From Rhodobacteraceae bacterium CG17_big_fil_post_rev_8_21_14_2_50_63_15 (GTDB lineage Bacteria; Pseudomonadota; Alphaproteobacteria; Rhodobacterales; Rhodobacteraceae): a stretch of 57,464 nucleotides of DNA. The translations under genes were made by a program, and so were the position numbers. This document shows positions 1-57,464 of the stretch, piece after piece. The stretch is taken from positions 247-57,710 of the forward strand of contig PFEY01000029.1 of the NCBI GenBank assembly GCA_002783205.1. Reading direction: 5' to 3'. How positions within the stretch are numbered: position 1 is the stretch's first letter; each line of letters begins with the position of its first letter. The notes below the pieces were generated by a model. It saw only the letters and a list, made by a program, of their open reading frames with translations. It was not told where the DNA came from and did not search any database.

Positions 1-974
1 CGCCCCAGAGAGGCCTTGGAATAGGGGCCGTGCGTCTCGCCCCCTTCGGCGATGTGCCAGACATGTTCGATGGGGGGCGGGGGCGGGGTCTGTGTTGGCG
101 CCGGGCGTGCGCCCCAGGGACCCTGTTCGGCCATCTGTCTTGCCATCGACATGCCCATGCCCATGCCCAGACCCGCGCCGATGCCGCCACCGCCCGAGGG
201 GTTCTTGGCCGCCGCCGTCATTGCCTCGGCGGTTGAATATTGGGTAAAGCGGCCCAGATCTCCTGCGATGCCCATCGACGTGCGCTTGTCCAGGGCGGCT
301 TCGACCTCGGGGGGAAGCGAGATGTTCTCGATGTAGAACTCTGGGATGGTAAGACCGTATTCAGCCACCACGGCGGTGATCTCGCCCGCCACGAGCTTGC
401 CTAGATCGGTGGTGTTGGCCGCCATGTCCAGAACCGGGATGCCCGATCCGGCGATGATGCGCGAGAACGCCTGCACGATGATGTTGCGGATCTGGAAGCT
501 GATCTCGTCCATGGTGAATTCGCCGTCCGTGCCGACGATCTCGGAGAGGAATTTCGCGGGATCGGAGACGCGGGTCGTATAGGTGCCGAAGGCGCGGATC
601 CGGGTTGGACCGAACTCCGGGTCGCGCAAGATGATCGGGTTCTTGGTGCCCCATTTCAGATCTGTGAACCTGGTGGTCGCGACGAAATAGATCTCCGATT
701 TGAAGGGCGAGCGAAAGCCGTGATCCCAGTGCTGGAGCGTGGTCAGAATGGGCATGTTGTTGGTCTCGAGCATGTAGAGACCGGGGGTAAAGACATCGGC
801 TAGTTGTCCCTCGTGCACGAACACCGCCGCCTGCCCCTCGCGCACGGTGAGCTTGGCACCGTATTTGATCTCGTGGCCCTCGCGCTCGAAGCGCCAGACC
901 ATGGTGTCGCGGGTGTCGTCGGTCCAGTGGATGACGTCGATGAACTGGCCGGAGAGGAAATCGAAGATGGGCAT
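1..974 (-). CDS. SPFH-domain protein with C-terminal GYF-like domain (partial)
   Basis: The visible 324 residues begin MPIFDFLSGQF and continue as an SPFH/band-7 fold (roughly residues 20-220) of the 'virion core protein'/YdjI type. A Gly/Met-rich stretch (about 260-285) and a proline run follow, then the start of a GYF-like domain (W-H-I-A-E-G-G then G-P-Y) before the window edge cuts the C-terminus. The start is set by an AGGAG about 8 bases upstream. SPFH proteins scaffold membrane microdomains; the Bacillus YdjI relative recruits PspA under envelope stress (family knowledge). It is the last visible gene of the telA operon, 25 bases after the DUF2927 lipoprotein gene. No transmembrane segment is visible, so membrane attachment would be peripheral. 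Confidence 0.82.
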   Translation of the reverse strand, partial: MPIFDFLSGQFIDVIHWTDDTRDTMVWRFEREGHEIKYGAKLTVREGQAAVFVHEGQLADVFTPGLYMLETNNMPILTTLQHWDHGFRSPFKSEIYFVATTRFTDLKWGTKNPIILRDPEFGPTRIRAFGTYTTRVSDPAKFLSEIVGTDGEFTMDEISFQIRNIIVQAFSRIIAGSGIPVLDMAANTTDLGKLVAGEITAVVAEYGLTIPEFYIENISLPPEVEAALDKRTSMGIAGDLGRFTQYSTAEAMTAAAKNPSGGGGIGAGLGMGMGMSMARQMAEQGPWGARPAPTQTPPPPPIEHVWHIAEGGETHGPYSKASLG

Positions 975-999
975 CTGGAAAACTCCTGTGATCGGGATG

Positions 1000-1944
1000 T
1001 CAGACCGGCCCGCCTGCCCGCGCCGCGAGCAGGCGGCGCAGGATCGGACGGGCCTCGTCGGGGGTCATGCCGGGGCTGAGGGCGGGGTTATAGAGCAGGC
1101 GCAAGAGGATTTCGTCATGGCTGGTCAGGAGCGCGAACTCGTCATCATCGTTGAAGATCGAGGGCCGCGCCTCGGGGCTGTCATCGGCAAGGCCGAGGCC
1201 CTGGGCCAGTTCCTCATGCACGCAGGACTGGCGCAACAGCGGGGGGTGTTCGGCCCGGATGAGCGCAACGGCGCGGCGATAGGCGTGATCATTGCCTTCG
1301 CCCGAAAACGCCACCACAAGGCAATGGATCGAACGCGGCATGGTGCGGAAGATCGCAAGCGTATTCTCGCCAATATTGGGGACAATCTGGCGAATTCTGA
1401 CAGGAATCGCGTCGCGGTCATCCTCTCCCATGAAGAGCACGTGGAAATTGGGGTTTGTGTCACTTAAGGTGATCGGATGGCGCGTGATCCGCGCCAGACG
1501 CGCGACATAATCAGCCACAGTGCGGCGATCGTCAGCACGCTGTGCCTCGGGCACGGAAGCCCCGAATTCGACGCTCAGGCGCACCGGTTCCTGCCATTTT
1601 CGCAACCTGCCCGCGCGGCCCGCAGACGGCCGAAACCCGCCCCCGGACGCATATTCGTCATAGAATACGATCTGCTCGAAATTGCGCAGGAGGTCCGTTT
1701 CGTCGTAGGGCGTGTCTGGCCCGCCGCCATCAGTCCGCAAGAGGCCACGGGCAAGAAGATCGGCCTCAAGCGTTGCATAATAGCCAGCGAGGGCTTGGCT
1801 GACCGCCGAGGGGGCGTTGGATGCGGGTTGATCAACATGCTGCGCCTCAAGGCCCGGACCGAGGGGTGCTTTAGCCATGTCACACGCGGCCAGCGCCGCA
1901 AGACCCAGCCCGAAAAGCCCCATCGTCAACCTGCCTGAGCGCAT
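1000..1944 (-). CDS. DUF2927 family lipoprotein
   Basis: The 314-residue product starts MRSGRLTMGLFGLGLAALAA followed by Cys, a lipoprotein signal peptide with lipobox L-A-A-C, so it is probably anchored in the envelope. The conserved DUF2927 core holds C-V-H-E-E-L-A-Q-G-L-G-L, which resembles a zinc-metallopeptidase helix whose second His is Gln, then I-F-N-D-D-D-E-F and a Leu-rich R-L-L-Y-N-P segment. Function is unknown; the motif suggests a zincin-like fold that may have lost catalysis (inference). The ATG at 1944 lies 7 bases after the telA stop. A longer in-frame start upstream would overlap telA and lacks the signal peptide, so it was rejected. Confidence 0.8.
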   Translation of the reverse strand: MRSGRLTMGLFGLGLAALAACDMAKAPLGPGLEAQHVDQPASNAPSAVSQALAGYYATLEADLLARGLLRTDGGGPDTPYDETDLLRNFEQIVFYDEYASGGGFRPSAGRAGRLRKWQEPVRLSVEFGASVPEAQRADDRRTVADYVARLARITRHPITLSDTNPNFHVLFMGEDDRDAIPVRIRQIVPNIGENTLAIFRTMPRSIHCLVVAFSGEGNDHAYRRAVALIRAEHPPLLRQSCVHEELAQGLGLADDSPEARPSIFNDDDEFALLTSHDEILLRLLYNPALSPGMTPDEARPILRRLLAARAGGPV

Positions 1945-1951
1945 GGCGGCA

Positions 1952-3151
1952 TCAGCCTCGCGGCACGGCCGTACCCGCGTTTTCGCCAACCCTATCGCGT
2001 CGCGCCTTGGCCGATGCCAGCGTGTCGCGCAATTCGGCCTCCATCTTCTTGAGCTCCTCCTCTGCTTTGGCGCGCTTGGCCTTGCCGTCGTCGGCAATCT
2101 GAAGGCTTTCCTGAATGGTGCCGATGAGATCGGCATTGGCCTGTTTCACCGCCTCGATGTCGAACACGCCGCGCTCCATTTCCTGACGGATCATCTTGTT
2201 GCTCTCGCGCAGGTTCTTGGCGTTGGCGGTCAACAGTTCGTTGGTGAGGTCATTGGCGTCACGCACCGCTGCCGCTGCCTCGGCAGAGCGCTGAATCGTC
2301 ACCGCCTGGGCCAGTTGGGTTTCCCAGAGAGGCACCGTATTCACAAGGGTCGAGTTGATCTTGGTCACGAGGCTCTTGTCATTTTCCTGCACCAGCCGGA
2401 TCGAAGGCAGCGACTGCATTGTCACCTGACGGGTGAGTTTGAGATCATGCACCCGGCGTTCGAGATCGTCGCGCGCGGCGCGGAGATCGCGCAATTCCTG
2501 TGCTTTCATCACCTGTGCGGCCTCGGGTGCGGCCTGCACGGCCGCCTCGGCGGCGGGAATGTCCGTGCTGTCCAGATCCTTCAGCTTGGCCTCGCCCGCG
2601 GCGATGTAGAGCGCCAACTCGTCGTAGAAGGCGAGCGTCTTTTCATACAGCATGTCGAGCGACTTTATGTCCTTCAGGAGCGTGTGCTCATGCACCAGAA
2701 GATCGTCGGTAATCTTGTCGATCTGGCCCTGCACCTGCTCGAACCGAGCGGTGAATTTGGCAAAGGGCGCGGCGCGGCCCAAAAGTTTCTCCCACCAGGA
2801 CCGTTCGCGACGCACGTCGAGTTCGGAGACGGCAAAGCCCCGGATGGTGGTCACGATTCCGCGCAGGCTGTCGCCCGCAGGCCCGACATCCTTGTTGCGC
2901 ACGCCTTGCAGCATGGCCTGCGAGATTTCCTGCAATTCAGCCTGTGCCGCGGACCCGAAGGACACGATGGACTGGGTGTCACCCATGTCGATTTCAGCCA
3001 TGCGGCGGGTGATTTCCGCGCTTTGGGCCGTATCGGCCTGTTCAAGCGGCACGATGGCATTGGCCTCGGACGGTGCGGGCAGGATGGCCCGGCTGACGGC
3101 CTCGACTTCGGCAAGAACGGCTTCGGCCTTGTGGCGGGTGGTCTCTGACAT
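1952..3151 (-). CDS. telA: Toxic anion resistance protein, TelA family
   Basis: The 399-residue protein matches the TelA/KlaA family. It is mostly helical, with conserved blocks such as S-I-V-S-F-G-S-A-A-Q, W-W-E-K-L-L-G-R and L-D-M-L-Y-E-K-T near the middle and a charged coiled-coil C-terminus. TelA proteins are linked to resistance to tellurite and other toxic anions and to some antimicrobials; the mechanism is not settled and action at the cytoplasmic membrane is presumed. It lies 13 bases after the xpaC-like gene and 7 before the DUF2927 gene, the usual xpaC-telA pairing. Length and start look complete. Confidence 0.9.
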   Translation of the reverse strand: MSETTRHKAEAVLAEVEAVSRAILPAPSEANAIVPLEQADTAQSAEITRRMAEIDMGDTQSIVSFGSAAQAELQEISQAMLQGVRNKDVGPAGDSLRGIVTTIRGFAVSELDVRRERSWWEKLLGRAAPFAKFTARFEQVQGQIDKITDDLLVHEHTLLKDIKSLDMLYEKTLAFYDELALYIAAGEAKLKDLDSTDIPAAEAAVQAAPEAAQVMKAQELRDLRAARDDLERRVHDLKLTRQVTMQSLPSIRLVQENDKSLVTKINSTLVNTVPLWETQLAQAVTIQRSAEAAAAVRDANDLTNELLTANAKNLRESNKMIRQEMERGVFDIEAVKQANADLIGTIQESLQIADDGKAKRAKAEEELKKMEAELRDTLASAKARRDRVGENAGTAVPRG

Positions 3152-3164
3152 GGAGTTGGTCCCT

Positions 3165-4067
3165 TTACGCTAAATCTCTGGTTTCAAGATGGACGCCCTC
3201 TCGCTCGAGCCGGTCGCGCAGCACCTCGATCTCGATATCGAGATCGGTTGTGCTGTCGGCCATGAGCGCGCGGGTCTTGGCGGTGAAATTCTGTTCGAGA
3301 TCGGCGAGCAGCGCGAGGTATTTGTCGCGCGCCTGCGGATTGGGGGCGCGGGCATGAAGATCGGCAAACTTGATGGTCGCGTCGCGTGCGCCCATCAGAT
3401 AGACGCCGAGATACTTGCGCGCCGCGGTAAGATCGCGCGGGTCATCTTCGACGGTGCGCAGCATGTCGCGCACGGTGCTCTGAAGCCGTTCAAGCCGAGC
3501 CTCTGCTTGACGGTCGCCGGCGCGCTTGATGGCATCTGTCATGGCCTTTAGATAGCCCTCAGCCTGATCCACGACGCGCGCCACCCGATCGCTCTGAAAG
3601 CTGTCGACGCCCTCCATCCCCTTGTCCTTGAGCGGGTCGAGGCCAAAGGCAAATCCGTGCAGCGCAGTCCCCAAGACTGCGTAAATCAGTGGCGCGGCGC
3701 TCACGCCACTGGTGGCAAGACCCGCGACCCCGAGGCCGAGGCCGGTGAGCAACGAGGCAAACATCTTGCGTGGGATGGCGGGACGGCGGGCGATCTTGCG
3801 GGCCTCATAGGCCTCTTGTGCCAGAATCCCCTCGCGGGTGAGCCACGCAGCAAGCAGGAGCGCACCGAGTGCCGTCAGGTTCAGGGCCAACTCGGTTGGA
3901 CCGGATCCAAAGGCCCGCGCTGCCAGAGGCAAAGGCGCAAAAAACAGAAGGTTAACCCGTCCGCCAGCGCGGGTGCGCCGCGCGCCGCGAAAGCTGCCGC
4001 GCTCGCTAGGGGTTTGGGGTGGGCGACCTTCCTCGGGGCTGAACTTGCCGCCGTAGCGCTTTGACAT
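3165..4067 (-). CDS. xpaC: XpaC-family membrane protein (5-bromo-4-chloroindolyl phosphate hydrolysis family)
   Basis: The 300-residue protein has a charged N-terminus (MSKRYGGKFSPEEG), two or three hydrophobic segments between about residues 35 and 140, and a soluble helical C-terminal domain typical of XpaC. The family name comes from a Bacillus phenotype; the biochemical role is unknown. XpaC is regularly paired with TelA, as here. The ATG at 4067 shares its A with the stop of the upstream 27-codon gene (TGATG), implying translational coupling. A GTG codon directly before the ATG is a possible alternative start. Confidence 0.82.
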   Translation of the reverse strand: MSKRYGGKFSPEEGRPPQTPSERGSFRGARRTRAGGRVNLLFFAPLPLAARAFGSGPTELALNLTALGALLLAAWLTREGILAQEAYEARKIARRPAIPRKMFASLLTGLGLGVAGLATSGVSAAPLIYAVLGTALHGFAFGLDPLKDKGMEGVDSFQSDRVARVVDQAEGYLKAMTDAIKRAGDRQAEARLERLQSTVRDMLRTVEDDPRDLTAARKYLGVYLMGARDATIKFADLHARAPNPQARDKYLALLADLEQNFTAKTRALMADSTTDLDIEIEVLRDRLEREGVHLETRDLA

Positions 4068-4150
4068 CACACGCCCCCTGCGGCAGCGACAAAGAAAATC
4101 AGCGCCACCAACAGAAGAAACGAGAGTTTCTGGAGTCCGGTTTCGCTCAT
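4067..4150 (-). CDS. Small 27-residue membrane protein leading the xpaC-telA operon
   Basis: ATG at 4150 opens a 27-codon frame: MSETGLQKLS, then the hydrophobic FLLLVALIFFVAAA, then G-G-V. This is a single transmembrane helix with a short cytoplasmic head. Its TGA overlaps the xpaC ATG (TGATG), and a GGGGGC purine-rich stretch lies just upstream of its own ATG. The hydrophobic pattern and coupling argue for a real gene. It may be a small partner or sensor for the XpaC/TelA membrane complex (inference). Confidence 0.6.
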   Translation of the reverse strand: MSETGLQKLSFLLLVALIFFVAAAGGV

Positions 4151-4264
4151 GCTGCCCCCGAGGCTTTCAAACTTCGCGGTTAACTTAGGTCATGCATGGC
4201 AGCCTTGCTAGGGGGAAGATTCAAGGCTTGGCCACATTCCCAACCCGTCGGGTGAGCCAGACCA
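4151..4264 (-). promoter_or_regulatory. Intergenic leader ahead of the xpaC-telA operon
   Basis: This 114-base gap separates the GntR gene stop from the small membrane protein start, with both genes on the minus strand. It contains an AT-richer stretch (reverse-strand AAGTTAACC) but no confident -35/-10 pair. The operon promoter probably lies here, or transcription may read through from the GntR gene. Confidence 0.35.
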
Positions 4265-4993
4265 TCAGGATTTGGCGCGCGCGGCCATGACATCGCGACC
4301 AAGCACGAGGGTATAGGCCTCGAGCGCCGTCAGCGCGTCTTCGGCTGCTTCGGCATCGTGCCGCTCCAGGCCGTCCGCGATGCGGATATGCAGGCCCACG
4401 ATGGCCTCGCGCGAGCGGGCGGTGAAGGTGATCATGTTCATCAGGGGTTGCATCGCCTCGACCGCGCCCGCGAGCTGGTAAGACAGCACCGGGTTGCCCG
4501 CACTGTCCACCAAGGCGCGATGATAGGCCACGTCAGAGGCGCAGAAGGACTCGTCTGACAGGCCCGGTTGGCTCTGGCGATGAATTTCGGCGCGCATGGT
4601 GGCGAGCGTATCGGGCGTTCGGCGCCGGGCGGCAAGCTGTGTGCAAGCACGCTCCAGAGCATAGCGTGCCTCGCAGGCGACGTCGAAGCTGATGGCATTC
4701 ATCGACAGGAGAAGCGTTGCGGTGGTGATCTGCTGCCCATAGGCCTCGGGATAGCTGAGGCGGTTGACAAAGGCCCCGCCATTGGCCCCGCGCTGCGTGC
4801 GGATGAGCGCCTGCGCGGCGAGCCGCTTCAGGCCTTCGCGCACGGTGGGGCGGGAGACCGCGAAGTGATCGGCGAGTTCTGCCTCGGAGGGCAACCGCGC
4901 ATCGACAATGAGCCGCCCCGCGACGATCTCTTCGCGGATCGCCTCTGCGATCTGGGCCGAGAGATCGGCCTTGTTGTCCGGGTCAATTTTCAT
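4265..4993 (-). CDS. GntR/FadR-family transcriptional regulator (FCD domain)
   Basis: The 242-residue protein has an N-terminal winged helix (residues about 10-75, including R-L-P-S-E-A-E-L-A and S-R-P-T-V-R-E-G-L-K-R-L) followed by a helical FCD ligand-binding domain. That domain carries the Asp/His pattern D-V-A-Y-H-R-A-L-V and a later H-I-R-I-A-D-G, typical of metal-assisted carboxylate binding. It is transcribed divergently from the DUF2182-DUF1326-DinB-dmdA genes across about 60 bases that contain palindromes. The likely role is a metabolite-responsive repressor of that operon and of itself (inference). The ligand is unknown; a DMSP-derived acid is a reasonable guess. Confidence 0.85.
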   Translation of the reverse strand: MKIDPDNKADLSAQIAEAIREEIVAGRLIVDARLPSEAELADHFAVSRPTVREGLKRLAAQALIRTQRGANGGAFVNRLSYPEAYGQQITTATLLLSMNAISFDVACEARYALERACTQLAARRRTPDTLATMRAEIHRQSQPGLSDESFCASDVAYHRALVDSAGNPVLSYQLAGAVEAMQPLMNMITFTARSREAIVGLHIRIADGLERHDAEAAEDALTALEAYTLVLGRDVMAARAKS

Positions 4994-5026
4994 TTGTCTT
5001 ACATTTAAATGTCTGACAATTTAAAT
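4994..5026. promoter_or_regulatory. Divergent operator/promoter with FadR-type palindromes
   Basis: The gap between the GntR gene and the DUF2182 gene holds a perfect 12-base palindrome ACATTTAAATGT (5001-5012), the near-palindrome TGTC-T-GACA (5010-5018), and a second ATTTAAAT (5019-5026). GT-N3-AC half-sites are characteristic of FadR-subfamily GntR operators. The AT-rich cores probably also hold the divergent -10 elements. The assignment to the adjacent GntR protein is by position. Confidence 0.55.
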
Positions 5027-5054
5027 GCAAGAGGTGAGTCGCGGGAGGCGCACA

Positions 5055-5813
5055 ATGATTGCGGCGCAGGTCAGGCGGATGGGCGGGGGGCACTGGCTGG
5101 TGCTGTTTGGCCTTATCCTCGGCGCCTGGGGGTTGCTTTATGCGATGGCGCTGCCGCAAGATCTGCGTGATGGCGCGGTGCTCTATGGTGCGGATTTCCT
5201 GCAAAGTCTATGTATTCTGACGCCTGATGCTGCCGGGCTCGGGCGCATAATCCTGATGTGGGCGCTGATGTCTGCGGCGATGATGGCACCCACCGCGCTG
5301 CCTGCCTTTGCGACCTACGAGGAGCTGAGCCATACTGGCGACACGCGGTTTGGCGCGCTGGTGGCGGGGTATCTCGGCGTTTGGCTGGGGTTTTCGGTGA
5401 TCGCGGCGGGCGCGCAGATGGCGCTCTTTCAGGCGGGGTTGCTGACAGCCTTTGGCGACAGCCGCTCTGGTGTGCTGTCGGCGGTTTTGCTGGCCGTGGC
5501 GGGGGTCTATCAGTTCAGCGCTGTGAAAGAGGCATGCCTGTCGAACTGCCGCCGCCCGCTGTCGTTCTTCATGCAGCATTGGGATGAGGGCGCGCTGCGC
5601 AACGGGGTGCGGCTGGGGCTGGTGTGCCTGGGCTGTTGCTGGGCGCTGATGGCGCTGGCTTTTGTTGGAGGCGTGATGAACCTCGCCTTCATGGGGCTGG
5701 CGACGGTGATCATGGTTCTTGAGAAACTGCCCGATCTGGGGCGCTGGCTGACACGGCCCTTGGGGGCTGCGCTGCTGGGGGCGTCGGTCTGGATTCTGTT
5801 CACGACGATCTGA
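5055..5813 (+). CDS. DUF2182 integral membrane protein
   Basis: The 252-residue protein has about six to seven hydrophobic helices and the DUF2182 hallmark W-A-L-M-S-A-A-M-M-A-P-T-A-L-P. It also carries Y-Q-F-S-A-V-K-E-A-C-L-S-N-C-R-R-P and L-G-C-C-W-A-L-M, with Cys residues that could bind metal. The family is annotated as predicted metal-binding membrane proteins and often pairs with DUF1326, as here (16 bases apart). The ATG at 5055 is chosen because GGGAGG (5043-5048) sits at good spacing; an in-frame ATG at 5025 falls inside the operator palindrome and has no ribosome site. Function is otherwise unknown. Confidence 0.85.
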   Translation: MIAAQVRRMGGGHWLVLFGLILGAWGLLYAMALPQDLRDGAVLYGADFLQSLCILTPDAAGLGRIILMWALMSAAMMAPTALPAFATYEELSHTGDTRFGALVAGYLGVWLGFSVIAAGAQMALFQAGLLTAFGDSRSGVLSAVLLAVAGVYQFSAVKEACLSNCRRPLSFFMQHWDEGALRNGVRLGLVCLGCCWALMALAFVGGVMNLAFMGLATVIMVLEKLPDLGRWLTRPLGAALLGASVWILFTTI

Positions 5814-5829
5814 GAGAGGAGACCGGGAA

Positions 5830-6459
5830 ATGGCTTTGGATACGGTGGGCACGGTGCCCTGGGCGATCAAGGGGGAGCTGATCCTCAACTGTAACTGCAC
5901 GGTGTTCTGCCCCTGCGTGGTGAGCTTGGGCAAGCACGCGCCGACCGAAGGATACTGTCAGGCCTGGTCGGGGGTGCGCATCGACGAGGGTTTTTACGGC
6001 GACGAGGATCTGTCGGGCCTCAACGTCGGTCTGATGCTGGAAATCCCCGGCCTGATGGCGCGCGGCAACTGGAAGGCGGCGGCCTTCATCGACGAGCGCG
6101 CGAATGAGGCCGCTTATGACGCCTTGGTCAATATTTTCAGCGGCAAGGCGCGCGGCACCACGGGCCTCTTTGGCGTGCTGGTCAGCGAGTTTCTGGGCGC
6201 TGAGCGCGCGCCGGTCATTTTCGAGACCGAGGGCAATGCCCGCCGCCTGATGGTGGGCAAGAAGATCCAGGGCGAAGTGGTCCCGGTGCCGGGCCATGGC
6301 GGCCAGGATATTGTCGTGACCAATACCGAATACTGGATGGGGCCGGATATCACCGTCGCCACCGCCACCAAGGGCCGCGTGCGCGCCTTTGGCCGGGTCT
6401 GGGATTTCGACGGGCGCAGTGCGGAAATCTGCCAGATTGATTGGAAAGGTCCGCGCTGA
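5830..6459 (+). CDS. DUF1326 domain protein with Cys-rich metal-site motif
   Basis: The 209-residue soluble protein carries the family motif N-C-N-C-T-V-F-C-P-C at residues about 20-29, a compact four-Cys cluster likely to bind a metal or act in thiol chemistry. The rest is a beta-rich fold with no signal peptide. DUF1326 and DUF2182 co-occur in many proteobacteria; no function is established. Its TGA overlaps the ATG of the DinB gene (TGATG), so translation is probably coupled. The position between GntR and dmdA implies expression with DMSP metabolism. Confidence 0.85.
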   Translation: MALDTVGTVPWAIKGELILNCNCTVFCPCVVSLGKHAPTEGYCQAWSGVRIDEGFYGDEDLSGLNVGLMLEIPGLMARGNWKAAAFIDERANEAAYDALVNIFSGKARGTTGLFGVLVSEFLGAERAPVIFETEGNARRLMVGKKIQGEVVPVPGHGGQDIVVTNTEYWMGPDITVATATKGRVRAFGRVWDFDGRSAEICQIDWKGPR

Positions 6460-6974
6460 TGCTCTTGGCGGCGGATCATGTGCGCCTGATGGCGCGCTAC
6501 AATGCCTGGCAGAACGGGCAGATCATGCGCGCGGTGGATGGCGTGAGCCGCAAGCTGCTGACCGAGGATCACGGGGCCTTCTTTGGCTCGATCCTGGGCA
6601 CGCTCAATCATATTCTCTGGGCGGATCGGCTCTGGCTGCATCGCTTCGGGGCCAAGGTTGCGGCGCCCGAGGGCGGGATGGAGGCGAGCACCACGCTCAC
6701 CCCCACGGGGGCCGCATGGAGTGCGGAGCGGTTCGCCACCGATGGCGCGCTCCGCCTTTGGGCGCGTGATCTGCACAGCATTGACCTCACGGGCGACCTC
6801 AGATGGTTTTCCGCTGTCAAGGGCGCGGAGGTCAGCCGCCCGATGCCGCTGTGCGTGACGCATGTCTTCAACCACCAGACCCACCACCGGGGGCAGGTGC
6901 ATGCGATGCTGACGCGCGCGGGCTTGCCTGCGCCTGTAACTGATCTTGTTTTCATGCCCGAGAAGGCCCAATGA
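6459..6974 (+). CDS. DinB/YfiT-family metal-dependent protein
   Basis: The 171-residue protein is a four-helix-bundle DinB-like protein. The three metal ligands expected of the fold are visible: His in T-L-N-H-I-L-W-A-D and two in N-H-Q-T-H-H-R-G-Q-V. Relatives include thiol-dependent transferases (mycothiol, bacillithiol, glutathione types) and proteins of unknown function. The ATG at 6459 overlaps the DUF1326 stop; an in-frame TTG at 6441 was rejected because it lies inside DUF1326. Its own stop overlaps the dmdA start (ATGA). A thiol- or metal-linked role beside DMSP demethylation is conceivable but unproven. Confidence 0.82.
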   Translation: MLLAADHVRLMARYNAWQNGQIMRAVDGVSRKLLTEDHGAFFGSILGTLNHILWADRLWLHRFGAKVAAPEGGMEASTTLTPTGAAWSAERFATDGALRLWARDLHSIDLTGDLRWFSAVKGAEVSRPMPLCVTHVFNHQTHHRGQVHAMLTRAGLPAPVTDLVFMPEKAQ

Positions 6975-8083
6975 CCGCTCCGCTTCTGTCGCCGTCGCGC
7001 CGATTGCGCCGCACGCCTTTTTCCCAAGGGGTAGAGGCGGCGGGGGTCAAGGCCTATACGGTCTATAATCACATGCTCTTGCCGACGGTGTTTCGCTCTG
7101 TCGAGGAGGACTATCGCCATTTGAAAGAGGCGGTGCAGGTCTGGGACGTGGCCTGCGAGCGGCAGGTGGAATTGCGCGGGCCGGATGCGGGTCGTCTGAT
7201 GCAGATGCTGACGCCCCGCGACCTGCGCGGCATGACGCCGGGACAATGCTATTACGTGCCCATCGTCGATGAGACGGGCGGGATGCTCAACGATCCGGTG
7301 GCGGTGAAGCTGGCCGAGGATCGCTGGTGGATTTCGATCGCCGATAGCGACCTGCTCTATTGGGTCAAGGGGATTGCGCAGGGCTGGCGGCTGGATGTGC
7401 TGGTGGATGAGCCGGACGTGAGCCCGCTGGCGATTCAAGGCCCGCGGTCCGATGACCTGATGGCGGCGGTTTTTGGCGATGCGGTGCGCGAAATCCGGTT
7501 CTTCCGCTTTGGCGTGTTTGATTTTCAGGGGCGCGACATGGTGATCGCGCGCTCGGGCTATTCCAAGCAGGGCGGGTTCGAGATCTATGTCGAGGGCGGC
7601 GATATCGGCATGCCGCTCTGGAATGCGCTGATGGAGGCGGGGCGCGCATGGGACGTGCGCGCCGGATGCCCCAATCTGATCGAGCGGATCGAGGTTGGAT
7701 TGCTGAGCTATGGCAACGACATGACCGATGACAACACGCCGCATGAATGTGGGTTGGGAAAGTTCTGCAACACCCATACGGCGATAGGCTGTATCGGACG
7801 GGATGCGCTGCTAAGGGTGGCGCGGGACGGGCCGGTGAAGCAGATCCGGGCGATTGCAATCGAGGGTGCGCCGGTGCCACCCTGCACTGAATGGTGGCCG
7901 ATCCTGTCCGAGAGGAGCGATTGCGTGGGGCGGGTGAGTTCGGCTGTCTGGTCGCCGGATTTTCAGACCAACGTCTCGATCGGCATGGTACGGATGACCC
8001 ATTGGGAGGCCAGCACGGAACTTCGGGTGATGACGCCCGACGGCGCGCGCCGCGGGGTAGTGCAGAAAGGGTTCTGGGCCTGA
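6971..8083 (+). CDS. dmdA: Dimethylsulfoniopropionate demethylase DmdA
   Basis: The 370-residue protein belongs to the GcvT/aminomethyltransferase fold and has the N-terminus S-P-S-R-R-L-R-R-T-P-F plus V-Y-N-H-M-L-L-P-T that I recognise from roseobacter DmdA. Other blocks are W-D-V-A-C-E-R-Q-V-E-L-R-G-P-D-A and the late G-L-L-S-Y-G-N-D-M-T. DmdA transfers a methyl group from DMSP to tetrahydrofolate in the cytoplasm, giving methylmercaptopropionate. Immediate linkage to acuI, as in Ruegeria pomeroyi, supports the call over generic glycine-cleavage T protein. The start overlaps the DinB stop by 4 bases (ATGA), tying it to the upstream three-gene module. The dmdB, dmdC and dmdD genes are not in the window. 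Confidence 0.88.
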   Translation: MTAPLLSPSRRLRRTPFSQGVEAAGVKAYTVYNHMLLPTVFRSVEEDYRHLKEAVQVWDVACERQVELRGPDAGRLMQMLTPRDLRGMTPGQCYYVPIVDETGGMLNDPVAVKLAEDRWWISIADSDLLYWVKGIAQGWRLDVLVDEPDVSPLAIQGPRSDDLMAAVFGDAVREIRFFRFGVFDFQGRDMVIARSGYSKQGGFEIYVEGGDIGMPLWNALMEAGRAWDVRAGCPNLIERIEVGLLSYGNDMTDDNTPHECGLGKFCNTHTAIGCIGRDALLRVARDGPVKQIRAIAIEGAPVPPCTEWWPILSERSDCVGRVSSAVWSPDFQTNVSIGMVRMTHWEASTELRVMTPDGARRGVVQKGFWA

Positions 8084-8087
8084 GCGT

Positions 8088-8117
8088 GGGAGCGAGGGGC
8101 CAGCCCCTCGCGCTCCC
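8088..8117 (+). terminator. Hairpin between dmdA and acuI
   Basis: The arms GGGAGCGAGGGGC (8088-8100) and GCCCCTCGCGCTCCC (8103-8117) pair with a two-base bulge and a very tight loop. No U-tract follows, so it may be a weak terminator, attenuator or mRNA-stability element reducing acuI relative to dmdA. It is directly followed by a copy of the extragenic repeat at 8117-8141. Confidence 0.5.
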
Positions 8118-8141
8118 CGGGATATTTCAAGCCAGAAGAAG
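8117..8141 (+). repeat. Extragenic repeat element, copy 1
   Basis: The segment reads CCGGGATATTTCAAGCC followed by AGAAGAAG. It is the most diverged relative of the GGGTATTT...CCAAGAAGAA element also found after murD (19886-19941) and after ribD (34938-34968). All copies are intergenic and just downstream of a gene end. Confidence 0.5.
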
Positions 8142-8177
8142 CGGGGGGTTGGCTCTGCGATGGGAAAGGAGAGTGAC

Positions 8178-9173
8178 ATGTTCAAGGCATTGGTCGTGGA
8201 GAAGGACGAGGAGAGCGGCAAGACATCCGCCGCTGTGCGCGAGATCGCCGAGAGTGATCTGCCCGAGGCGGGGGTGACGGTCGCGGTCGAGTATTCGACG
8301 GTGAATTACAAGGATGGGCTCTGCATCGGGCCGGGCGCGGGTCTGGTCCGTAAGTATCCGCATGTGCCGGGAATCGACTTTGCCGGAACGGTCGAGGTCA
8401 GCGACGACGACCGCTACAAGCCTGGCGACAAGGTGGTCCTGACCGGCTGGCGCGTGGGCGAGGCGCATTGGGGCGGCTACGCGCAGAAGGCGCGGGTCAA
8501 GGCCGACTGGCTCGTCCCGCTGCCCGAGGGGCTCGATGCGCGGGCAGCGATGGCGGTAGGTACGGCCGGGTTCACCGCAATGCTGGCGGTGATGGCGTTG
8601 GAGGATCACGGGTTGCGCCCTGGTCATGGCGAGGTGCTGGTCACGGGTGCCGCAGGCGGCGTGGGGTCGGTGGCGACGGCCGTTCTCGCGCATCTGGGCC
8701 ATCAGGTGACCGCCGTCACCGGGCGTCCCGAGCAGGAAGCTTATCTGCGCGGGCTGGGCGCGAGCCGCATCGTGCCGCGGGAAGAGTTCGCCGAGGTCAC
8801 GAAGAAGCCGCTGGAGAGCGAGCAATGGGCGGGCTGCGTGGACGCGGTAGCGGGCGTAATGCTGGGTCGTGTTCTCAAGCAGATGAGTTATGGCAGTTCG
8901 GTTGCGGCGATCGGCCTTGCCGGCGGGCCGGTCATCGAGGGGGCGCTGATCACGCCCTTTATCCTGCGCGGAGTCAATCTGTTGGGGATTGACAGCGTGA
9001 TGCAACCCTATGGCAACCGGCTGCGCGCCTGGGAGAGGATCGCGCGCGATTTGCCGATGGAGAAACTCGAGGCGATGATCGTGCCCGCGACGCTGAGCGA
9101 TCTGCCGAGTCTGGGTGCGGAGATCCTCAGGGGGCAGGTGCGGGGCCGCGTTGTGGTGGACCTCGGCGCCTGA
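8178..9173 (+). CDS. acuI: Acryloyl-CoA reductase AcuI (MDR family)
   Basis: The 331-residue medium-chain dehydrogenase/reductase has a GroES-like N-terminal half (Y-S-T-V-N-Y-K-D-G-L, H-V-P-G-I-D-F-A-G) and a Rossmann half with the NADPH motif T-G-A-A-G-G-V-G-S-V-A near residue 150. It lacks the zinc-binding set of alcohol dehydrogenases, as expected for the AcuI/YhdH group. AcuI reduces toxic acryloyl-CoA, made during DMSP breakdown, to propionyl-CoA. The ATG at 8178 is supported by AAGGAG about 6 bases upstream; an in-frame ATG at 8160 is too early. It follows dmdA after 94 bases containing a hairpin. Confidence 0.9.
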   Translation: MFKALVVEKDEESGKTSAAVREIAESDLPEAGVTVAVEYSTVNYKDGLCIGPGAGLVRKYPHVPGIDFAGTVEVSDDDRYKPGDKVVLTGWRVGEAHWGGYAQKARVKADWLVPLPEGLDARAAMAVGTAGFTAMLAVMALEDHGLRPGHGEVLVTGAAGGVGSVATAVLAHLGHQVTAVTGRPEQEAYLRGLGASRIVPREEFAEVTKKPLESEQWAGCVDAVAGVMLGRVLKQMSYGSSVAAIGLAGGPVIEGALITPFILRGVNLLGIDSVMQPYGNRLRAWERIARDLPMEKLEAMIVPATLSDLPSLGAEILRGQVRGRVVVDLGA

Positions 9174-9222
9174 GGCTTGTCAATTCCCGCGCCTGACGCT
9201 AGCGATGGTGCCGGGGGGCAGG

Positions 9223-9729
9223 ATGATAGGCAGTTCGGAACTTGCGATACGTCTGGCGCGAGACGAGGATTTTTCTGCGCTCTGGCCGATCCTTCGGGAT
9301 GTGATCCGCGCCGGCGAGACCTATGCGCTTGACCCGGGCCTGACACGCGAGACAGTCCGCGATCTGTGGATGCAGAACCCGCGCGCCACCTTCGTTGCCG
9401 AACGCAACGGAGAGATCCTCGGCAGCTATATCCTCAAGACCAATCAGGCGGGTGGTGGCGCCCATGTCTGCAACTGCGGCTACATGGTGCGTGAGGCGGC
9501 GCGCGGGCAGAGGATCGCACGCGCCATGTGTCTGCATTCGCAAGACGAGGCGCGGGCCATGGGTTATCTCGCAATGCAGTTCAATTTCGTGGTCGAGACC
9601 AACCGCGGGGCCGTCGCGCTCTGGCAGTCGCTTGGCTTCGAGACCGTGGGGCGGCTGCCGCGCGCCTTTCGTCATCCCAAGGTCGGTCTGGTCGATGCGC
9701 GGGTGATGTATAAATGGCTGGGCGATTGA
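9223..9729 (+). CDS. GNAT-family N-acetyltransferase
   Basis: The 168-residue protein shows the GNAT acetyl-CoA loop G-Y-M-V-R-E-A-A-R-G-Q-R-I-A-R and a C-terminal F-V-V-E-T-N-R-G-A-V-A-L-W-Q-S-L-G-F-E block, typical of Rim-like or phosphinothricin-type acetyltransferases. The substrate is unknown. The start could be ATG 9223 (chosen) or the in-frame ATG at 9205; neither has an ideal ribosome site. It is 49 bases downstream of acuI and may be co-transcribed, but a link to DMSP metabolism is not implied. Confidence 0.82.
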   Translation: MIGSSELAIRLARDEDFSALWPILRDVIRAGETYALDPGLTRETVRDLWMQNPRATFVAERNGEILGSYILKTNQAGGGAHVCNCGYMVREAARGQRIARAMCLHSQDEARAMGYLAMQFNFVVETNRGAVALWQSLGFETVGRLPRAFRHPKVGLVDARVMYKWLGD

Positions 9730-10160
9730 ACCGCGGTCGCGCCGCCTGATCCTTGGACATGCCGGGGCCGGGGGCCAACCGGCGCATCGGGGTTTGCGGG
9801 ACTTCATGGGACAGGCGGGCCGTCTTGGGTCCGACGGGGCGGATTTCCGAATCATCTCTGGGCGGAGTCTGGGGGAAGTGCCCAAAAACACGGGATCATT
9901 CCGGTTCTATGCGTGATCGGAGGCACTCGATACGCGCCTTCTCGCAAAATTCGCAAAAATTAGTGGGAATTTATGGCACATCTGTCATCCGAGAGAATTT
10001 AGCACATTTTGTGATTACTATAGTTATTAACACAATATGGCGTGTCTTTTTGATAAGATTTTATTTATCGTGTCAGGACACAAGCCACTTTCCCTTAATT
10101 CTCTCTAACGTCTTTGGTAAAAATCGTTGATTTGGGAGAATTTCCCGTATATCAAGAATT
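9730..10160. other. Long non-coding interval with AT-rich island upstream of the dcw leader
   Basis: No convincing gene is present in about 430 bases. The first ~200 bases are GC-rich; 9941-10160 is strongly AT-rich against the genome, with stretches such as GTGATTACTATAGTTATTAA and TAAGATTTTATTTATC. A candidate promoter closes the interval: TTGATT at 10127-10132 and TATCAA at 10150-10155, 17 bases apart, which would start transcription near 10162. The AT-rich block looks like regulatory DNA (UP element or regulator sites). Confidence 0.5.
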
Positions 10161-10161
10161 C

Positions 10162-10366
10162 ACGATGAGGACGGGAAAAGAGGGGCGGCAAGACCCCGAA
10201 AACTCCCAAGTCAGGTTTCATACAGGCCCCCGCTTTCATCGAACAAAGAGATCCGGCGCGCGAGCGAGCAGACATCCCCCCAGGTGGCGCGCGCAGTCGG
10301 ACACCCCGCAAGGCGGGACGAGGGCGGCGGGTTGATCAGTGGCAGCAGATCAACCCGCCGTTTCGT
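10162..10366 (+). ncRNA. upsM: UpsM-like small RNA / extended 5' leader of the dcw operon
   Basis: In Rhodobacter sphaeroides the dcw operon is preceded by an unusually long leader whose 5' part accumulates as the abundant sRNA UpsM (about 200 nt) after partial termination upstream of mraZ. The same architecture is visible here: a candidate promoter (10127-10155), about 205 bases without a credible gene, a perfect 12-bp terminator hairpin (10326-10359), then mraZ. The identification rests on position, length and terminator, not on an alignment. The start is estimated from the promoter; the 3' end is set just past the hairpin. Confidence 0.6.
10326..10359 (+). terminator. Perfect 12-bp stem terminator in the mraZ leader
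   Basis: GGCGGGTTGATC (10326-10337) pairs perfectly with GATCAACCCGCC (10348-10359) around a 10-base loop and is followed by GTTTCG. The U-tract is short, which fits partial termination with read-through into mraZ about 60 bases downstream. It separates the sRNA from the coding operon. Confidence 0.75.
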
Positions 10367-10420
10367 GTCTGAGGGGGCGGCTGATTTGAGGCGGGGGTGG
10401 AACAAGGGACCATCGGGACA

Positions 10421-10924
10421 GTGGGCCGGATATTCAGGGGCGAGAGCCTCCACAAGGTGGATGGAAAGGGCAGGGTATCAATCCCGGCCCTGTTTCGCCG
10501 TGTGATCGAGGCCTCCGACCCGAACTGGACAGACGGTCTTTGTCCCGAGTTGATCATCGTCTACGGCGATCACCGGCGTCGATATCTGGAGTGCTATACC
10601 ATCGAGGCGATGCAAGAGGTTGATGCCAAGATCAACGCCCTGCCGCGCGGATCGATGGAGCGCAAGATGCTGCAACGGTTGTTTCATGGCCAGAGTTTTC
10701 CCACAGCGGTGGATGAAACCGGGCGGTTGGTGCTGCCTGCCAAGCTGCGCAAGAAGATCGAGCTTGAGGACGAGGCGTTTTTCATTGCTGCGGGCGATAC
10801 GTTCCAGATTTGGAAACCTGAGACCTACGAGGTTGACGAACTGTCAAAAACGGAAGAATGGCTGGAGAATTTCCCTGAGGATTTTGATCCGCTCATTCTG
10901 CTGGATCAGCCAAAAGGGGCGTAA
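10421..10924 (+). CDS. mraZ: Transcriptional regulator / cell division protein MraZ
   Basis: The 167-residue protein has two SpoVT/AbrB-like MraZ repeats: F-R-G-E-S-L-H-K-V-D-G-K-G-R-V-S-I-P-A near the N-terminus and F-P-T-A-V-D-E-T-G-R-L-V-L-P-A-K-L-R about 80 residues later. MraZ forms a ring, binds repeats upstream of its own operon and controls dcw expression. The start is uncertain: GTG 10421 gives V-G-R-I-F-R-G, aligning with usual N-termini; GTG 10397 adds 8 residues and has GAGG close upstream. It is the first gene of the dcw operon, 3 bases before rsmH. Confidence 0.92.
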   Translation: MGRIFRGESLHKVDGKGRVSIPALFRRVIEASDPNWTDGLCPELIIVYGDHRRRYLECYTIEAMQEVDAKINALPRGSMERKMLQRLFHGQSFPTAVDETGRLVLPAKLRKKIELEDEAFFIAAGDTFQIWKPETYEVDELSKTEEWLENFPEDFDPLILLDQPKGA

Positions 10925-10927
10925 GCC

Positions 10928-11920
10928 ATGGCCGCTGCCCCCGCCCCCGGAGACCCCGTTCCGCATATCCCCGTTCTCTTGCGCCCGTTGATCGCGGCGG
11001 TGGCGCCAGTGACGGGTATATGGCTCGACGGCACGCTCGGCGCAGGTGGTTACGCGCGCGCACTCCTCGAGGCGGGCGCAGATCAGGTCATCGGCGTGGA
11101 CCGCGATCCGCGGGCTCTTGAGATGGCGCAGGATTGGGCTGTGTCCTATGCCGGGCGGTTGCGTCTGGTGAGGGGCAATTTCGCGCAGATGGACGCCTAT
11201 GCAACGGATCTTGATGGCGTCGTTCTCGATCTGGGCGTCTCCTCGATGCAGTTGGACGAGGCGGAGCGCGGCTTTTCGTTCATGCGCGATGGCCCCCTCG
11301 ACATGCGGATGGATCAGGAAGGGCCAGGTGCGGCCGATCTGGTCAATACGGTGTCCGAGAGCGAATTGGCTGATATTCTCTATCTTTACGGTGAGGAGCG
11401 TGCAAGTCGGCGCATCGCGCGGGCCATCGTCAAGGCACGCGAGACATCTCCGATCAGGACGACACTGCACCTCGCTGGAATCGTCGAGCGTTGTCTGCCG
11501 CGTCCAAGGCCCGGTCAGACCCACCCCGCGACACGCAGCTTTCAGGCGATCCGCATCGCGGTCAATGATGAGTATGGCGCGCTGGTTGACGGTTTGGCGG
11601 CAGCAGAGCGTGCCCTTGCGGCTGGCGGACAGTTGGCGGTGGTGACGTTTCACTCCATCGAGGATCGAATCGTCAAGCGCTTCCTGCAGAGCCACTCGGG
11701 CGGTGGTGGTAGCGGGAGCAGGCACAGGCCGCAGATCGTTCAGGACGCGCCGCAATTCAGGTTGAAATCCCGCAAGGCGATCACGCCGGATCCGCAGGAA
11801 CTTTCGGAAAATCCGCGTGCGCGGAGCGCCAAGCTACGGGTAGCGGTGCGCACGGACGCGCCCGCAGGCCGAACCGATCGCGCCGCGCTCGGCATGCCAC
11901 TTCTCAAGGGAGACAGATAA
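10928..11920 (+). CDS. rsmH: 16S rRNA (cytosine(1402)-N4)-methyltransferase RsmH
   Basis: The 330-residue SAM-dependent methyltransferase contains H-I-P-V-L-L near the N-terminus, the SAM motif [21 protein letters not shown], the family block G-P-L-D-M-R-M-D, and [13 protein letters not shown]. It methylates N4 of C1402 in 16S rRNA. Formerly called MraW, it is the standard second gene of dcw clusters. Its last base is the A of the ftsL ATG, so the two genes overlap by one base. Confidence 0.96.
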
Positions 11921-12261
11921 TGCGCAGCCTCATGTTCGCGATGACAACCCTGATGGTGATCGGGCTTGCCTTTTGGGCCTATCGAGAGAATTACCGCACT
12001 CAGGAGGCGCAGACGCGAGCCGAGCGATTGCAGGTCGAGATCGGCGAAGCGCGTCAGCGCCTGCGGGTGCTCAATGCGGAATGGGCGTATCTCAACCGAC
12101 CCGACCGCCTCATGGATCTGGTCGAGATCAATTTCGATCGATTGGGCCTCTTGCCGCTGCAACCACATCAGTTCGGCCGGATTGATCAGGTTGCCTATGC
12201 CGCGCCGCTCTTGCCGATCACAAATTCAGTTGATGTCTCGAACCTGGAGCAACTGCCATGA
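11920..12261 (+). CDS. ftsL: Cell division protein FtsL
   Basis: The 113-residue protein has a short cytoplasmic start (MRSL), one transmembrane helix (about residues 4-21) and a periplasmic coiled coil rich in Glu, Gln and Arg, ending in a Leu/Pro-rich tail. This is the FtsL topology; it partners FtsB and FtsQ at the divisome and helps activate FtsW-FtsI. Sequence conservation is low in the family, so the call leans on topology and its slot between rsmH and ftsI. It overlaps ftsI by 4 bases (ATGA). Confidence 0.85.
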   Translation: MRSLMFAMTTLMVIGLAFWAYRENYRTQEAQTRAERLQVEIGEARQRLRVLNAEWAYLNRPDRLMDLVEINFDRLGLLPLQPHQFGRIDQVAYAAPLLPITNSVDVSNLEQLP

Positions 12262-14042
12262 TTCGAACGCCTCTGCGACCGCTGGCGCGTGTTCTTGACG
12301 CGCGCAGCCGGGGCGAGAATCCCGATGCCATCGAACGGGAGAACATCCGCTTGCGCCATGAGGAGATGAGCGACCGTGCCCGGCGTCGGGCCGAGGGACG
12401 CCTTCTGGTGCTGGCGGTGATGTTCTTTTGTGCCTTTGGCGTGATCGGCGGACGCATGGCCGTGCTGGCCCGCACCGAACCGGCCGAACCGCGCACCAGT
12501 CTTGCGGGGGCGGATATCTTTGCGCAGCGTGCCGATATCGTCGACCGTGAGGGGCGAATTCTGGCAACGAATTTCGACACCTACAGTCTGTATGCGCAAC
12601 CGCAGATGATGGTGGATCCCGCCACGGCGGTTGAGAAACTGGTGGCGATCTTTCCGGATCTCGACCGCAAGCGGTTGCTGAACAACTTCACCGGTACGCG
12701 CAAGTTCCTTTGGATCAAGAGGAAAATGAGCCCCGAGCAGCAGCAGGCGGTGCATGACATTGGCGAGCCGGGACTGCTCTTTGGCCCGCGCGAGATGCGG
12801 CTTTATCCCAATGGCCGACTGGCCGCGCATGTGCTGGGGGGGGCCGGCTTCGGTCGCGAAGGGGTGCATGCCGCCGAAGTTGTCGGCGTGGCAGGTATCG
12901 AGAAATTCTATGACGAGCGGTTGCGCGACCCCGCGCGCTCGAATGAGCCGCTGGTTCTGTCGCTGGATCTCTCGGTGCAAGCCGCGATGGAACGCGTTCT
13001 GCTGGGCGGCATGAAGATCATGAACGCCAAGGGGGCCGCGGGCATCCTGATGGAGGTCAGGACGGGCGAGGTTTTGGCTGTTGCCTCACTGCCGGATTTC
13101 GACCCGAACGATCGACCCGCGCTGCCTGTGACGGGACGCCCCGATGATAGCCCTCTCTTCAACCGGGCGGTGCAGGGCGTCTATGAACTGGGAAGTACCT
13201 TCAAGGTCTTTGCGGTGGCGCAGGCGCTCGATCTGGGCCTTGTGACGCCCGACACGATCATCAACACCAAGACACCGATGACTTGGGGAAAGTTCCGGAT
13301 CCACGATTTCCGCAATTACGGGCCAGAACAGACAGTCACCAACGTGATCGTCAAATCCTCGAATGTCGGAACGGCACGGATTGCCATGGAGATTGGCGGG
13401 GTTCGGCAGCGGTCGTTTCTGGAGAAGCTGGGTTTCATGGAGCAGTCACCTCTTGAGATCACCGAGGCAGCAGGCAGCAAGCCGCTCGTGCCAGCAAAAT
13501 GGTCCGAGCTTTCGACCATGACGATTTCCTATGGTCATGGGCTCTCGATCAGCCCGATGCATCTGGCCGCGGCTTATGCCACACTCGTAAACGGCGGTCG
13601 GCGCGTCACGCCAACGCTGGTGCATGACCGCAGTCATGGGCCGGGGGATCGGGTGATTTCAGAGCAGACCTCCGCCGCCATGCGCAAGATGCTGCGCGAG
13701 GTGGTGAGCCACGGCACGGCGAGCCTTGGCGAGGTGCCGGGCTATGCGGTTGGCGGCAAGACGGGCACCGCAGACAAGCCCCGGATCAACGGCAAGGGCT
13801 ACGAGAAGGAGAAGGTGCTCTCCACGTTCGCCAGCATCTTCCCGTCGTATGACCCGAAATATGTGCTGGTGGTTTCGCTTGACGAACCGGTCGAAACCTC
13901 TGGCGACGAGCCGCGCCGCACCGCTGGCTGGACCGCCGTGCCGGTTGGTGCCGAGATCATCCGTCGCGTCGCCCCTTTGCTGGGACTCAGACCTGAGATT
14001 GAACCCGGGGAACTGGCTGTTATAACGCAGGCATCCAATTGA
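12258..14042 (+). CDS. ftsI: Peptidoglycan D,D-transpeptidase FtsI (PBP3)
   Basis: The 594-residue class B penicillin-binding protein has a ~47-residue cytoplasmic head, a transmembrane helix (about 48-70), the PBP dimerisation region, and the transpeptidase motifs S-T-F-K (313-316), S-S-N (367-369) and K-T-G-T (501-504). It crosslinks septal peptidoglycan together with FtsW, which is also in this cluster. All catalytic residues are present. It overlaps ftsL by 4 bases and precedes murE by 19. Confidence 0.95.
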   Translation: MIRTPLRPLARVLDARSRGENPDAIERENIRLRHEEMSDRARRRAEGRLLVLAVMFFCAFGVIGGRMAVLARTEPAEPRTSLAGADIFAQRADIVDREGRILATNFDTYSLYAQPQMMVDPATAVEKLVAIFPDLDRKRLLNNFTGTRKFLWIKRKMSPEQQQAVHDIGEPGLLFGPREMRLYPNGRLAAHVLGGAGFGREGVHAAEVVGVAGIEKFYDERLRDPARSNEPLVLSLDLSVQAAMERVLLGGMKIMNAKGAAGILMEVRTGEVLAVASLPDFDPNDRPALPVTGRPDDSPLFNRAVQGVYELGSTFKVFAVAQALDLGLVTPDTIINTKTPMTWGKFRIHDFRNYGPEQTVTNVIVKSSNVGTARIAMEIGGVRQRSFLEKLGFMEQSPLEITEAAGSKPLVPAKWSELSTMTISYGHGLSISPMHLAAAYATLVNGGRRVTPTLVHDRSHGPGDRVISEQTSAAMRKMLREVVSHGTASLGEVPGYAVGGKTGTADKPRINGKGYEKEKVLSTFASIFPSYDPKYVLVVSLDEPVETSGDEPRRTAGWTAVPVGAEIIRRVAPLLGLRPEIEPGELAVITQASN

Positions 14043-14061
14043 ACCGGGGCAGGATATCAGG

Positions 14062-15543
14062 GTGGGGCACATCAGATCGTTGGCAGAACTTGGTCTCACG
14101 GCGCAGGGCGGTCGGCACGCACAGGTAAGCGGGCTTGCCGTTGACAGCCGCGAGGTTCGCAAGGGCTATCTCTTCGCGGCACTTCCCGGCACAAGACAGC
14201 ATGGCGCGGATTTCATTGTCTATGCCTTGCGGCAAGGGGCGGCGGCGGTTCTGACGGACGTTGAGGGCCTTCGGATCGCGCGCGAGGAACTCGAAGATAG
14301 CGAGGCAGCACTGATCGTTGCCGAGGATCCGCGTCAGACGCTGGCCTATACCGCCGCATTGTGGTTTGGCGCACAGCCCGAAACCATGGTGGCCGTCACC
14401 GGCACAAACGGCAAGACATCGGTGGCCACCTTTACCAGACAGATCTGGGAACGACTGATGTTTGATGCGGTCAATCTTGGAACAACCGGGGTCGAGGGCG
14501 CCTATAGCGCGCCGCTGCACCATACGACGCCAGAACCGATCACCCTTCACCGCCTCTTGGCGCGCTGCGAGGCGGCCGGTGTGACACATGCAGCGATGGA
14601 AGCCTCTTCGCATGGCTTGGTGCAACGGCGGCTCGATGGCGTGCGGCTGATGGCTGCGGGATTTACCAATTTCACCCAAGATCATCTGGATTATCACGCA
14701 ACGTTTGAAGAGTATTTCTCTGCCAAGGCGGGGCTGTTTTCCCGGGTGCTGCCCGAAGACGGCGTCGCCGTGATCAATATTGACGATCCGCGAGGCGGCG
14801 ATATGGCGGCCATCGCGGCGGCACGCGGCCAGGATCTGATTTCCGTCGGGCGCAAACCGGGGGCGGATTTGCATCTCTTGGCTCAGCGCCCGGATGCCAC
14901 GGGTCAAATCATGCGCTTTGCCTGGGAGGACCGGGTGCATCAGGTGAGGTTACATCTGATTGGCGGGTTTCAGGCCGAGAACGTGCTGCTGGCGGCCGGT
15001 CTGGTGATTGGGACCGGCTCGGATCCCGATCGCGTATTTGAAACGCTGGGTGCGATGCAGACCGTGCGTGGGCGGATGCAGCTTGCGGCACAACGCGAGA
15101 ATGGGGCCGCGATCTTTGTCGATTATGCCCATACGCCGGATGCGGTGAGCACCGCGATCCGCGCGCTGCGCCCGCATGTGATGGGCCGCCTCATCGCCAT
15201 CGTGGGCGCGGGCGGCGATCGAGACCGGTCCAAGCGCCCGCTGATGGGGCAGGCAGCCGCGGCTCATGCCGATTTCGTCATCGTGACCGATGACAACCCG
15301 CGCTCGGAGGATCCGGCGGCCATCCGCGCGGCGGTACTGGCGGGCTGTCCGGGCGCTGTGGAGGTCGCTGATCGCGCCGAAGCGATCCTTCGCGGCGCGG
15401 ACATGCTTGGACCTGGCGATGCGCTGCTGGTCTGCGGCAAGGGGCATGAGACCGGGCAGACGGTGGGCGACGACGTGCTCCCCTTTGACGATGCCGAACA
15501 GGCGAGCCTTGCCGTGTCCGTCCTGGATGGAGGGCGGGTATGA
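14062..15543 (+). CDS. murE: UDP-MurNAc-tripeptide synthetase MurE
   Basis: The 493-residue Mur ligase has the ATP loop G-T-N-G-K-T-S at 114-120 and D-D-N-P-R near residue 412, the signature of meso-diaminopimelate-adding enzymes. It adds meso-DAP to UDP-MurNAc-L-Ala-D-Glu in the cytoplasm. The start is GTG (G-T-G-G-G-G-C-A-C), with a weak AGG-type ribosome site upstream. It overlaps murF by 4 bases (ATGA). Confidence 0.94.
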   Translation: MGHIRSLAELGLTAQGGRHAQVSGLAVDSREVRKGYLFAALPGTRQHGADFIVYALRQGAAAVLTDVEGLRIAREELEDSEAALIVAEDPRQTLAYTAALWFGAQPETMVAVTGTNGKTSVATFTRQIWERLMFDAVNLGTTGVEGAYSAPLHHTTPEPITLHRLLARCEAAGVTHAAMEASSHGLVQRRLDGVRLMAAGFTNFTQDHLDYHATFEEYFSAKAGLFSRVLPEDGVAVINIDDPRGGDMAAIAAARGQDLISVGRKPGADLHLLAQRPDATGQIMRFAWEDRVHQVRLHLIGGFQAENVLLAAGLVIGTGSDPDRVFETLGAMQTVRGRMQLAAQRENGAAIFVDYAHTPDAVSTAIRALRPHVMGRLIAIVGAGGDRDRSKRPLMGQAAAAHADFVIVTDDNPRSEDPAAIRAAVLAGCPGAVEVADRAEAILRGADMLGPGDALLVCGKGHETGQTVGDDVLPFDDAEQASLAVSVLDGGRV

Positions 15544-16976
15544 CACTCTGGTCTGCGCAAGAGGCTGCCGCCGCCACCGGCGGGCGCGCAACAGGAAACT
15601 GGCAGGCCAATGGTGTGTCCATCGACACCCGTAGCCTGCAACCTGGGGATTTGTTCGTTGCGCTCAGCGCTGTTCGTGACGGGCACGACTTCGTGGCACA
15701 AGCGATTGCGAAAGGTGCCGCGGCAGCCCTGGTGAACCGGGTTCCCGAGGGGGTGGATCCAGAGGCGCCTCTGCTGATCGTCCCGGATGTTCTGGCCGGT
15801 CTGGAAGCCCTTGGTCGGGCGGGACGGGAGCGTTGCTCTGCGCGGGTCGTGGCGGTGACAGGCTCGGTCGGAAAGACCTCGACCAAGGAGATGCTGCGCG
15901 CGGTGCTCGGTGCGCAGGGCCGGGCACATGCGGCTGAGGCCAGTTACAATAATCATTGGGGTGTGCCGCTCACGCTGGCGCGGATGCCGGTTGAGACAGA
16001 GTTTGCCGTCATTGAGATCGGCATGAACCATCCCGGTGAGATTGCGCCGCTCGCGCGGATGGCACGGCCGCATGTGGCGCTGATCACGACGGTGGCCGCC
16101 GCCCATCTTGAGGCGTTCGAGAACATCGAGGGAATTGCCCGAGAGAAGGCCAGCATCTTCGACGGGCTCGAACCGGGTGGGGTGGCTCTGATCAATGCCG
16201 ATCTTGAGGTCACACCGCTTCTGCGCGCGATTGCCGAGCAGCGATCCGCAAGGGTGATCAGCTTTGGGTCCGCATCGAGTGCGCATCACCGTCTCATCAA
16301 GGTCGAATTGCACGACAGGGTCACCGTGGCGCATGCCCGTGCCTGGCGCACGCCGCTCGTTTACAAGGTCGGCGTGCCTGGGCGGCATTTCGCGATGAAT
16401 GCGCTTGCGGTTCTGGCCGTGGTGCGTGTTCTCGGGCTCGACCGCGCCGTTGCCATAGCGGATCTGGCGAGCTGGGCGCCGCCTGCGGGCCGTGGCACGC
16501 GTGAGGAGTTGGTTCTTGATCTGGCGAATGACGGGATCAGCATCGATCTGATTGACGACGCCTTCAATGCAAATCCTGCCTCGATGGCCGCCGCGCTTGA
16601 GGTTCTCGCCGCCGCACGACCGCGCGACGGGGTTGGGCGCGTCTCGAAGGGTCGGCGCATTGCCATTCTGGGGGACATGCTGGAGCTGGGCGTTGGCGAA
16701 GAGGCGCTTCATGCGGGATTGGCCGATTTGCCGGGCATCCTCTCGATAGACGAGATTCATTGCGTCGGTCCCCGGATGCGCTCGCTTTGGGAGGCGCTGC
16801 CGGAGGTCCAACGCGGCAAGTGGACGGAAACGCCGCAGGATCTGGCCGATCAGGCGCATCGTCTGATAGACGCGGGCGATGTTGTGCTGGTCAAGGGCTC
16901 CAAGGGGAGCCGGGTCAGCCTGGTGGTTGATGCTCTGCGGCGCGCGGCCCGCAGTGCCGAGAAAGGAATTGGTTAG
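15540..16976 (+). CDS. murF: UDP-MurNAc-tripeptide-D-Ala-D-Ala ligase MurF
   Basis: The 478-residue Mur ligase has V-T-G-S-V-G-K-T-S-T-K-E (ATP loop at 108-114), E-I-G-M-N-H-P-G-E-I and N-A-N-P-A-S-M, all typical of MurF. It attaches D-Ala-D-Ala to the UDP-MurNAc tripeptide. The ATG overlaps the murE stop; its TAG abuts the mraY ATG directly, so these genes are probably translated in a coupled way. Confidence 0.94.
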   Translation: MTLWSAQEAAAATGGRATGNWQANGVSIDTRSLQPGDLFVALSAVRDGHDFVAQAIAKGAAAALVNRVPEGVDPEAPLLIVPDVLAGLEALGRAGRERCSARVVAVTGSVGKTSTKEMLRAVLGAQGRAHAAEASYNNHWGVPLTLARMPVETEFAVIEIGMNHPGEIAPLARMARPHVALITTVAAAHLEAFENIEGIAREKASIFDGLEPGGVALINADLEVTPLLRAIAEQRSARVISFGSASSAHHRLIKVELHDRVTVAHARAWRTPLVYKVGVPGRHFAMNALAVLAVVRVLGLDRAVAIADLASWAPPAGRGTREELVLDLANDGISIDLIDDAFNANPASMAAALEVLAAARPRDGVGRVSKGRRIAILGDMLELGVGEEALHAGLADLPGILSIDEIHCVGPRMRSLWEALPEVQRGKWTETPQDLADQAHRLIDAGDVVLVKGSKGSRVSLVVDALRRAARSAEKGIG

Positions 16977-18059
16977 ATGCTCTATTGGCTGACGGCGCTG
17001 TCTGATGGTGGCGATGTCTTCAACCTGTTCCGTTACATCACATTTCGCGCGGGCGGGGCGTTCATGACGGCGCTCGTTTTCGGCTTTCTGTTTGGTCCAC
17101 CCCTCATACTGGTGCTCCGCAAACGGCAAGGCAAGGGACAACCCATTCGCAGTGACGGGCCGGAAGGACACTTTGCCAAGGCCGGAACACCGACGATGGG
17201 GGGGCTCCTGATCGTTGGAGCGCTTCTGACATCGACGCTGCTTTGGGCGCGGCTCGATAATCCCTATGTCTGGCTGGTGCTTTTCGTCACCATGGGGTTC
17301 GGTCTCATCGGTTTTGCCGACGATTACGCGAAGGTGTCAAAGGGCAATGTCAAAGGTGTGCCGGGGCGCGTGCGGCTGGGTCTTGGCTTTGCCATCGCGA
17401 TCATCGCGGCCTATTGGGCCAGCGCAAATCACCCCGCCGATTTGCAATATCAGCTCGCCTTGCCGGTTTTCAAGGATGTGCTGGTCAATCTTGGTGTCTT
17501 CTTCATCCCCTTCGCGATGATCGTGATCGTGGGTGCGGCCAATGCGGTGAACCTCACCGATGGTCTTGACGGCCTTGCGATCATGCCGGTGATGATTGCA
17601 TCGGGGGCCTTGGGGGTGATCGCCTACACCGTCGGGAGAACCGATTTCACCGATTATCTCGGCCTGCATTATGTGCCGGGCACGGGCGAAATCCTGATCT
17701 TTGTCGCGGGTTTGGTCGGCGGTGGCTTGGGCTTTCTCTGGTATAACGCACCCCCTGCGGCGGTGTTCATGGGCGATACTGGCAGTCTCGCCCTGGGCGG
17801 CGCACTGGGGGCGATAGCGGTCGCAACCAAACACGAGTTGGTGCTGGGTATCGTCGGCGGGCTGTTCGTGGTGGAGGCCCTGTCGGTCATCATTCAAGTG
17901 CTCTATTTCAAGCGCACCGGCAAGCGCGTGTTTCTGATGGCCCCGATTCACCATCACTATGAAAAGAAGGGATGGGCAGAGCCGCAAATCGTGATCCGGT
18001 TCTGGATCATCGCCCTCATTTTGGCGATGATCGGGCTGGCGACGTTGAAGCTGCGGTGA
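16977..18059 (+). CDS. mraY: Phospho-MurNAc-pentapeptide transferase MraY
   Basis: The 360-residue polytopic membrane enzyme has about ten helices. It carries P-T-M-G-G-L after the first helices, the catalytic A-D-D-Y region (F-A-D-D-Y-A-K), N-L-T-D-G-L-D-G-L, and the C-terminal loop [11 protein letters not shown]. It makes lipid I from UDP-MurNAc-pentapeptide and undecaprenyl phosphate. It starts right after the murF stop, and its TGA overlaps the next ATG (TGATG). Confidence 0.96.
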
Positions 18060-18499
18060 TGACAGGCTCCCCGGTCAGCGACACCGCAGCAATGATTTCC
18101 GGGATGCGGCCGGTGCTCGACGACGACCTCTATCATTTCTGCGCGCTGCCGGGGCGGTCGGATCCGGCAATTGCCGAGGCGCTGGCCATCTTTCGGGAGG
18201 ACGAGGGTCTGTCGCTGATCCTTTCCGAGCGCGCGGCGCAGCGGCTCGGGCTGCCGCGGGAGATGCCGATGCGGCGCATCACGCTCACCGTAATGTCCGC
18301 ACTCGACGGTATCGGCCTGACGGCTGCCGTGGCAGGCGTTCTCGCAAGAGAGGGTATTCCGTGCAATATGGTTGCCGCCTATCATCACGACCACGTCTTT
18401 GTCCCGGCGCATTTGGCCGGGTGCGCGCTCGCGCTGCTGCAAGACCTCGCCGGATCGGCGCAAGGAGGAACATGGGATGATACCGGTCAGAGGGGTTGA
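18059..18499 (+). CDS. ACT-domain protein inside the dcw cluster
   Basis: The 146-residue protein has an ACT_3-like fold: [14 protein letters not shown], then [28 protein letters not shown], and [10 protein letters not shown] near the end. ACT domains usually bind amino acids; small stand-alone ones are poorly characterised. It starts on the mraY stop (TGATG) and runs 23 bases into murD, whose ribosome site (AAGGAGGAA, 18462-18469) lies within it. A link between amino-acid status and wall synthesis is conceivable but speculative. Confidence 0.72.
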
Positions 18500-19874
18500 G
18501 GGCGCGTGCGTGGCCGTGCTTGGGCTGGGGCGCTCGGGCCTGTCGGCGGCGCGGGCGCTGCGGGCGGGTGGCGCGGTGCCACTCTGCTTTGACGACAGCG
18601 AGGGGGCACGCAGTGCAGCAGAATCCGAAGGCTTTGCGGTTGCGGATCTGAGCCGCGCTGGCGCATTCGCAAACGTGGCTTCTCTGATCGTGAGCCCCGG
18701 CATTCCGCATCTCTATCCTGCACCGCATCGCGTGATCGTGGCCGCGCAAGAGGCGGGCGTGCCGGTGGACAACGATATCGGGCTGTTCTTTCGTTCGCTG
18801 GCCACGGTCGACTGGCACGGCTTTGACGTCGCCCCGAGGGTTATCGCGGTCACAGGCAGCAATGGAAAATCCACCACCTCTGCCCTTGTGCACCATGTGT
18901 TGCAAACGGCAGGGCGAGAGTCACAGCTGGCGGGCAACATCGGTCGCGGCGTACTCGACATCGAACCGCCCGGCGATGGCGGCGTTGTGGTGCTTGAGCT
19001 GTCGAGCTATCAGACCGATCTTGCTCGAGCCCTGACGCCAGATATGGCCGTTTTTACAAACTTCTCGCCCGATCATTTGGACCGTCACGCAGGTTTGGGA
19101 GGGTATTTTGCCGCCAAGCGCCGGCTCTTCGCCGAGGGTGGGCCGGACCGGGCCATCATCGGAGTGGACGAGGCCGAGGGGCGCTACCTCGCTGGCCAGA
19201 TGGCCGAGGGGCGTGGCGATGACCGGGTGATCCGCATATCGGTTTCGCGCAAGCTCTCGGGGACCGGTTGGGCGGTCTTTGCCAACAAGGGATTTCTCAG
19301 CGAAAACCGGCAAGGCAAGCAGGTGGCATCGATCGATCTGCGCGCAATCGCAGGCTTGCCGGGTCGTCACAATCATCAGAACGCCTGCGCTGCCTATGCC
19401 GCCTGCCGCACGATAGGCCTTGCACCGCGGGTCATCGAGCAGGGCTTTCTCAGCTTCGAGGGGCTGCCGCATCGCAGTCAGACCATCGCCCAAAAAGACG
19501 GGGTTCGCTACGTCAATGACAGCAAGGCCACCAATGTGGACAGCGCGGTTCAGGCGCTCTTGGCGTTTCAGAATATCCGCTGGATCTGTGGAGGTCTCGA
19601 GAAAGAGGGTGGTTTGACAGGTCTTAAACCCGGCCTCGAGCATGTGATCAAGGCTTATGTGATCGGGCGCGAGGCGGCCCAGTTTGCCCTTGGTCTCGAA
19701 GGGGTCGAGGCAGAGATTTGCACCACGATGGCGCGCGCTGTGGACCGCGCGATGGCTGAGGCTGCTGCGGGAGATGTCGTGCTGCTCGCCCCTGCGGCGG
19801 CGAGTTTCGACCAATATGACAATTTCGAGCGGCGCGGCGAGGATTTCATGGCCGAGGTGAAGGCGCGGCTATAG
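18477..19874 (+). CDS. murD: UDP-MurNAc-L-Ala-D-Glu ligase MurD
   Basis: The 465-residue Mur ligase has V-L-G-L-G-R-S-G at the N-terminus, the ATP loop G-S-N-G-K-S-T at 127-133, [17 protein letters not shown] and the late [12 protein letters not shown]. It adds D-Glu to UDP-MurNAc-L-Ala. ATG 18477 follows AAGGAGGAA at good spacing and overlaps the ACT gene by 23 bases; a longer frame upstream is inside that gene. A long hairpin follows the stop. Confidence 0.94.
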
Positions 19875-19885
19875 GGCGGTATTTT

Positions 19886-19941
19886 GGGTATTTCTCCCAA
19901 GAAGAAACTCCAAGCTCGGTTTCTTCTTGGGGGAAATACCC
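19886..19941. terminator. Long bidirectional hairpin built from the extragenic repeat (copies 2a/2b)
   Basis: Two 23-base arms (19886-19908 and 19919-19941) pair with a single mismatch around a 10-base loop. The left arm begins GGGTATTTCTCCCAAG and the right arm ends GGGGGAAATACCC. It sits between convergent genes (murD and the flavoprotein), so it can terminate both. Each arm is a copy of the GGGTATTT...CCAAGAAGAA element, in opposite orientation. Confidence 0.8.
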
Positions 19942-19952
19942 ATTTGCAACGG

Positions 19953-21140
19953 TCAGGCCCGCGCTGCGATCGCCTGTCCGGCGGATTGGCCCGACGACCA
20001 CGCCCATTGGAAGTTGTAGCCGCCAAGCCAGCCGGTGACGTCGACCGCTTCGCCGATCGCGTAAAGTCCGGGGAGATGACGTGACTCCATGGTTTTCGAG
20101 GACAGCCCGTCGGGCGCGATGCCGCCAAGCGTCACCTCGGCAGTGCGATAGCCTTCGGTGCCGGTGGGTTTGAGCGACCAGGCACGCAAAGTATCGGAGA
20201 GTTGCGCAAGGCGGGTATCTGACTGGTCCGCAAGATTGCCGCGCAGGTCAAGATGCGAGGCAAGGTGGCGCACCAGCTTTGCAGGCAGGTGGCCGGCAAG
20301 TTCGGTGGTGAGATTGCGACGACCTTCGTTCTGGCGTCGCGCCCGCAGGGCGTCAAGGAGTTCACCTCTGGGATCGAGGTCAAGGGTGATTGGCAGGCCC
20401 TCTCGCCAAAACGAGGAAATCTGCAGGATCGCAGGGCCGGAAAGACCGCGATGCGTGAACAGTGCGGCCTCTTCAAAGGAGGTTCCGGCGCAGGTCGCGC
20501 GCACCGGAAGGGCGGTGCCGGAGAGATCCGCGAAAGGTTGGTCGGAAAAGGTGAGCGGCACGAGGGCCGGGCGGGTCTCGGTGAGTTGATGCCCGAACCG
20601 CAGGGCAATATCGTAGGCAAGGCCAGTGGCCCCCATCTTTGGGATCGATTTTCCGCCCGTGGCCAGTACGAGATTGCGGGCCATGATCCGGCGAGTCCGG
20701 CCTTCACGCTCCAAAGTGGCCTGAAAATGGTTTCCGTCATGGTCAAGATCACGCAGATGGGTGGAGAGCCAGAGATCGGCCCCGACGCTGCGCAGTTCCG
20801 TGACCAACATGTCCACGACTTGCGTGGCGCGCCCGTCACAAAAGAGCTGCCCGAGGGTCTTTTCATGCCAGGTGATGCCGTAGCGGTCGATCAGGGCGAT
20901 GAAATCCCGCTCTGTGTAGCGCGAGAGCGCCGATTTGAAGAAATGAGGATTGGTGGATATGAACTTCTCTGAATCCATCTGAAGATTGGTGAAATTACAG
21001 CGTCCACCACCCGAAATCCGGATCTTTTCTCCGGGGGCGGACGCATGGTCAATGACCACGGTGTCAGGTCCGGCTTGAGCCGCGCACATCATGCCCGCGG
21101 CCCCGGCACCGAGAATGAGAGTCTTGCACGCCACGGTCAT
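19953..21140 (-). CDS. HI0933/YhiN-type FAD-dependent oxidoreductase (TIGR03862-like)
   Basis: The 395-residue flavoprotein has L-I-L-G-A-G-A-A-G-M-M-C-A at the N-terminus (FAD-binding GxGxxG), G-E-K-I-R-I-S-G-G-G-R-C-N-F-T-N, L-A-T-G-G-K-S-I-P-K-M-G, and the C-terminal E-A-V-D-V-T-G-W-L-G-G-Y-N-F-Q-W-A. The family includes BaiN and uncharacterised enzymes; the substrate is unknown. ATG 21140 (MTVACKTLILGAG) is chosen over an upstream in-frame ATG because the flavin motif follows directly. It is the only minus-strand gene embedded in the dcw cluster, between murD and ftsW. Confidence 0.85.
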   Translation of the reverse strand: MTVACKTLILGAGAAGMMCAAQAGPDTVVIDHASAPGEKIRISGGGRCNFTNLQMDSEKFISTNPHFFKSALSRYTERDFIALIDRYGITWHEKTLGQLFCDGRATQVVDMLVTELRSVGADLWLSTHLRDLDHDGNHFQATLEREGRTRRIMARNLVLATGGKSIPKMGATGLAYDIALRFGHQLTETRPALVPLTFSDQPFADLSGTALPVRATCAGTSFEEAALFTHRGLSGPAILQISSFWREGLPITLDLDPRGELLDALRARRQNEGRRNLTTELAGHLPAKLVRHLASHLDLRGNLADQSDTRLAQLSDTLRAWSLKPTGTEGYRTAEVTLGGIAPDGLSSKTMESRHLPGLYAIGEAVDVTGWLGGYNFQWAWSSGQSAGQAIAARA

Positions 21141-21204
21141 GGGGTCGTGAGAGATGCGAAAAGTCGGCCAATGGCAAGGGGTTTGCGCTGGCAATAAGGA
21201 GAAA

Positions 21205-21270
21205 ATGGAGGTAGAGTTTGACCCAGACCCCGAAAAGGGGCGCAAGGTGCATGAGGCGGCAGGAAAATGA
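21205..21270 (+). CDS. Candidate 21-residue leader peptide overlapping ftsW
   Basis: ATG 21205 is preceded by an excellent ribosome site (AAGGAG, 21196-21201) and opens 21 codons: MEVEFDPDPEKGRKVHEAAG then Lys. The TGA overlaps the ftsW ATG (ATGA), so ribosomes finishing it could restart on ftsW, whose own site (AGGA) is weaker. The peptide is charged and has no membrane segment. It may be a translational leader rather than a functional peptide. Confidence 0.45.
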   Translation: MEVEFDPDPEKGRKVHEAAGK

Positions 21271-22430
21271 CGGAAATGGTCTATGGGGCAGTGCCCCTGC
21301 GGGACGCTGAGCCCGTTATCCCGAAATGGTGGCGCACCATCGACAAATGGTCATTCACCTGCGTGTTGATCCTGTCGTGCATCGGTATTCTGCTGGGTCT
21401 TGCGGCCTCGCCGCCCCTGGCCGAAAAGAACGGATTTCCGGCCTTTCACTATGTCCAGCGGCAGGCGCTGTTCGGCGGCGTGGCGCTTCTGGTGATGGTT
21501 CTGGTGTCGATGATGCGGCCCGATGTGGTGCGGCGCCTCGCGGTGCTGGGATTTATGGGTGCGTTCGTCGCGCTGGTGCTCCTGCCGGTGTTTGGAACGG
21601 ATTTCGGCAAGGGTGCAATACGTTGGTACAGTTTGGGATTTGCCAGCGTCCAGCCGTCGGAGTTTCTCAAGCCCACCTTTGTGGTGATGGCGGCCTGGAT
21701 GATGGCGGCAAGCCAGCAGATTAATGGTCCACCGGGGCTGAGTTGGTCCTTTGTACTGGCGATGATCATCCTCGGATTTCTGGCGGCGCAGCCTGATTTC
21801 GGGCAGGCGGCGCTGGTGCTCTTCGCCTGGGGCGTGATGTATTTCGTGGCCGGAGCGCCCTTGGCGCTGTTGCTGATCATGGCGGGGGGGGTGCTTCTCA
21901 CCGGGTCCTTTGCCTACTCGAATTCCGAACATTTTGCCCGCCGGATTGACGGATTCCTGAGCCCTGATGTGGATCCTACCACGCAACTCGGGTTTGCGAC
22001 CAATGCGATTCGCGAGGGCGGCTTCTTTGGCGTCGGCGTCGGCGAGGGACAGGTTAAATGGAGTCTGCCCGATGCGCATACCGATTTCATCATCGCGGTG
22101 GCGGCAGAGGAATATGGTCTCGTGTTGGTGCTCTGCATCATTGCGCTTTACGCGGGAATCGTCGTGCGTTCGCTCATTCGTTTGATGCGGGAGCGAGATC
22201 CGTTCATCCGGCTGGCGGGCACCGGGCTCACCGCGATCATCGGCGCGCAGGCGATGATCAACATGGGTGTGGCCGTGCGGCTCTTGCCTGCCAAGGGCAT
22301 GACCCTGCCCTTCGTGAGTTATGGCGGCTCCTCGGTGGTGGCCGGGGGCCTTGCCGTCGGGATGCTGCTGGCGTTCACCCGCACGAGACCGCAGGGCGAG
22401 ATTGGTGATATCCTGCGGGGGCGGCGGTGA
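21267..22430 (+). CDS. ftsW: Septal peptidoglycan glycosyltransferase FtsW
   Basis: The 387-residue SEDS-family protein has about ten transmembrane helices, G-A-I-R-W after the fourth, Q-P-S-E-F-L-K-P, and the C-terminal [10 protein letters not shown] block. It polymerises lipid II into septal glycan with FtsI. This is the dcw slot expected in Rhodobacterales, before murG; here a minus-strand gene separates it from murD, so ftsW-murG-murC probably need a local promoter in 21141-21204. The GTGA at its end is shared with murG. Confidence 0.95.
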
Positions 22431-23533
22431 CTGGGCCGCAACCCCTTCTGATCATCGCGGCGGGAGGCACTGGCGGGCACATGTTTCCGGCGCAGGCGTT
22501 GGCCGAAGTGATGTTGCGCCGGGGCTGGCGGGTAAGGTTGAGCACGGATGCGCGCGGGGCGCGCTATGTTGGCGGATTTCCCCATTCGGTCGAGATCGAT
22601 CAGGTGGCGAGCGCCACCTTCGCGCGTGGAGGGCCGCTGCAAAGGGCGTTGGTGCCGTTTCGCGTCGCGGGAGGCGTGATCGGTGCGACACTTCGGATGT
22701 TTCGCGACAGGCCGGATGTTGTGATTGGCTTTGGTGGTTATCCGAGCATACCGGCACTTGCGGCGGCATGGCTATTGCGACTTCCGCGCATGGTGCACGA
22801 GCAGAACGGCGTCCTGGGCCGGGTCAACCAGATTTTCTCAAAGCATGTCGATATGGTGGCTTGCGGCATCTGGCCCACGGTCCTGCCTGAAGGCGTAAAG
22901 AGCGTTCATGTTGGCAACCCGGTGCGCGCCTCGATCAAAGAGCGCGCGGGTGCGGGTTATATCCCGCCCGGCGACTATCCGATGTCAGTGCTGGTCATTG
23001 GCGGCTCGCAGGGGGCGCGCATCCTGAGCGATGTTGTGCCGCCCGCGATTGCCGCTTTGCCCGAGGGGGTGCTTCGGAACATTCGCGTCAGCCATCAGGC
23101 GCGCGAGGAAGATGCACCCCGGGTTGCAAAATATTATGCAGAAGCGGGAGTTGACGCCGATGTTCAGCCCTTCTTCCGCGATATTCCGCGCCGCATGTCC
23201 GAGGCGCAATTGGTGATCAGCCGGGCTGGGGCGTCGAGCCTTGCCGACATCGCGATGATCGGACGCCCCGCGATCCTGATTCCCTATGCAGCCGCAGCAG
23301 GAGATCATCAGAGTGCCAATGCGCGTGGGCTCGTGGCGGCTGGAGGCGCGATCCTGATCCCCGAATCGCGGCTTCAGGTGAGCGTCCTGACAGAGCAGAT
23401 CACCGCCGTTCTGGGGGATACGAAGGGTGCCACAATGATGGCACAGGCCGCCTTTGCGCAGGCCATGCCGGAAGCGCCGCAAAATCTGGCCAAGATGGTC
23501 GAAGACCTGGCAATCAAGGGAAAGAAACGATGA
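22427..23533 (+). CDS. murG: UDP-GlcNAc transferase MurG
   Basis: The 368-residue GT28 glycosyltransferase has [11 protein letters not shown] near the N-terminus, G-F-G-G-Y-P-S, H-E-Q-N, G-G-S-Q-G-A in the C-domain and [11 protein letters not shown] for nucleotide-sugar binding. It converts lipid I to lipid II at the inner face of the membrane. The start is GTG within GTGA overlapping the ftsW stop; the end overlaps murC (ATGA). Confidence 0.95.
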
Positions 23534-24927
23534 GCGCTGCAACCAAGTTGCCCACGGATGTGGGCCCCATTCATTTCGTGGGCATCGGCGGCATCGGCAT
23601 GTCGGGCATTGCGGAAGTGTTGATGAATCACGGCTACACGGTGCAGGGGTCGGACCTGAAGGGCACCCCGATCACCGCGCGGCTGGAAGCGATGGGAGCG
23701 AGAGTGTTCGAGGGGCAGCGGGCGGAGAATCTCGAGGGGGCCGAGGTGGTGGTGATCTCCTCGGCGATCAAGCCGGGAAACGCCGAGCTTGACGAGGCGC
23801 GGCGTCAGGGGCTGCCAGTGGTGCGCCGGGCCGAGATGCTGGCAGAGTTGATGCGGCTCAAATCGAACATCGCGGTGGCGGGCACCCATGGCAAGACGAC
23901 AACCACGACGCTGGTCGCGGAATTGCTGGTCAAAGGCGGCATTGACCCGACGGTGATCAATGGCGGGGTCATCCACGCCTATGGCAGCAATGCGCGCATG
24001 GGGCAGGGTGAATGGATGGTGGTCGAGGCCGACGAGAGCGACGGCACCTTCAACAGGTTGCCTGCGACCATCGCGATTGTCACCAACATCGACCCCGAAC
24101 ACATGGAGCATTGGGGCACGATCGAGAACCTGCGGCAGGGGTTTTACGATTTCGTCAGCAATATTCCATTCTACGGGCTTGCGGTTTGCTGCACCGATCA
24201 TCCGGAGGTGCAGGCGCTGGTCGGCCGCATCACCGACCGGCGTGTTCTGACCTATGGGTTCAACACTCAGGCCGATGTGCGGGCGGTCAACCTTTGCTAT
24301 CGGCGGGGCGAGGCGCAGTTTGACATCGCGTTGCAAGCCGAGGGCAAGATGATCGAAGGGTGCACTCTGCCGATGCCGGGCGAACACAATGTCAGCAATG
24401 CTCTGGCGGCTGTGGCTGTGGCGCGGCATCTCGGCCTCAAGGCCGATCAGATCCGCGAGGCATTGGCCAGTTTCGGCGGGGTCAACCGCCGCTTCACCCG
24501 TGTGGGCGAGGTCGGTGGCGTGACCATCATCGACGATTATGGTCATCACCCGGTCGAGATCGCCGCTGTTTTGCGCGCGGCCCGGCAGGCGTGTGACGGG
24601 CGGGTGATCGCGGTTCATCAGCCGCATCGCTATACGCGGCTCTCGAACCTCTTTGAGGAGTTCTGCGGCTGCTTCAATGAGGCCGATGTGGTTGCAATCG
24701 CCGATGTCTATGCTGCGGGGGAACTCCCCATCGCAGGGGCAACGCGCGATGATCTGGTCGCCGGTCTCATTCGCCATGGCCACCGACATGCCCTTACCAT
24801 CCGGGACGAGGACGATCTGGAGAGACTCGTGCGCGCAGAGGCGGGCCCCGGCGACATGGTGGTGTGTCTGGGGGCCGGCACGATCAGTGCCTGGGCCAAT
24901 GCCCTGCCCGGGCGGTTGAAAGGGTAG
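23530..24927 (+). CDS. murC: UDP-MurNAc-L-alanine ligase MurC
   Basis: The 465-residue Mur ligase opens with [12 protein letters not shown] and has the ATP loop G-T-H-G-K-T-T at 118-124, [16 protein letters not shown] and [10 protein letters not shown]. It adds L-Ala to UDP-MurNAc, the first Mur ligase step. It is normally followed in this group by DUF2484 and murB; here DUF2484 is present and murB is not. Confidence 0.95.
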
Positions 24928-24932
24928 GATGC

Positions 24933-25019
24933 ATGACCGACGCCTCGACATCCCGCAACACTCCGGCACTGCGGTTTGAACCCTGGGTCGGGATCGCAGC
25001 ATCAGGAGGTCTGATATGA
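24933..25019 (+). CDS. Candidate 28-residue ORF overlapping the DUF2484 gene
   Basis: ATG 24933 opens a 28-codon frame starting MTDASTSRNTPALRFEPWVG and ending in S-G-G-L-I. Its TGA overlaps the ATG of the DUF2484 gene (ATGA). The ribosome site is weak (TAGGA about 4 bases upstream). No hydrophobic segment or known motif is visible. It may be a leader or chance; low confidence. Confidence 0.25.
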   Translation: MTDASTSRNTPALRFEPWVGIAASGGLI

Positions 25020-25261
25020 CGTTCTCGCTCGTTCTGGCTTGTTTTTGGGCGGTCGTGGCCAATCTTCTTGCCATGATCCCGAGCAGAGACAATCACTGGC
25101 GTCGCGCCTACATGCTGATTGCTGTGGGTGTGCCGATCCTTGGCTACGTCACTTGGCAGAATGGGCCCTGGATCGGGTTGCTCGTTCTGGCGGGGGGGAT
25201 GAGTGTGCTTCGCTGGCCGGTGATTTATCTCGGGCGATGGCTGAGGCGTCGGCTGGGCTGA
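25016..25261 (+). CDS. DUF2484 small membrane protein
   Basis: The 81-residue protein consists of about three hydrophobic segments with R-D-N-H-W-R-R between them and an Arg-rich end (L-G-R-W-L-R-R-R-L-G). DUF2484 is a Rhodobacterales family that I associate with the murC-murB interval; function is unknown. AGGAGG lies about 8 bases before the ATG. From 25149 to 25261 its DNA is also the antisense 3' end of the ABC-type gene, an unusually long tail-to-tail overlap. Confidence 0.72.
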   Translation: MTFSLVLACFWAVVANLLAMIPSRDNHWRRAYMLIAVGVPILGYVTWQNGPWIGLLVLAGGMSVLRWPVIYLGRWLRRRLG

Positions 25262-26798
25262 GGCTGTGCAGGGCGGGATGCAAGAGAACGGTTGCACCCG
25301 ACTTGCGTTCAAAGGCCGATAGCGCAATCTGTGCGTCCTCGCTCAGAAGCCAGAGCGCGGTGTCAATCAGAATGAGCTGCGGTTTGCCAAGCAGGAGCCG
25401 CGCAAGGCTGAGCGCGCACCGCTCTGCAGAGGAAAGGTTGCGCCCGCCTTCCGAGATGATCCCATCCAGACCGCCAATACGATCAAGCAGCGGTGCAAGT
25501 CCGGCTTTCCCGCAGGCTCTGATGAGTCGGGCATCTTCCGGTGTTCGTGTCAAACCAAGTGCAAGATTGCGCCGCAGCGACCCCCTGAGCACAACCGGTG
25601 TCGCGCTCAGGCGTTGCACGCCCCGGCGCAGGCTGCCGCGGCTGAGATCGGTCAGGCAGAAGCCCGAGAGCATGATCCGCGCCGGGGCGACATTTTCCAG
25701 ACCACAAAGCGTTGAGAACACGTGATCTGCTGCTTCAGCTGAACATGGCAATGTCAGCCGCGTGCCCGCTGGAAGATCGAATGAAAGGGGTTTGCCCGTC
25801 CGGAGTGGCAGATCGCGGATCATGACAGAGACAGCGCCCTTTGGCAGTTTGACCATCTGCTCGTAGAGTGCGCGTTGCGGTCGGTTCAGCGCCGCTCTGC
25901 ACTTCTCGCGGGCTGTCAGATAGGCCGCGCGAATGTTCCAGACACTTGCCAGATCGCGCATCGGCGAGAGGACGAGGCCAAGCGCTGCCAAAGCCCCGGC
26001 AATAGATCCGGTGTCGGCTCCGGTGCTCGCGCCCGCCATCAAAATCGCCGCCGCCCCCAAACCCGCTGCCGCATCGGGCAGAGCCTTGAGCGATTCGGCA
26101 AAGGTGAGACGCGCAAGCCCGGCGCGGATCATCTGGTTGGTGCGTCTGCGCAGGTTGCGCAGCTCCGCCGGGCGTTGTCCGAGACGGTCGAGATCGGGTG
26201 CCAGCGGCATACGTTCTGCCATATCTGCGGCGATCCGGGCGCGGTGGGCGCGCAGGCGGAAATGGTATGGAGCAAGGCGTGGACCCGCCCAAGCCAGAAT
26301 CCCAACTGTGAGGCCGAGAATCGGCGCTGCCGCAAGGGCAAAGGCCGGGTCGAGCAACCAGAGCACAAGACAGGCCGAGGGGATCATCACCGCCCCGGCG
26401 ATCAGTCGCGGCAGGCCGAGCCCTGGCCAGTTACGAAAGGCGGTCATGTCGCCGACAAATCGCAGGCTCATGTATCCACTGCGCCGGTCAGCAACGGCGC
26501 TTGCCGGCATCCCTGCTGCATGTTCGAGCAAGGCGAGGCGAATTGCCAGAGCAAATCTCTGTCCCAACCGCTCACCTGCGCGTCGTGCCGCGACGCGTGT
26601 TCCTGCGATGATCAGTCCTGCGCCACTTAGCAGTGCAAGCAGACCGAGCGGCAATGCTTGGCCGGACTGCAGCGCCTCAAAGAGGCCACGCGTTGCAAAG
26701 GCAGTTGCCGCAGCCGCCATTCCTTGGGCCAGCGTCAACATCGAGACTTGCATCAGGCTCCAAATGCGGCCGGACTCGAGAAGGCGCGGGAACCGCAT
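25149..26798 (-). CDS. ABC exporter-like membrane protein with degenerate ATPase domain
   Basis: The 549-residue product has an exporter-type transmembrane domain (about 1-300, six helices) and a C-terminal domain that aligns in order with an ABC ATPase but lacks key residues. The Walker A loop is replaced by P-C-S-A-E-A-A-D-H-V, the signature L-S-G-G-E/Q reads L-S-S-A-E, and Walker B is L-I-L-I-D-T, with Thr in place of the catalytic Glu. A His after V-L-L (H-loop) remains. It should not hydrolyse ATP alone. About 37 C-terminal residues beyond the H-loop are encoded antisense to DUF2484 and are low-complexity, suggesting loss of the native end. ATG 26798 overlaps the upstream stop (TGATG). 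Confidence 0.75.
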   Translation of the reverse strand: MRFPRLLESGRIWSLMQVSMLTLAQGMAAAATAFATRGLFEALQSGQALPLGLLALLSGAGLIIAGTRVAARRAGERLGQRFALAIRLALLEHAAGMPASAVADRRSGYMSLRFVGDMTAFRNWPGLGLPRLIAGAVMIPSACLVLWLLDPAFALAAAPILGLTVGILAWAGPRLAPYHFRLRAHRARIAADMAERMPLAPDLDRLGQRPAELRNLRRRTNQMIRAGLARLTFAESLKALPDAAAGLGAAAILMAGASTGADTGSIAGALAALGLVLSPMRDLASVWNIRAAYLTAREKCRAALNRPQRALYEQMVKLPKGAVSVMIRDLPLRTGKPLSFDLPAGTRLTLPCSAEAADHVFSTLCGLENVAPARIMLSGFCLTDLSRGSLRRGVQRLSATPVVLRGSLRRNLALGLTRTPEDARLIRACGKAGLAPLLDRIGGLDGIISEGGRNLSSAERCALSLARLLLGKPQLILIDTALWLLSEDAQIALSAFERKSGATVLLHPALHSLSPADASAIARDKSPASEAHSSPPPERATRSRAHSAK

Positions 26799-27844
26799 CA
26801 CGCGGCACGCTCAAGCCTGGCACGGGCGCGCAGGGCAAAGCCTGCTGCCTCCGCCGGATCTGCAAGGTCAGATTTGCGCAGCACTGGCACTCCGGTTGCT
26901 GCCGAGGCCTCGGCACTGGCCATCGGCGAGCAACTGACAAGACCGGTCAGCGCATTTGGCCGCAGCCTGAATTGTGCCAGATGCGCCACGCCACCTGCTG
27001 CCGCCACGGCATCTCCACAGGCAAAGATCAGGCCGGATATCAGATGCCCGAACCACGGATCGGCGACGAGCGCTGCGGTTTCCCGCTGGAATATGCCATC
27101 AGCCACTTCCATGACCGCAATATCGCATGTCGCCTCGTCTGCCGCGTCGAGCAGCGTGGCGATCCCGGCCTTGATCCGGCTGAGGGGTTGCAGATAGGTG
27201 CTGACCATCCCGGCATCGGTGAAATCTCCCACAAAGTGCGCGCCGCTGTCGCTATACTCATTGTAGTCGCCAAATGCCCCCGTGCCCGTCGCCTTGAGTG
27301 CGGCAACGCGGTAGCCCGCACGGCGAAGGCCGAGAACCAGCTGAGCGGTTGCGAGTGTCTTGCCAGAGTTCATTGAGGTCCCAACCACAGCGATGACCGG
27401 CGGACGGGAGCGGCTCGGTCGTGGTCTCAGCGCGAAATCGGCAAGGTTTATGGTGCGGCCGGCCTTGTCGAGCAGGCGCGCTGCTGGCATCAGCCGGGTC
27501 GCGGGCTTGATGCGCTCGTTGCGGGCCACCATCCGCCCGATACAGCCGCCGCCCGCCAAGAGATCGGCCCCTTCGGCGCTGATCTCGGCCAGACCTTCGA
27601 ACTGATCAGGGGCATAGCGTGCGCCACAGGCCAGCACCACGGCGTCGCCGGGAAAAATCAGCGAGGGTCGTCCACAGGGGAGTTGCACGCGCAGGTGCTG
27701 GCCAAGTTTCTCGACATGGGCAAGGATCAGGTCGCCAGAGCGGGCCGCAGAAAAATCGCGATCGCTGCCCGCGATCCGTGACCGCTCCACCCGTCGTGTG
27801 GTGAACGTCCACTTGGCGTGGTCGAGTGTGTGTGCAAGTTTCAT
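26798..27844 (-). CDS. DUF1611-like P-loop protein
   Basis: The 348-residue protein has a beta-rich N-terminal half (R-S-G-D-L-I-L-A-H-V, P-G-D-A-V-V) and a P-loop domain beginning A-V-V-G-T-S-M-N-S-G-K-T (155-163). It continues with L-K-A-T-G-T-G, D-F-T-D-A-G-M and V-M-E-V-A-D-G-I. The layout resembles the DUF1611 family, related to CobQ/BioD-like P-loop enzymes, but substrate and reaction are unknown. AGGAG lies about 8 bases before the ATG. It is the middle gene of a hydrolase, P-loop, ABC operon. Confidence 0.6.
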   Translation of the reverse strand: MKLAHTLDHAKWTFTTRRVERSRIAGSDRDFSAARSGDLILAHVEKLGQHLRVQLPCGRPSLIFPGDAVVLACGARYAPDQFEGLAEISAEGADLLAGGGCIGRMVARNERIKPATRLMPAARLLDKAGRTINLADFALRPRPSRSRPPVIAVVGTSMNSGKTLATAQLVLGLRRAGYRVAALKATGTGAFGDYNEYSDSGAHFVGDFTDAGMVSTYLQPLSRIKAGIATLLDAADEATCDIAVMEVADGIFQRETAALVADPWFGHLISGLIFACGDAVAAAGGVAHLAQFRLRPNALTGLVSCSPMASAEASAATGVPVLRKSDLADPAEAAGFALRARARLERAA

Positions 27845-27868
27845 GGGAGGTCTCCTGAGAGGTTGGGG

Positions 27869-28702
27869 TCAGAGGAACATTTTGTCGGGGCTCGAGTCCA
27901 TGACGAGGGTAGCAAGATCGTATCTGGTGATCGCCTCGACGACGTCATGCACGCAGCCCGGCAATTCGATCAGTTTGGCGCAGGGCGCAATGCCTGCTGC
28001 GCAGGCGGCGGTCTTGAATGCGCTAAGGTAGCAGTGGGCGCGTGCCAAGCGGGTCAATCCCTGTCCAGCATCGAGCATGGGCACCTGGCGCAGGGAGTCA
28101 TCGCGCTCAGTGTCATGTGTGCCTATATAAAGAGTGAGTGGTAGCCGAAGAAAGGTCTCCAGTCCGATCGCATGGCGGTTTACCCACTTGAGGTCTTGTA
28201 CGCCCTTGCCCGCAGCCAGACCATAGGGATAGGGCATGGATCGATCTGGCAGGCAATACCACCCCGCTGCGGCCAAGTGGAGGGCCGACACGCGATGTGG
28301 ATAAAGCATCGCAGCGCGGTGCGCGAGCTGTGCCCCCCCCGAATGACCAAAGATATCCACTGGCCCGGCCAGGTCCGGGTCTCGGGTCGCGAGGTAGTTG
28401 AGCAATTCGAGAAGCGCCTGATCGGGCCGGGCGGTCTTGGTCGGGCGTTGAAAGACGGGCCAGTCCTGCTTGTTGAAATGAGGCACGATCACGCAGCGTC
28501 CGGTGCGTTGCGCCTGAGAGGCAAAATACCGCGCCAGCGTGTCGGCATTGCGTGAAATGCCGTGCAAGACCAAGAGTGGCGGCGACTCGACGCGCCAGTC
28601 AGGGTAAAGGATCTCCGCACTAAGCCGTCCAGCGGCACAGCAGACGGTGATCCGTTCCGTACGCACGTGATCGTTGTCTGGCAGTATGGACGCGTCTTTC
28701 AT
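27869..28702 (-). CDS. Alpha/beta-hydrolase fold protein
   Basis: The 277-residue protein has L-L-V-L-H-G-I-S-R-N-A-D (oxyanion-hole region, about 43-54), the nucleophile elbow G-H-S-G-G (119-123, Ser121), a Y-I-G-T-H-D-T-E-R-D acid region and a late G-C-V-H-D-V His, giving a plausible Ser-Asp-His triad. There is no signal peptide, so it is probably cytoplasmic. The substrate (ester or peptide) is unknown. It heads the operon with the DUF1611-like and ABC-like genes, 24 bases before the former. Confidence 0.8.
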   Translation of the reverse strand: MKDASILPDNDHVRTERITVCCAAGRLSAEILYPDWRVESPPLLVLHGISRNADTLARYFASQAQRTGRCVIVPHFNKQDWPVFQRPTKTARPDQALLELLNYLATRDPDLAGPVDIFGHSGGAQLAHRAAMLYPHRVSALHLAAAGWYCLPDRSMPYPYGLAAGKGVQDLKWVNRHAIGLETFLRLPLTLYIGTHDTERDDSLRQVPMLDAGQGLTRLARAHCYLSAFKTAACAAGIAPCAKLIELPGCVHDVVEAITRYDLATLVMDSSPDKMFL

Positions 28703-28819
28703 TGGGTCTCTCCCTGAGATGGCATTCAGTAAAGAGGCAACGAGAGAGCGACGGACATATTCCCGGCTCGAGGTGAAAAACTGGCCTTCCCCCGACGGAT
28801 GCGCGGAAAGGCGCCGAAT

Positions 28820-30274
28820 TCAGTAGGTTGCGGAACCCTGACTTGGGGGTGTGCCGGGGCAGGCTTCTCCAAGGTTGAGAATGCCATAGCCAAAGATTTC
28901 ATCACGCCCCTTCGAGCCCAGATCGCGGGCTGTCTCTGCCATCGCGGCGCGGATCTCGGAAGGGGTCATCTCGGGATGGGTTTGTCGCCAGAGGGCGGCA
29001 GCGGCGGTGACAAAGGGGGCAGCAAAGGAGGTGCCGGTCTTCCATCGAGCGCCCTTGACCGAAGCGGCGGTCCATACCTCGACACCTTGCGCGGCCAGTT
29101 CCACATATTGTCCGCGTCCGGCCCGCCGATAGGGTTTGCCGGTGCGGTCGACCGCTGTCACCGCGATCACGCTGTCATAAGCCGCGGGATAGGCCGGCGG
29201 GGCGTTCGGACCGCCATTGCCTGCCGCCGCAACGACGATGATACCGCGTTGCGCATCGAGTTCGGCCAGTGTGCGCTCCAACACGTCATTGGGTGGCCCG
29301 GCGAGGCTGAGATTGATAACCTGCGCCCCGCCTCGCGAAAGCTCGTCGAGGGCGCGCACCAGCGTGAACGCGTCAGCGCGTTCATCGCCAGCCGACTTGT
29401 GAAAGGCATCCACAGCGAGCAGCGGCAGACCGGGTAGCAGCCCAGGAGACCGCGAATCCGGGTTGCCAACAAGAAGAGCGGCAACGGCGGTGCCGTGAAG
29501 CGAATCCGAGGCAATGTAATCTTCCGGAGCAACACGGGTCACTTTGATGTCTGCCCCGGCGAGCGCCTCGTGGTCTGGATTGAGCCCGGTGTCAATCATG
29601 CCAAGCGTGACCGGCGCTCCACATCCCATGGGTCCGATGTCCTGCGGCCAGCCGATCATGGAAAGGCCCGCACATTGCTGACCTTCGCAGGACCGCGGCA
29701 TCGTTGGGGCAGGGTCGATCTGATCCGCGCTCGTGCGATAATAGTGATTGAGATCTGCAACCTCGCCCGTCGACAACGCCTGCACCGCGATGCGGGCATC
29801 CTCGAGTGTCGTGCCCTTGGGCACGAAAAAACGCTGTGCAGTCGTGGCGAGGCTGCGCAGATCGACCGATTCGATCAGGGTGTAACCCTGAGCTATCAGC
29901 GCGGCAGTGTCCTCTGCGCTAAGGTCTCGAGTGATGATTTCGCTGGAAACAGCGAGAGGGCGCTGGATTGGCGCGGGCGCTGTCGCGACGCGCCGCGGCG
30001 CAGGTTGAGTGCGAAACAGACCGCGAAGGACTCCGCGAATCTCGTTCAGACTGCGACCTTCCCTGTTGCCGCTCTGTGCTCCGGTGTCACGTCCATCAGA
30101 GGGGCTGCTGCTATCGCTATCGCTATCGCCATCATCTCCATTGTCTCCATCATCACCACTATCCCCTTCATCGGCCCAGGCCATCCCCATGCGCAAGCCA
30201 GAGTCAGCGCCGATCTTCAGCAGCGGCAAGGCTGTGATGAGGATCAGTAGAAGGGCTGAGATTACAAGGCGCAA
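28820..30274 (-). CDS. Secreted S8 (subtilisin-like) serine peptidase
   Basis: The 484-residue protein starts from TTG 30274 (AGGAG 9 bases upstream). That start is needed to include the signal sequence MRLVISALLLILITALPLL. An acidic Asp/Gly/Ser repeat (about 36-60) and a prodomain-like region follow, then a full S8 domain: Asp228 (M-I-D-T-G), His260 (H-G-T-A-V-A), oxyanion Asn353 and Ser416 (G-T-S-F-A-A-P). Four Cys in C-E-G-Q-Q-C and C-G regions suggest disulfides outside the cytoplasm. It is divergent from an ECF sigma/anti-sigma pair, about 106 bases away, which may control it or be cleaved by it (inference). Confidence 0.88.
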   Translation of the reverse strand: MRLVISALLLILITALPLLKIGADSGLRMGMAWADEGDSGDDGDNGDDGDSDSDSSSPSDGRDTGAQSGNREGRSLNEIRGVLRGLFRTQPAPRRVATAPAPIQRPLAVSSEIITRDLSAEDTAALIAQGYTLIESVDLRSLATTAQRFFVPKGTTLEDARIAVQALSTGEVADLNHYYRTSADQIDPAPTMPRSCEGQQCAGLSMIGWPQDIGPMGCGAPVTLGMIDTGLNPDHEALAGADIKVTRVAPEDYIASDSLHGTAVAALLVGNPDSRSPGLLPGLPLLAVDAFHKSAGDERADAFTLVRALDELSRGGAQVINLSLAGPPNDVLERTLAELDAQRGIIVVAAAGNGGPNAPPAYPAAYDSVIAVTAVDRTGKPYRRAGRGQYVELAAQGVEVWTAASVKGARWKTGTSFAAPFVTAAAALWRQTHPEMTPSEIRAAMAETARDLGSKGRDEIFGYGILNLGEACPGTPPSQGSATY

Positions 30275-30380
30275 AAGATTTTTCTCCTCTTGTCCCTATT
30301 GCAAGACATACCATTTAGCCGATAACGGACAAGTCGGTGTTGTATTCCGGCCCGCAACACGAAATCTCGGAGGCCGGGCA
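30275..30380. promoter_or_regulatory. Divergent promoter region between S8 peptidase and sigma factor genes
   Basis: The 106-base region carries the ribosome sites of both genes (reverse-strand GAGGAG for the peptidase, GGAGG at 30369-30373 for the sigma gene) and presumably both promoters. I see no clear sigma-70 or general-stress GGAAC/GTT promoter pair. An autoregulated ECF promoter would be expected here. Confidence 0.35.
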
Positions 30381-30890
30381 TTGGTTCAGGATAGCTTTAC
30401 AGAAGATGTGGTGGCTCTGCTACCCAATCTCAAACGATTTGCCCTGTCGCTCTGCCGGCGAGGCGATATTGCGGATGATCTTGTGCAGATAACCGCCGAA
30501 CGTGCCTTTCGGGCACGAGACCGCTTTGATCCTGCAACGCGCCTTGAGGCTTGGCTCTTTCGTATTCTGCGCAATGCCTGGATCGACATGATCCGACGCG
30601 ACAAGACACGCGGAGAGCTGGTGGATATCCACGAAAGTCCGCAACCCGATCCGGTGGACAGCGCCGCGCAGGCTGATGATCGTCTCATGGTGCAGGTGGT
30701 GCAGGCCGCGATGACGCGACTACCGGAAGATCAGCGCATCGTGCTGCATCTCGTCTGTGTCGAGGGTCTCAGCTATGCCGAGACTGCCGCGACGCTCGAC
30801 ATCCCGCCTGGCACCGTGATGAGCCGCCTTAGCCGGGCCAGAGCCGCCCTTGTAAAGGTCATGGGAATAAAGGGCCCGATCAGCCGTTGA
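30381..30890 (+). CDS. ECF-type RNA polymerase sigma factor
   Basis: The 169-residue protein has sigma region 2 (A-D-D-L-V-Q-I-T-A-E-R-A-F, A-W-L-F-R-I-L-R-N-A-W-I-D) and region 4 (L-P-E-D-Q-R-I-V-L-H-L-V-C-V-E-G-L-S-Y-A-E-T-A) with the closing G-T-V-M-S-R-L-S-R-A-R. TTG 30381 is chosen because GGAGG (30369-30373) is 7 bases upstream and homology begins right after; no closer ATG exists. It is followed after 24 bases by a membrane anti-sigma gene, and divergent to the S8 peptidase. Confidence 0.85.
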   Translation: MVQDSFTEDVVALLPNLKRFALSLCRRGDIADDLVQITAERAFRARDRFDPATRLEAWLFRILRNAWIDMIRRDKTRGELVDIHESPQPDPVDSAAQADDRLMVQVVQAAMTRLPEDQRIVLHLVCVEGLSYAETAATLDIPPGTVMSRLSRARAALVKVMGIKGPISR

Positions 30891-30914
30891 TCCATGGTCA
30901 GGGGAAGGACACAC

Positions 30915-31646
30915 ATGATGCAGACAGATGATGAAGCACTGATGGCACTTGCAGATGGTGAAATCACCGGACCGCAAGCGGATCTCTTGCACGCAAGGAT
31001 CGCGGCGGATGCCGCGACTGAAGCGCGCTATAGGATGTTTGTCGAAACTGCGCGTCTGGCGCGTCAGATCGCGTTGAATGACCCCGAGGCCGCAGTTTCT
31101 CAAGATCTTGTTGCACGAGTCCGCGCCATGGGCGAGGCAAGCGTCCGGCCGAACTCTGAAACCAGAGGGGTGCCCAATGTGGTTCAGCTCAGGCCGTCAT
31201 ATTCTGCGACTTGGCAACCGATGGCTCTGGCCGCAAGTCTGGCTCTGGTCGTGGGGGTCGGGGCGGGCCTGTTCATGGGCAACTCTCCCAGCGGGCAGGA
31301 GAATCCGGTGCTGAGCGCCGCGGTGATCGAGCAGTTGGAGATCATTCCCTCCGGGCGTGAAGTTGCACTGGCGGATGGGCGCGGCCTCACGGTTGTGTCT
31401 TCCTTTGAAGATGCCGCAGGGCGCTTTTGCCGTGAATATGAAACTGTGTCGCCGGAGGCAGGAGGATACGTCGCCGTTGCCTGTCGCGGATCCTCGGCTT
31501 GGGATTTGCGGTTTGCGATGGCTACAGGGGAAGAATCGCAGGACTATTCCCCCGCGTCGTCGCTTGACGCCCTTGATGCCTTTTTCGTCGCGGCCGGTGC
31601 TGGCGAGCCGATGTCGCTTGAGGCAGAAGTCGCATATTTGCGGTAG
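30915..31646 (+). CDS. Transmembrane anti-sigma factor
   Basis: The 243-residue protein has an N-terminal cytoplasmic domain (D-D-E-A-L-M-A-L-A-D-G-E, typical of anti-sigma/zinc-finger-like starts but without the HxxxCxxC zinc motif), one transmembrane helix (about 103-122) and a periplasmic C-terminal domain with one pair of Cys. It presumably holds the upstream sigma factor at the membrane. ATG 30915 has AAGGA about 6-7 bases upstream. A GTG 21 bases earlier is possible but less likely. Confidence 0.75.
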   Translation: MMQTDDEALMALADGEITGPQADLLHARIAADAATEARYRMFVETARLARQIALNDPEAAVSQDLVARVRAMGEASVRPNSETRGVPNVVQLRPSYSATWQPMALAASLALVVGVGAGLFMGNSPSGQENPVLSAAVIEQLEIIPSGREVALADGRGLTVVSSFEDAAGRFCREYETVSPEAGGYVAVACRGSSAWDLRFAMATGEESQDYSPASSLDALDAFFVAAGAGEPMSLEAEVAYLR

Positions 31647-31783
31647 TCTCGCCGAAGCAGTCCTATGCGATTTCTACCGGTTGTCATGCGCATGACATCA
31701 AACTGCGGTGTAACAGGGGGAACAATGACGGATTGACACAGGTGCCTTACATCGGTGTCTGTCCTACCGATAGAGTAGCGTCG

Positions 31784-33172
31784 GTGAAAATAGAGAACCA
31801 CATTTTTGACGACCTGAAACTGGGTGATAGCGCGGCTCTGCGGAGGCTCTGCACGCAGGACGATCTGATTGTGTTTGCGAATGTCTCGGGCAATCACAAT
31901 CCAATGCATTTCCACGACGCAGATGGCGATGGTAATGGCGTCCCCGAAGCCGTGGCACCGGGGATGTTCGTGGGCGCGCTCGTCTCGGCGGTGCTGGGCA
32001 ATCTGCTGCCGGGGGCGGGTACGCTCTTTAGGGCGCAGAGTTTCGTGTTTCACACCCGCGCCCATGCCGGCGACGAATTGGAAAGCCGGGTGACGGTGAC
32101 TGACAAGAACGAAGGCGACAGTACGGTAACGCTCGCGACGGAAGTGCGGCGTGTCCGCGATAATGCCCTTGTCTTGTCGGGCATGGCCGAAGTAGCGGCA
32201 CCACGTCGCAAGCTCAGCTATTCGAGCCATGATCTTCCCGGCCTTATCGTGCAGCGCCACCGTCATTTCGAGAAACTGCTGAGGCGCGCCGAGCCGCTGG
32301 ATCCTCTGGTAACCGCAGTCATATGTCCCGATGAGACGAATTCCCTCGGGGGGGCCCTGCGCGCGCATCGACATACGCTGATCGAGCCTGTGCTGATTGG
32401 TGATCCTGTTCGAATTGCAGAAGCCGCCGCCGAGTTGGGAGAAAGCCTTGAAGGTCTTGAGATCATTGGCGAGCCGGATCCCGAGACCGCTGCGCGACGA
32501 GCCGTTGCACTCGTGAATGAGGGGCGCGCAGGTGCGTTGATGAAGGGGCATCTGCATACCGATCAATTGCTCCGGGCCGTGCTGGACAAGGGGGCCGGCC
32601 TACGCGCCGGACGGCGGCTCACGCATGTCTTTGTGATGGATGTTCCTGGGTTTGCGCACTTGCTCCTGGTCACTGACGCGGCGATCAACATTGCGCCGGA
32701 TCTTCGCACCAAGATCGATATCGTGCAGAACGCAATTGATCTGGCGATCAGCCTTGGTGTCGAGATGCCCAAAGTGGCTGTGCTTTCGGCCGTCGAGACG
32801 GTCAATCCCGACATTCCGTCATCGCTCGATGCCGCCCTCTTGTCAAAGATGGCCGAGCGCGGGCAGATCACGGGCGGGATGGTCGACGGACCTCTGGCGA
32901 TGGACAACGCGGTTGACGTTTTTGCGGCGCGTCTAAAGGGGATCACCTCGCCGGTGGCGGGGCGGGCGGAGGTGCTGGTGGTGCCAAATCTGGACGCTGG
33001 CAACATGCTGGCCAAACAACTGACCTATCTTGCCCATGCCGAGGCGGCGGGGTTGGTGATTGGCGCGCAGGTTCCGATCATCCTCAACAGTCGTGCCGAC
33101 AATGACATGGCGCGGCTTGCGTCCTGCGCCGTCGCGACATTGCATCATCACTGGCAGAAGGGCACCGCTTGA
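31784..33172 (+). CDS. MaoC-like hydratase fused to phosphate acetyl/butyryltransferase
   Basis: The 462-residue protein has an N-terminal MaoC hot-dog domain (residues about 1-140, with S-G-N-H-N-P-M-H and A-P-G-M-F-V-G-A) and a C-terminal phosphotransacylase domain (about 150-460, with P-D-I-P-S-S-L-D-A-A and P-N-L-D-A-G-N-M). This fusion is known as bifunctional enoyl-CoA hydratase/phosphate acetyltransferase and suggests acyl-CoA to acyl-phosphate conversion. A kinase partner is not adjacent. GTG 31784 is chosen to match usual N-termini; an in-frame TTG at 31733 would add 17 residues. Confidence 0.82.
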   Translation: MKIENHIFDDLKLGDSAALRRLCTQDDLIVFANVSGNHNPMHFHDADGDGNGVPEAVAPGMFVGALVSAVLGNLLPGAGTLFRAQSFVFHTRAHAGDELESRVTVTDKNEGDSTVTLATEVRRVRDNALVLSGMAEVAAPRRKLSYSSHDLPGLIVQRHRHFEKLLRRAEPLDPLVTAVICPDETNSLGGALRAHRHTLIEPVLIGDPVRIAEAAAELGESLEGLEIIGEPDPETAARRAVALVNEGRAGALMKGHLHTDQLLRAVLDKGAGLRAGRRLTHVFVMDVPGFAHLLLVTDAAINIAPDLRTKIDIVQNAIDLAISLGVEMPKVAVLSAVETVNPDIPSSLDAALLSKMAERGQITGGMVDGPLAMDNAVDVFAARLKGITSPVAGRAEVLVVPNLDAGNMLAKQLTYLAHAEAAGLVIGAQVPIILNSRADNDMARLASCAVATLHHHWQKGTA

Positions 33173-33348
33173 AGCGACATCTCTGTGACACGAACGCGTG
33201 GATCCGTGGCTTTTCGTGCCCATGGCATGGTCTATCTAGCGGTTGTATTTCCCCCCTACCCAAAACCTTGAGGCTACCCTATAGTAAATGGGGGTGCTTG
33301 GGCAGAAGACCCATGATCCGATAGCAGAGAAGAAAAGGGGACCGGCAG

Positions 33349-33831
33349 ATGCGCTGTCCGTTTTGCGGAAATATTGATACGCAAGTCAAGGATTCACGCC
33401 CCGCAGAAGAACACGTCTCTATCCGGCGCAGACGGTTTTGCCCAGCCTGCGGGGGACGCTTCACCACTTATGAACGTGTGCAGTTGCGCGATCTGGTGGT
33501 GGTGAAGTCGAACGGCAGGCGTGAGGATTTCGATCGCGACAAACTCGAACGATCGGTTCGCATCGCGTTGCAGAAACGACCCATAGATCCAGAGCGTATC
33601 GAGCAGATGATCAGTGGCATCGTGCGGCGGCTGGAAAGCATGGGAGAGACCGACATCTCCTCCAAGATCGTCGGAGAGATCGTGATGGAAAGTCTTGCCC
33701 GGATCGATACCGTGGCCTACGTGCGCTTTGCCAGCGTCTACAAGAATTTTCAGGAGGCGGACGATTTCGACCGCTTCGTCAGCGAATTGCGGCCGGATGA
33801 CACGGTCGCCAATCCAAAACCGGACGCGTGA
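33349..33831 (+). CDS. nrdR: Transcriptional repressor NrdR
   Basis: The 160-residue protein has the zinc ribbon C-P-F-C (3-6) and C-P-A-C (31-34), with R-R-R-R-F between, followed by an ATP-cone (about 49-139). NrdR represses ribonucleotide reductase genes in response to dATP/ATP. Its stop overlaps the ribD GTG (GTGA). Location before ribD is common in alphaproteobacteria. Confidence 0.96.
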
Positions 33832-34922
33832 GCGGGGCTGACCGGCGTTTCATGGCGTTGGCCTTGTCGTTGGGGCGGCGAGGGATGGGGCGCTGCGCCC
33901 CCAACCCGGCGGTCGGTTGCGTCATAGTGAGACAGGGCCGCATTGTCGGGCGCGGCTGGACCGCGCAGGGGGGACGACCGCACGCGGAGACCCAAGCCCT
34001 TCAACAGGCCGGCGCGGCGTCGCGTGGTGCGACGGTCTATGTCAGTCTTGAACCCTGTGCGCATCACGGAGCGACCCCGCCCTGCGCCGACGCGTTGATC
34101 CGGGCGGGTGTCGCGCGTGTCGTGGCACCTTTTGCCGATAACGATGCGCGGGTCGCAGGTCGCGGCTTTGAGATGTTGCGCGCGGCCGGGATCGAGGTGG
34201 TCACGGATGTGATGGCCGACGAGGCCGGTTACGATCTGGCCGGTTTTCTGATGCGCAACGAGCAGGGGCGGCCCTGGGTCACGCTCAAGCTGGCCACATC
34301 CCTCGACGGCCGAATCGCCACCGCCACGGGGCAAAGCCAATGGATCACCGGACCCGAGGCCCGCCGTTTTGTTCATGGTTTACGCGGGCGTCACGATGCT
34401 GTCATGGTCGGCGCAGGCACGGCACGGGCGGATGATCCAACCCTGACCGTGCGTGATCTTGGCTTGCGTCATCAGCCGGTACGGATCGTCGTCTCGCGCC
34501 GTCTTGATCTGCCGTTGATGTCCAATCTGGCGCGCAGCGCAAACGCGGTGCCACTCTGGTTGTGCCACGGGACAGATGTCGATCCGGCCATCGCGCAGGC
34601 GTGGCGCGGGATTGGCGCGCGGCTCATTGCCTGTGATGTGGTGTCGGGGCAGGTTTCGCCGGGATCGGTCCTGCGCGCGCTTGGGGCGGAGGGGCTGACA
34701 CGGGTCCTCTGCGAGGGGGGCGGGACGTTGGCGGCGTCGCTTCTCGCGGCGGGGCTTGTGGATGAACTCATCGGTCTTACCGCCGGGCTGGCGATCGGGT
34801 CTGAAGGATTGTCGGGAATCGGCGCATTGGGATTGGCGCGCCTGGATCAGGCCGGGCGGTTCCGGCTGGTCGAACTCCGCAAGGTGGGGGGCGATGTGAT
34901 GCATCGCTGGCGCTGCGCCTGA
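33828..34922 (+). CDS. ribD: Riboflavin biosynthesis deaminase/reductase RibD
   Basis: The 364-residue bifunctional enzyme has the deaminase zinc motif H-A-E (52-54) with P-C-A-H-H-G-x-T-P-P-C (Cys77, Cys86), and a reductase domain with [14 protein letters not shown] and L-C-E-G-G-G-T-L. It converts the first pyrimidinone intermediate in riboflavin synthesis by deamination then reduction. It starts with GTG on the nrdR stop. ribE follows only after a minus-strand capsule block of about 4.5 kb. Confidence 0.95.
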
Positions 34923-34936
34923 AACAGCGGTCGGAT

Positions 34937-34968
34937 CGGGGTATTTTTGCCAAGAAGAAATCAAGCTC
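34937..34968 (+). repeat. Extragenic repeat element, copy 3
   Basis: The segment reads GGGGTATTTTTGCCAAG then AAGAAATCAAGCTC. It matches the left arm of the murD hairpin over GGGTATTT, CCAAGAAGAAA and the trailing AAGCTC. It lies between convergent ribD and kpsC and touches the kpsC stop. It has no full inverted partner here. Confidence 0.6.
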
Positions 34969-36985
34969 AGCGCCAGAGGCGGGCATGGGTGGCAAGCGCG
35001 CCCTGGAGTTTCGCCAGGATTCGGTTGGTCGGACCGGGGCGCGGCAAGGGGCCATCGGCAAGGCGCTCTGCAACCACCTCGACCGGGCAGGGTTGGCCGG
35101 TGAGCGGATCGAAATAGCGCGGATAATCAATCAGGGCGGCATGGACGAGGCCCGCGAGGCGGGGGCGCGCGGTGCGTCGGGCCGGGGTCTCTCCAAGATC
35201 GCGTGTGAGCCCCCAACCGGCATAGAAGGGGGCACCGGTGGTAGTGACGGGAACGCCGCGCAACAGCGCCTCGAAGCCAAGCAGCGAGGTCATGGTCCAG
35301 ACTTCGTGGACGTCGGCCAAGAGGCGGGCGGGATCCGTATTGGTCAGGCTCATGTCGGCCAAGCCACGAAGCAGCGCGGCGGGGATGGCGCCGGGGCGAA
35401 GTCCGGCCTCGACATCGGGGTGGGGCTTGTAGAGGATCACGGCCACCGGATTTTCGCGGCGGACCTTTTGCAGCAGGGCAAGATTGGTGCGGATCGCACC
35501 GGCACCGAGCCGGATCGAGGCGTCATCCTCGACCTGTCCAGGCACGAGGATCCGGTGCCCCTCAGGCAGCTTGGGAGGGTTTTGTCCGAGGTTGTATTTG
35601 CTCAGGCCATGGTGGATGAGCGCCGCGATCAGCGCTTCGACACGGTTGATCTGGTCGGGGCGGAGTCTGGCCCGGTGGGCGATCAGCCGCTCAAGGCGGC
35701 TCTCGCGCGCGGGATCGTAATAGATCCCGAGATCGTCGCAGATCAGGGACAGGGGAGGGGTGAGATCGGCCCCGAGGCCACGCGAGCGCAGGAAACCGTC
35801 CTCGATGCGGGTCACTGTCGCGGAGGTGGTCAGGGATTGAGCGCCCCAGACCATCACGGGGCGGTCAGGTGGGCGGGATCCGGCAAAGATCACCCGGCGG
35901 TGTCGGCCAAAGAAGCGCTGAAGGGCGGTGCGTTTCCACAGGCGCATGCCATGGGCCGTCCAGCCACGATGATCTTCGCGCCAGGCGCGGGTCTGTGCCG
36001 CAAGGCTCATGATCGCGGTCTCCAGATCGCAGAGCCGGTCACGATAGGGATCATACCAGGTTGAATAAAGAAGCATCGCACCGGCAAAGAGCTGCGCCCG
36101 GCTGAGGGTGCGACGGCGGCGCGTGAGAGGATGTGGGTGACGGTCATCGGTCAGGCCCCATCCGGCATAGAAGGGCTGGCCAAAGACCTGCGGACGGTGG
36201 CCGGCAAAGATCGCCTCGAACCCCATCTGAGAGGTCACCGTGTAGACGGCGATGGCCCCTTCCATCAGTCCCCAGGGGCTTACCGGATCCGAGAGGAGCG
36301 TGATCCGGTCATTCTGATCGGTCGCCGAGAAATAGCCGGCGCGATGGCCTTGGGCGGTCTCGGGATGGGTCTTGATCACGATGCGCGCGCCCGGATGATC
36401 CTCTTGCGCCCAATAGAGCATCTCGCGAAAAGTGTTGGCGTCGGCTGCGCCATGCGTCACCGAGGCATCGCCACGGGTCTGGTCGATGACCAGCACATAT
36501 CCCGGTTCGGGGCAGGCAAGACCGGGATCGAAGGCGGTGTATTTCGACAGATGCGCCTCCTGGATCTGCGCCATGCAGCCGCGGGCGCGGTCCATCATCG
36601 CGGTGTCATCGAGGGGATGGGTGGCAAGGATATGTTCAAGATCGGAGGGTGTGCTGCTGTCGAAATGGATGCCGCGCCGGTCGATCACGAGGCCAAGAGG
36701 TGCCTCTCCGTCGCGCCCCGGATGAAGCGACCGCAGAAAGGCGTCCTCGATACGCAAAAGGCTCGCCCTGCTTCGGGTGGCCACGGCCTCGCCTCGGGAT
36801 GCTGTCGGGCTCTTGCCCCAGACGGCGACGAGGTCATCCGAGGACGGATATCCGAGTTTCAGCTCATATCCGGCGAGCGACAGGATCCGTCGGACGCGGC
36901 GTTGCAGGACAAATCCGCCATTGAAATGGAAAACCCGCCGGGGCGATCTGTGCCCGGCGGGATCCTCCTCATGCTCAGGCCTCAA
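34967..36985 (-). CDS. kpsC: Capsule polysaccharide biosynthesis protein KpsC
   Basis: The 672-residue protein has two tandem KpsC-type domains, visible as duplicated blocks: R-I-E-D-A-F-L-R-S and R-I-E-D-G-F-L-R-S; L-S-K-Y-T and L-S-K-Y-N; V-I-K-T-H-P-E and L-Y-K-P-H-P-D; F-Y-A-G-W-G-L-T in both. KpsC is a retaining Kdo transferase that builds the lipid-linked poly-Kdo linker of group 2 capsules. TTG 36985, overlapping the export gene stop (TTGA), is the only reasonable start before V-F-H-F-N-G-G-F; no ATG or GTG fits. It is the last gene of the capsule block. Confidence 0.87.
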   Translation of the reverse strand: MRPEHEEDPAGHRSPRRVFHFNGGFVLQRRVRRILSLAGYELKLGYPSSDDLVAVWGKSPTASRGEAVATRSRASLLRIEDAFLRSLHPGRDGEAPLGLVIDRRGIHFDSSTPSDLEHILATHPLDDTAMMDRARGCMAQIQEAHLSKYTAFDPGLACPEPGYVLVIDQTRGDASVTHGAADANTFREMLYWAQEDHPGARIVIKTHPETAQGHRAGYFSATDQNDRITLLSDPVSPWGLMEGAIAVYTVTSQMGFEAIFAGHRPQVFGQPFYAGWGLTDDRHPHPLTRRRRTLSRAQLFAGAMLLYSTWYDPYRDRLCDLETAIMSLAAQTRAWREDHRGWTAHGMRLWKRTALQRFFGRHRRVIFAGSRPPDRPVMVWGAQSLTTSATVTRIEDGFLRSRGLGADLTPPLSLICDDLGIYYDPARESRLERLIAHRARLRPDQINRVEALIAALIHHGLSKYNLGQNPPKLPEGHRILVPGQVEDDASIRLGAGAIRTNLALLQKVRRENPVAVILYKPHPDVEAGLRPGAIPAALLRGLADMSLTNTDPARLLADVHEVWTMTSLLGFEALLRGVPVTTTGAPFYAGWGLTRDLGETPARRTARPRLAGLVHAALIDYPRYFDPLTGQPCPVEVVAERLADGPLPRPGPTNRILAKLQGALATHARLWR

Positions 36986-38130
36986 AAATCGCCTTGCAGT
37001 GTGTTGGCCGCGGTGCCGACCGAGCCGACCGCGCCAAGTGTTCCTGTGAGAGCCCCGACAATCTTGGCCCATTGGGTAAATGGTGCTTCGGTCACATAGA
37101 TCGTGTCGGCGTCACGGATCACGAAATCACGGGCAAGAAACAGGCCATTGGGAGAGGTCAGGTCCATGACGTAGACCATGCGCTGATCCCCCACCATATC
37201 GGATCTGCCGAGAACCTGGTTTGCAATCTCTTGCCGTTCGTTGCGTAGAACGAAAACCCCACTGGGATCAGCCGCATTGGTGCTCAGCCCTCCGACTTGC
37301 GCCAAAGCTTCGATCGCAGACATGTTTTGGGAGTTGAAGGTAATGCGGGATTGCCCACCGGTTGACCCAAGCACCGTAAAGGCCCTGGTGTCGGCTTCAA
37401 CGAGGATCCTGTCTCCGCCGCGCAGAGCGATGTCGAATTCGGGATTGCGAAACAGATCCTGGAACCAGACCTTGCTGCGCTTGCCACCCCGGATGACTGT
37501 GATCTGGGCGATCTCGGGCTCGATCACGATGCCTCCGGCGCGCGCTATCATGGAAGAAAGGGTGCGTGTGGGCGCCTCGATGGGGTAGATGCCCTGTCCG
37601 CCGACCGATCCACTGATCGACACGGTCGAGCCATCCCCAGCGATACGGCGCACCTCGACCTGCGGGTCGGGTGTCTGTTCTTCGAGTTTTGTTGTGATGA
37701 TCCGGCGCAGCGCCTCGGGGGTATTGCCCGCCGCCAAGATCCGTCCCGCATAGGGGACAAAAATAAAGCCAGAGCCATCGACTTGAAGTTCCTGAAGAAT
37801 GGTCTGCTTGATCGGGCCACTCGACAGCAGTCCGTCATCGACGTTTTCCCAGACCGTCAACCCCAATCGATCCCCGGCATTTATTGTGTCCGATCCGATC
37901 AGGCCGGCCGAACGGAAAGATTTGTCGAAGCCAAGGGCGGGCTGCACCGCTGTCGCGCGTGTCACGCGGTCATTGACCATAACGACAAAGGCATCTCCCT
38001 GTTCTTGAACGGAGCCCGCGAATATTTCCTTTTTGTTTGGTCCCGATCGTGGCAAGGCGCAGGCCGAAAGCGCAGAAAACAGCACGAGAAGGACAAGGGT
38101 TTGTCCCCAGCGGAATTTGCCAGATGTCAC
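36982..38130 (-). CDS. Polysaccharide export outer-membrane lipoprotein (Wza/KpsD family)
   Basis: The 382-residue lipoprotein has a signal peptide ending L-S-A-C (about residue 23) and a poly-export domain (A-G-D-R-L-G-L-T-V-W-E-N through V-P-Y-A-G-R). SLBB-like regions follow (I-S-G-S-V-G-G-Q-G-I-Y-P and A-F-T-V-L-G-S-T-G-G) and a hydrophobic C-terminal helix. It should form the outer-membrane capsule channel. It precedes kpsC with a 4-base overlap. A wzc/KpsE-type partner and KpsMT are not in the window. Confidence 0.88.
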   Translation of the reverse strand: MTSGKFRWGQTLVLLVLFSALSACALPRSGPNKKEIFAGSVQEQGDAFVVMVNDRVTRATAVQPALGFDKSFRSAGLIGSDTINAGDRLGLTVWENVDDGLLSSGPIKQTILQELQVDGSGFIFVPYAGRILAAGNTPEALRRIITTKLEEQTPDPQVEVRRIAGDGSTVSISGSVGGQGIYPIEAPTRTLSSMIARAGGIVIEPEIAQITVIRGGKRSKVWFQDLFRNPEFDIALRGGDRILVEADTRAFTVLGSTGGQSRITFNSQNMSAIEALAQVGGLSTNAADPSGVFVLRNERQEIANQVLGRSDMVGDQRMVYVMDLTSPNGLFLARDFVIRDADTIYVTEAPFTQWAKIVGALTGTLGAVGSVGTAANTLQGDF

Positions 38131-38222
38131 TGGATGGCCTCCTCGACCTGATCACTGCCCATTGTTTGGTGTCAGCTTTAACCAACCATCGGGCTAAAAT
38201 CCAGCTTTAGATACAATGGTTC
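38131..38222 (-). promoter_or_regulatory. Short intergenic region within the capsule block
   Basis: This 92-base gap lies between the kpsS stop and the export lipoprotein start, both on the minus strand, and is AT-richer near 38170-38220. It could hold a promoter for the export gene and kpsC. No clear motif or terminator hairpin was identified. Confidence 0.3.
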
Positions 38223-39515
38223 TCAGGGAATGACACGCAAGTGTTGCCTTGGGGCCGCGGTGCCAGATCTGAGCGCGTCATAGGGATCCTCCGCGGCCAG
38301 CATCATATCAACTGCCTGGCGCAGCAATTGTCGGCGGCCCTGAGCCGAATAAAATCCCCCGGGAAGCTGGCTGGTTTCGAGCAGGTATCGCCGGTAATCC
38401 GCATAGGCGCGACGGTCAGGACGCACGGCCCCGGCAAAGAATTCGGGGAGCGGTTGCGACGAGACGAATTCCGGTTTGGCATACACCGCTTGTCCGAAAA
38501 TCCGAAGTGGAATGCCACGCCAGAGCACCTGTTGAGCCGCTGTCGAGTTGACGGTGACTGCGCTGCGCGCCTCGTCGAGCAGTTGCGCGAGTTTGCCGCC
38601 GCGCAGGTAATGCACCCGGCCGCCGAGGCCATGCGCGCGGATCAGGCGGCGCAAGACCGCACGAATTGGCGCCCGACCATCTTCGAGAGGATGCGCCTTG
38701 ATCACAAGATGGTGATGGGATGGCGCGCCATGGGCAAAGCCGAGGATCACCGTTTCAAGAAATTCCGTCATGCTGGAAAATGGCGAATGCGCCTGAAACG
38801 AGGCGTCATGTTCCAACTGCAAGAGTGCAATGTGATAGGGAAAGCCGCCGGTGCGGATCTGCCACGTGGCGAAGCGGCGCTCGAGGGCGTGAAACGGCAT
38901 CAGCAGCAGTCGCTTGAGATACAGCTTGAATTCCTGGCCCACGCTGAGCGCACGATGCGGGCGGAAATGGCGATAGCCCCGGTTCAGGAAAAGCACGAAA
39001 CCGTGATAGAGCGCGCCGTAAAAGACATGCTGACGCATGTCGCCCCAGCTGGCCGGTGGAAGGGCACTGTCCATGTCGGAATTCGCGAGCGTCTGTCGCA
39101 TCTCTGTCACGGTCATGTTCATCAGGCGCGAATGGCCGTTTGTGCCGCCGCGCTCATAAGTCACCCAATAGGGCCGCAGGTAGCCTTCCTCATAGACATG
39201 GACAGTCAGACCGAGGTGGCGTGCGATGGTGGCCGCCTCTGCATGAGCCGGGCGGGTATCTCCATAGAGCACGAGATCGGTGATGAGCTTTTCCGCGATG
39301 ATCCGGCGCAGGGTTTCGGGCCAGTTCTCGGCAGGTTCGCGAAAGGGGATGTAGGTGCTGCGATCACGCCAGAAAGCGTGGTCGCCCGCATTGAATCCCA
39401 CGCGCCAGACCTTGGCGCCCGCAAGGCGCAACATCTGGCCGAGTTGGGAAAAGAATGGCCCGTGCGGGCCTTGCAGAAACAAGAAAACCCGACGTTTGCC
39501 GCTCAGTCCCGCCAT
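38223..39515 (-). CDS. kpsS: Capsule polysaccharide protein KpsS
   Basis: The 430-residue protein matches the KpsS/capsule transferase family: F-L-F-L-Q-G-P-H-G-P-F-F at the N-terminus, Y-G-D-T-R-P-x-H, V-Y-E-E-G-Y-L-R-P-Y-W-V-T, V-I-K-A-H-P-L-E and the late V-T-V-N-S-T-A-A. KpsS adds the first Kdo to phosphatidylglycerol in linker synthesis, working with KpsC. The start is uncertain: ATG 39515 (GGTGA 5 bases upstream) or GTG codons at 39524 and 39539. Confidence 0.85.
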   Translation of the reverse strand: MAGLSGKRRVFLFLQGPHGPFFSQLGQMLRLAGAKVWRVGFNAGDHAFWRDRSTYIPFREPAENWPETLRRIIAEKLITDLVLYGDTRPAHAEAATIARHLGLTVHVYEEGYLRPYWVTYERGGTNGHSRLMNMTVTEMRQTLANSDMDSALPPASWGDMRQHVFYGALYHGFVLFLNRGYRHFRPHRALSVGQEFKLYLKRLLLMPFHALERRFATWQIRTGGFPYHIALLQLEHDASFQAHSPFSSMTEFLETVILGFAHGAPSHHHLVIKAHPLEDGRAPIRAVLRRLIRAHGLGGRVHYLRGGKLAQLLDEARSAVTVNSTAAQQVLWRGIPLRIFGQAVYAKPEFVSSQPLPEFFAGAVRPDRRAYADYRRYLLETSQLPGGFYSAQGRRQLLRQAVDMMLAAEDPYDALRSGTAAPRQHLRVIP

Positions 39516-39654
39516 CCCATTCACCAATTCCCTTCGCACGCTCTGTTGTCATAGACCGTCTGGATTAAAAGATTAAGCTTTGATTTCGGGCCGATTGCTT
39601 GCCTCGACGCGCCGGCAGGTCTAGGTCAAAGTCAGATCGATGGGAGAACGAGCG

Positions 39655-40254
39655 ATGTTTACAGGCATCATCACCGATAAGGGCGAGATCCGATCCATCA
39701 CACGGCGCGGCGATCTGCGGGCACGGATCGGCACCGGCTATGATACGGGCCGGATCGACATTGGCGCGTCGATCGCCTGCGACGGGGTGTGCCTGACGGT
39801 GGTGGCGCTCGGGGAGGACTGGTTTGAAGTGGATGTATCGGGTGAGACTCTCGCCAGGACTAACCTGTCAGGTTGGCACACCGGTAAGCGGGTCAATCTC
39901 GAACGGTCGCTCAGGGTGGGCGACGAACTGGGCGGTCACATCGTGTCCGGTCATGTCGATGGACTGGCCGAGGTTGTCGGGTTGCGCGACGAGGGGGCAA
40001 GCACGCGCGTCACCCTGCGCGCGCCGGCAGGTCTTGCGCGGTTTATCGCGCCAAAGGGGTCGGTTGCGCTCAACGGAACCTCGCTCACGATCAATGAGGT
40101 GGCGGGCGGCGATTTTGGAATCAACTTCATCCCGCATACCAAAGAGGTGACAACCTGGGGCGATGTGGCGCTTGGCGATGAGGTCAATCTCGAGATCGAC
40201 ATTTTGGCGCGCTACGTCGCAAGGCTGTCGGACGCAGGCAGCGCAGCCGACTGA
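39655..40254 (+). CDS. ribE: Riboflavin synthase (alpha subunit)
   Basis: The 199-residue protein begins M-F-T-G-I-I, the invariant start of riboflavin synthase, and has two lumazine-binding repeats with C-D-G-V-C-L-T-V and N-G-T-S-L-T-I-N-E-V, and G-G-H-I-V-S-G-H-V-D-G at the junction. It dismutates 6,7-dimethyl-8-ribityllumazine to riboflavin. ATG 39655 is preferred over an in-frame ATG 15 bases earlier. It is separated from ribD by the capsule genes. No FMN riboswitch is visible upstream. Confidence 0.95.
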   Translation: MFTGIITDKGEIRSITRRGDLRARIGTGYDTGRIDIGASIACDGVCLTVVALGEDWFEVDVSGETLARTNLSGWHTGKRVNLERSLRVGDELGGHIVSGHVDGLAEVVGLRDEGASTRVTLRAPAGLARFIAPKGSVALNGTSLTINEVAGGDFGINFIPHTKEVTTWGDVALGDEVNLEIDILARYVARLSDAGSAAD

Positions 40255-40262
40255 GGCAGACC

Positions 40263-41126
40263 TCAAGTATCTTGCGGCACGGCGGCACGGTAGAGATGCC
40301 ATGTCGCATGCCCCAGCACCGGCAGCGCGATCACCAATCCCAAAAATGCGGGTAGCATGCCGAGTGTCATGGTGGTGGCCACGATCAACCCCCAAGTTGC
40401 CACAATCTTCGGGTTCTTGCGCGTCACCGCGACCGAAGTCATGACCGCCACCGGCAAACCCGCCCGCCGATCAATGAGCATCGGAAATGAGACAAGGCTC
40501 ATCGCCAGCACCACAGCTGCAAAGATCAGACCGGTTCCCATCCCGAGCACTATCATCGCCCAACCCGGACCGGTGGTCAGCACATCTGTTAAAAATCCGG
40601 TTGCAGAGACAGGCGGCAGCGGGCCAAGCGTGATGTCGTAGATAAATTTTGCCGCAAACATCCAGGCGACAAAGAGCGCCAGGAGATACGAACCCAAGAC
40701 CAGAACCGGTCCGATCACCCGAGCGCGCAGCACTCCGAAGGCGCCCTCCCAGCCGGACTCTACACCAGCCTCACGCTGGCGGCTCATCTCGTAGAGGCCG
40801 GATGCCACGATCGGTCCCAACAGGGTGAAACCGGCGGCCAGTGGGAACAGCATCGGCAGCTGCGCGGTGTGAAACGCTAGGAGGGCCAGCGTGATCCCGA
40901 TGATCGGGTAGATCGCGATCAGGACCAACACATCGCTGCGCAGCGCGGCAAAATCTGCGAGGCCCCTTTGCAGAGCCGTGTTGATATCGGCCTGCGTGAG
41001 CACGCGCGCAACGGGCGGGGTGGTGGCGTGACTGCCCATCGCGTCGGCCGCCACAGAGGCCTCGCGCCCTGCGCCAAGGGCACCAGCCGCCAGCCAACTG
41101 AGCGGGTTTCCGATGGTTCTTGGCAT
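40263..41126 (-). CDS. DUF2189 integral membrane protein
   Basis: The 287-residue protein has a soluble head (T-Q-A-D-I-N-T-A-L-Q-R-G-L-A-D-F) and about six transmembrane helices, with F-P-L-A-A-G-F-T-L-L-G-P and S-F-P-M-L-I-D-R-R-A-G. This is the DUF2189 pattern, a common alphaproteobacterial family with no known function. ATG 41126 is chosen over an upstream in-frame start that adds a non-conserved extension. It is convergent with ribE (8 bases apart). Confidence 0.85.
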   Translation of the reverse strand: MPRTIGNPLSWLAAGALGAGREASVAADAMGSHATTPPVARVLTQADINTALQRGLADFAALRSDVLVLIAIYPIIGITLALLAFHTAQLPMLFPLAAGFTLLGPIVASGLYEMSRQREAGVESGWEGAFGVLRARVIGPVLVLGSYLLALFVAWMFAAKFIYDITLGPLPPVSATGFLTDVLTTGPGWAMIVLGMGTGLIFAAVVLAMSLVSFPMLIDRRAGLPVAVMTSVAVTRKNPKIVATWGLIVATTMTLGMLPAFLGLVIALPVLGHATWHLYRAAVPQDT

Positions 41127-41242
41127 TCTGGCCTCCCTTGATCCCTGATCGGTCGGGTAGCGGATTTGCCGGGTTGGAAATGTAGCGGATACCACTTTAA
41201 CACGTCTTGGCGCAAAAGTCGCTTCACGATCGGGCGAAGCCC

Positions 41243-42025
41243 TCAGCCTTGTCGCCGGTCCGGCACCCGGGCCTCGATCCGCCGAAAGATCAGCGCGATG
41301 ATCCCGGCGATGATCATGTAGATCAGCGCCAGGAGCAAAAGCGGCTCATAGACAATGAAAGTGTCGGCACGCACCCGGCTGGAAACGGCATAGATCTCGA
41401 TCACCGTGATGGTGGCCACCAGCGGCGTCGCCTTGAGTTGCAGGATGGTCTCGCCCCCCAGCGTGGGCAGGACATTGCGAATGGCCTGCGGTAGCCAGAT
41501 GCGACGAAAGATGGTCAAGCGTGGCATACCAAAGGCGCGGGCGGCTTCCAGTTGGCCCTTGTTCACCGAGGAAAACGCACCGCGCATCACCTCTCCCTCG
41601 TAGCCCGCATAGGACAGGGTGAGCGCGAGCACCGCATAGGGCCAAGCCTGTCGCAAATAAGGCCAAAGCTCGGAGGCGCGAAGCCAGGGAAATTGTGGGA
41701 ACAACGAACCAAAGCCATAATAGAGCAACCATATCTGAAGCAGCAGCGGCGTGCCCCGGATGATCGTGCAGAACACTCGTGCAGGCGCGGCAAGATACCA
41801 GGGCCCGATCGCCTGCGCGAGGCCAAGGGGTACGGCAAGCGCGAAGCCAAGAATGCAGGTGACGCCGAGAATCCAGATTGTCCGCCACAGCCCCTCGATC
41901 ACCAGTGGCAGATATTGCGGCAACCAGTCCCAGCGGAGGGATAGCGCGCACCACAGGACGAACCCGGCGAAAAGCGCCATGAGAAACAGCCGGTGGGGCA
42001 GCAAGAGGGCGCGCCAGTCGGTCAT
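41243..42025 (-). CDS. Polar amino-acid ABC transporter permease (HisM/ArtM type)
   Basis: The 260-residue permease has about five helices and the EAA-type loop E-A-A-R-A-F-G-M-P-R-L-T-I-F-R-R-I-W-L-P-Q-A. It forms the importer with the next three genes. It overlaps the second permease by 4 bases (ATGA). The transport set is of the His/Arg/ornithine/opine class by sequence type. Confidence 0.9.
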   Translation of the reverse strand: MTDWRALLLPHRLFLMALFAGFVLWCALSLRWDWLPQYLPLVIEGLWRTIWILGVTCILGFALAVPLGLAQAIGPWYLAAPARVFCTIIRGTPLLLQIWLLYYGFGSLFPQFPWLRASELWPYLRQAWPYAVLALTLSYAGYEGEVMRGAFSSVNKGQLEAARAFGMPRLTIFRRIWLPQAIRNVLPTLGGETILQLKATPLVATITVIEIYAVSSRVRADTFIVYEPLLLLALIYMIIAGIIALIFRRIEARVPDRRQG

Positions 42026-42774
42026 TGCTCTCCCTCGCGAAGAGATGGCTGGCCGCGCCGCGCCCAGGTCTCGATCCGGGCAAAGATCACGCCAGAAAAG
42101 AGCGTCACCATCATGTAAAGCGCGCCCGCGGCGAGAAAGAACGTGAAATAGGCGCGCGTGCTGCCCGCCGCCTGCCGGGTCTCCAGAGTGAGTTCGCTGA
42201 AACCTACAATCGCCAGCAGTGCCGTGTCCTTGGTCGCGATGAGCCAGAGATTGGCGAGGCCGGGTGTGGCATAACCCATCATGGCCGGGATCGTCACGCG
42301 GCGCAAAGTCATCAGGGGCGGCATGCCAAAGGCGCGCGCGGCCTCAAGCTGACCTTTCGGAATGGCCTGAATGGCACCACGTAGCACCTCGGTTGAATAG
42401 GCCCCCTGAACCACGCCCAGAACCCAGATGCCTGCAACGACACCGCTGATCTCGACCCGGCCATATCCCAGGGCGGCCGAGGCCTGATTGATCAGGTCGG
42501 AGCCCACGTAATAGAGAATGAGAATGAGCACCAGTTCCGGCACGGCCCGGATCACGGTGGTGTAGATCGCCAGAAGATCCCGCAGGACCGGGCCGCCATG
42601 GAGCTTGCCATAGGCGCCCAAAAGCCCGATCACGAGGCCAAAGCCATAGGCCCCAATCGCGATTTGCATTGAATTCGCAAGGCCACGCAAAAGATTGCCG
42701 CCCCAGCCCGGAGGCTGGAGCGATAGCAGTTGTGCGCTTTGCGCCAACCCCAGCGTGTCAAGCAGAGCCTCCAA
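42022..42774 (-). CDS. Polar amino-acid ABC transporter permease (HisQ/ArtQ type)
   Basis: The 250-residue permease has about five helices and the loop E-A-A-R-A-F-G-M-P-P-L-M-T-L-R-R-V-T-I-P-A. It pairs with the downstream permease to form the membrane channel. It starts 6 bases after the binding-protein gene. The best family match by eye is the arginine/opine subgroup. Confidence 0.9.
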   Translation of the reverse strand: MEALLDTLGLAQSAQLLSLQPPGWGGNLLRGLANSMQIAIGAYGFGLVIGLLGAYGKLHGGPVLRDLLAIYTTVIRAVPELVLILILYYVGSDLINQASAALGYGRVEISGVVAGIWVLGVVQGAYSTEVLRGAIQAIPKGQLEAARAFGMPPLMTLRRVTIPAMMGYATPGLANLWLIATKDTALLAIVGFSELTLETRQAAGSTRAYFTFFLAAGALYMMVTLFSGVIFARIETWARRGQPSLREGEQ

Positions 42775-42780
42775 CGGGGC

Positions 42781-43542
42781 TCAGTAGATGCTGGTCTTGA
42801 AATAGCGCGAGGTGATCGCAGCATGGGTGCCGTCGGCAAGGATGGCCGCGATCCCCTTGTTGAGCGCCTCGCGCAGAGCGTCGTCGCCCTTGCGCACGCC
42901 GGCCCCGACGCCCCGCCCGAGAATGGCCGGATCGTCGGCGACGCTGCCCTTGATCTCACAGCAGGCACCGGCCTCGGTCGCAACGAAATCGGCCATGGCA
43001 ATGCTGTCGGCCTGCGTGGCATCTATCCGACCGGAAAAGAGATCCTGATTGGCCTCGTCTTGCGTCTGGTAGAGCCGGATCTCTGCGGCATCCTTGAAAT
43101 ACTCCTGCGCATAAGCCTGATGGATGGTCGAGACCTGCACACCGAGAATCTTGCCCTTCAGGCTCTCGGGGGTTGCATCGACATCAAGCGATTTGCTGGC
43201 GACAATCACCGTGGGGGTGTTATAGTAAGAGTCTGAAAAATCAATAGTTTTCAGGCGCTCCTCGGTAATCGACATCGACGCCATGATGGCGTCGATCTGA
43301 CCGCCAGTCAGGGAGGGAATGATGCCGTCCCACGCGACCGGCGTGATCACACAGTTCAGTTCGGCGGCCTTGCAGACGGCGTCGATGACGTCAACCTCCC
43401 AGCCCACCCATTTGCCCGAGGAATCGAGTGAAGCAAACGGCGGGTAAGGCTCTGCGGCGATGCCAATCTTGACGTCTTGCGCGGCAAGCCCGGAGCCAAA
43501 GAGGGCCAGTGCGGTAGCGGTCAGAATGGTCTTCAGTGTCAT
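42781..43542 (-). CDS. Periplasmic amino-acid-binding protein of ABC transporter
   Basis: The 253-residue protein has a cleavable signal peptide (M-T-L-K-T-I-L-T-A-T-A-L-A-L-F-G through A-A-Q-D) and an SBP_bac_3 fold. Ligand-binding blocks such as P-Y-P-P-F-A, W-D-G-I-I-P-S-L-T-G-G-Q-I-D-A and M-A-S-M-S-I-T-E-E-R are visible. It should capture a basic amino acid in the periplasm. Linkage to dimethylargininase suggests arginine or methylated arginine (inference). Confidence 0.9.
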   Translation of the reverse strand: MTLKTILTATALALFGSGLAAQDVKIGIAAEPYPPFASLDSSGKWVGWEVDVIDAVCKAAELNCVITPVAWDGIIPSLTGGQIDAIMASMSITEERLKTIDFSDSYYNTPTVIVASKSLDVDATPESLKGKILGVQVSTIHQAYAQEYFKDAAEIRLYQTQDEANQDLFSGRIDATQADSIAMADFVATEAGACCEIKGSVADDPAILGRGVGAGVRKGDDALREALNKGIAAILADGTHAAITSRYFKTSIY

Positions 43543-43581
43543 GTCAGTCTCCCTTGTTGGTTCTGGTTGATCTTCTCCGTC

Positions 43582-44373
43582 CTATCCGACGGTTTGCAGG
43601 AATTGTCGTAGGCGGGCCGATTGTGGCGCACCAAAGACGCGTTCGGGCGGGCCTTCTTCCTCGATCCGACCCTCGTAGAGATAGACGACGTGATCGGCCA
43701 CCTCACGGGCGAATTTCATTTCATGGGTGACGATCAGCATGGTGCGTCCTTCGGCGGCCAGATCGCGGATTACGCTCAGCACTTCGCCGACCAGTTCGGG
43801 GTCAAGCGCGCTGGTGGGTTCATCAAAGAGCATCACGCTAGGGTCAACGGCGAGAGCCCGGGCAATGGCTGCGCGTTGTTGCTGGCCACCCGACAGAAAT
43901 GCGGGAAAGGTATCGGCCTTGTCGGCGAGACCAACCCGATCGAGCAGTTGACGGGCGCGGGCAACGGCCTCGTTCTTGGGGGTTTTCAGCACATGCACCG
44001 GCACTTCGATCACGTTCTCCAGAAGCGTCCGGTGGGTCCAGAGGTTGAAGGCCTGAAACACCATGCCAAGCCTTGTGCGGATGCGTTCGATCTGGCGACG
44101 GTCAGCGGGGCTGCCATCGGCGCGCACGGCAATTTCTTCGCCGCTCACGACAATGCGGCCTGATGTGGGCGTTTCGAGAAAATTGATACAGCGCAGCATG
44201 GTCGATTTGCCGGAGCCGGATCCCCCGATGATCGCCACGACATCCCCCTTTTGTGCGCTCAACGACACCCCTTTGAGCACCTCCAGGGCGCCAAAGGACT
44301 TGTGAAGGTTTTCCACAATGATCGCCGTTTCCGCGGGCGTGGCTGCGACGGATGGTCGGGGCTCTGCTGGCAA
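43582..44373 (-). CDS. Amino-acid ABC transporter ATP-binding protein
   Basis: The 263-residue ATPase has Walker [10 protein letters not shown], signature L-S-G-G-Q-Q-Q-R, Walker [13 protein letters not shown] and an H-loop T-H-E-M. All are intact. An ~18-residue N-terminal extension precedes the conserved start. It is the first gene of the transporter operon, divergent from the TetR gene across about 87 bases with a candidate operator. Confidence 0.93.
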
Positions 44374-44428
44374 GGCGCATTTCTCCTGTCGGCGCGCTTT
44401 TCGCCTTGTAGTAAGGCCGAACCTGGAT

Positions 44429-44448
44429 AATTATGCAAGCGTATAATT
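44429..44448. promoter_or_regulatory. Candidate TetR operator overlapping a consensus -10 element
   Basis: An inverted repeat AATTAT (44429-44434) - 8 bases - ATAATT (44443-44448) lies between the divergent transporter and tetR genes. The right arm contains a perfect TATAAT (44442-44447). A repressor bound here would block transcription toward tetR and probably the transporter too. No good -35 is obvious. Confidence 0.5.
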
Positions 44449-44460
44449 TTTCTCCAATGG

Positions 44461-45114
44461 ATGAAAATGCTCGTGACAGGCGAACGCCGAAAATTCAGGC
44501 GCGAGGGAGCGGACCTCCGGCGGGCGGCTCTGGTGCGTGCGACGCTGGACCTGATTGCCGAAGATGGCGTGCGGGGGGCGACCGTGCGGGCGATTGCCGA
44601 ACGTGCAGCGGTGACGCAGGGCATGATCCGGCATTATTTTTCAACCAAGGAGGAATTGGTTCTGGCCGCCTATCTGGAGCATATGGCGGGGCTGACCGAA
44701 CAGACGTTTGCCCCCGCTGTTCATGCGGCCACGGCGCGGGAACGGCTTGCAGCGCTGGTGGTGGCCTCGGTGACGCCACCGGTGGTCGATCCGGCCTCGG
44801 TCGGTCTATGGGCGGGGTTTCTCGGCCATGTGCGACAGGATGCGCGGATGCGCGCGGTTCATGCGCGCACCTATCACGAATTTCGTGACAAGCTGGAGGC
44901 GTTGATCGTGGCGGTATTCAAGGAAACCGGGCGTAACATCGAGGTCGTGCAGGCCCGACGCTTCGCGATTGCCTGCAATGCGATGGTTGACGGGCTGTGG
45001 CTGGAGGGTGGCGCATTGCCGGAGGCGTTTGAGGCGGGCGAACTGCCCGGGATTGCGCTGGAATCGGTGGGCGCGATCCTGAATATGGATTTGAAGGAAG
45101 GTGAACATCAATGA
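44461..45114 (+). CDS. TetR-family regulator, BetI-like
   Basis: The 217-residue regulator has a helix-turn-helix (R-G-A-T-V-R-A-I-A-E-R-A-A-V-T-Q-G-M-I-R-H-Y-F) and a BetI-type C-terminal domain (W-A-G-F-L-G-H-V, A-M-V-D-G-L-W-L-E-G). BetI-like repressors often sense quaternary or methylated amines, which would fit the downstream dimethylargininase. The start could be ATG 44461 or a codon a few residues later. It overlaps the aminotransferase by 4 bases (ATGA). Confidence 0.87.
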   Translation: MKMLVTGERRKFRREGADLRRAALVRATLDLIAEDGVRGATVRAIAERAAVTQGMIRHYFSTKEELVLAAYLEHMAGLTEQTFAPAVHAATARERLAALVVASVTPPVVDPASVGLWAGFLGHVRQDARMRAVHARTYHEFRDKLEALIVAVFKETGRNIEVVQARRFAIACNAMVDGLWLEGGALPEAFEAGELPGIALESVGAILNMDLKEGEHQ

Positions 45115-46298
45115 AGTTTTCATCAATAAAAGAAAGACTTGCAGGCCTCGGTGGGGCAAAGTGGGAGGTTCATGCGCAGGCCAAGGCAATGGCGCGTGCA
45201 GGTCACGATGTGATCCTCCTGACGATTGGCGAACCCGATGTTCCGACGCCACAGGCGCTGACGGAGTCGGCCTTTGCGGCGATGCGGGCGGGGCGGACGG
45301 GCTATTCGGACGGGCGCGGCGAGCCGGGAGTGCGGCGGGCGTTGGCGGAGCGCTACAGCGCTCGGCGCGGGCGGGTGTTCCATCCCGATCAGGTGATGTG
45401 CTTTCCGGGGACGCAGACGGCGCTCTATGCGGTGATGATGGCCGTGGCTGAAGCGGGCTGCGAGGTGATGGTGGGCGATCCCATGTATGCCACCTATGAA
45501 GGCGTGATCCGGGCCACGGGGGCGGACATGGTGCCGGTGCCGTTGAGACCCGAGAACGGGTTCCGGCTGGCAGCGAAAGATGCAGAGCGTCTCATAACCT
45601 CAAGAACGCGCGCTATCTTGTTGACAACGCCTCATAATCCAACAGGCGCAATCCTGCGCACCGAGGACATAGCCGCCCTCGGTCGACTGGCGGTCGAGCA
45701 TGATCTGTGGATCATTTCGGATGAGGTCTATGAAGAGTTGATCTTTGACGGATGCCCCTTTGTCTCGCCGTTATCCTTTGCCGATCTGGCCGAGCGCGTG
45801 GTGGCGGTTTCGTCGATCTCGAAAAGCCATGCCGCGCCCGGATTTCGCAGCGGATGGTGCGTGGGATCGCTGGAATTCACGGCCTCTCTCTTGGCCCTGT
45901 CCGAGGTAATGCTCTTTGGTAATCAACCCTTTATCGCTGACATGACAGAACAGGCCATCCGCGAGGGCTCGTCTGTTGCGCCCGGCATGAGAGCGCGGTT
46001 TGCGGCGCGGGCGGCGATGCTGGCGGATCGCTTGGGTCGCGAGACGGGGTTGGTGGTGCATCGCCCCGAGGCGGGGATGTTTGCGATGGTTGATGTCAGC
46101 GCCACGGGCATGAACGGTGCCGCCTATGCCTATGATCTACTGGCAAAAAAAGGAGTTGCAGTCATGCCGGGTGCATCCTTTGGCACGAGTCTGGACGGTT
46201 GGGTCAGGCTGGCGCTGACGGTTGGAGACGCGCCCTTTGCCGATGCCATTGACCGGATCGTGGCTCATGCCAACGCAGCACAACTCAAGATCGCCTGA
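45111..46298 (+). CDS. Class I/II pyridoxal-phosphate aminotransferase
   Basis: The 395-residue aspartate-aminotransferase-fold enzyme has T-I-G-E-P-D near residue 40, N-P-T-G at 176-179, D204 and Y207 in S-D-E-V-Y, and the PLP lysine K238 in S-I-S-K-S-H-A-A-P-G-F-R-S-G-W. The substrate is unknown; in this setting arginine, citrulline or ornithine transamination is plausible. It is co-translated with the BetI-like regulator and followed by ddaH after 35 bases. Confidence 0.87.
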   Translation: MKFSSIKERLAGLGGAKWEVHAQAKAMARAGHDVILLTIGEPDVPTPQALTESAFAAMRAGRTGYSDGRGEPGVRRALAERYSARRGRVFHPDQVMCFPGTQTALYAVMMAVAEAGCEVMVGDPMYATYEGVIRATGADMVPVPLRPENGFRLAAKDAERLITSRTRAILLTTPHNPTGAILRTEDIAALGRLAVEHDLWIISDEVYEELIFDGCPFVSPLSFADLAERVVAVSSISKSHAAPGFRSGWCVGSLEFTASLLALSEVMLFGNQPFIADMTEQAIREGSSVAPGMRARFAARAAMLADRLGRETGLVVHRPEAGMFAMVDVSATGMNGAAYAYDLLAKKGVAVMPGASFGTSLDGWVRLALTVGDAPFADAIDRIVAHANAAQLKIA

Positions 46299-46333
46299 AT
46301 ACCATGAATACAATAATAACAATGGGATAAGTG

Positions 46334-47116
46334 ATGAACTCTACGCATATTTTTGGTCATGCCATCACTCGAAAGCCGGGCCGGAGCATCGTTGACGGGT
46401 TGCGCGCCGCGGATATTGGCACGCCGGATCTGGCGCGGATGCTGGAGGCTCATGCGGCCTATGTGGCGGCGCTGCGCAGCACCGGGGCCGAGGTGGTGGA
46501 ATTGCCCGCATTGGAGGCGTATCCGGATTCTGTTTTCGTAGAAGATACAATGCTTTGCCTCCCGAAAGTGACGATTTCGATGCGCCCCGGTGCGGTCAGT
46601 CGTCAAGGCGAAGTGGCCGAGATGATGCCTGCCGTCAGGGCGTTCTACGGGGAAAAAATGCGGGAGATTTCAGCCCCTGGAACCATCGAAGGCGGCGATA
46701 TTCTGGTGACGGGCCGCGAGATTCTGGTGGGTTTGTCGGCGCGCACGACTCGTGATGGAATCTCGCAACTTACGGATATTGCAAGAGAATATGGCTATTC
46801 CACGCGGATGGTGGAGACCCCGGACGGGGTGCTTCATTTCAAGACCGATTGCGGGTTGCTTGACGCTGATACGATTCTGGCAACGCCTCGGCTGGCGGCG
46901 TCGGGCTGTTTCGACGGCTATCGCGTGTTGCATGTCGCGCCTGAGGAGGAGGCAGCAAGTAATTGTATTCGTTTCAATAACCTTGTCATCATGGCGTCTG
47001 GATTCCAACGCACGGCAGCGATGCTCGACGCGGCGGGCTATCAGGTGGTGGAGATCGAAAACAGCGAATGTGCCAAGCTGGATGGTGGCATGTCCTGTCT
47101 TTCGCTGCGATTCTGA
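46334..47116 (+). CDS. ddaH: Dimethylargininase (N-omega,N-omega-dimethylarginine dimethylaminohydrolase)
   Basis: The 260-residue amidinotransferase-fold enzyme has F-V-E-D (68-71), G-T-I-E-G-G-D (E119), catalytic His168 (V-L-H-F-K) and catalytic Cys255 (G-G-M-S-C-L-S-L-R). This is the layout of Pseudomonas-type DDAH. It hydrolyses asymmetric dimethylarginine or monomethylarginine to citrulline and (di)methylamine. ATG 46334 is used rather than the GTG just before it. It lies between an aminotransferase and an amine oxidase. Confidence 0.9.
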   Translation: MNSTHIFGHAITRKPGRSIVDGLRAADIGTPDLARMLEAHAAYVAALRSTGAEVVELPALEAYPDSVFVEDTMLCLPKVTISMRPGAVSRQGEVAEMMPAVRAFYGEKMREISAPGTIEGGDILVTGREILVGLSARTTRDGISQLTDIAREYGYSTRMVETPDGVLHFKTDCGLLDADTILATPRLAASGCFDGYRVLHVAPEEEAASNCIRFNNLVIMASGFQRTAAMLDAAGYQVVEIENSECAKLDGGMSCLSLRF

Positions 47117-47197
47117 ATGGACATGTCGTGCAGGATGTACGCAGCTTTCGTACACAACCGGACCTTGCCCGCGCGGGCGTGACATCAGGAGAGGATC

Positions 47198-48526
47198 ATG
47201 CGGATAGAATGGGCCCCGGAAGCCGATCTGGGAACCCCTTACTGGTGGTCTGCCCTTGACGCATCGGAGCCGTCCGACCCGCTACCCGAGACCTGCGATC
47301 TTCTGGTGATCGGTGCGGGCTATGCCGGGCTCTCGGCGGCGCTGGCGGCGCAGGACTGCGGGGCGCGGGTGGTGGTGGTCGATGCGGGTGAGCCGGGGTT
47401 TGGTGCTTCGACCCGCAACGGGGGAATGTTCGGGGCGCATCCGCGACTGGGCTGGGCGACGCTGAAGGCGCAATTCGGGGCAGAGGTGGCGGATGGGCTC
47501 TTTGCCGAGGCGCAACCGGCGCTCGATTGGGCCAAGAACCTGATTGCGCGAGAGGCGATCACGTGCGACCTGCAACAAACCGGGCGGATTCAGCTGGCCT
47601 ACACACCGGCGCATTTTGCCACCCAGAAAGCCATGGTGAGGACCATCCGCGAGAAGAGCACGGTCGATGCGCAGATCGTCGAGCGCGCCGATCTGGGTCA
47701 GGAGATTGCGACCCGTCTCTATCATGGCGGGCTGCTCTTTCCCGCGCATTGCGCGATTCACCCGGCCAAATTCCATCAGGGATTGCTGCGTGCGGTGCGG
47801 CAACGGGGCGTGCCGGTGGTGGGGCAGGCGGGCGTCAGGGCGCTGGAGCAGTCCGGCAACCAGTATGCTGCGCAGACCGCCAAGGGGTTGATCCGGGCGC
47901 AGAAGGTGGTGCTGGCCACCAACGGCTACACGACACAGCCCTTTCGCTGGCATATGGCACGGGTGTTTCCGCTGCCCTCCTACATCATTGCGACCGAGGA
48001 ATTGCCGTCGAACCTGATTGGTCACATTGCGCCGGGGCGGCGGATGATGGTCGAGACGCGGGCGCGGCACAGCTATTTCAGGATTTCGCCGGATGGCCGA
48101 CGGGTGATCTTTGGCGGCCGCGCCTCGATGGCAGAGATGGGGCCAGAGCGCGCCGCCGCGCAACTCTACAAGATCATGCTGGGCATCTGGCCCGAACTGG
48201 AAGGCACGCGGCTCAGTCATTCTTGGCGGGGCAACACCGGCTATTCGTTTTCGCACATGCCGCATGTCGGTCAGGCGGACGGCGTGCATTATGCCATGGG
48301 GTTTTCCGGCTCTGGGACGGTCATGGCGCCCTGGCTGGGGGCAAAGGCAGGCTATCAGGCGATGGGCGATGCGCGCGGGGCGACCGCCTATAGCGCCACG
48401 CGGCTCGAGCGCAGTTGGCTGCATCCGCTCGAGCGGCCGCATTTCCTGCGCGCGGCGAATCTGTGGTATCGGCAGGTGGTGGACCGGGTGGAGCGCTGGC
48501 AGGCGGGGCCGGGGCGCGACGGCTGA
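47198..48526 (+). CDS. FAD-dependent amine/amino-acid oxidase (DAO family, PuuB-like)
   Basis: The 442-residue flavoprotein has G-A-G-Y-A-G (39-44), G-A-S-T-R-N-G-G-M, and the C-terminal G-N-T-G-Y-S-F-S-H-M-P-H-V-G and G-F-S-G-S-G-T-V-M-A-P blocks of DadA/PuuB-like oxidases. It probably oxidises an amine or amino acid from the same pathway, giving an aldehyde or keto acid and H2O2. A good AGGAGAGG site precedes the ATG. The spacing after ddaH (81 bases) fits one operon. Confidence 0.87.
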   Translation: MRIEWAPEADLGTPYWWSALDASEPSDPLPETCDLLVIGAGYAGLSAALAAQDCGARVVVVDAGEPGFGASTRNGGMFGAHPRLGWATLKAQFGAEVADGLFAEAQPALDWAKNLIAREAITCDLQQTGRIQLAYTPAHFATQKAMVRTIREKSTVDAQIVERADLGQEIATRLYHGGLLFPAHCAIHPAKFHQGLLRAVRQRGVPVVGQAGVRALEQSGNQYAAQTAKGLIRAQKVVLATNGYTTQPFRWHMARVFPLPSYIIATEELPSNLIGHIAPGRRMMVETRARHSYFRISPDGRRVIFGGRASMAEMGPERAAAQLYKIMLGIWPELEGTRLSHSWRGNTGYSFSHMPHVGQADGVHYAMGFSGSGTVMAPWLGAKAGYQAMGDARGATAYSATRLERSWLHPLERPHFLRAANLWYRQVVDRVERWQAGPGRDG

Positions 48527-48702
48527 GGCCAAGGGGGTGTCGCGCGGCGGTTGTGTCACGTTATCGTTGTTTTGCGTCGCTCAACCGGGCGACACGTAGC
48601 TGTGATTGGACAGTGAACACCCCAAGAGGGCATCCAAGGACTCAAGTCAGCCGCGGAACATGGGTTGGCAGTCAACAAAAGACGCGTCCTGGAGGGGCAT
48701 CC
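48527..48702 (+). promoter_or_regulatory. Upstream region of the first porin
   Basis: A 176-base gap with no gene. GGAGG stands 7 bases before the porin ATG. The stretch 48548-48580 (TGTCACGTTATCGTTGTTTT) is AT-richer and may carry the promoter, but no confident -35/-10 was assigned. Confidence 0.35.
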
Positions 48703-49887
48703 ATGAAAAAACATCTTCTGAGCACAAGTGCGATCGCCTTGGCAGTCGCCAGCGTTGGGGCACCGGGTTCGGCCCAGGAATGGGACATGAAATGGGGCGG
48801 CTATCACTCGAGCCATGTCGGCTATGTCAATGTCGATTCCAACACCCCGGCCCATATCGGCGGCGATTTCGACGGCGTCGATGTCTATACCGAAGCGGAA
48901 ATTCAGTTCACCCCTTCGGTCAAGCTCGACAATGGCCTGACCTTTGGTGTCAACGTCCAATACGAATCGACCACCAATGGCGGCGCTTTCGTGGACGAAT
49001 CCTACCTGACGATTTCGAGCGACACGCTGGGCAAGATCGATATCGGTAACGAGAACTCTGTCGGCTACAAGATGATCGTGACGGCGCCGCAGGTGGATGG
49101 CTCGATCTGGATCAACTCGCCGTCGATCTCGGGCTTCATCCCGATTTCGGTCAGCGTCGGCGGCAACCTGCCGTGGAACTTCCGCCAGTCAGCGATTTCG
49201 GCCTATGCCGAGGTGCTGGGCAACAACGACGTGCCGCGCATCAGCTACTACACGCCCAGCTTCAACGGCCTGACCCTTGGGGTGTCCTACGCCGCATCGA
49301 GCAACGTGCTGGGCAGTGGCGTCAATGCCGGCAACAACTTTGGCGTGAACCGCAATATCGGCGTCAACGACATCTTTGACATCGCGGTGGCCTATACCCA
49401 GTCGTTCAACGGCGTAGATATTGACCTGGCCGCGCGCTGGGGCACGGCGAGCAACGACACCGGCACTCCCGGCACCGACGATCCCGAGATCTGGGGCCTT
49501 GGCGGGACGATCGGCTATGCCGGGTTCGTCTTTGGCGGCTCCTATGTCGAGAATGACAATGGCGATCTGATCCCCGATGAAGAGGGCTGGGCGCTGGGGG
49601 CGACCTATGATATCCCCGGCCCCTGGCTGATTGGCATCGACACCTATCAGGGCCAATATAATGGCACCGGCGCAGGCAATGGCGATCAGGCCGAATTCGA
49701 GGCCTATCAGATCATTGGCAACCGCGAGATCGGGCCGGGTGTAAGCTGGGCGATCTATGCCGTTTATGCCGAAGGCACCGTGAACAACGATGCGGGCGGC
49801 ACGTTCAGCGCGATTGCGGGGCAGGCGGTCGGCAATACCAGCGTCGAAGGCACCCTGATCGGCACGTCGATCAACCTGAGTTTCTGA
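48703..49887 (+). CDS. Outer-membrane porin, copy 1
   Basis: The 394-residue protein has a signal peptide (M-K-K-H-L-L-S-T-S-A-I-A-L-A through S-A-Q) and then a beta-barrel pattern of alternating polar/hydrophobic strands ending in the outer-membrane-targeting Phe (S-I-N-L-S-F). Repeated G-N-N-F-G-V-N, Y-Y-T-P-S-F-N-G-L-T and W-G-T-A-S-N-D-T-G segments are shared with the two copies downstream. It is a general porin of the Rhodobacterales type; substrate unknown. A strong terminator follows. Confidence 0.88.
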   Translation: MKKHLLSTSAIALAVASVGAPGSAQEWDMKWGGYHSSHVGYVNVDSNTPAHIGGDFDGVDVYTEAEIQFTPSVKLDNGLTFGVNVQYESTTNGGAFVDESYLTISSDTLGKIDIGNENSVGYKMIVTAPQVDGSIWINSPSISGFIPISVSVGGNLPWNFRQSAISAYAEVLGNNDVPRISYYTPSFNGLTLGVSYAASSNVLGSGVNAGNNFGVNRNIGVNDIFDIAVAYTQSFNGVDIDLAARWGTASNDTGTPGTDDPEIWGLGGTIGYAGFVFGGSYVENDNGDLIPDEEGWALGATYDIPGPWLIGIDTYQGQYNGTGAGNGDQAEFEAYQIIGNREIGPGVSWAIYAVYAEGTVNNDAGGTFSAIAGQAVGNTSVEGTLIGTSINLSF

Positions 49888-49910
49888 GCATCGCGCAAAG
49901 TCGAACGGCA

Positions 49911-49936
49911 AGAGCGGGGGGCCCTCCCCGCTCTTT
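49911..49936 (+). terminator. Rho-independent terminator after porin 1
   Basis: AGAGCGGGG (49911-49919) pairs with CCCCGCTCT (49926-49934), then TTT. It lies 24 bases after the porin stop and should isolate it from the pseudogene copy. Confidence 0.8.
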
Positions 49937-50176
49937 GCATGTCTGCGTCGCGGCCGTGGACCCGGACGCAGACAATGACCCGGAGTGAGATCGCCTCTGA
50001 CTGTCCCTGTCAGCGTGATGTGTCTTACGTGCCACGACTCTTAACGTTCATTTCTTTTGCGAAGGCAAATTTTGACAGATTTGTGATGATTGAGGCTTCA
50101 GGTTCTGAAACCGGCTGTTCGCTTTGGCCAAGTTCAGAATAGTCCCGGTCCATCCGGCACAAGAAAGGGACACAGC
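49937..50176 (+). other. Interval ahead of the porin pseudogene
   Basis: 240 bases with no gene. The 3' half is AT-rich (50040-50100) and holds a likely remnant promoter and an AAGGGA ribosome site about 9 bases before the ATG at 50177. So the disabled copy may still be transcribed. Confidence 0.4.
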
Positions 50177-51259
50177 ATGAAAAAGAAGCTTCTGAGCACA
50201 AGCGCGATTGCCCTGGGCGTTGCCGCGCTGGCGGCACCGGCATCGGCGCAGGACTGGGACATGAAATGAGGCGGGTTTTTCACCTCTCATGTCGGCTATG
50301 TCAACGTTGATACCAACACCGCCGCGCAGCTTGGTGCGGATTTTGATGGTGTGGATACCTTGAACACCGGCGAAATCACCTTCAGCCCGTCGGTGACGCT
50401 CGACAACGGTCTGACATTTGGCATCAACGTCGATTACGAAACGACCGTCAACGTCGGCGCGATCGTGGACGATTCGTTCATGTCGATTTCGAGCGACACG
50501 CTGGGCAAGATCGATATCGGCAACACCAACTCTGTCGGCTACAACATGATCGTCGCGGCGCCGGGTCTGGATGGCAGCATCTATATCAACTCCCCCTCGT
50601 TGTCGGGCTTCATTCCGATTTCGATTGGCGCGGGCGGCAACCTGCCGTGGAATTTCCAGTCAGCGGCGATCTCGTCCTTTCCTATGTGGCGTCGAGCGAT
50701 GTGGGCGGGTCGGGTGTCAATTCCGGCAACAACTTCGGTGTGAACCGGAATGTCGGCATCAACGACGTCTTTGACATTGCCGTGGCCTACAGCCAGTCGT
50801 TCAACCGGGTCGATGTCAGCGTGGCGGGCCGTTGGGGCACTGCCAGCAATGACACCGGCATCGCTGGCAGCAATGATCCCGAGGTCTGGGCTATCGGCGG
50901 GTCCGTCGGCTTTGCCGGCTTTACCTTTGGGGGGGGCCTATGCCGAGAATGACAATGGCAATCTGGCGCCTGACGAGGAAGGCTGGAGCCTTGGGGTGAC
51001 TTACGATATCGAGGGGCCCTGGGCGATCGGCTTTGATACCTATCAGGGCGAATGGAATGGCGTGGGCAATGGCGACAAGGCGGAATACGAGGCCTATCAG
51101 CTGATCGCGAACCGTGATCTGGGCGCGGGCGTCAGCTGGTCGATCTATGCCGTTTATGCCGAAGGCACGGTAAATGCTGACCTGGGCGGCACGTTCGGCA
51201 ATGCCAATACCAGCGTCGAGGGCACATTGATCGGCACTTCGGTCAATCTCTATTTCTGA
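50177..51259 (+). pseudogene. Porin, copy 2, disrupted by a nonsense codon and two frame changes
   Basis: The ATG at 50177 begins M-K-K-K-L-L-S-T-S-A-I-A-L-G-V-A and matches copies 1 and 3, but the Trp codon in M-K-W-G-G is TGA (50267-50269). Homology continues in the same frame to about 50660 (N-L-P-W-N-F-Q-S). The segment corresponding to N-N-D-V-P-R-I-S-Y-Y-T-P-S-F-N-G is then missing and the match resumes in a second frame (Y-V-A-S-S-D-V-G-G-S-G-V). At a G-run near 50930 it shifts to a third frame (A-E-N-D-N-G-N-L) and ends in S-V-N-L-Y-F at 51259. Signal peptide and end are intact, so decay looks fairly recent. Confidence 0.85.
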
Positions 51260-51280
51260 GCGAGCAACAGAGACAGGCCA

Positions 51281-51304
51281 AGGCGGGGGATTTCCCCCGC
51301 CTTT
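51281..51304 (+). terminator. Rho-independent terminator after the porin pseudogene
   Basis: AGGCGGGGG (51281-51289) pairs with CCCCCGCCT (51294-51302) around a 4-base loop, then TT. Same style as the terminators of copies 1 and 3. Confidence 0.8.
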
Positions 51305-51638
51305 TGCATGTCCGGGGCGGGGTTTGACGGCACCTCTGGGGAATCTGGTCGCAGACCGGGGCGGCCTGGGCGTGAGTCGCGTGGGCGTGGGCGTGGGCGG
51401 AGATGGCACGCGATGGGGCCCCAAGAGCAAGAATATTACGTGATTTCAGAGATTCGCGGAATTCCGCGCCGTCCTGACAGGAGGGTGTGGTTTATGGGCC
51501 ACATTCGAGACGGGAAGGGGGCGATGGCGGGGGGCTTCGTTGACACTCGGGGGCAGAATGGCGCATTCCGTGATCCAAGCCGTTTCCAATGACTGGTGCG
51601 GCGGATGTGAATTAACCTGCTTATGAGGAGGGACACCC
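51305..51638 (+). other. Interval ahead of porin copy 3
   Basis: About 330 bases with no convincing gene. It contains a triple hexamer GTGGGC (51381-51398), an AT-richer part at 51430-51465 and a strong ribosome site GAGGAGGGA (51625-51633) before the TTG start. The porin 3 promoter should lie here; no clear motif was assigned. Confidence 0.4.
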
Positions 51639-52820
51639 TTGAAAAAGCATCTTCTGAGCACCAGCGCAATCGCACTTGGCGTTGCAATGGTCTCGCCGGC
51701 TTCGGCCCAGGAATGGAACATGAAGTGGGGTGGTTTCCACAACACGCATGTCGGCTACGTCAACGTTGATACGGATACCGCTGCACAACTTGGTGCAGAC
51801 TTTGACGGTGTTGACACCTATACCAACGCTGAGATCCACTTTACCCCGTCGGTAACTCTGGACAACGGCCTGACCTTCGGGATCGACGTTCAGTACGAAG
51901 CCAAAACCAACGGCGGCGCGATCGTCGACGAATCGTTCATGACGATCAAGTCGGACACGCTGGGCAAGATCGACCTCGGCAACGAGAACTCTGCCGGTTA
52001 CAAGATGATGGTCGGCGGGGGCTCTGCCCAAGTCGGTGGCGGCATCGGCATCAACTCGCCGTCGCTGTCGGGATTCGTTCCGATCTCGGTCGGCTCCGGC
52101 GGTAACCTGCCGTGGAACTTCCGTCAGTCGGGTATTTCGCAGTGGACTGAGGTTGTCGGCAACAACGACGTGCCGCGCATCACCTACTATACGCCGTCCT
52201 TCAACGGTCTGACGATCGGTGTGTCCTATGCTGCTTCGGCCAACGGCCTTGGCGGCTCGGGTGTGAACGCCGGCAACAACTTTGGTGTCAACCGCAATGT
52301 GGGTGTCAACGACATCTTCGACATCGGCGTCGCTTACAGCCAGTCGTTCAACGGCGTTGATCTGACCCTGTCCGGTCGTTACGGCACGGCCAGCAACGAC
52401 ACTGGCATCGCAAACACGGATGATCCCGATGTCTGGGGTGTTGGCGCTCTCATCGGCGTCGCCGGATGGACCTTCGGTGGTCACTACGGCGAGAACGACA
52501 ACGGCGGTCTGCTTCCCGATCAAGAAGGCTGGAGCCTTGGTGTGTCCTATGACATCGCAGGTCCGTGGTCTGTCGGCTTTGACACCTATCAAGGTGAGTG
52601 GGACGACAATGTCGGTGGCAAGGCTGAATATGAAGGCTATCAACTGGTTGCCAACCGCAAACTGGGTGCTGGCGTAAGCTGGTCGGTTTACGCGATGTAT
52701 GCCGAAGGCACTGTGAACGGAGCGGGTCTCGCAGGCGGTGCATTAGGCGGTGGCTCGGCCAACCCGAACACCTCGGTTGAAGGCACGCTGATCGGCACGT
52801 CGGTCAACCTGAAATTCTGA
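51639..52820 (+). CDS. Outer-membrane porin, copy 3
   Basis: The 393-residue protein starts with TTG 51639, supported by GAGGAGGGA 5 bases upstream. It has a signal peptide (K-K-H-L-L-S-T-S-A-I-A-L-G through S-A-Q), a beta-barrel body closely similar to copy 1, and the terminal Phe (V-N-L-K-F). Codon choice is more T-ended than in copy 1, so the copies are not a very recent perfect duplication. It is an intact general porin; substrate unknown. A very strong terminator follows. Confidence 0.88.
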   Translation: MKKHLLSTSAIALGVAMVSPASAQEWNMKWGGFHNTHVGYVNVDTDTAAQLGADFDGVDTYTNAEIHFTPSVTLDNGLTFGIDVQYEAKTNGGAIVDESFMTIKSDTLGKIDLGNENSAGYKMMVGGGSAQVGGGIGINSPSLSGFVPISVGSGGNLPWNFRQSGISQWTEVVGNNDVPRITYYTPSFNGLTIGVSYAASANGLGGSGVNAGNNFGVNRNVGVNDIFDIGVAYSQSFNGVDLTLSGRYGTASNDTGIANTDDPDVWGVGALIGVAGWTFGGHYGENDNGGLLPDQEGWSLGVSYDIAGPWSVGFDTYQGEWDDNVGGKAEYEGYQLVANRKLGAGVSWSVYAMYAEGTVNGAGLAGGALGGGSANPNTSVEGTLIGTSVNLKF

Positions 52821-52840
52821 TCGAACGATCGGAGACAACG

Positions 52841-52869
52841 AGGCGGGGGAAGATTTCCCCCGCCTTTTT
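52841..52869 (+). terminator. Rho-independent terminator after porin 3
   Basis: AGGCGGGGGAA (52841-52851) pairs perfectly with TTCCCCCGCCT (52855-52865), followed by TTTT. It lies only about 48 bases before the first sulfotransferase start, so that gene needs a promoter inside or just after it, or read-through. Confidence 0.88.
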
Positions 52870-52916
52870 CATGCCCGGATCTTTTCATGGCTGAGCCGCC
52901 GGAGTATTGCCGGGAT

Positions 52917-53747
52917 ATGAAACGAAGCATCATCTGGCTGGCCTCCTATCCGAAATCCGGCAACACCTGGACGCGGGTGTTCCTTGCCAATTACCTGCTC
53001 AACACGCAAAAGCCGATTCCGATCAATGAGGTCCACCGCGTTGGCCGCGGCGATTCGCTGGCCGCTACCTATCACATGGTGGCCGGGCGCAAGCTCGACT
53101 TTATCCGCGTGCCACATGTCCTGACATTCCGCCACAAGGTGTTGCAGGGCATTGTCAACAACAATGCCGACATCAATCTCGTCAAGACGCACAACGCCCG
53201 CGTCACCGCCTACGGGGTCGAGCTTATCCCCGAGAAATTCACCCGCGCCTCGGTCTATATCATGCGAAATCCGCTCGATATGGTGCTGTCCTATGCGCGG
53301 CATTACGGGATCAGTCATGTGGCTGCGGTCGAACGCATCACCCATCCCGATAACGCCAACCTGCCGACCGAAACCTCGGTCGCCGAATTTCTGGGCACAT
53401 GGGAGGCGCATGTTCTCTCCTGGGTGAAAGACGCGTCCTGGCCGCAGGTTGTGTTGCGCTACGAGGATCTGCTCGACGATCCCGAGACGGAGTTCGTCAA
53501 GGTGCTCGACCTGATGGGCGTGCCCGTGGATCCCGAGCGTCTGCGCCGCGCGATCCGGTTTTCAAGCTTTGACGAGCTGTCGAAGCAGGAGGAGGAAAGC
53601 GGGTTCATCGAGAAGTCCACGGTAAGCGAGAGGTTCTTTGGCAAGGGCGAAAAGGATCAGTGGAAGACCGATCTTGACCCGGCGCTGGCGGACATCATCC
53701 GCGACAAGCTGGGCCCCACAATGAAACGCTACGGGTATCTGGAATGA
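52917..53747 (+). CDS. Sulfotransferase 1 (PAPS-dependent type)
   Basis: The 276-residue protein has the 5'-phosphosulfate loop Y-P-K-S-G-N-T-W at residues 11-18 and the 3'-phosphate motif R-N-P-L-D-M-V-L-S-Y-A near the middle, with a late K-G-x-x-D-Q-W-K. These mark a cytosolic-type sulfotransferase that moves sulfate from PAPS to a hydroxyl or amine acceptor. ATG 52917 gives M-K-R-S-I-I-W-L-A-S-Y-P-K, aligning with copy 2; an in-frame ATG at 52887 adds 10 residues and lies close to the terminator. It is closely similar to sulfotransferase 2. The acceptor is unknown. Confidence 0.85.
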   Translation: MKRSIIWLASYPKSGNTWTRVFLANYLLNTQKPIPINEVHRVGRGDSLAATYHMVAGRKLDFIRVPHVLTFRHKVLQGIVNNNADINLVKTHNARVTAYGVELIPEKFTRASVYIMRNPLDMVLSYARHYGISHVAAVERITHPDNANLPTETSVAEFLGTWEAHVLSWVKDASWPQVVLRYEDLLDDPETEFVKVLDLMGVPVDPERLRRAIRFSSFDELSKQEEESGFIEKSTVSERFFGKGEKDQWKTDLDPALADIIRDKLGPTMKRYGYLE

Positions 53748-54580
53748 GCACGCGCAGAAGCATCATCTGGCTGGCCTCCTATCCGAAATCCGGCAACACC
53801 TGGACGCGGCTCTTTCTCGCCAATTACCTGAGCAACGCGCAAGTGCCGGTGCCGATCAACGCCGCGCATCGCTTCGCCATGGGCGACTCCATCGTGAAGA
53901 TGTACAATCTTGTTGCGGGGCGGGCGATCGACCCGCAGGATCTGTCGCTGGCGCTGCGGCTGCGCGACGGCGTGTTGCGCGGCATCGTCGCCAACAATGC
54001 GGATGTGAATTTCGTCAAGACGCATCACGCGCGGGTGGCCCCCGGAGGCGTGGACCTGATCCCCGATCGCTACACCCGCGCGGCCATCTACATCATCCGC
54101 AATCCGCTCGACATGGTGCTGTCTTATGCGCGGCATTACGGGATCAGCCACGAGGAGGCGGCGGGCAAGATCTGTCATCCCGACAATGCCAATCTGCCCA
54201 CCGAGACCTCCGTGGCGCAGTATCTGGGATCCTGGGACATGCATGTGAAAACCTGGATGGCCTATGCACCGTGGAAGCGCCTCTTGCTGCGCTATGAGGA
54301 TCTGCTTGACGATCCCGAGACGCAGTTTTCCAAGGTGCTGGATCTGGTGGGCGTGCCCGTGGACCCCGAGCGACTGCGCCGCGCGATCCGGTTTTCGAGT
54401 TTCGACGAATTGTCGAAGCAGGAGGAGGCGCAAGGATTCATCGAACGCCCCAAGGAGAGCGAGAAGTTCTTTCGCAAGGGGCAGAAGGATCAGTGGAAAA
54501 CCGATCTTGACCCGGCGCTGGCCGACATGATCCGCGAGAAGATGGGGGAGACGATGAAGCGATACGGGTATCTCGAATGA
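53744..54580 (+). CDS. Sulfotransferase 2
   Basis: The 278-residue protein begins M-S-T-R-R-S-I-I-W-L-A-S-Y-P-K-S-G-N-T-W, with R-N-P-L-D-M-V-L-S-Y-A-R-H-Y-G and D-P-E-R-L-R-R-A-I-R-F-S-S-F-D-E-L-S. Long blocks are identical to copy 1, so the two arose by tandem duplication. It overlaps copy 1 and copy 3 by 4 bases each (ATGA), so all three are probably co-translated. Substrate unknown. Confidence 0.86.
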   Translation: MSTRRSIIWLASYPKSGNTWTRLFLANYLSNAQVPVPINAAHRFAMGDSIVKMYNLVAGRAIDPQDLSLALRLRDGVLRGIVANNADVNFVKTHHARVAPGGVDLIPDRYTRAAIYIIRNPLDMVLSYARHYGISHEEAAGKICHPDNANLPTETSVAQYLGSWDMHVKTWMAYAPWKRLLLRYEDLLDDPETQFSKVLDLVGVPVDPERLRRAIRFSSFDELSKQEEAQGFIERPKESEKFFRKGQKDQWKTDLDPALADMIREKMGETMKRYGYLE

Positions 54581-55446
54581 ACGATCTGCGGCGGATCATC
54601 TGGCTGGCGAGCTATCCCAAATCGGGCAACACCTGGATGCGCAGTCTCTTGGCGCATTATTTCATGCCTGCCGGGCAGGCGCCCGATATCAACAACCTGC
54701 GACAGTTCACCACTGGCGACACGCGGCAGGATTTCTTTGACGCGGCCAATGGCGGGCCGTTTCGCGGCACGGGTCTCGATGACTGGATCAAGGTGCGCGG
54801 GCGGGCGCTCAGGCTGATTGCGGCCTCCAAGCCCGATCATCATTTCGTCAAGACGCATTGCCAGACGATCCGCATCTTTGATCAGGACGTGATTCCGCCC
54901 GAGCTGACGGCGGCGGCGATCTATATCCTGCGCAATCCCTTCGATCTGGCGCCGTCCTTTGCCCGGCATCAGAATTGCGATCTCGACACGGCGATTGCGC
55001 AGATGTGCAACCCCGATACGATCACCGGCACGCCGTCGGGCATCATCGATCTCTTGGGCCGCTGGGACGATCACGTCCATGTCTGGACCAACGCGCCCGG
55101 CCTGCCGCATCACGTGCTGCGCTACGAGGATCTGCTGAAGAACCCCGGCAAGACGATGCGCGGCCTGCTGGAGAAATTCCTGCGCGTCAAGGTGGATGGG
55201 CCGAAGCTGGCGCGCGCGATCAAGGCCACGAGTTTCGAGGCGATGAAAAAGCAGGAGGAAACGCTGGGGTTTCTCGAACGGCCGCAGGGAATGCAGGCGT
55301 TTTTCGCCAAGGGGCAGGCCGGGGTCTGGCGCGAGGATCTGAGCCCGGCGCAGGTGGGACGGCTCCGCGAGGCGTTCCTGCCGACGCTCGAGCAATGGTA
55401 TCCCGAGATGCTCAAGGAAACCGCCGCGGTCGCGGCGCGCGCCTGA
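54577..55446 (+). CDS. Sulfotransferase 3 (divergent paralogue)
   Basis: The 289-residue protein has W-L-A-S-Y-P-K-S-G-N-T-W, R-N-P-F-D-L-A-P-S-F-A-R-H and K-Q-E-E-T-L-G-F-L-E-R-P, plus L-R-Y-E-D-L-L-K. It shares the fold and motifs but is clearly more diverged than copies 1 and 2, which may mean a different acceptor. The end is A-A-V-A-A-R-A. It is the last gene of the three-gene set. Confidence 0.85.
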   Translation: MNDLRRIIWLASYPKSGNTWMRSLLAHYFMPAGQAPDINNLRQFTTGDTRQDFFDAANGGPFRGTGLDDWIKVRGRALRLIAASKPDHHFVKTHCQTIRIFDQDVIPPELTAAAIYILRNPFDLAPSFARHQNCDLDTAIAQMCNPDTITGTPSGIIDLLGRWDDHVHVWTNAPGLPHHVLRYEDLLKNPGKTMRGLLEKFLRVKVDGPKLARAIKATSFEAMKKQEETLGFLERPQGMQAFFAKGQAGVWREDLSPAQVGRLREAFLPTLEQWYPEMLKETAAVAARA

Positions 55447-55547
55447 TCACGGGGTTGGAGTGAACGCCGCGCCCGCACGGGGGCTGGATTCGCCGGGACC
55501 GGATGTTACAGTCAGAGGACCGGGGATTGACCGAAAGGGGCAGGACC

Positions 55548-56045
55548 ATGAAACAGGCATTGAGTGTGGCTGCGCTTTTGCTGGCAGCGGGCTGTGATAC
55601 GCTGGCCCCGCAGGCCCTTGCGCCGTTGGGCCCCGATCCGGTGCTGTCGGGCGGCACCTATAGCAGCGGTGGCGGGATCACGGTCGCGGTTGATCTGCGC
55701 GAGGCGAACGGCAAGACAATGGTCTGCGGGGTCTGGGCGCAGAGCCGCCAGCAATCGGTGCTGACCAACTGGGTCGAGCCGCGCCTTCTGGGCTCTGGCT
55801 CGGTGGTGCTGGGCCGCGAGGTTCTGCTGCGCGGACTGCTCTTCATGCGGGAAGTGCCGCCGATGGCGGATTATGCTGGGCAGGAGGCGGGCTGTGTGCT
55901 GAGCGCGCGCCCGTGGCGTGCGGGGGACGAGGCCCGCCGTGCCGAGGTGCGCATCCCGCGGCAGAATGTCTATGTCGATGCCGACGAGGGGGGCACGGTG
56001 ATCGTCACCTTTGTCCAGACCGGGCCGGGCGCGGGCGATCACTAG
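55548..56045 (+). CDS. Small uncharacterised lipoprotein
   Basis: The 165-residue protein has a lipoprotein signal peptide M-K-Q-A-L-S-V-A-A-L-L-L-A-A-G-C (lipobox L-A-A-G-C) and a mostly beta body with Y-S-S-G-G-G-I-T-V-A-V-D-L-R-E and two further Cys. I do not recognise the family. ATG 55548 is chosen over an earlier in-frame ATG because it starts the signal peptide; AGG lies just upstream. Its TAG forms half of a CTAG shared with the convergent XdhC-like gene (4-base overlap). Confidence 0.65.
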   Translation: MKQALSVAALLLAAGCDTLAPQALAPLGPDPVLSGGTYSSGGGITVAVDLREANGKTMVCGVWAQSRQQSVLTNWVEPRLLGSGSVVLGREVLLRGLLFMREVPPMADYAGQEAGCVLSARPWRAGDEARRAEVRIPRQNVYVDADEGGTVIVTFVQTGPGAGDH

Positions 56046-56803
56046 ATCTGGCGCTGGCCGTTGCGGCGGATCTGGACGATCTGGGCGAGGATCGAGAGCG
56101 CGATTTCCTGTGGGGTCACGGCATTGATGGCGAGCCCAGCCGGGGCATGGACGCGGGCCAGCATCTCTGGGTCGGTCGCGGTGAGGCGGGCCGAGAGGGT
56201 GGCGAATTTGAGCCGGCTGGCGACAAAGCCGATGTAATCCGCCCCGCTGTCGAGCGCGGCACGCAGGGCGTCGAGATCGCCCTTGCCCTGAGTGGCGACG
56301 ACGATCATGCGGGCACGGTTCGAGGCGGGCAGGGGAATGGCGCTCTCGGCCCTGCTGATGTCAAAGCCAAACGGGGCGGCGAGGCTTTCGAGCGCCTGGG
56401 CGACCGGCGAGGCGCCAAGGATCAGCAGTTCGGGCCGCGGCAGGACCGGTTCAACGAAAATCTCCATCGCCCCCTTGCTGGGACAGCCGTTGCGGGCGAT
56501 GTCGCGGCCCTCATGGATCTCGCCGGGGGTGAGGCCCTGCGCAGCGAGATCTTCCTCGGGCTGGAGGGAAATCAGGCGCGGGCGGCCTTCGGCAATGGCG
56601 GCACGGGCGGCGCGGGCCATCGCCCCGCGCGCACAGCCGCCGCCAATCCAGCCCTCGGCGATGGTGCCGTCGGCAAGGATCAGGGCGCGCGCGCCGGGCT
56701 TGGCGGCGGTCGCCCCTACCGTGCGGATCACGGTGGCGACCGCATAGGGCTGGTGCGCGACATCGAGGCGGCGGATGGTGGTGTCGAACGGATCATGGAC
56801 CAT
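56042..56803 (-). CDS. XdhC/CoxF-family molybdoenzyme maturation protein
   Basis: The 253-residue protein has an N-terminal XdhC/CoxI domain (V-I-R-T-V-G-A-T-A-A-K-P-G-A, G-W-I-G-G-G-C-A-R-G) and a C-terminal Rossmann-like XdhC_C domain (L-L-I-L-G-A-S-P-V-A-Q-A-L). Such proteins insert or sulfurate the molybdenum cofactor of xanthine dehydrogenase or CO dehydrogenase. ATG 56803 follows the CoxE-like stop by one base. The CoxE neighbour favours a CODH role (coxF-like) over xanthine dehydrogenase. Confidence 0.82.
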   Translation of the reverse strand: MVHDPFDTTIRRLDVAHQPYAVATVIRTVGATAAKPGARALILADGTIAEGWIGGGCARGAMARAARAAIAEGRPRLISLQPEEDLAAQGLTPGEIHEGRDIARNGCPSKGAMEIFVEPVLPRPELLILGASPVAQALESLAAPFGFDISRAESAIPLPASNRARMIVVATQGKGDLDALRAALDSGADYIGFVASRLKFATLSARLTATDPEMLARVHAPAGLAINAVTPQEIALSILAQIVQIRRNGQRQI

Positions 56804-56804
56804 G

Positions 56805-57464
56805 TCAGAGACGCTCCAGACGAGGTGCGAGTGCGGCCAGATCGGCAAGCGTGGTGGCGGCGGCAAAGAGATCGAGATGCGGCAGGGCGGCGGCCATGGC
56901 GGCGGTGACGGGGGCGTAATCCTTCCATCCCTTGAGAGGATTGAGCCAGAGGATCCGGCCGCCGCGCCGCTTGATCCGGGCCAGTGCCGCCGCGATCTGT
57001 TCGGGTGGGTCGGTGTCATAACCGTCTGACAGGATCAGGATCATGGTGCGGGAATTGACGCTGTGACGGGCGGGACCACGAGCGAACTCCTCAAGCGCCT
57101 TGCCGATTTTCGTGCCGCCGCCAAAGCCTTCGGCGAGAAGCGTCAGGCGGTTGAGGGCGCGCAGCGGGTCGGGATCGCGCAAGGCCTCCGAGATGCGCAC
57201 CAGGCGGGTGTGAAAGAGCCAGGCGTCGGTGGCGTCATCGCCGCGCACGAGGCCTGCGAGAAAGGCGAGGAAGATCCGCGCATAGCAGGTCATCGAGCCC
57301 GAGACATCGCAGAGCGCCACGATCCGCACCCGCCGGTCGGGGCGCTTCTTGCGCGGCAGCGTCAGCGGCTCACCCCCGGTCGAGAGGCTGGCGCGGATCA
57401 GGCGTCGAAAGTGCAGCTGATCGCCCCGGCGCGCGGCGCGGCGGCGGCGCGACCGGCGGTAGGC
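56805..57464 (-). CDS. coxE: VWA-domain CoxE-like protein (partial)
   Basis: The C-terminal ~219 residues are visible; the N-terminus lies beyond the window. It has an Arg-rich stretch, then V-A-L-C-D-V-S-G-S-M (metal-ion-dependent adhesion site), G-G-G-T-K-I-G-K-A-L, and L-I-L-S-D-G-Y-D-T-D. CoxE acts with the AAA protein CoxD in assembling the Cu/Mo active site of aerobic CO dehydrogenase. The cox structural genes would be expected just outside the right edge, reading toward this gene. Confidence 0.8.
   Translation of the reverse strand, partial: AYRRSRRRRAARRGDQLHFRRLIRASLSTGGEPLTLPRKKRPDRRVRIVALCDVSGSMTCYARIFLAFLAGLVRGDDATDAWLFHTRLVRISEALRDPDPLRALNRLTLLAEGFGGGTKIGKALEEFARGPARHSVNSRTMILILSDGYDTDPPEQIAAALARIKRRGGRILWLNPLKGWKDYAPVTAAMAAALPHLDLFAAATTLADLAALAPRLERL

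Follow-up and report, generated by a model that had tools for sequence, protein, structure and literature searches.

In the family sampled here (149 genomes, one per genus), the DMSP demethylase gene dmdA is found in 64 genomes, and in 48 of them it is immediately preceded, at no more than 1.7 kb and in the same orientation, by a DUF1326 gene, as part of a module with the membrane protein PpoB2 and often a DinB protein. This linkage is not due to chance, and the module associates with the entire DMSP/acrylate operon. The explanation we favour, tentatively and at somewhat less than even chance, is a single acrylate/DMSP-responsive operon, PpoB2-DUF1326-DinB-dmdA-acuI, controlled through a divergent GntR operator and with a dedicated clade of a metal-handling pair built in.

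Layout of the locus

The window, meaning the whole stretch of 57,464 nucleotides analysed from Rhodobacteraceae bacterium CG17_big_fil_post_rev_8_21_14_2_50_63_15, contains the features of Table 1. PpoB2, DUF1326, DinB and dmdA form a tight chain, all on the plus strand, with 16 bases between the first two, a 1-base overlap (TGATG) between DUF1326 and DinB and a 4-base overlap (ATGA) between DinB and dmdA; acuI then follows, and the GntR gene faces away upstream. Coordinates and junctions agree with those of the original prediction, which had been made from this locus.

Table 1. Features of the module-dmdA-acuI locus, in positions of the window
Feature	Position	Strand	Profile match or sequence
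FCD-type GntR regulator, divergent	4265..4993	-	PF07729 68 bits, PF00392 59 bits
Putative operator	4995..5018	.	palindrome TGTCTGACA (5010-5018) and imperfect copy TGTCTTACA (4995-5003)
Membrane protein of the PpoB2/DUF2182 (COG5486) family, called copper chaperone	5055..5813	+	PF09948 205 bits
DUF1326 protein	5830..6459	+	PF07040 169 bits
DinB/YfiT-fold protein, three-His site	6459..6974	+	PF05163 76 bits
dmdA, DMSP demethylase	6971..8083	+	NF009133 680 bits, cut-off 410
acuI-type acrylyl-CoA reductase	8178..9173	+	TIGR02823 429 bits, cut-off 297

In a profile scan the dmdA product reaches the cut-off of the DMSP demethylase equivalog (680.3 bits) and is a predicted DMSP- and tetrahydrofolate-dependent demethylase. 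The product of the next gene reaches the cut-off of the acrylyl-CoA reductase subfamily and just misses that of the narrower AcuI equivalog NF051456 (409.7 versus 440), so we call the gene acuI-type; an ATG at 8160 is another possible start. In Ruegeria pomeroyi, dmdA is likewise followed directly by acuI, both genes are induced by DMSP and by acrylate, and a short fragment upstream of the pair responds to both compounds (Todd et al. 2012, PMC3338564). The part of that account considered here names only dmdA and acuI (SPO1913, SPO1914), and the terms gntr and dinb are absent from its full text, whereas the window has three more genes between the regulator and dmdA.

Linkage of the module to dmdA and acuI

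Across the 149 genomes, dmdA and DUF1326 occur together in 53, dmdA alone in 11, DUF1326 alone in 26 and neither in 59 (p 1.4e-10, uncorrected for kinship). When kinship is considered with the help of an RpoB tree, which covers 90 genomes, an independent-pairs test has dmdA and the module changing together in 12.1 of 18 pairs (median p 0.0005) and in opposite directions in 0.0 on average, the latter never in one testing direction and once in a few pairings of the other. The tree combines 30 genomes with loci and a random choice of 60 among 92 other genomes with full-length sequences, the genome of the window being forced in, and 59 of the 149 lie outside it; labels set by hand (48 linked and 23 further locus-type genomes) were used here and in the PF05694 and DddP tests below. 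By the original prediction, the association would be chance if the module were unlinked to dmdA elsewhere and transcripts ended before dmdA; the linkage in 48 of the 64 dmdA genomes does not refute it on the first count. Because 16 of the 64 dmdA genomes have no adjacent module, demethylation does not depend on it. Beyond the family, linkage was found in 1 of 21 dmdA genomes; G340 is such a linked case from another family.

An ancestral gene order that has merely persisted, without the genes working together, would also place the module beside dmdA. The near confinement of the linkage to one family is consistent with such a passenger, as is the conservation of the neighbourhood itself, since the ChrA/ChrB, aminotransferase V, photolyase and BCCT flanks are kept in many genera. 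However, none of nine common flank families is present at 13 of the 47 fetched dmdA-linked loci (at least L053, L069, L086 and L090 of these are cut by a contig end), the module and dmdA change together repeatedly on the RpoB tree, and the case in G340 lies in another family. The junctions argue in the same direction: DUF1326-DinB is at 0 bases or less in 24/35 loci, DinB-dmdA at 0 or less in 15/28 and PpoB2-DUF1326 at 30 or less in 41/58, and a conserved palindrome lies upstream of the module. We therefore regard a mere passenger as decidedly unlikely.

The company of the module extends to acuI. With gene presence counted by tblastn under identity and length limits, acuI lies beside 17 of 23 modules of the same type that have no adjacent intact dmdA, and six Roseovarius loci show this arrangement. 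Among 80 named relatives, the best 80 of 571 in a capped scan, 45 loci have dmdA and acuI, 12 dmdA only, 21 acuI only and 2 neither, the contig ending shortly after DUF1326 in both of the last. A dmdA-type remnant between module and acuI was detected at 2 of 29 such loci searched and not at the other 27: at L101 the remnant is split into three pieces, each in a different frame and 40-42% identical, which may reflect an error of sequencing or assembly, and at L157 some 37 residues match at 71-75%. Only these two loci thus show in which direction the change went. A role in demethylation only is rejected, since the module occurs with acuI where intact dmdA is not adjacent.

These loci invite a reading from the acrylate side, in which DUF1326, DinB and PpoB2 would shield thiols and metal sites from electrophilic acryloyl-CoA derived from DMSP lyases, independently of demethylation. 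It draws on the dmdA-less loci and the two remnants just described, on the acrylate sensitivity of acuI mutants (PMC3338564), and on the DMSP lyase DddP, which is commoner in dmdA-less genomes with the module (13/18 versus 22/67 without, p 0.006; the kinship-corrected test, on 5 pairs, does not confirm it). Cupin lyases show no enrichment in dmdA-less module genomes (p 0.39). Set against this reading, acuI is missing from the sequence retrieved, which reached 3.5 kb beyond dmdA, in 6 of the 47 dmdA-linked loci, one of which (L086) stops at a contig end; the module adjoins an acyl-CoA synthetase gene in three genomes of another family; and the GntR gene, present at 40 of the 47 dmdA-linked loci, is found at 6 of the 23 without adjacent intact dmdA, although six dmdA-less Roseovarius loci retain it. 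On balance we consider a purely acrylate-directed module rather unlikely.

The opposite emphasis is that the module supplies copper to a Cu-dependent methanethiol oxidase (SBP56/MtoX), which would consume the methanethiol released by demethylation. MtoX is a copper enzyme with SCO1 copper-chaperone genes as neighbours, and in the mtoX-SCO1-mauG cluster a chaperone gene thus adjoins an enzyme for DMSP-derived methanethiol (PMC5739008). SBP56-family labels stand beside 5 of the 80 named loci (L170, L174, L175, L177 and L200) and also in G043 and G066, although these labels, like those of the flank families above, are broad and affected by an overlap filter. In addition, the oxidase family PF05694 co-occurs with dmdA (both in 39 genomes, PF05694 only in 9, dmdA only in 25, neither in 76; p 9e-11; three genomes with weak PF05694 matches, G023, G031 and G075, were dropped before the PF05694 tests). 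Within the 64 dmdA genomes, however, PF05694 is independent of the linked module (30/9/18/7, p 0.77), and it was not found in the genome of the window, whose assembly is 94.5% complete. Moreover, the one SBP56 gene tested, at L038, scores 103.8 against an MtoX equivalog cut-off of 650, and the chaperone family of the mtoX cluster differs from PpoB2. Copper supply to methanethiol oxidase is accordingly rejected as a general explanation, and we judge it quite improbable as the role of the module. Modules adjoin acuI where dmdA is not adjacent, the genome of the window has no such oxidase, and within dmdA genomes the module does not follow the oxidase; it therefore goes with the acrylate/DMSP operon and not with methanethiol alone. 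Of the original prediction, the coupling to dmdA is thus strengthened by its recurrence across genera, by the palindrome facing the divergent regulator and by family names that point to metals, while a role specific to methanethiol or demethylation is not supported.

A palindrome between the GntR gene and PpoB2

Among divergent gaps of up to 1500 bases, the palindrome TGTCNGACA occurs in 84 of 100 GntR-PpoB2 gaps (taken with short flanks) and in 90 of 112 divergent GntR gaps; the next-best palindrome of the same form reaches 12. Of 172 palindrome sites in 2.09 Mb of loci, 103 fall between GntR and PpoB2, and just 1 of 4 module-less gaps in which GntR faces dmdA has one. Inverted repeats are also present in the GntR-PpoB2 gap of the window; neither the divergent gene nor the palindrome had been included in the original prediction. 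The pattern WWTGTCNGACAWW is found at one place in the genome of the window, and so is a reversed control pattern, so that the genome count alone is no evidence; the evidence for an operator is the conservation of the palindrome across loci. Judged from sequence, the palindrome is most likely the operator of the GntR regulator, through which the operon, probably read as one transcript, would respond to DMSP or acrylate.

Candidate metal handling by the module proteins

DUF2182 is now named PpoB2, "copper chaperone", in Pfam (PF09948), and the window protein scores 205.4 bits against a gathering score of 28.7. M68, M72, M76, M77, C165 and C191 are invariant in 36 sequences from both module types, and C161, C194 and C195 nearly so. 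These residues fall in helices of the predicted, helical model (pLDDT 82; helices 59-93, 156-166 and 180-200). A fold search with this model gave no clear relative (best Foldseek E 0.56, best Z 5.2), scores within the range expected from unrelated helical proteins. DUF1326 (168.9 bits to PF07040, gathering score 25) has a cluster C21, C23, C27, C29, that is C-x-C-x3-C-x-C and not the C-x-C-x4-C-x-C first reported. The cluster is present in 117/117 DUF1326 sequences of at least 120 residues (shorter segments were left out of motif count and tree), and its four cysteines, together with H36, C43 and C201, are invariant in 20 locus-type sequences. The DUF1326 model is poor (pLDDT 56.5), and with it no fold match at E 0.001 or better was obtained; for neither protein is the missing match a sign of a novel fold.

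The two proteins travel together. PpoB2 adjoins DUF1326 in the window and lies on the same strand within 1.5 kb of 109 of 117 DUF1326 genes (none for the other 8). Of the 149 genomes, 82 have PpoB2 and 79 have DUF1326. In a tree with gene order taken from domain coordinates, locus-type DUF1326 forms its own clade, tied to DMSP loci. Around the generic pairs, which have the reverse order, no neighbour family is commoner than 5 in the 118 proteins scanned (of 231 listed, 26 loci), so no copper partner emerges there. The DinB gene, present at 28 of the 47 dmdA-linked loci, encodes the three-His site that had been read from the sequence at the outset: H51, H139 and H143 are invariant in 38/38 sequences. 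Window DinB has fold family and three-His site in common with the DinB/YfiT superfamily (PF05163; PDB 3di5), the match to 3di5 covering 34 residues only (E 0.0017). Some metal-dependent members of this fold family are known to have thiol transferase activity.

A precedent for metal handling comes from the Marinomonas mediterranea PpoB1-PpoB2 operon, in which PpoB2 (PF09948/COG5486) lies beside the tyrosinase to which it reportedly passes copper (PMC2855505). The window operon differs in having no tyrosinase or other copper oxidase, and it includes a DUF1326 partner; a profile scan of seven window proteins found no cognate copper enzyme among them. In the operon that we favour, PpoB2, with its M-x3-M-x3-M face and C-x3-C/C-x2-CC set, would most likely move or exchange Cu(I), or another soft metal like it, at or across the cytoplasmic membrane, DUF1326 would be its soluble partner, and DinB, in the about half of loci that have it, may add a metal-dependent thiol-transfer or similar step. 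Production together with dmdA and acuI could be useful because acryloyl-CoA, methylthioacryloyl-CoA and methanethiol would upset the pool of thiols by which Cu(I) is buffered; alternatively, it may meet the demand of a copper enzyme.

The metal could also be zinc or iron. Several DMSP lyases are metal enzymes and might, for instance, be the recipients. The association with DddP and the invariant three-His site of DinB would suit such a role, and the Marinomonas report describes COG5486 as putative transmembrane metal-binding proteins (PMC2855505). In that report, however, the single studied relative handles copper. The membrane motif rich in methionine and cysteine also speaks against zinc or iron, since such a motif suits Cu(I) better, and we hold a metal other than copper to be very improbable.

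Much work has been done on dmdA and acuI in the marine sulfur cycle, yet in three quarters of the sampled dmdA genomes of the family (48 of 64) the block has two or three additional genes, and we found no description of these as part of DMSP metabolism in the open-licence PMC literature. That many marine roseobacter-type bacteria have the largely unstudied PpoB2-DUF1326 pair, which resembles a copper carrier with a cysteine-rich partner, in a DMSP gene block suggests that DMSP use may be connected to metal or thiol chemistry in a way so far overlooked. A more far-reaching proposition, which for now we find doubtful, is that roseobacter-type DMSP catabolism has an unrecognised copper-handling arm, a locus-specific PpoB2-DUF1326 pair that is induced by acrylate or DMSP together with dmdA and acuI and is needed for copper/thiol balance while DMSP is broken down. 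If the module handles copper, there would be a genetic connection between the flux of DMSP and the availability of copper, and if such an arm exists, what becomes of marine DMSP could depend on the supply of copper.

Gene order in the window and in relatives

The window carries a plus-strand run of five genes, PpoB2, DUF1326, DinB, dmdA and acuI, in that order, spaced by 16, -1, -4 and 94 (or 76) bases, with a divergent FCD-GntR gene upstream of PpoB2. PpoB2, copper chaperone, is Pfam's present name for DUF2182; PpoB2 and DUF1326, often with DinB, are here called the module. The gene coordinates and junctions of the original prediction were correct; its DUF1326 motif, C-x-C-x4-C-x-C, was one residue off, the actual C-x-C-x3-C-x-C being found in 117/117 DUF1326 sequences examined. 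The window probably comes from a roseobacter-type bacterium; the DUF1326 of Roseovarius autotrophicus is 98% identical to its own. Assignment of DmdA is firm (680 bits, cut-off 410), as is that of AcuI at subfamily level, the narrow AcuI model being narrowly missed. A GC-rich inverted repeat at 8088-8117, between dmdA and acuI, where the scan called no terminator, is possibly a processing or attenuation hairpin.

Among 47 fetched dmdA-linked loci, tblastn found PpoB2 in 47, acuI in 41, GntR in 40 and DinB in 28; 13 of the 47 lack all of nine common flank families, and a contig end truncates at least 4 of the 13. PpoB2 and DUF1326 are at most 30 bases apart in 41 of 58 cases, and touching or overlapping junctions join DUF1326 to DinB in 24/35 and DinB to dmdA in 15/28. 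In variant loci, DinB lies downstream of dmdA (L032, L061) or an acyl-CoA synthetase gene is inserted between DUF1326 and dmdA (L046, L053, L063, L065, L068), the one tested member being of the PRK08162 subfamily, not the DmdB equivalog.

Loci L087, L089 and L091 hold second, divergent dmdA copies (DmdA-type gene above the NF009133 cut-off) in an unrelated cluster, after a thiamine-diphosphate enzyme and a small conserved gene. DUF1326 genes are tandem or doubled around a single PpoB2 gene at L260, L258, L276 and L116. In genome G107 (L131), a generic DUF1326-PpoB2 pair lies 3' of a run of many small genes on one strand that may be a phage-derived structure cluster.

Linkage across and beyond the family

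Sampling 149 Rhodobacteraceae genomes, one per genus, we found DmdA above cut-off in 64, DUF1326 in 79 and PpoB2 in 82. The search called for by the original prediction, for the module beside dmdA in other genomes, bore the linkage out: in 48 of the 64 dmdA genomes, a DUF1326 gene on the dmdA strand lies no more than 1.7 kb upstream, the others lacking DUF1326 (11) or having it elsewhere (5). Across the 149 genomes, the two genes are present together in 53, dmdA only in 11, DUF1326 only in 26 and neither in 59 (p 1.4e-10, kinship not corrected). Kinship was corrected by an independent-pairs test on an RpoB tree of 90 of these genomes, which requires 26 changes for dmdA and 26 for the locus-type module. 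Both change together in about 12 of 18 independent pairs (median p 0.0005), and opposite change averages 0.0, with none in any pairing in one direction and 1 in a few pairings in the other. This co-change shows that the dmdA-module block acts as a unit. Since the genes adjoin, part of it reflects joint deletion or transfer. That the module and dmdA/acuI form an operon unit is well supported and very probable; a module that is a passenger remains a rival reading.

DUF1326 proteins of DMSP-locus modules form one long-stemmed clade of 77 rows (SH-aLRT 99) in a tree from a short search, with long branches outside the clade. PpoB2 comes first in 75 of the 77, and 3 of 78 PpoB2-first rows fall outside; the clade stands apart from most DUF1326-first generic pairs. 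It also includes three genomes of another family (f37) and one of a third (G340), where DUF1326 precedes dmdA by about 40 bases. In a class sample of 289 genomes, dmdA occurs in 25, 21 of them outside the home family; because 1 of these 21 is linked, module-dmdA linkage is mainly one family's trait.

In the f37 genomes (L271, L274, L275), an acyl-CoA synthetase gene comes after PpoB2-DUF1326, of PRK08162 type in L274, the one tested. A DddP-like M24 protein is encoded close by; that of L274 scores 398.7 bits, short of the 600 set as the DddP cut-off.

The GntR-PpoB2 gap and the module's partner genes

The palindrome TGTCNGACA occurs in 84 of 100 GntR-PpoB2 gaps, taken with short flanks, and in 90 of 112 divergent GntR gaps; the runner-up of that form occurs in 12. 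Some of the gaps scored come from closely related species. The loci, 2.09 Mb in all, hold 172 sites, 103 of them between GntR and PpoB2. Of 4 gaps in which GntR stands opposite dmdA and the module is missing, 1 (L043) contains the palindrome; at L035 it lies upstream of DinB. Where the module is present, module genes come first after the palindrome. In R. pomeroyi, a 350-bp fragment ending within dmdA is reported to respond to DMSP and acrylate (PMC3338564).

Copies of the palindrome in the window
Feature	Position	Strand	Basis
Palindrome TGTCNGACA	5010-5018	n/a	sequence
Imperfect copy of the palindrome	4995-5003	n/a	sequence

GntR is found at 40/47 dmdA-linked loci versus 6/23 module loci without adjacent intact dmdA; six dmdA-less Roseovarius loci retain it. 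Those 23 have acuI near by in 17, and two of the other six (L111, L130) stop at a contig end. The six Roseovarius loci (L152, L155, L157, L162, L163, L165) combine DUF1326, acuI and GNAT with no dmdA near by. The named relatives, the best 80 of 571, several of them on short contigs, comprise 45 with dmdA and acuI, 12 with dmdA only, 21 with acuI only and 2 with neither, each of which is truncated at a contig end. Remnants of dmdA-type genes in 2 of 29 loci searched, in the DUF1326/acuI interval of L101 and the DinB/acuI interval of L157, indicate that dmdA was lost there and the module retained. At L101 the gene lies in three pieces in different frames (3742-4822), in a genome without DmdA above cut-off.

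Among dmdA-less genomes, the DMSP lyase DddP is present in 13/18 with the module versus 22/67 without (p 0.006; too few pairs once kinship-corrected), and cupin lyases show no significant excess (7/18 versus 18/67, p 0.39). Across these loci, then, the module accompanies the DMSP/acrylate operon as a whole. Protection of the acrylate side by the module, with no copper involved, remains a rival to the copper reading discussed below.

Copper, methanethiol oxidase and a possible role

Met and Cys residues within predicted helices of PpoB2 are invariant and presumably resemble those of known Cu(I) transporters. The PpoB2 of Marinomonas is the one studied relative linking the family to copper (PMC2855505). 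Because of these two lines, copper has perhaps an even chance of being the module's metal; handling of another metal remains a rival. Near one-to-one co-occurrence and adjacency point to DUF1326 as PpoB2's partner. In the open-licence literature, a text search found no paper on DUF1326 or DUF2182; COG5486/COG5588 gave one match, a review on Marinomonas, and in the text covered no account of the module was found under dmdA surroundings, copper, DinB or GntR, or, searched by tag, under R. pomeroyi genes adjoining dmdA.

That the module supplies copper to methanethiol oxidase also remains an alternative. PF05694, the family of the Cu-dependent enzyme, occurs in 51/149 family genomes and was not found in the window's source assembly. 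With three weak matches dropped, it is associated with dmdA (both 39, PF05694 only 9, dmdA only 25, neither 76; p 9e-11), and within dmdA genomes it shows no association with the linked module (30/9/18/7, p 0.77). Next to the locus, 5 of the best 80 of 571 relatives carry a gene labelled as a member of the family; three of these relatives have Ruegeria as their name or synonym (L174 by synonymy). The only locus-side gene tested (L038) scores 103.8, far below the MtoX equivalog cut-off of 650.

An SBP56-family (PF05694-type) gene adjoins the operon's GntR, at about 2875-4305, in L170 (Ruegeria intermedia), L174 (strain ITI-1157) and L175 (Ruegeria marisrubri), lies directly 3' of dmdA in G066 (L075), and adjoins a divergent PpoB2 in G136 (L106).

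A purpose in stress or supply is a tentative reading, somewhat short of evenly balanced. The preferred reading is that PpoB2 and DUF1326 are co-induced and handle a metal as a pair, most likely Cu(I), when thiol-reactive acyl-CoAs and methanethiol are produced; DinB would be an optional additional enzyme.
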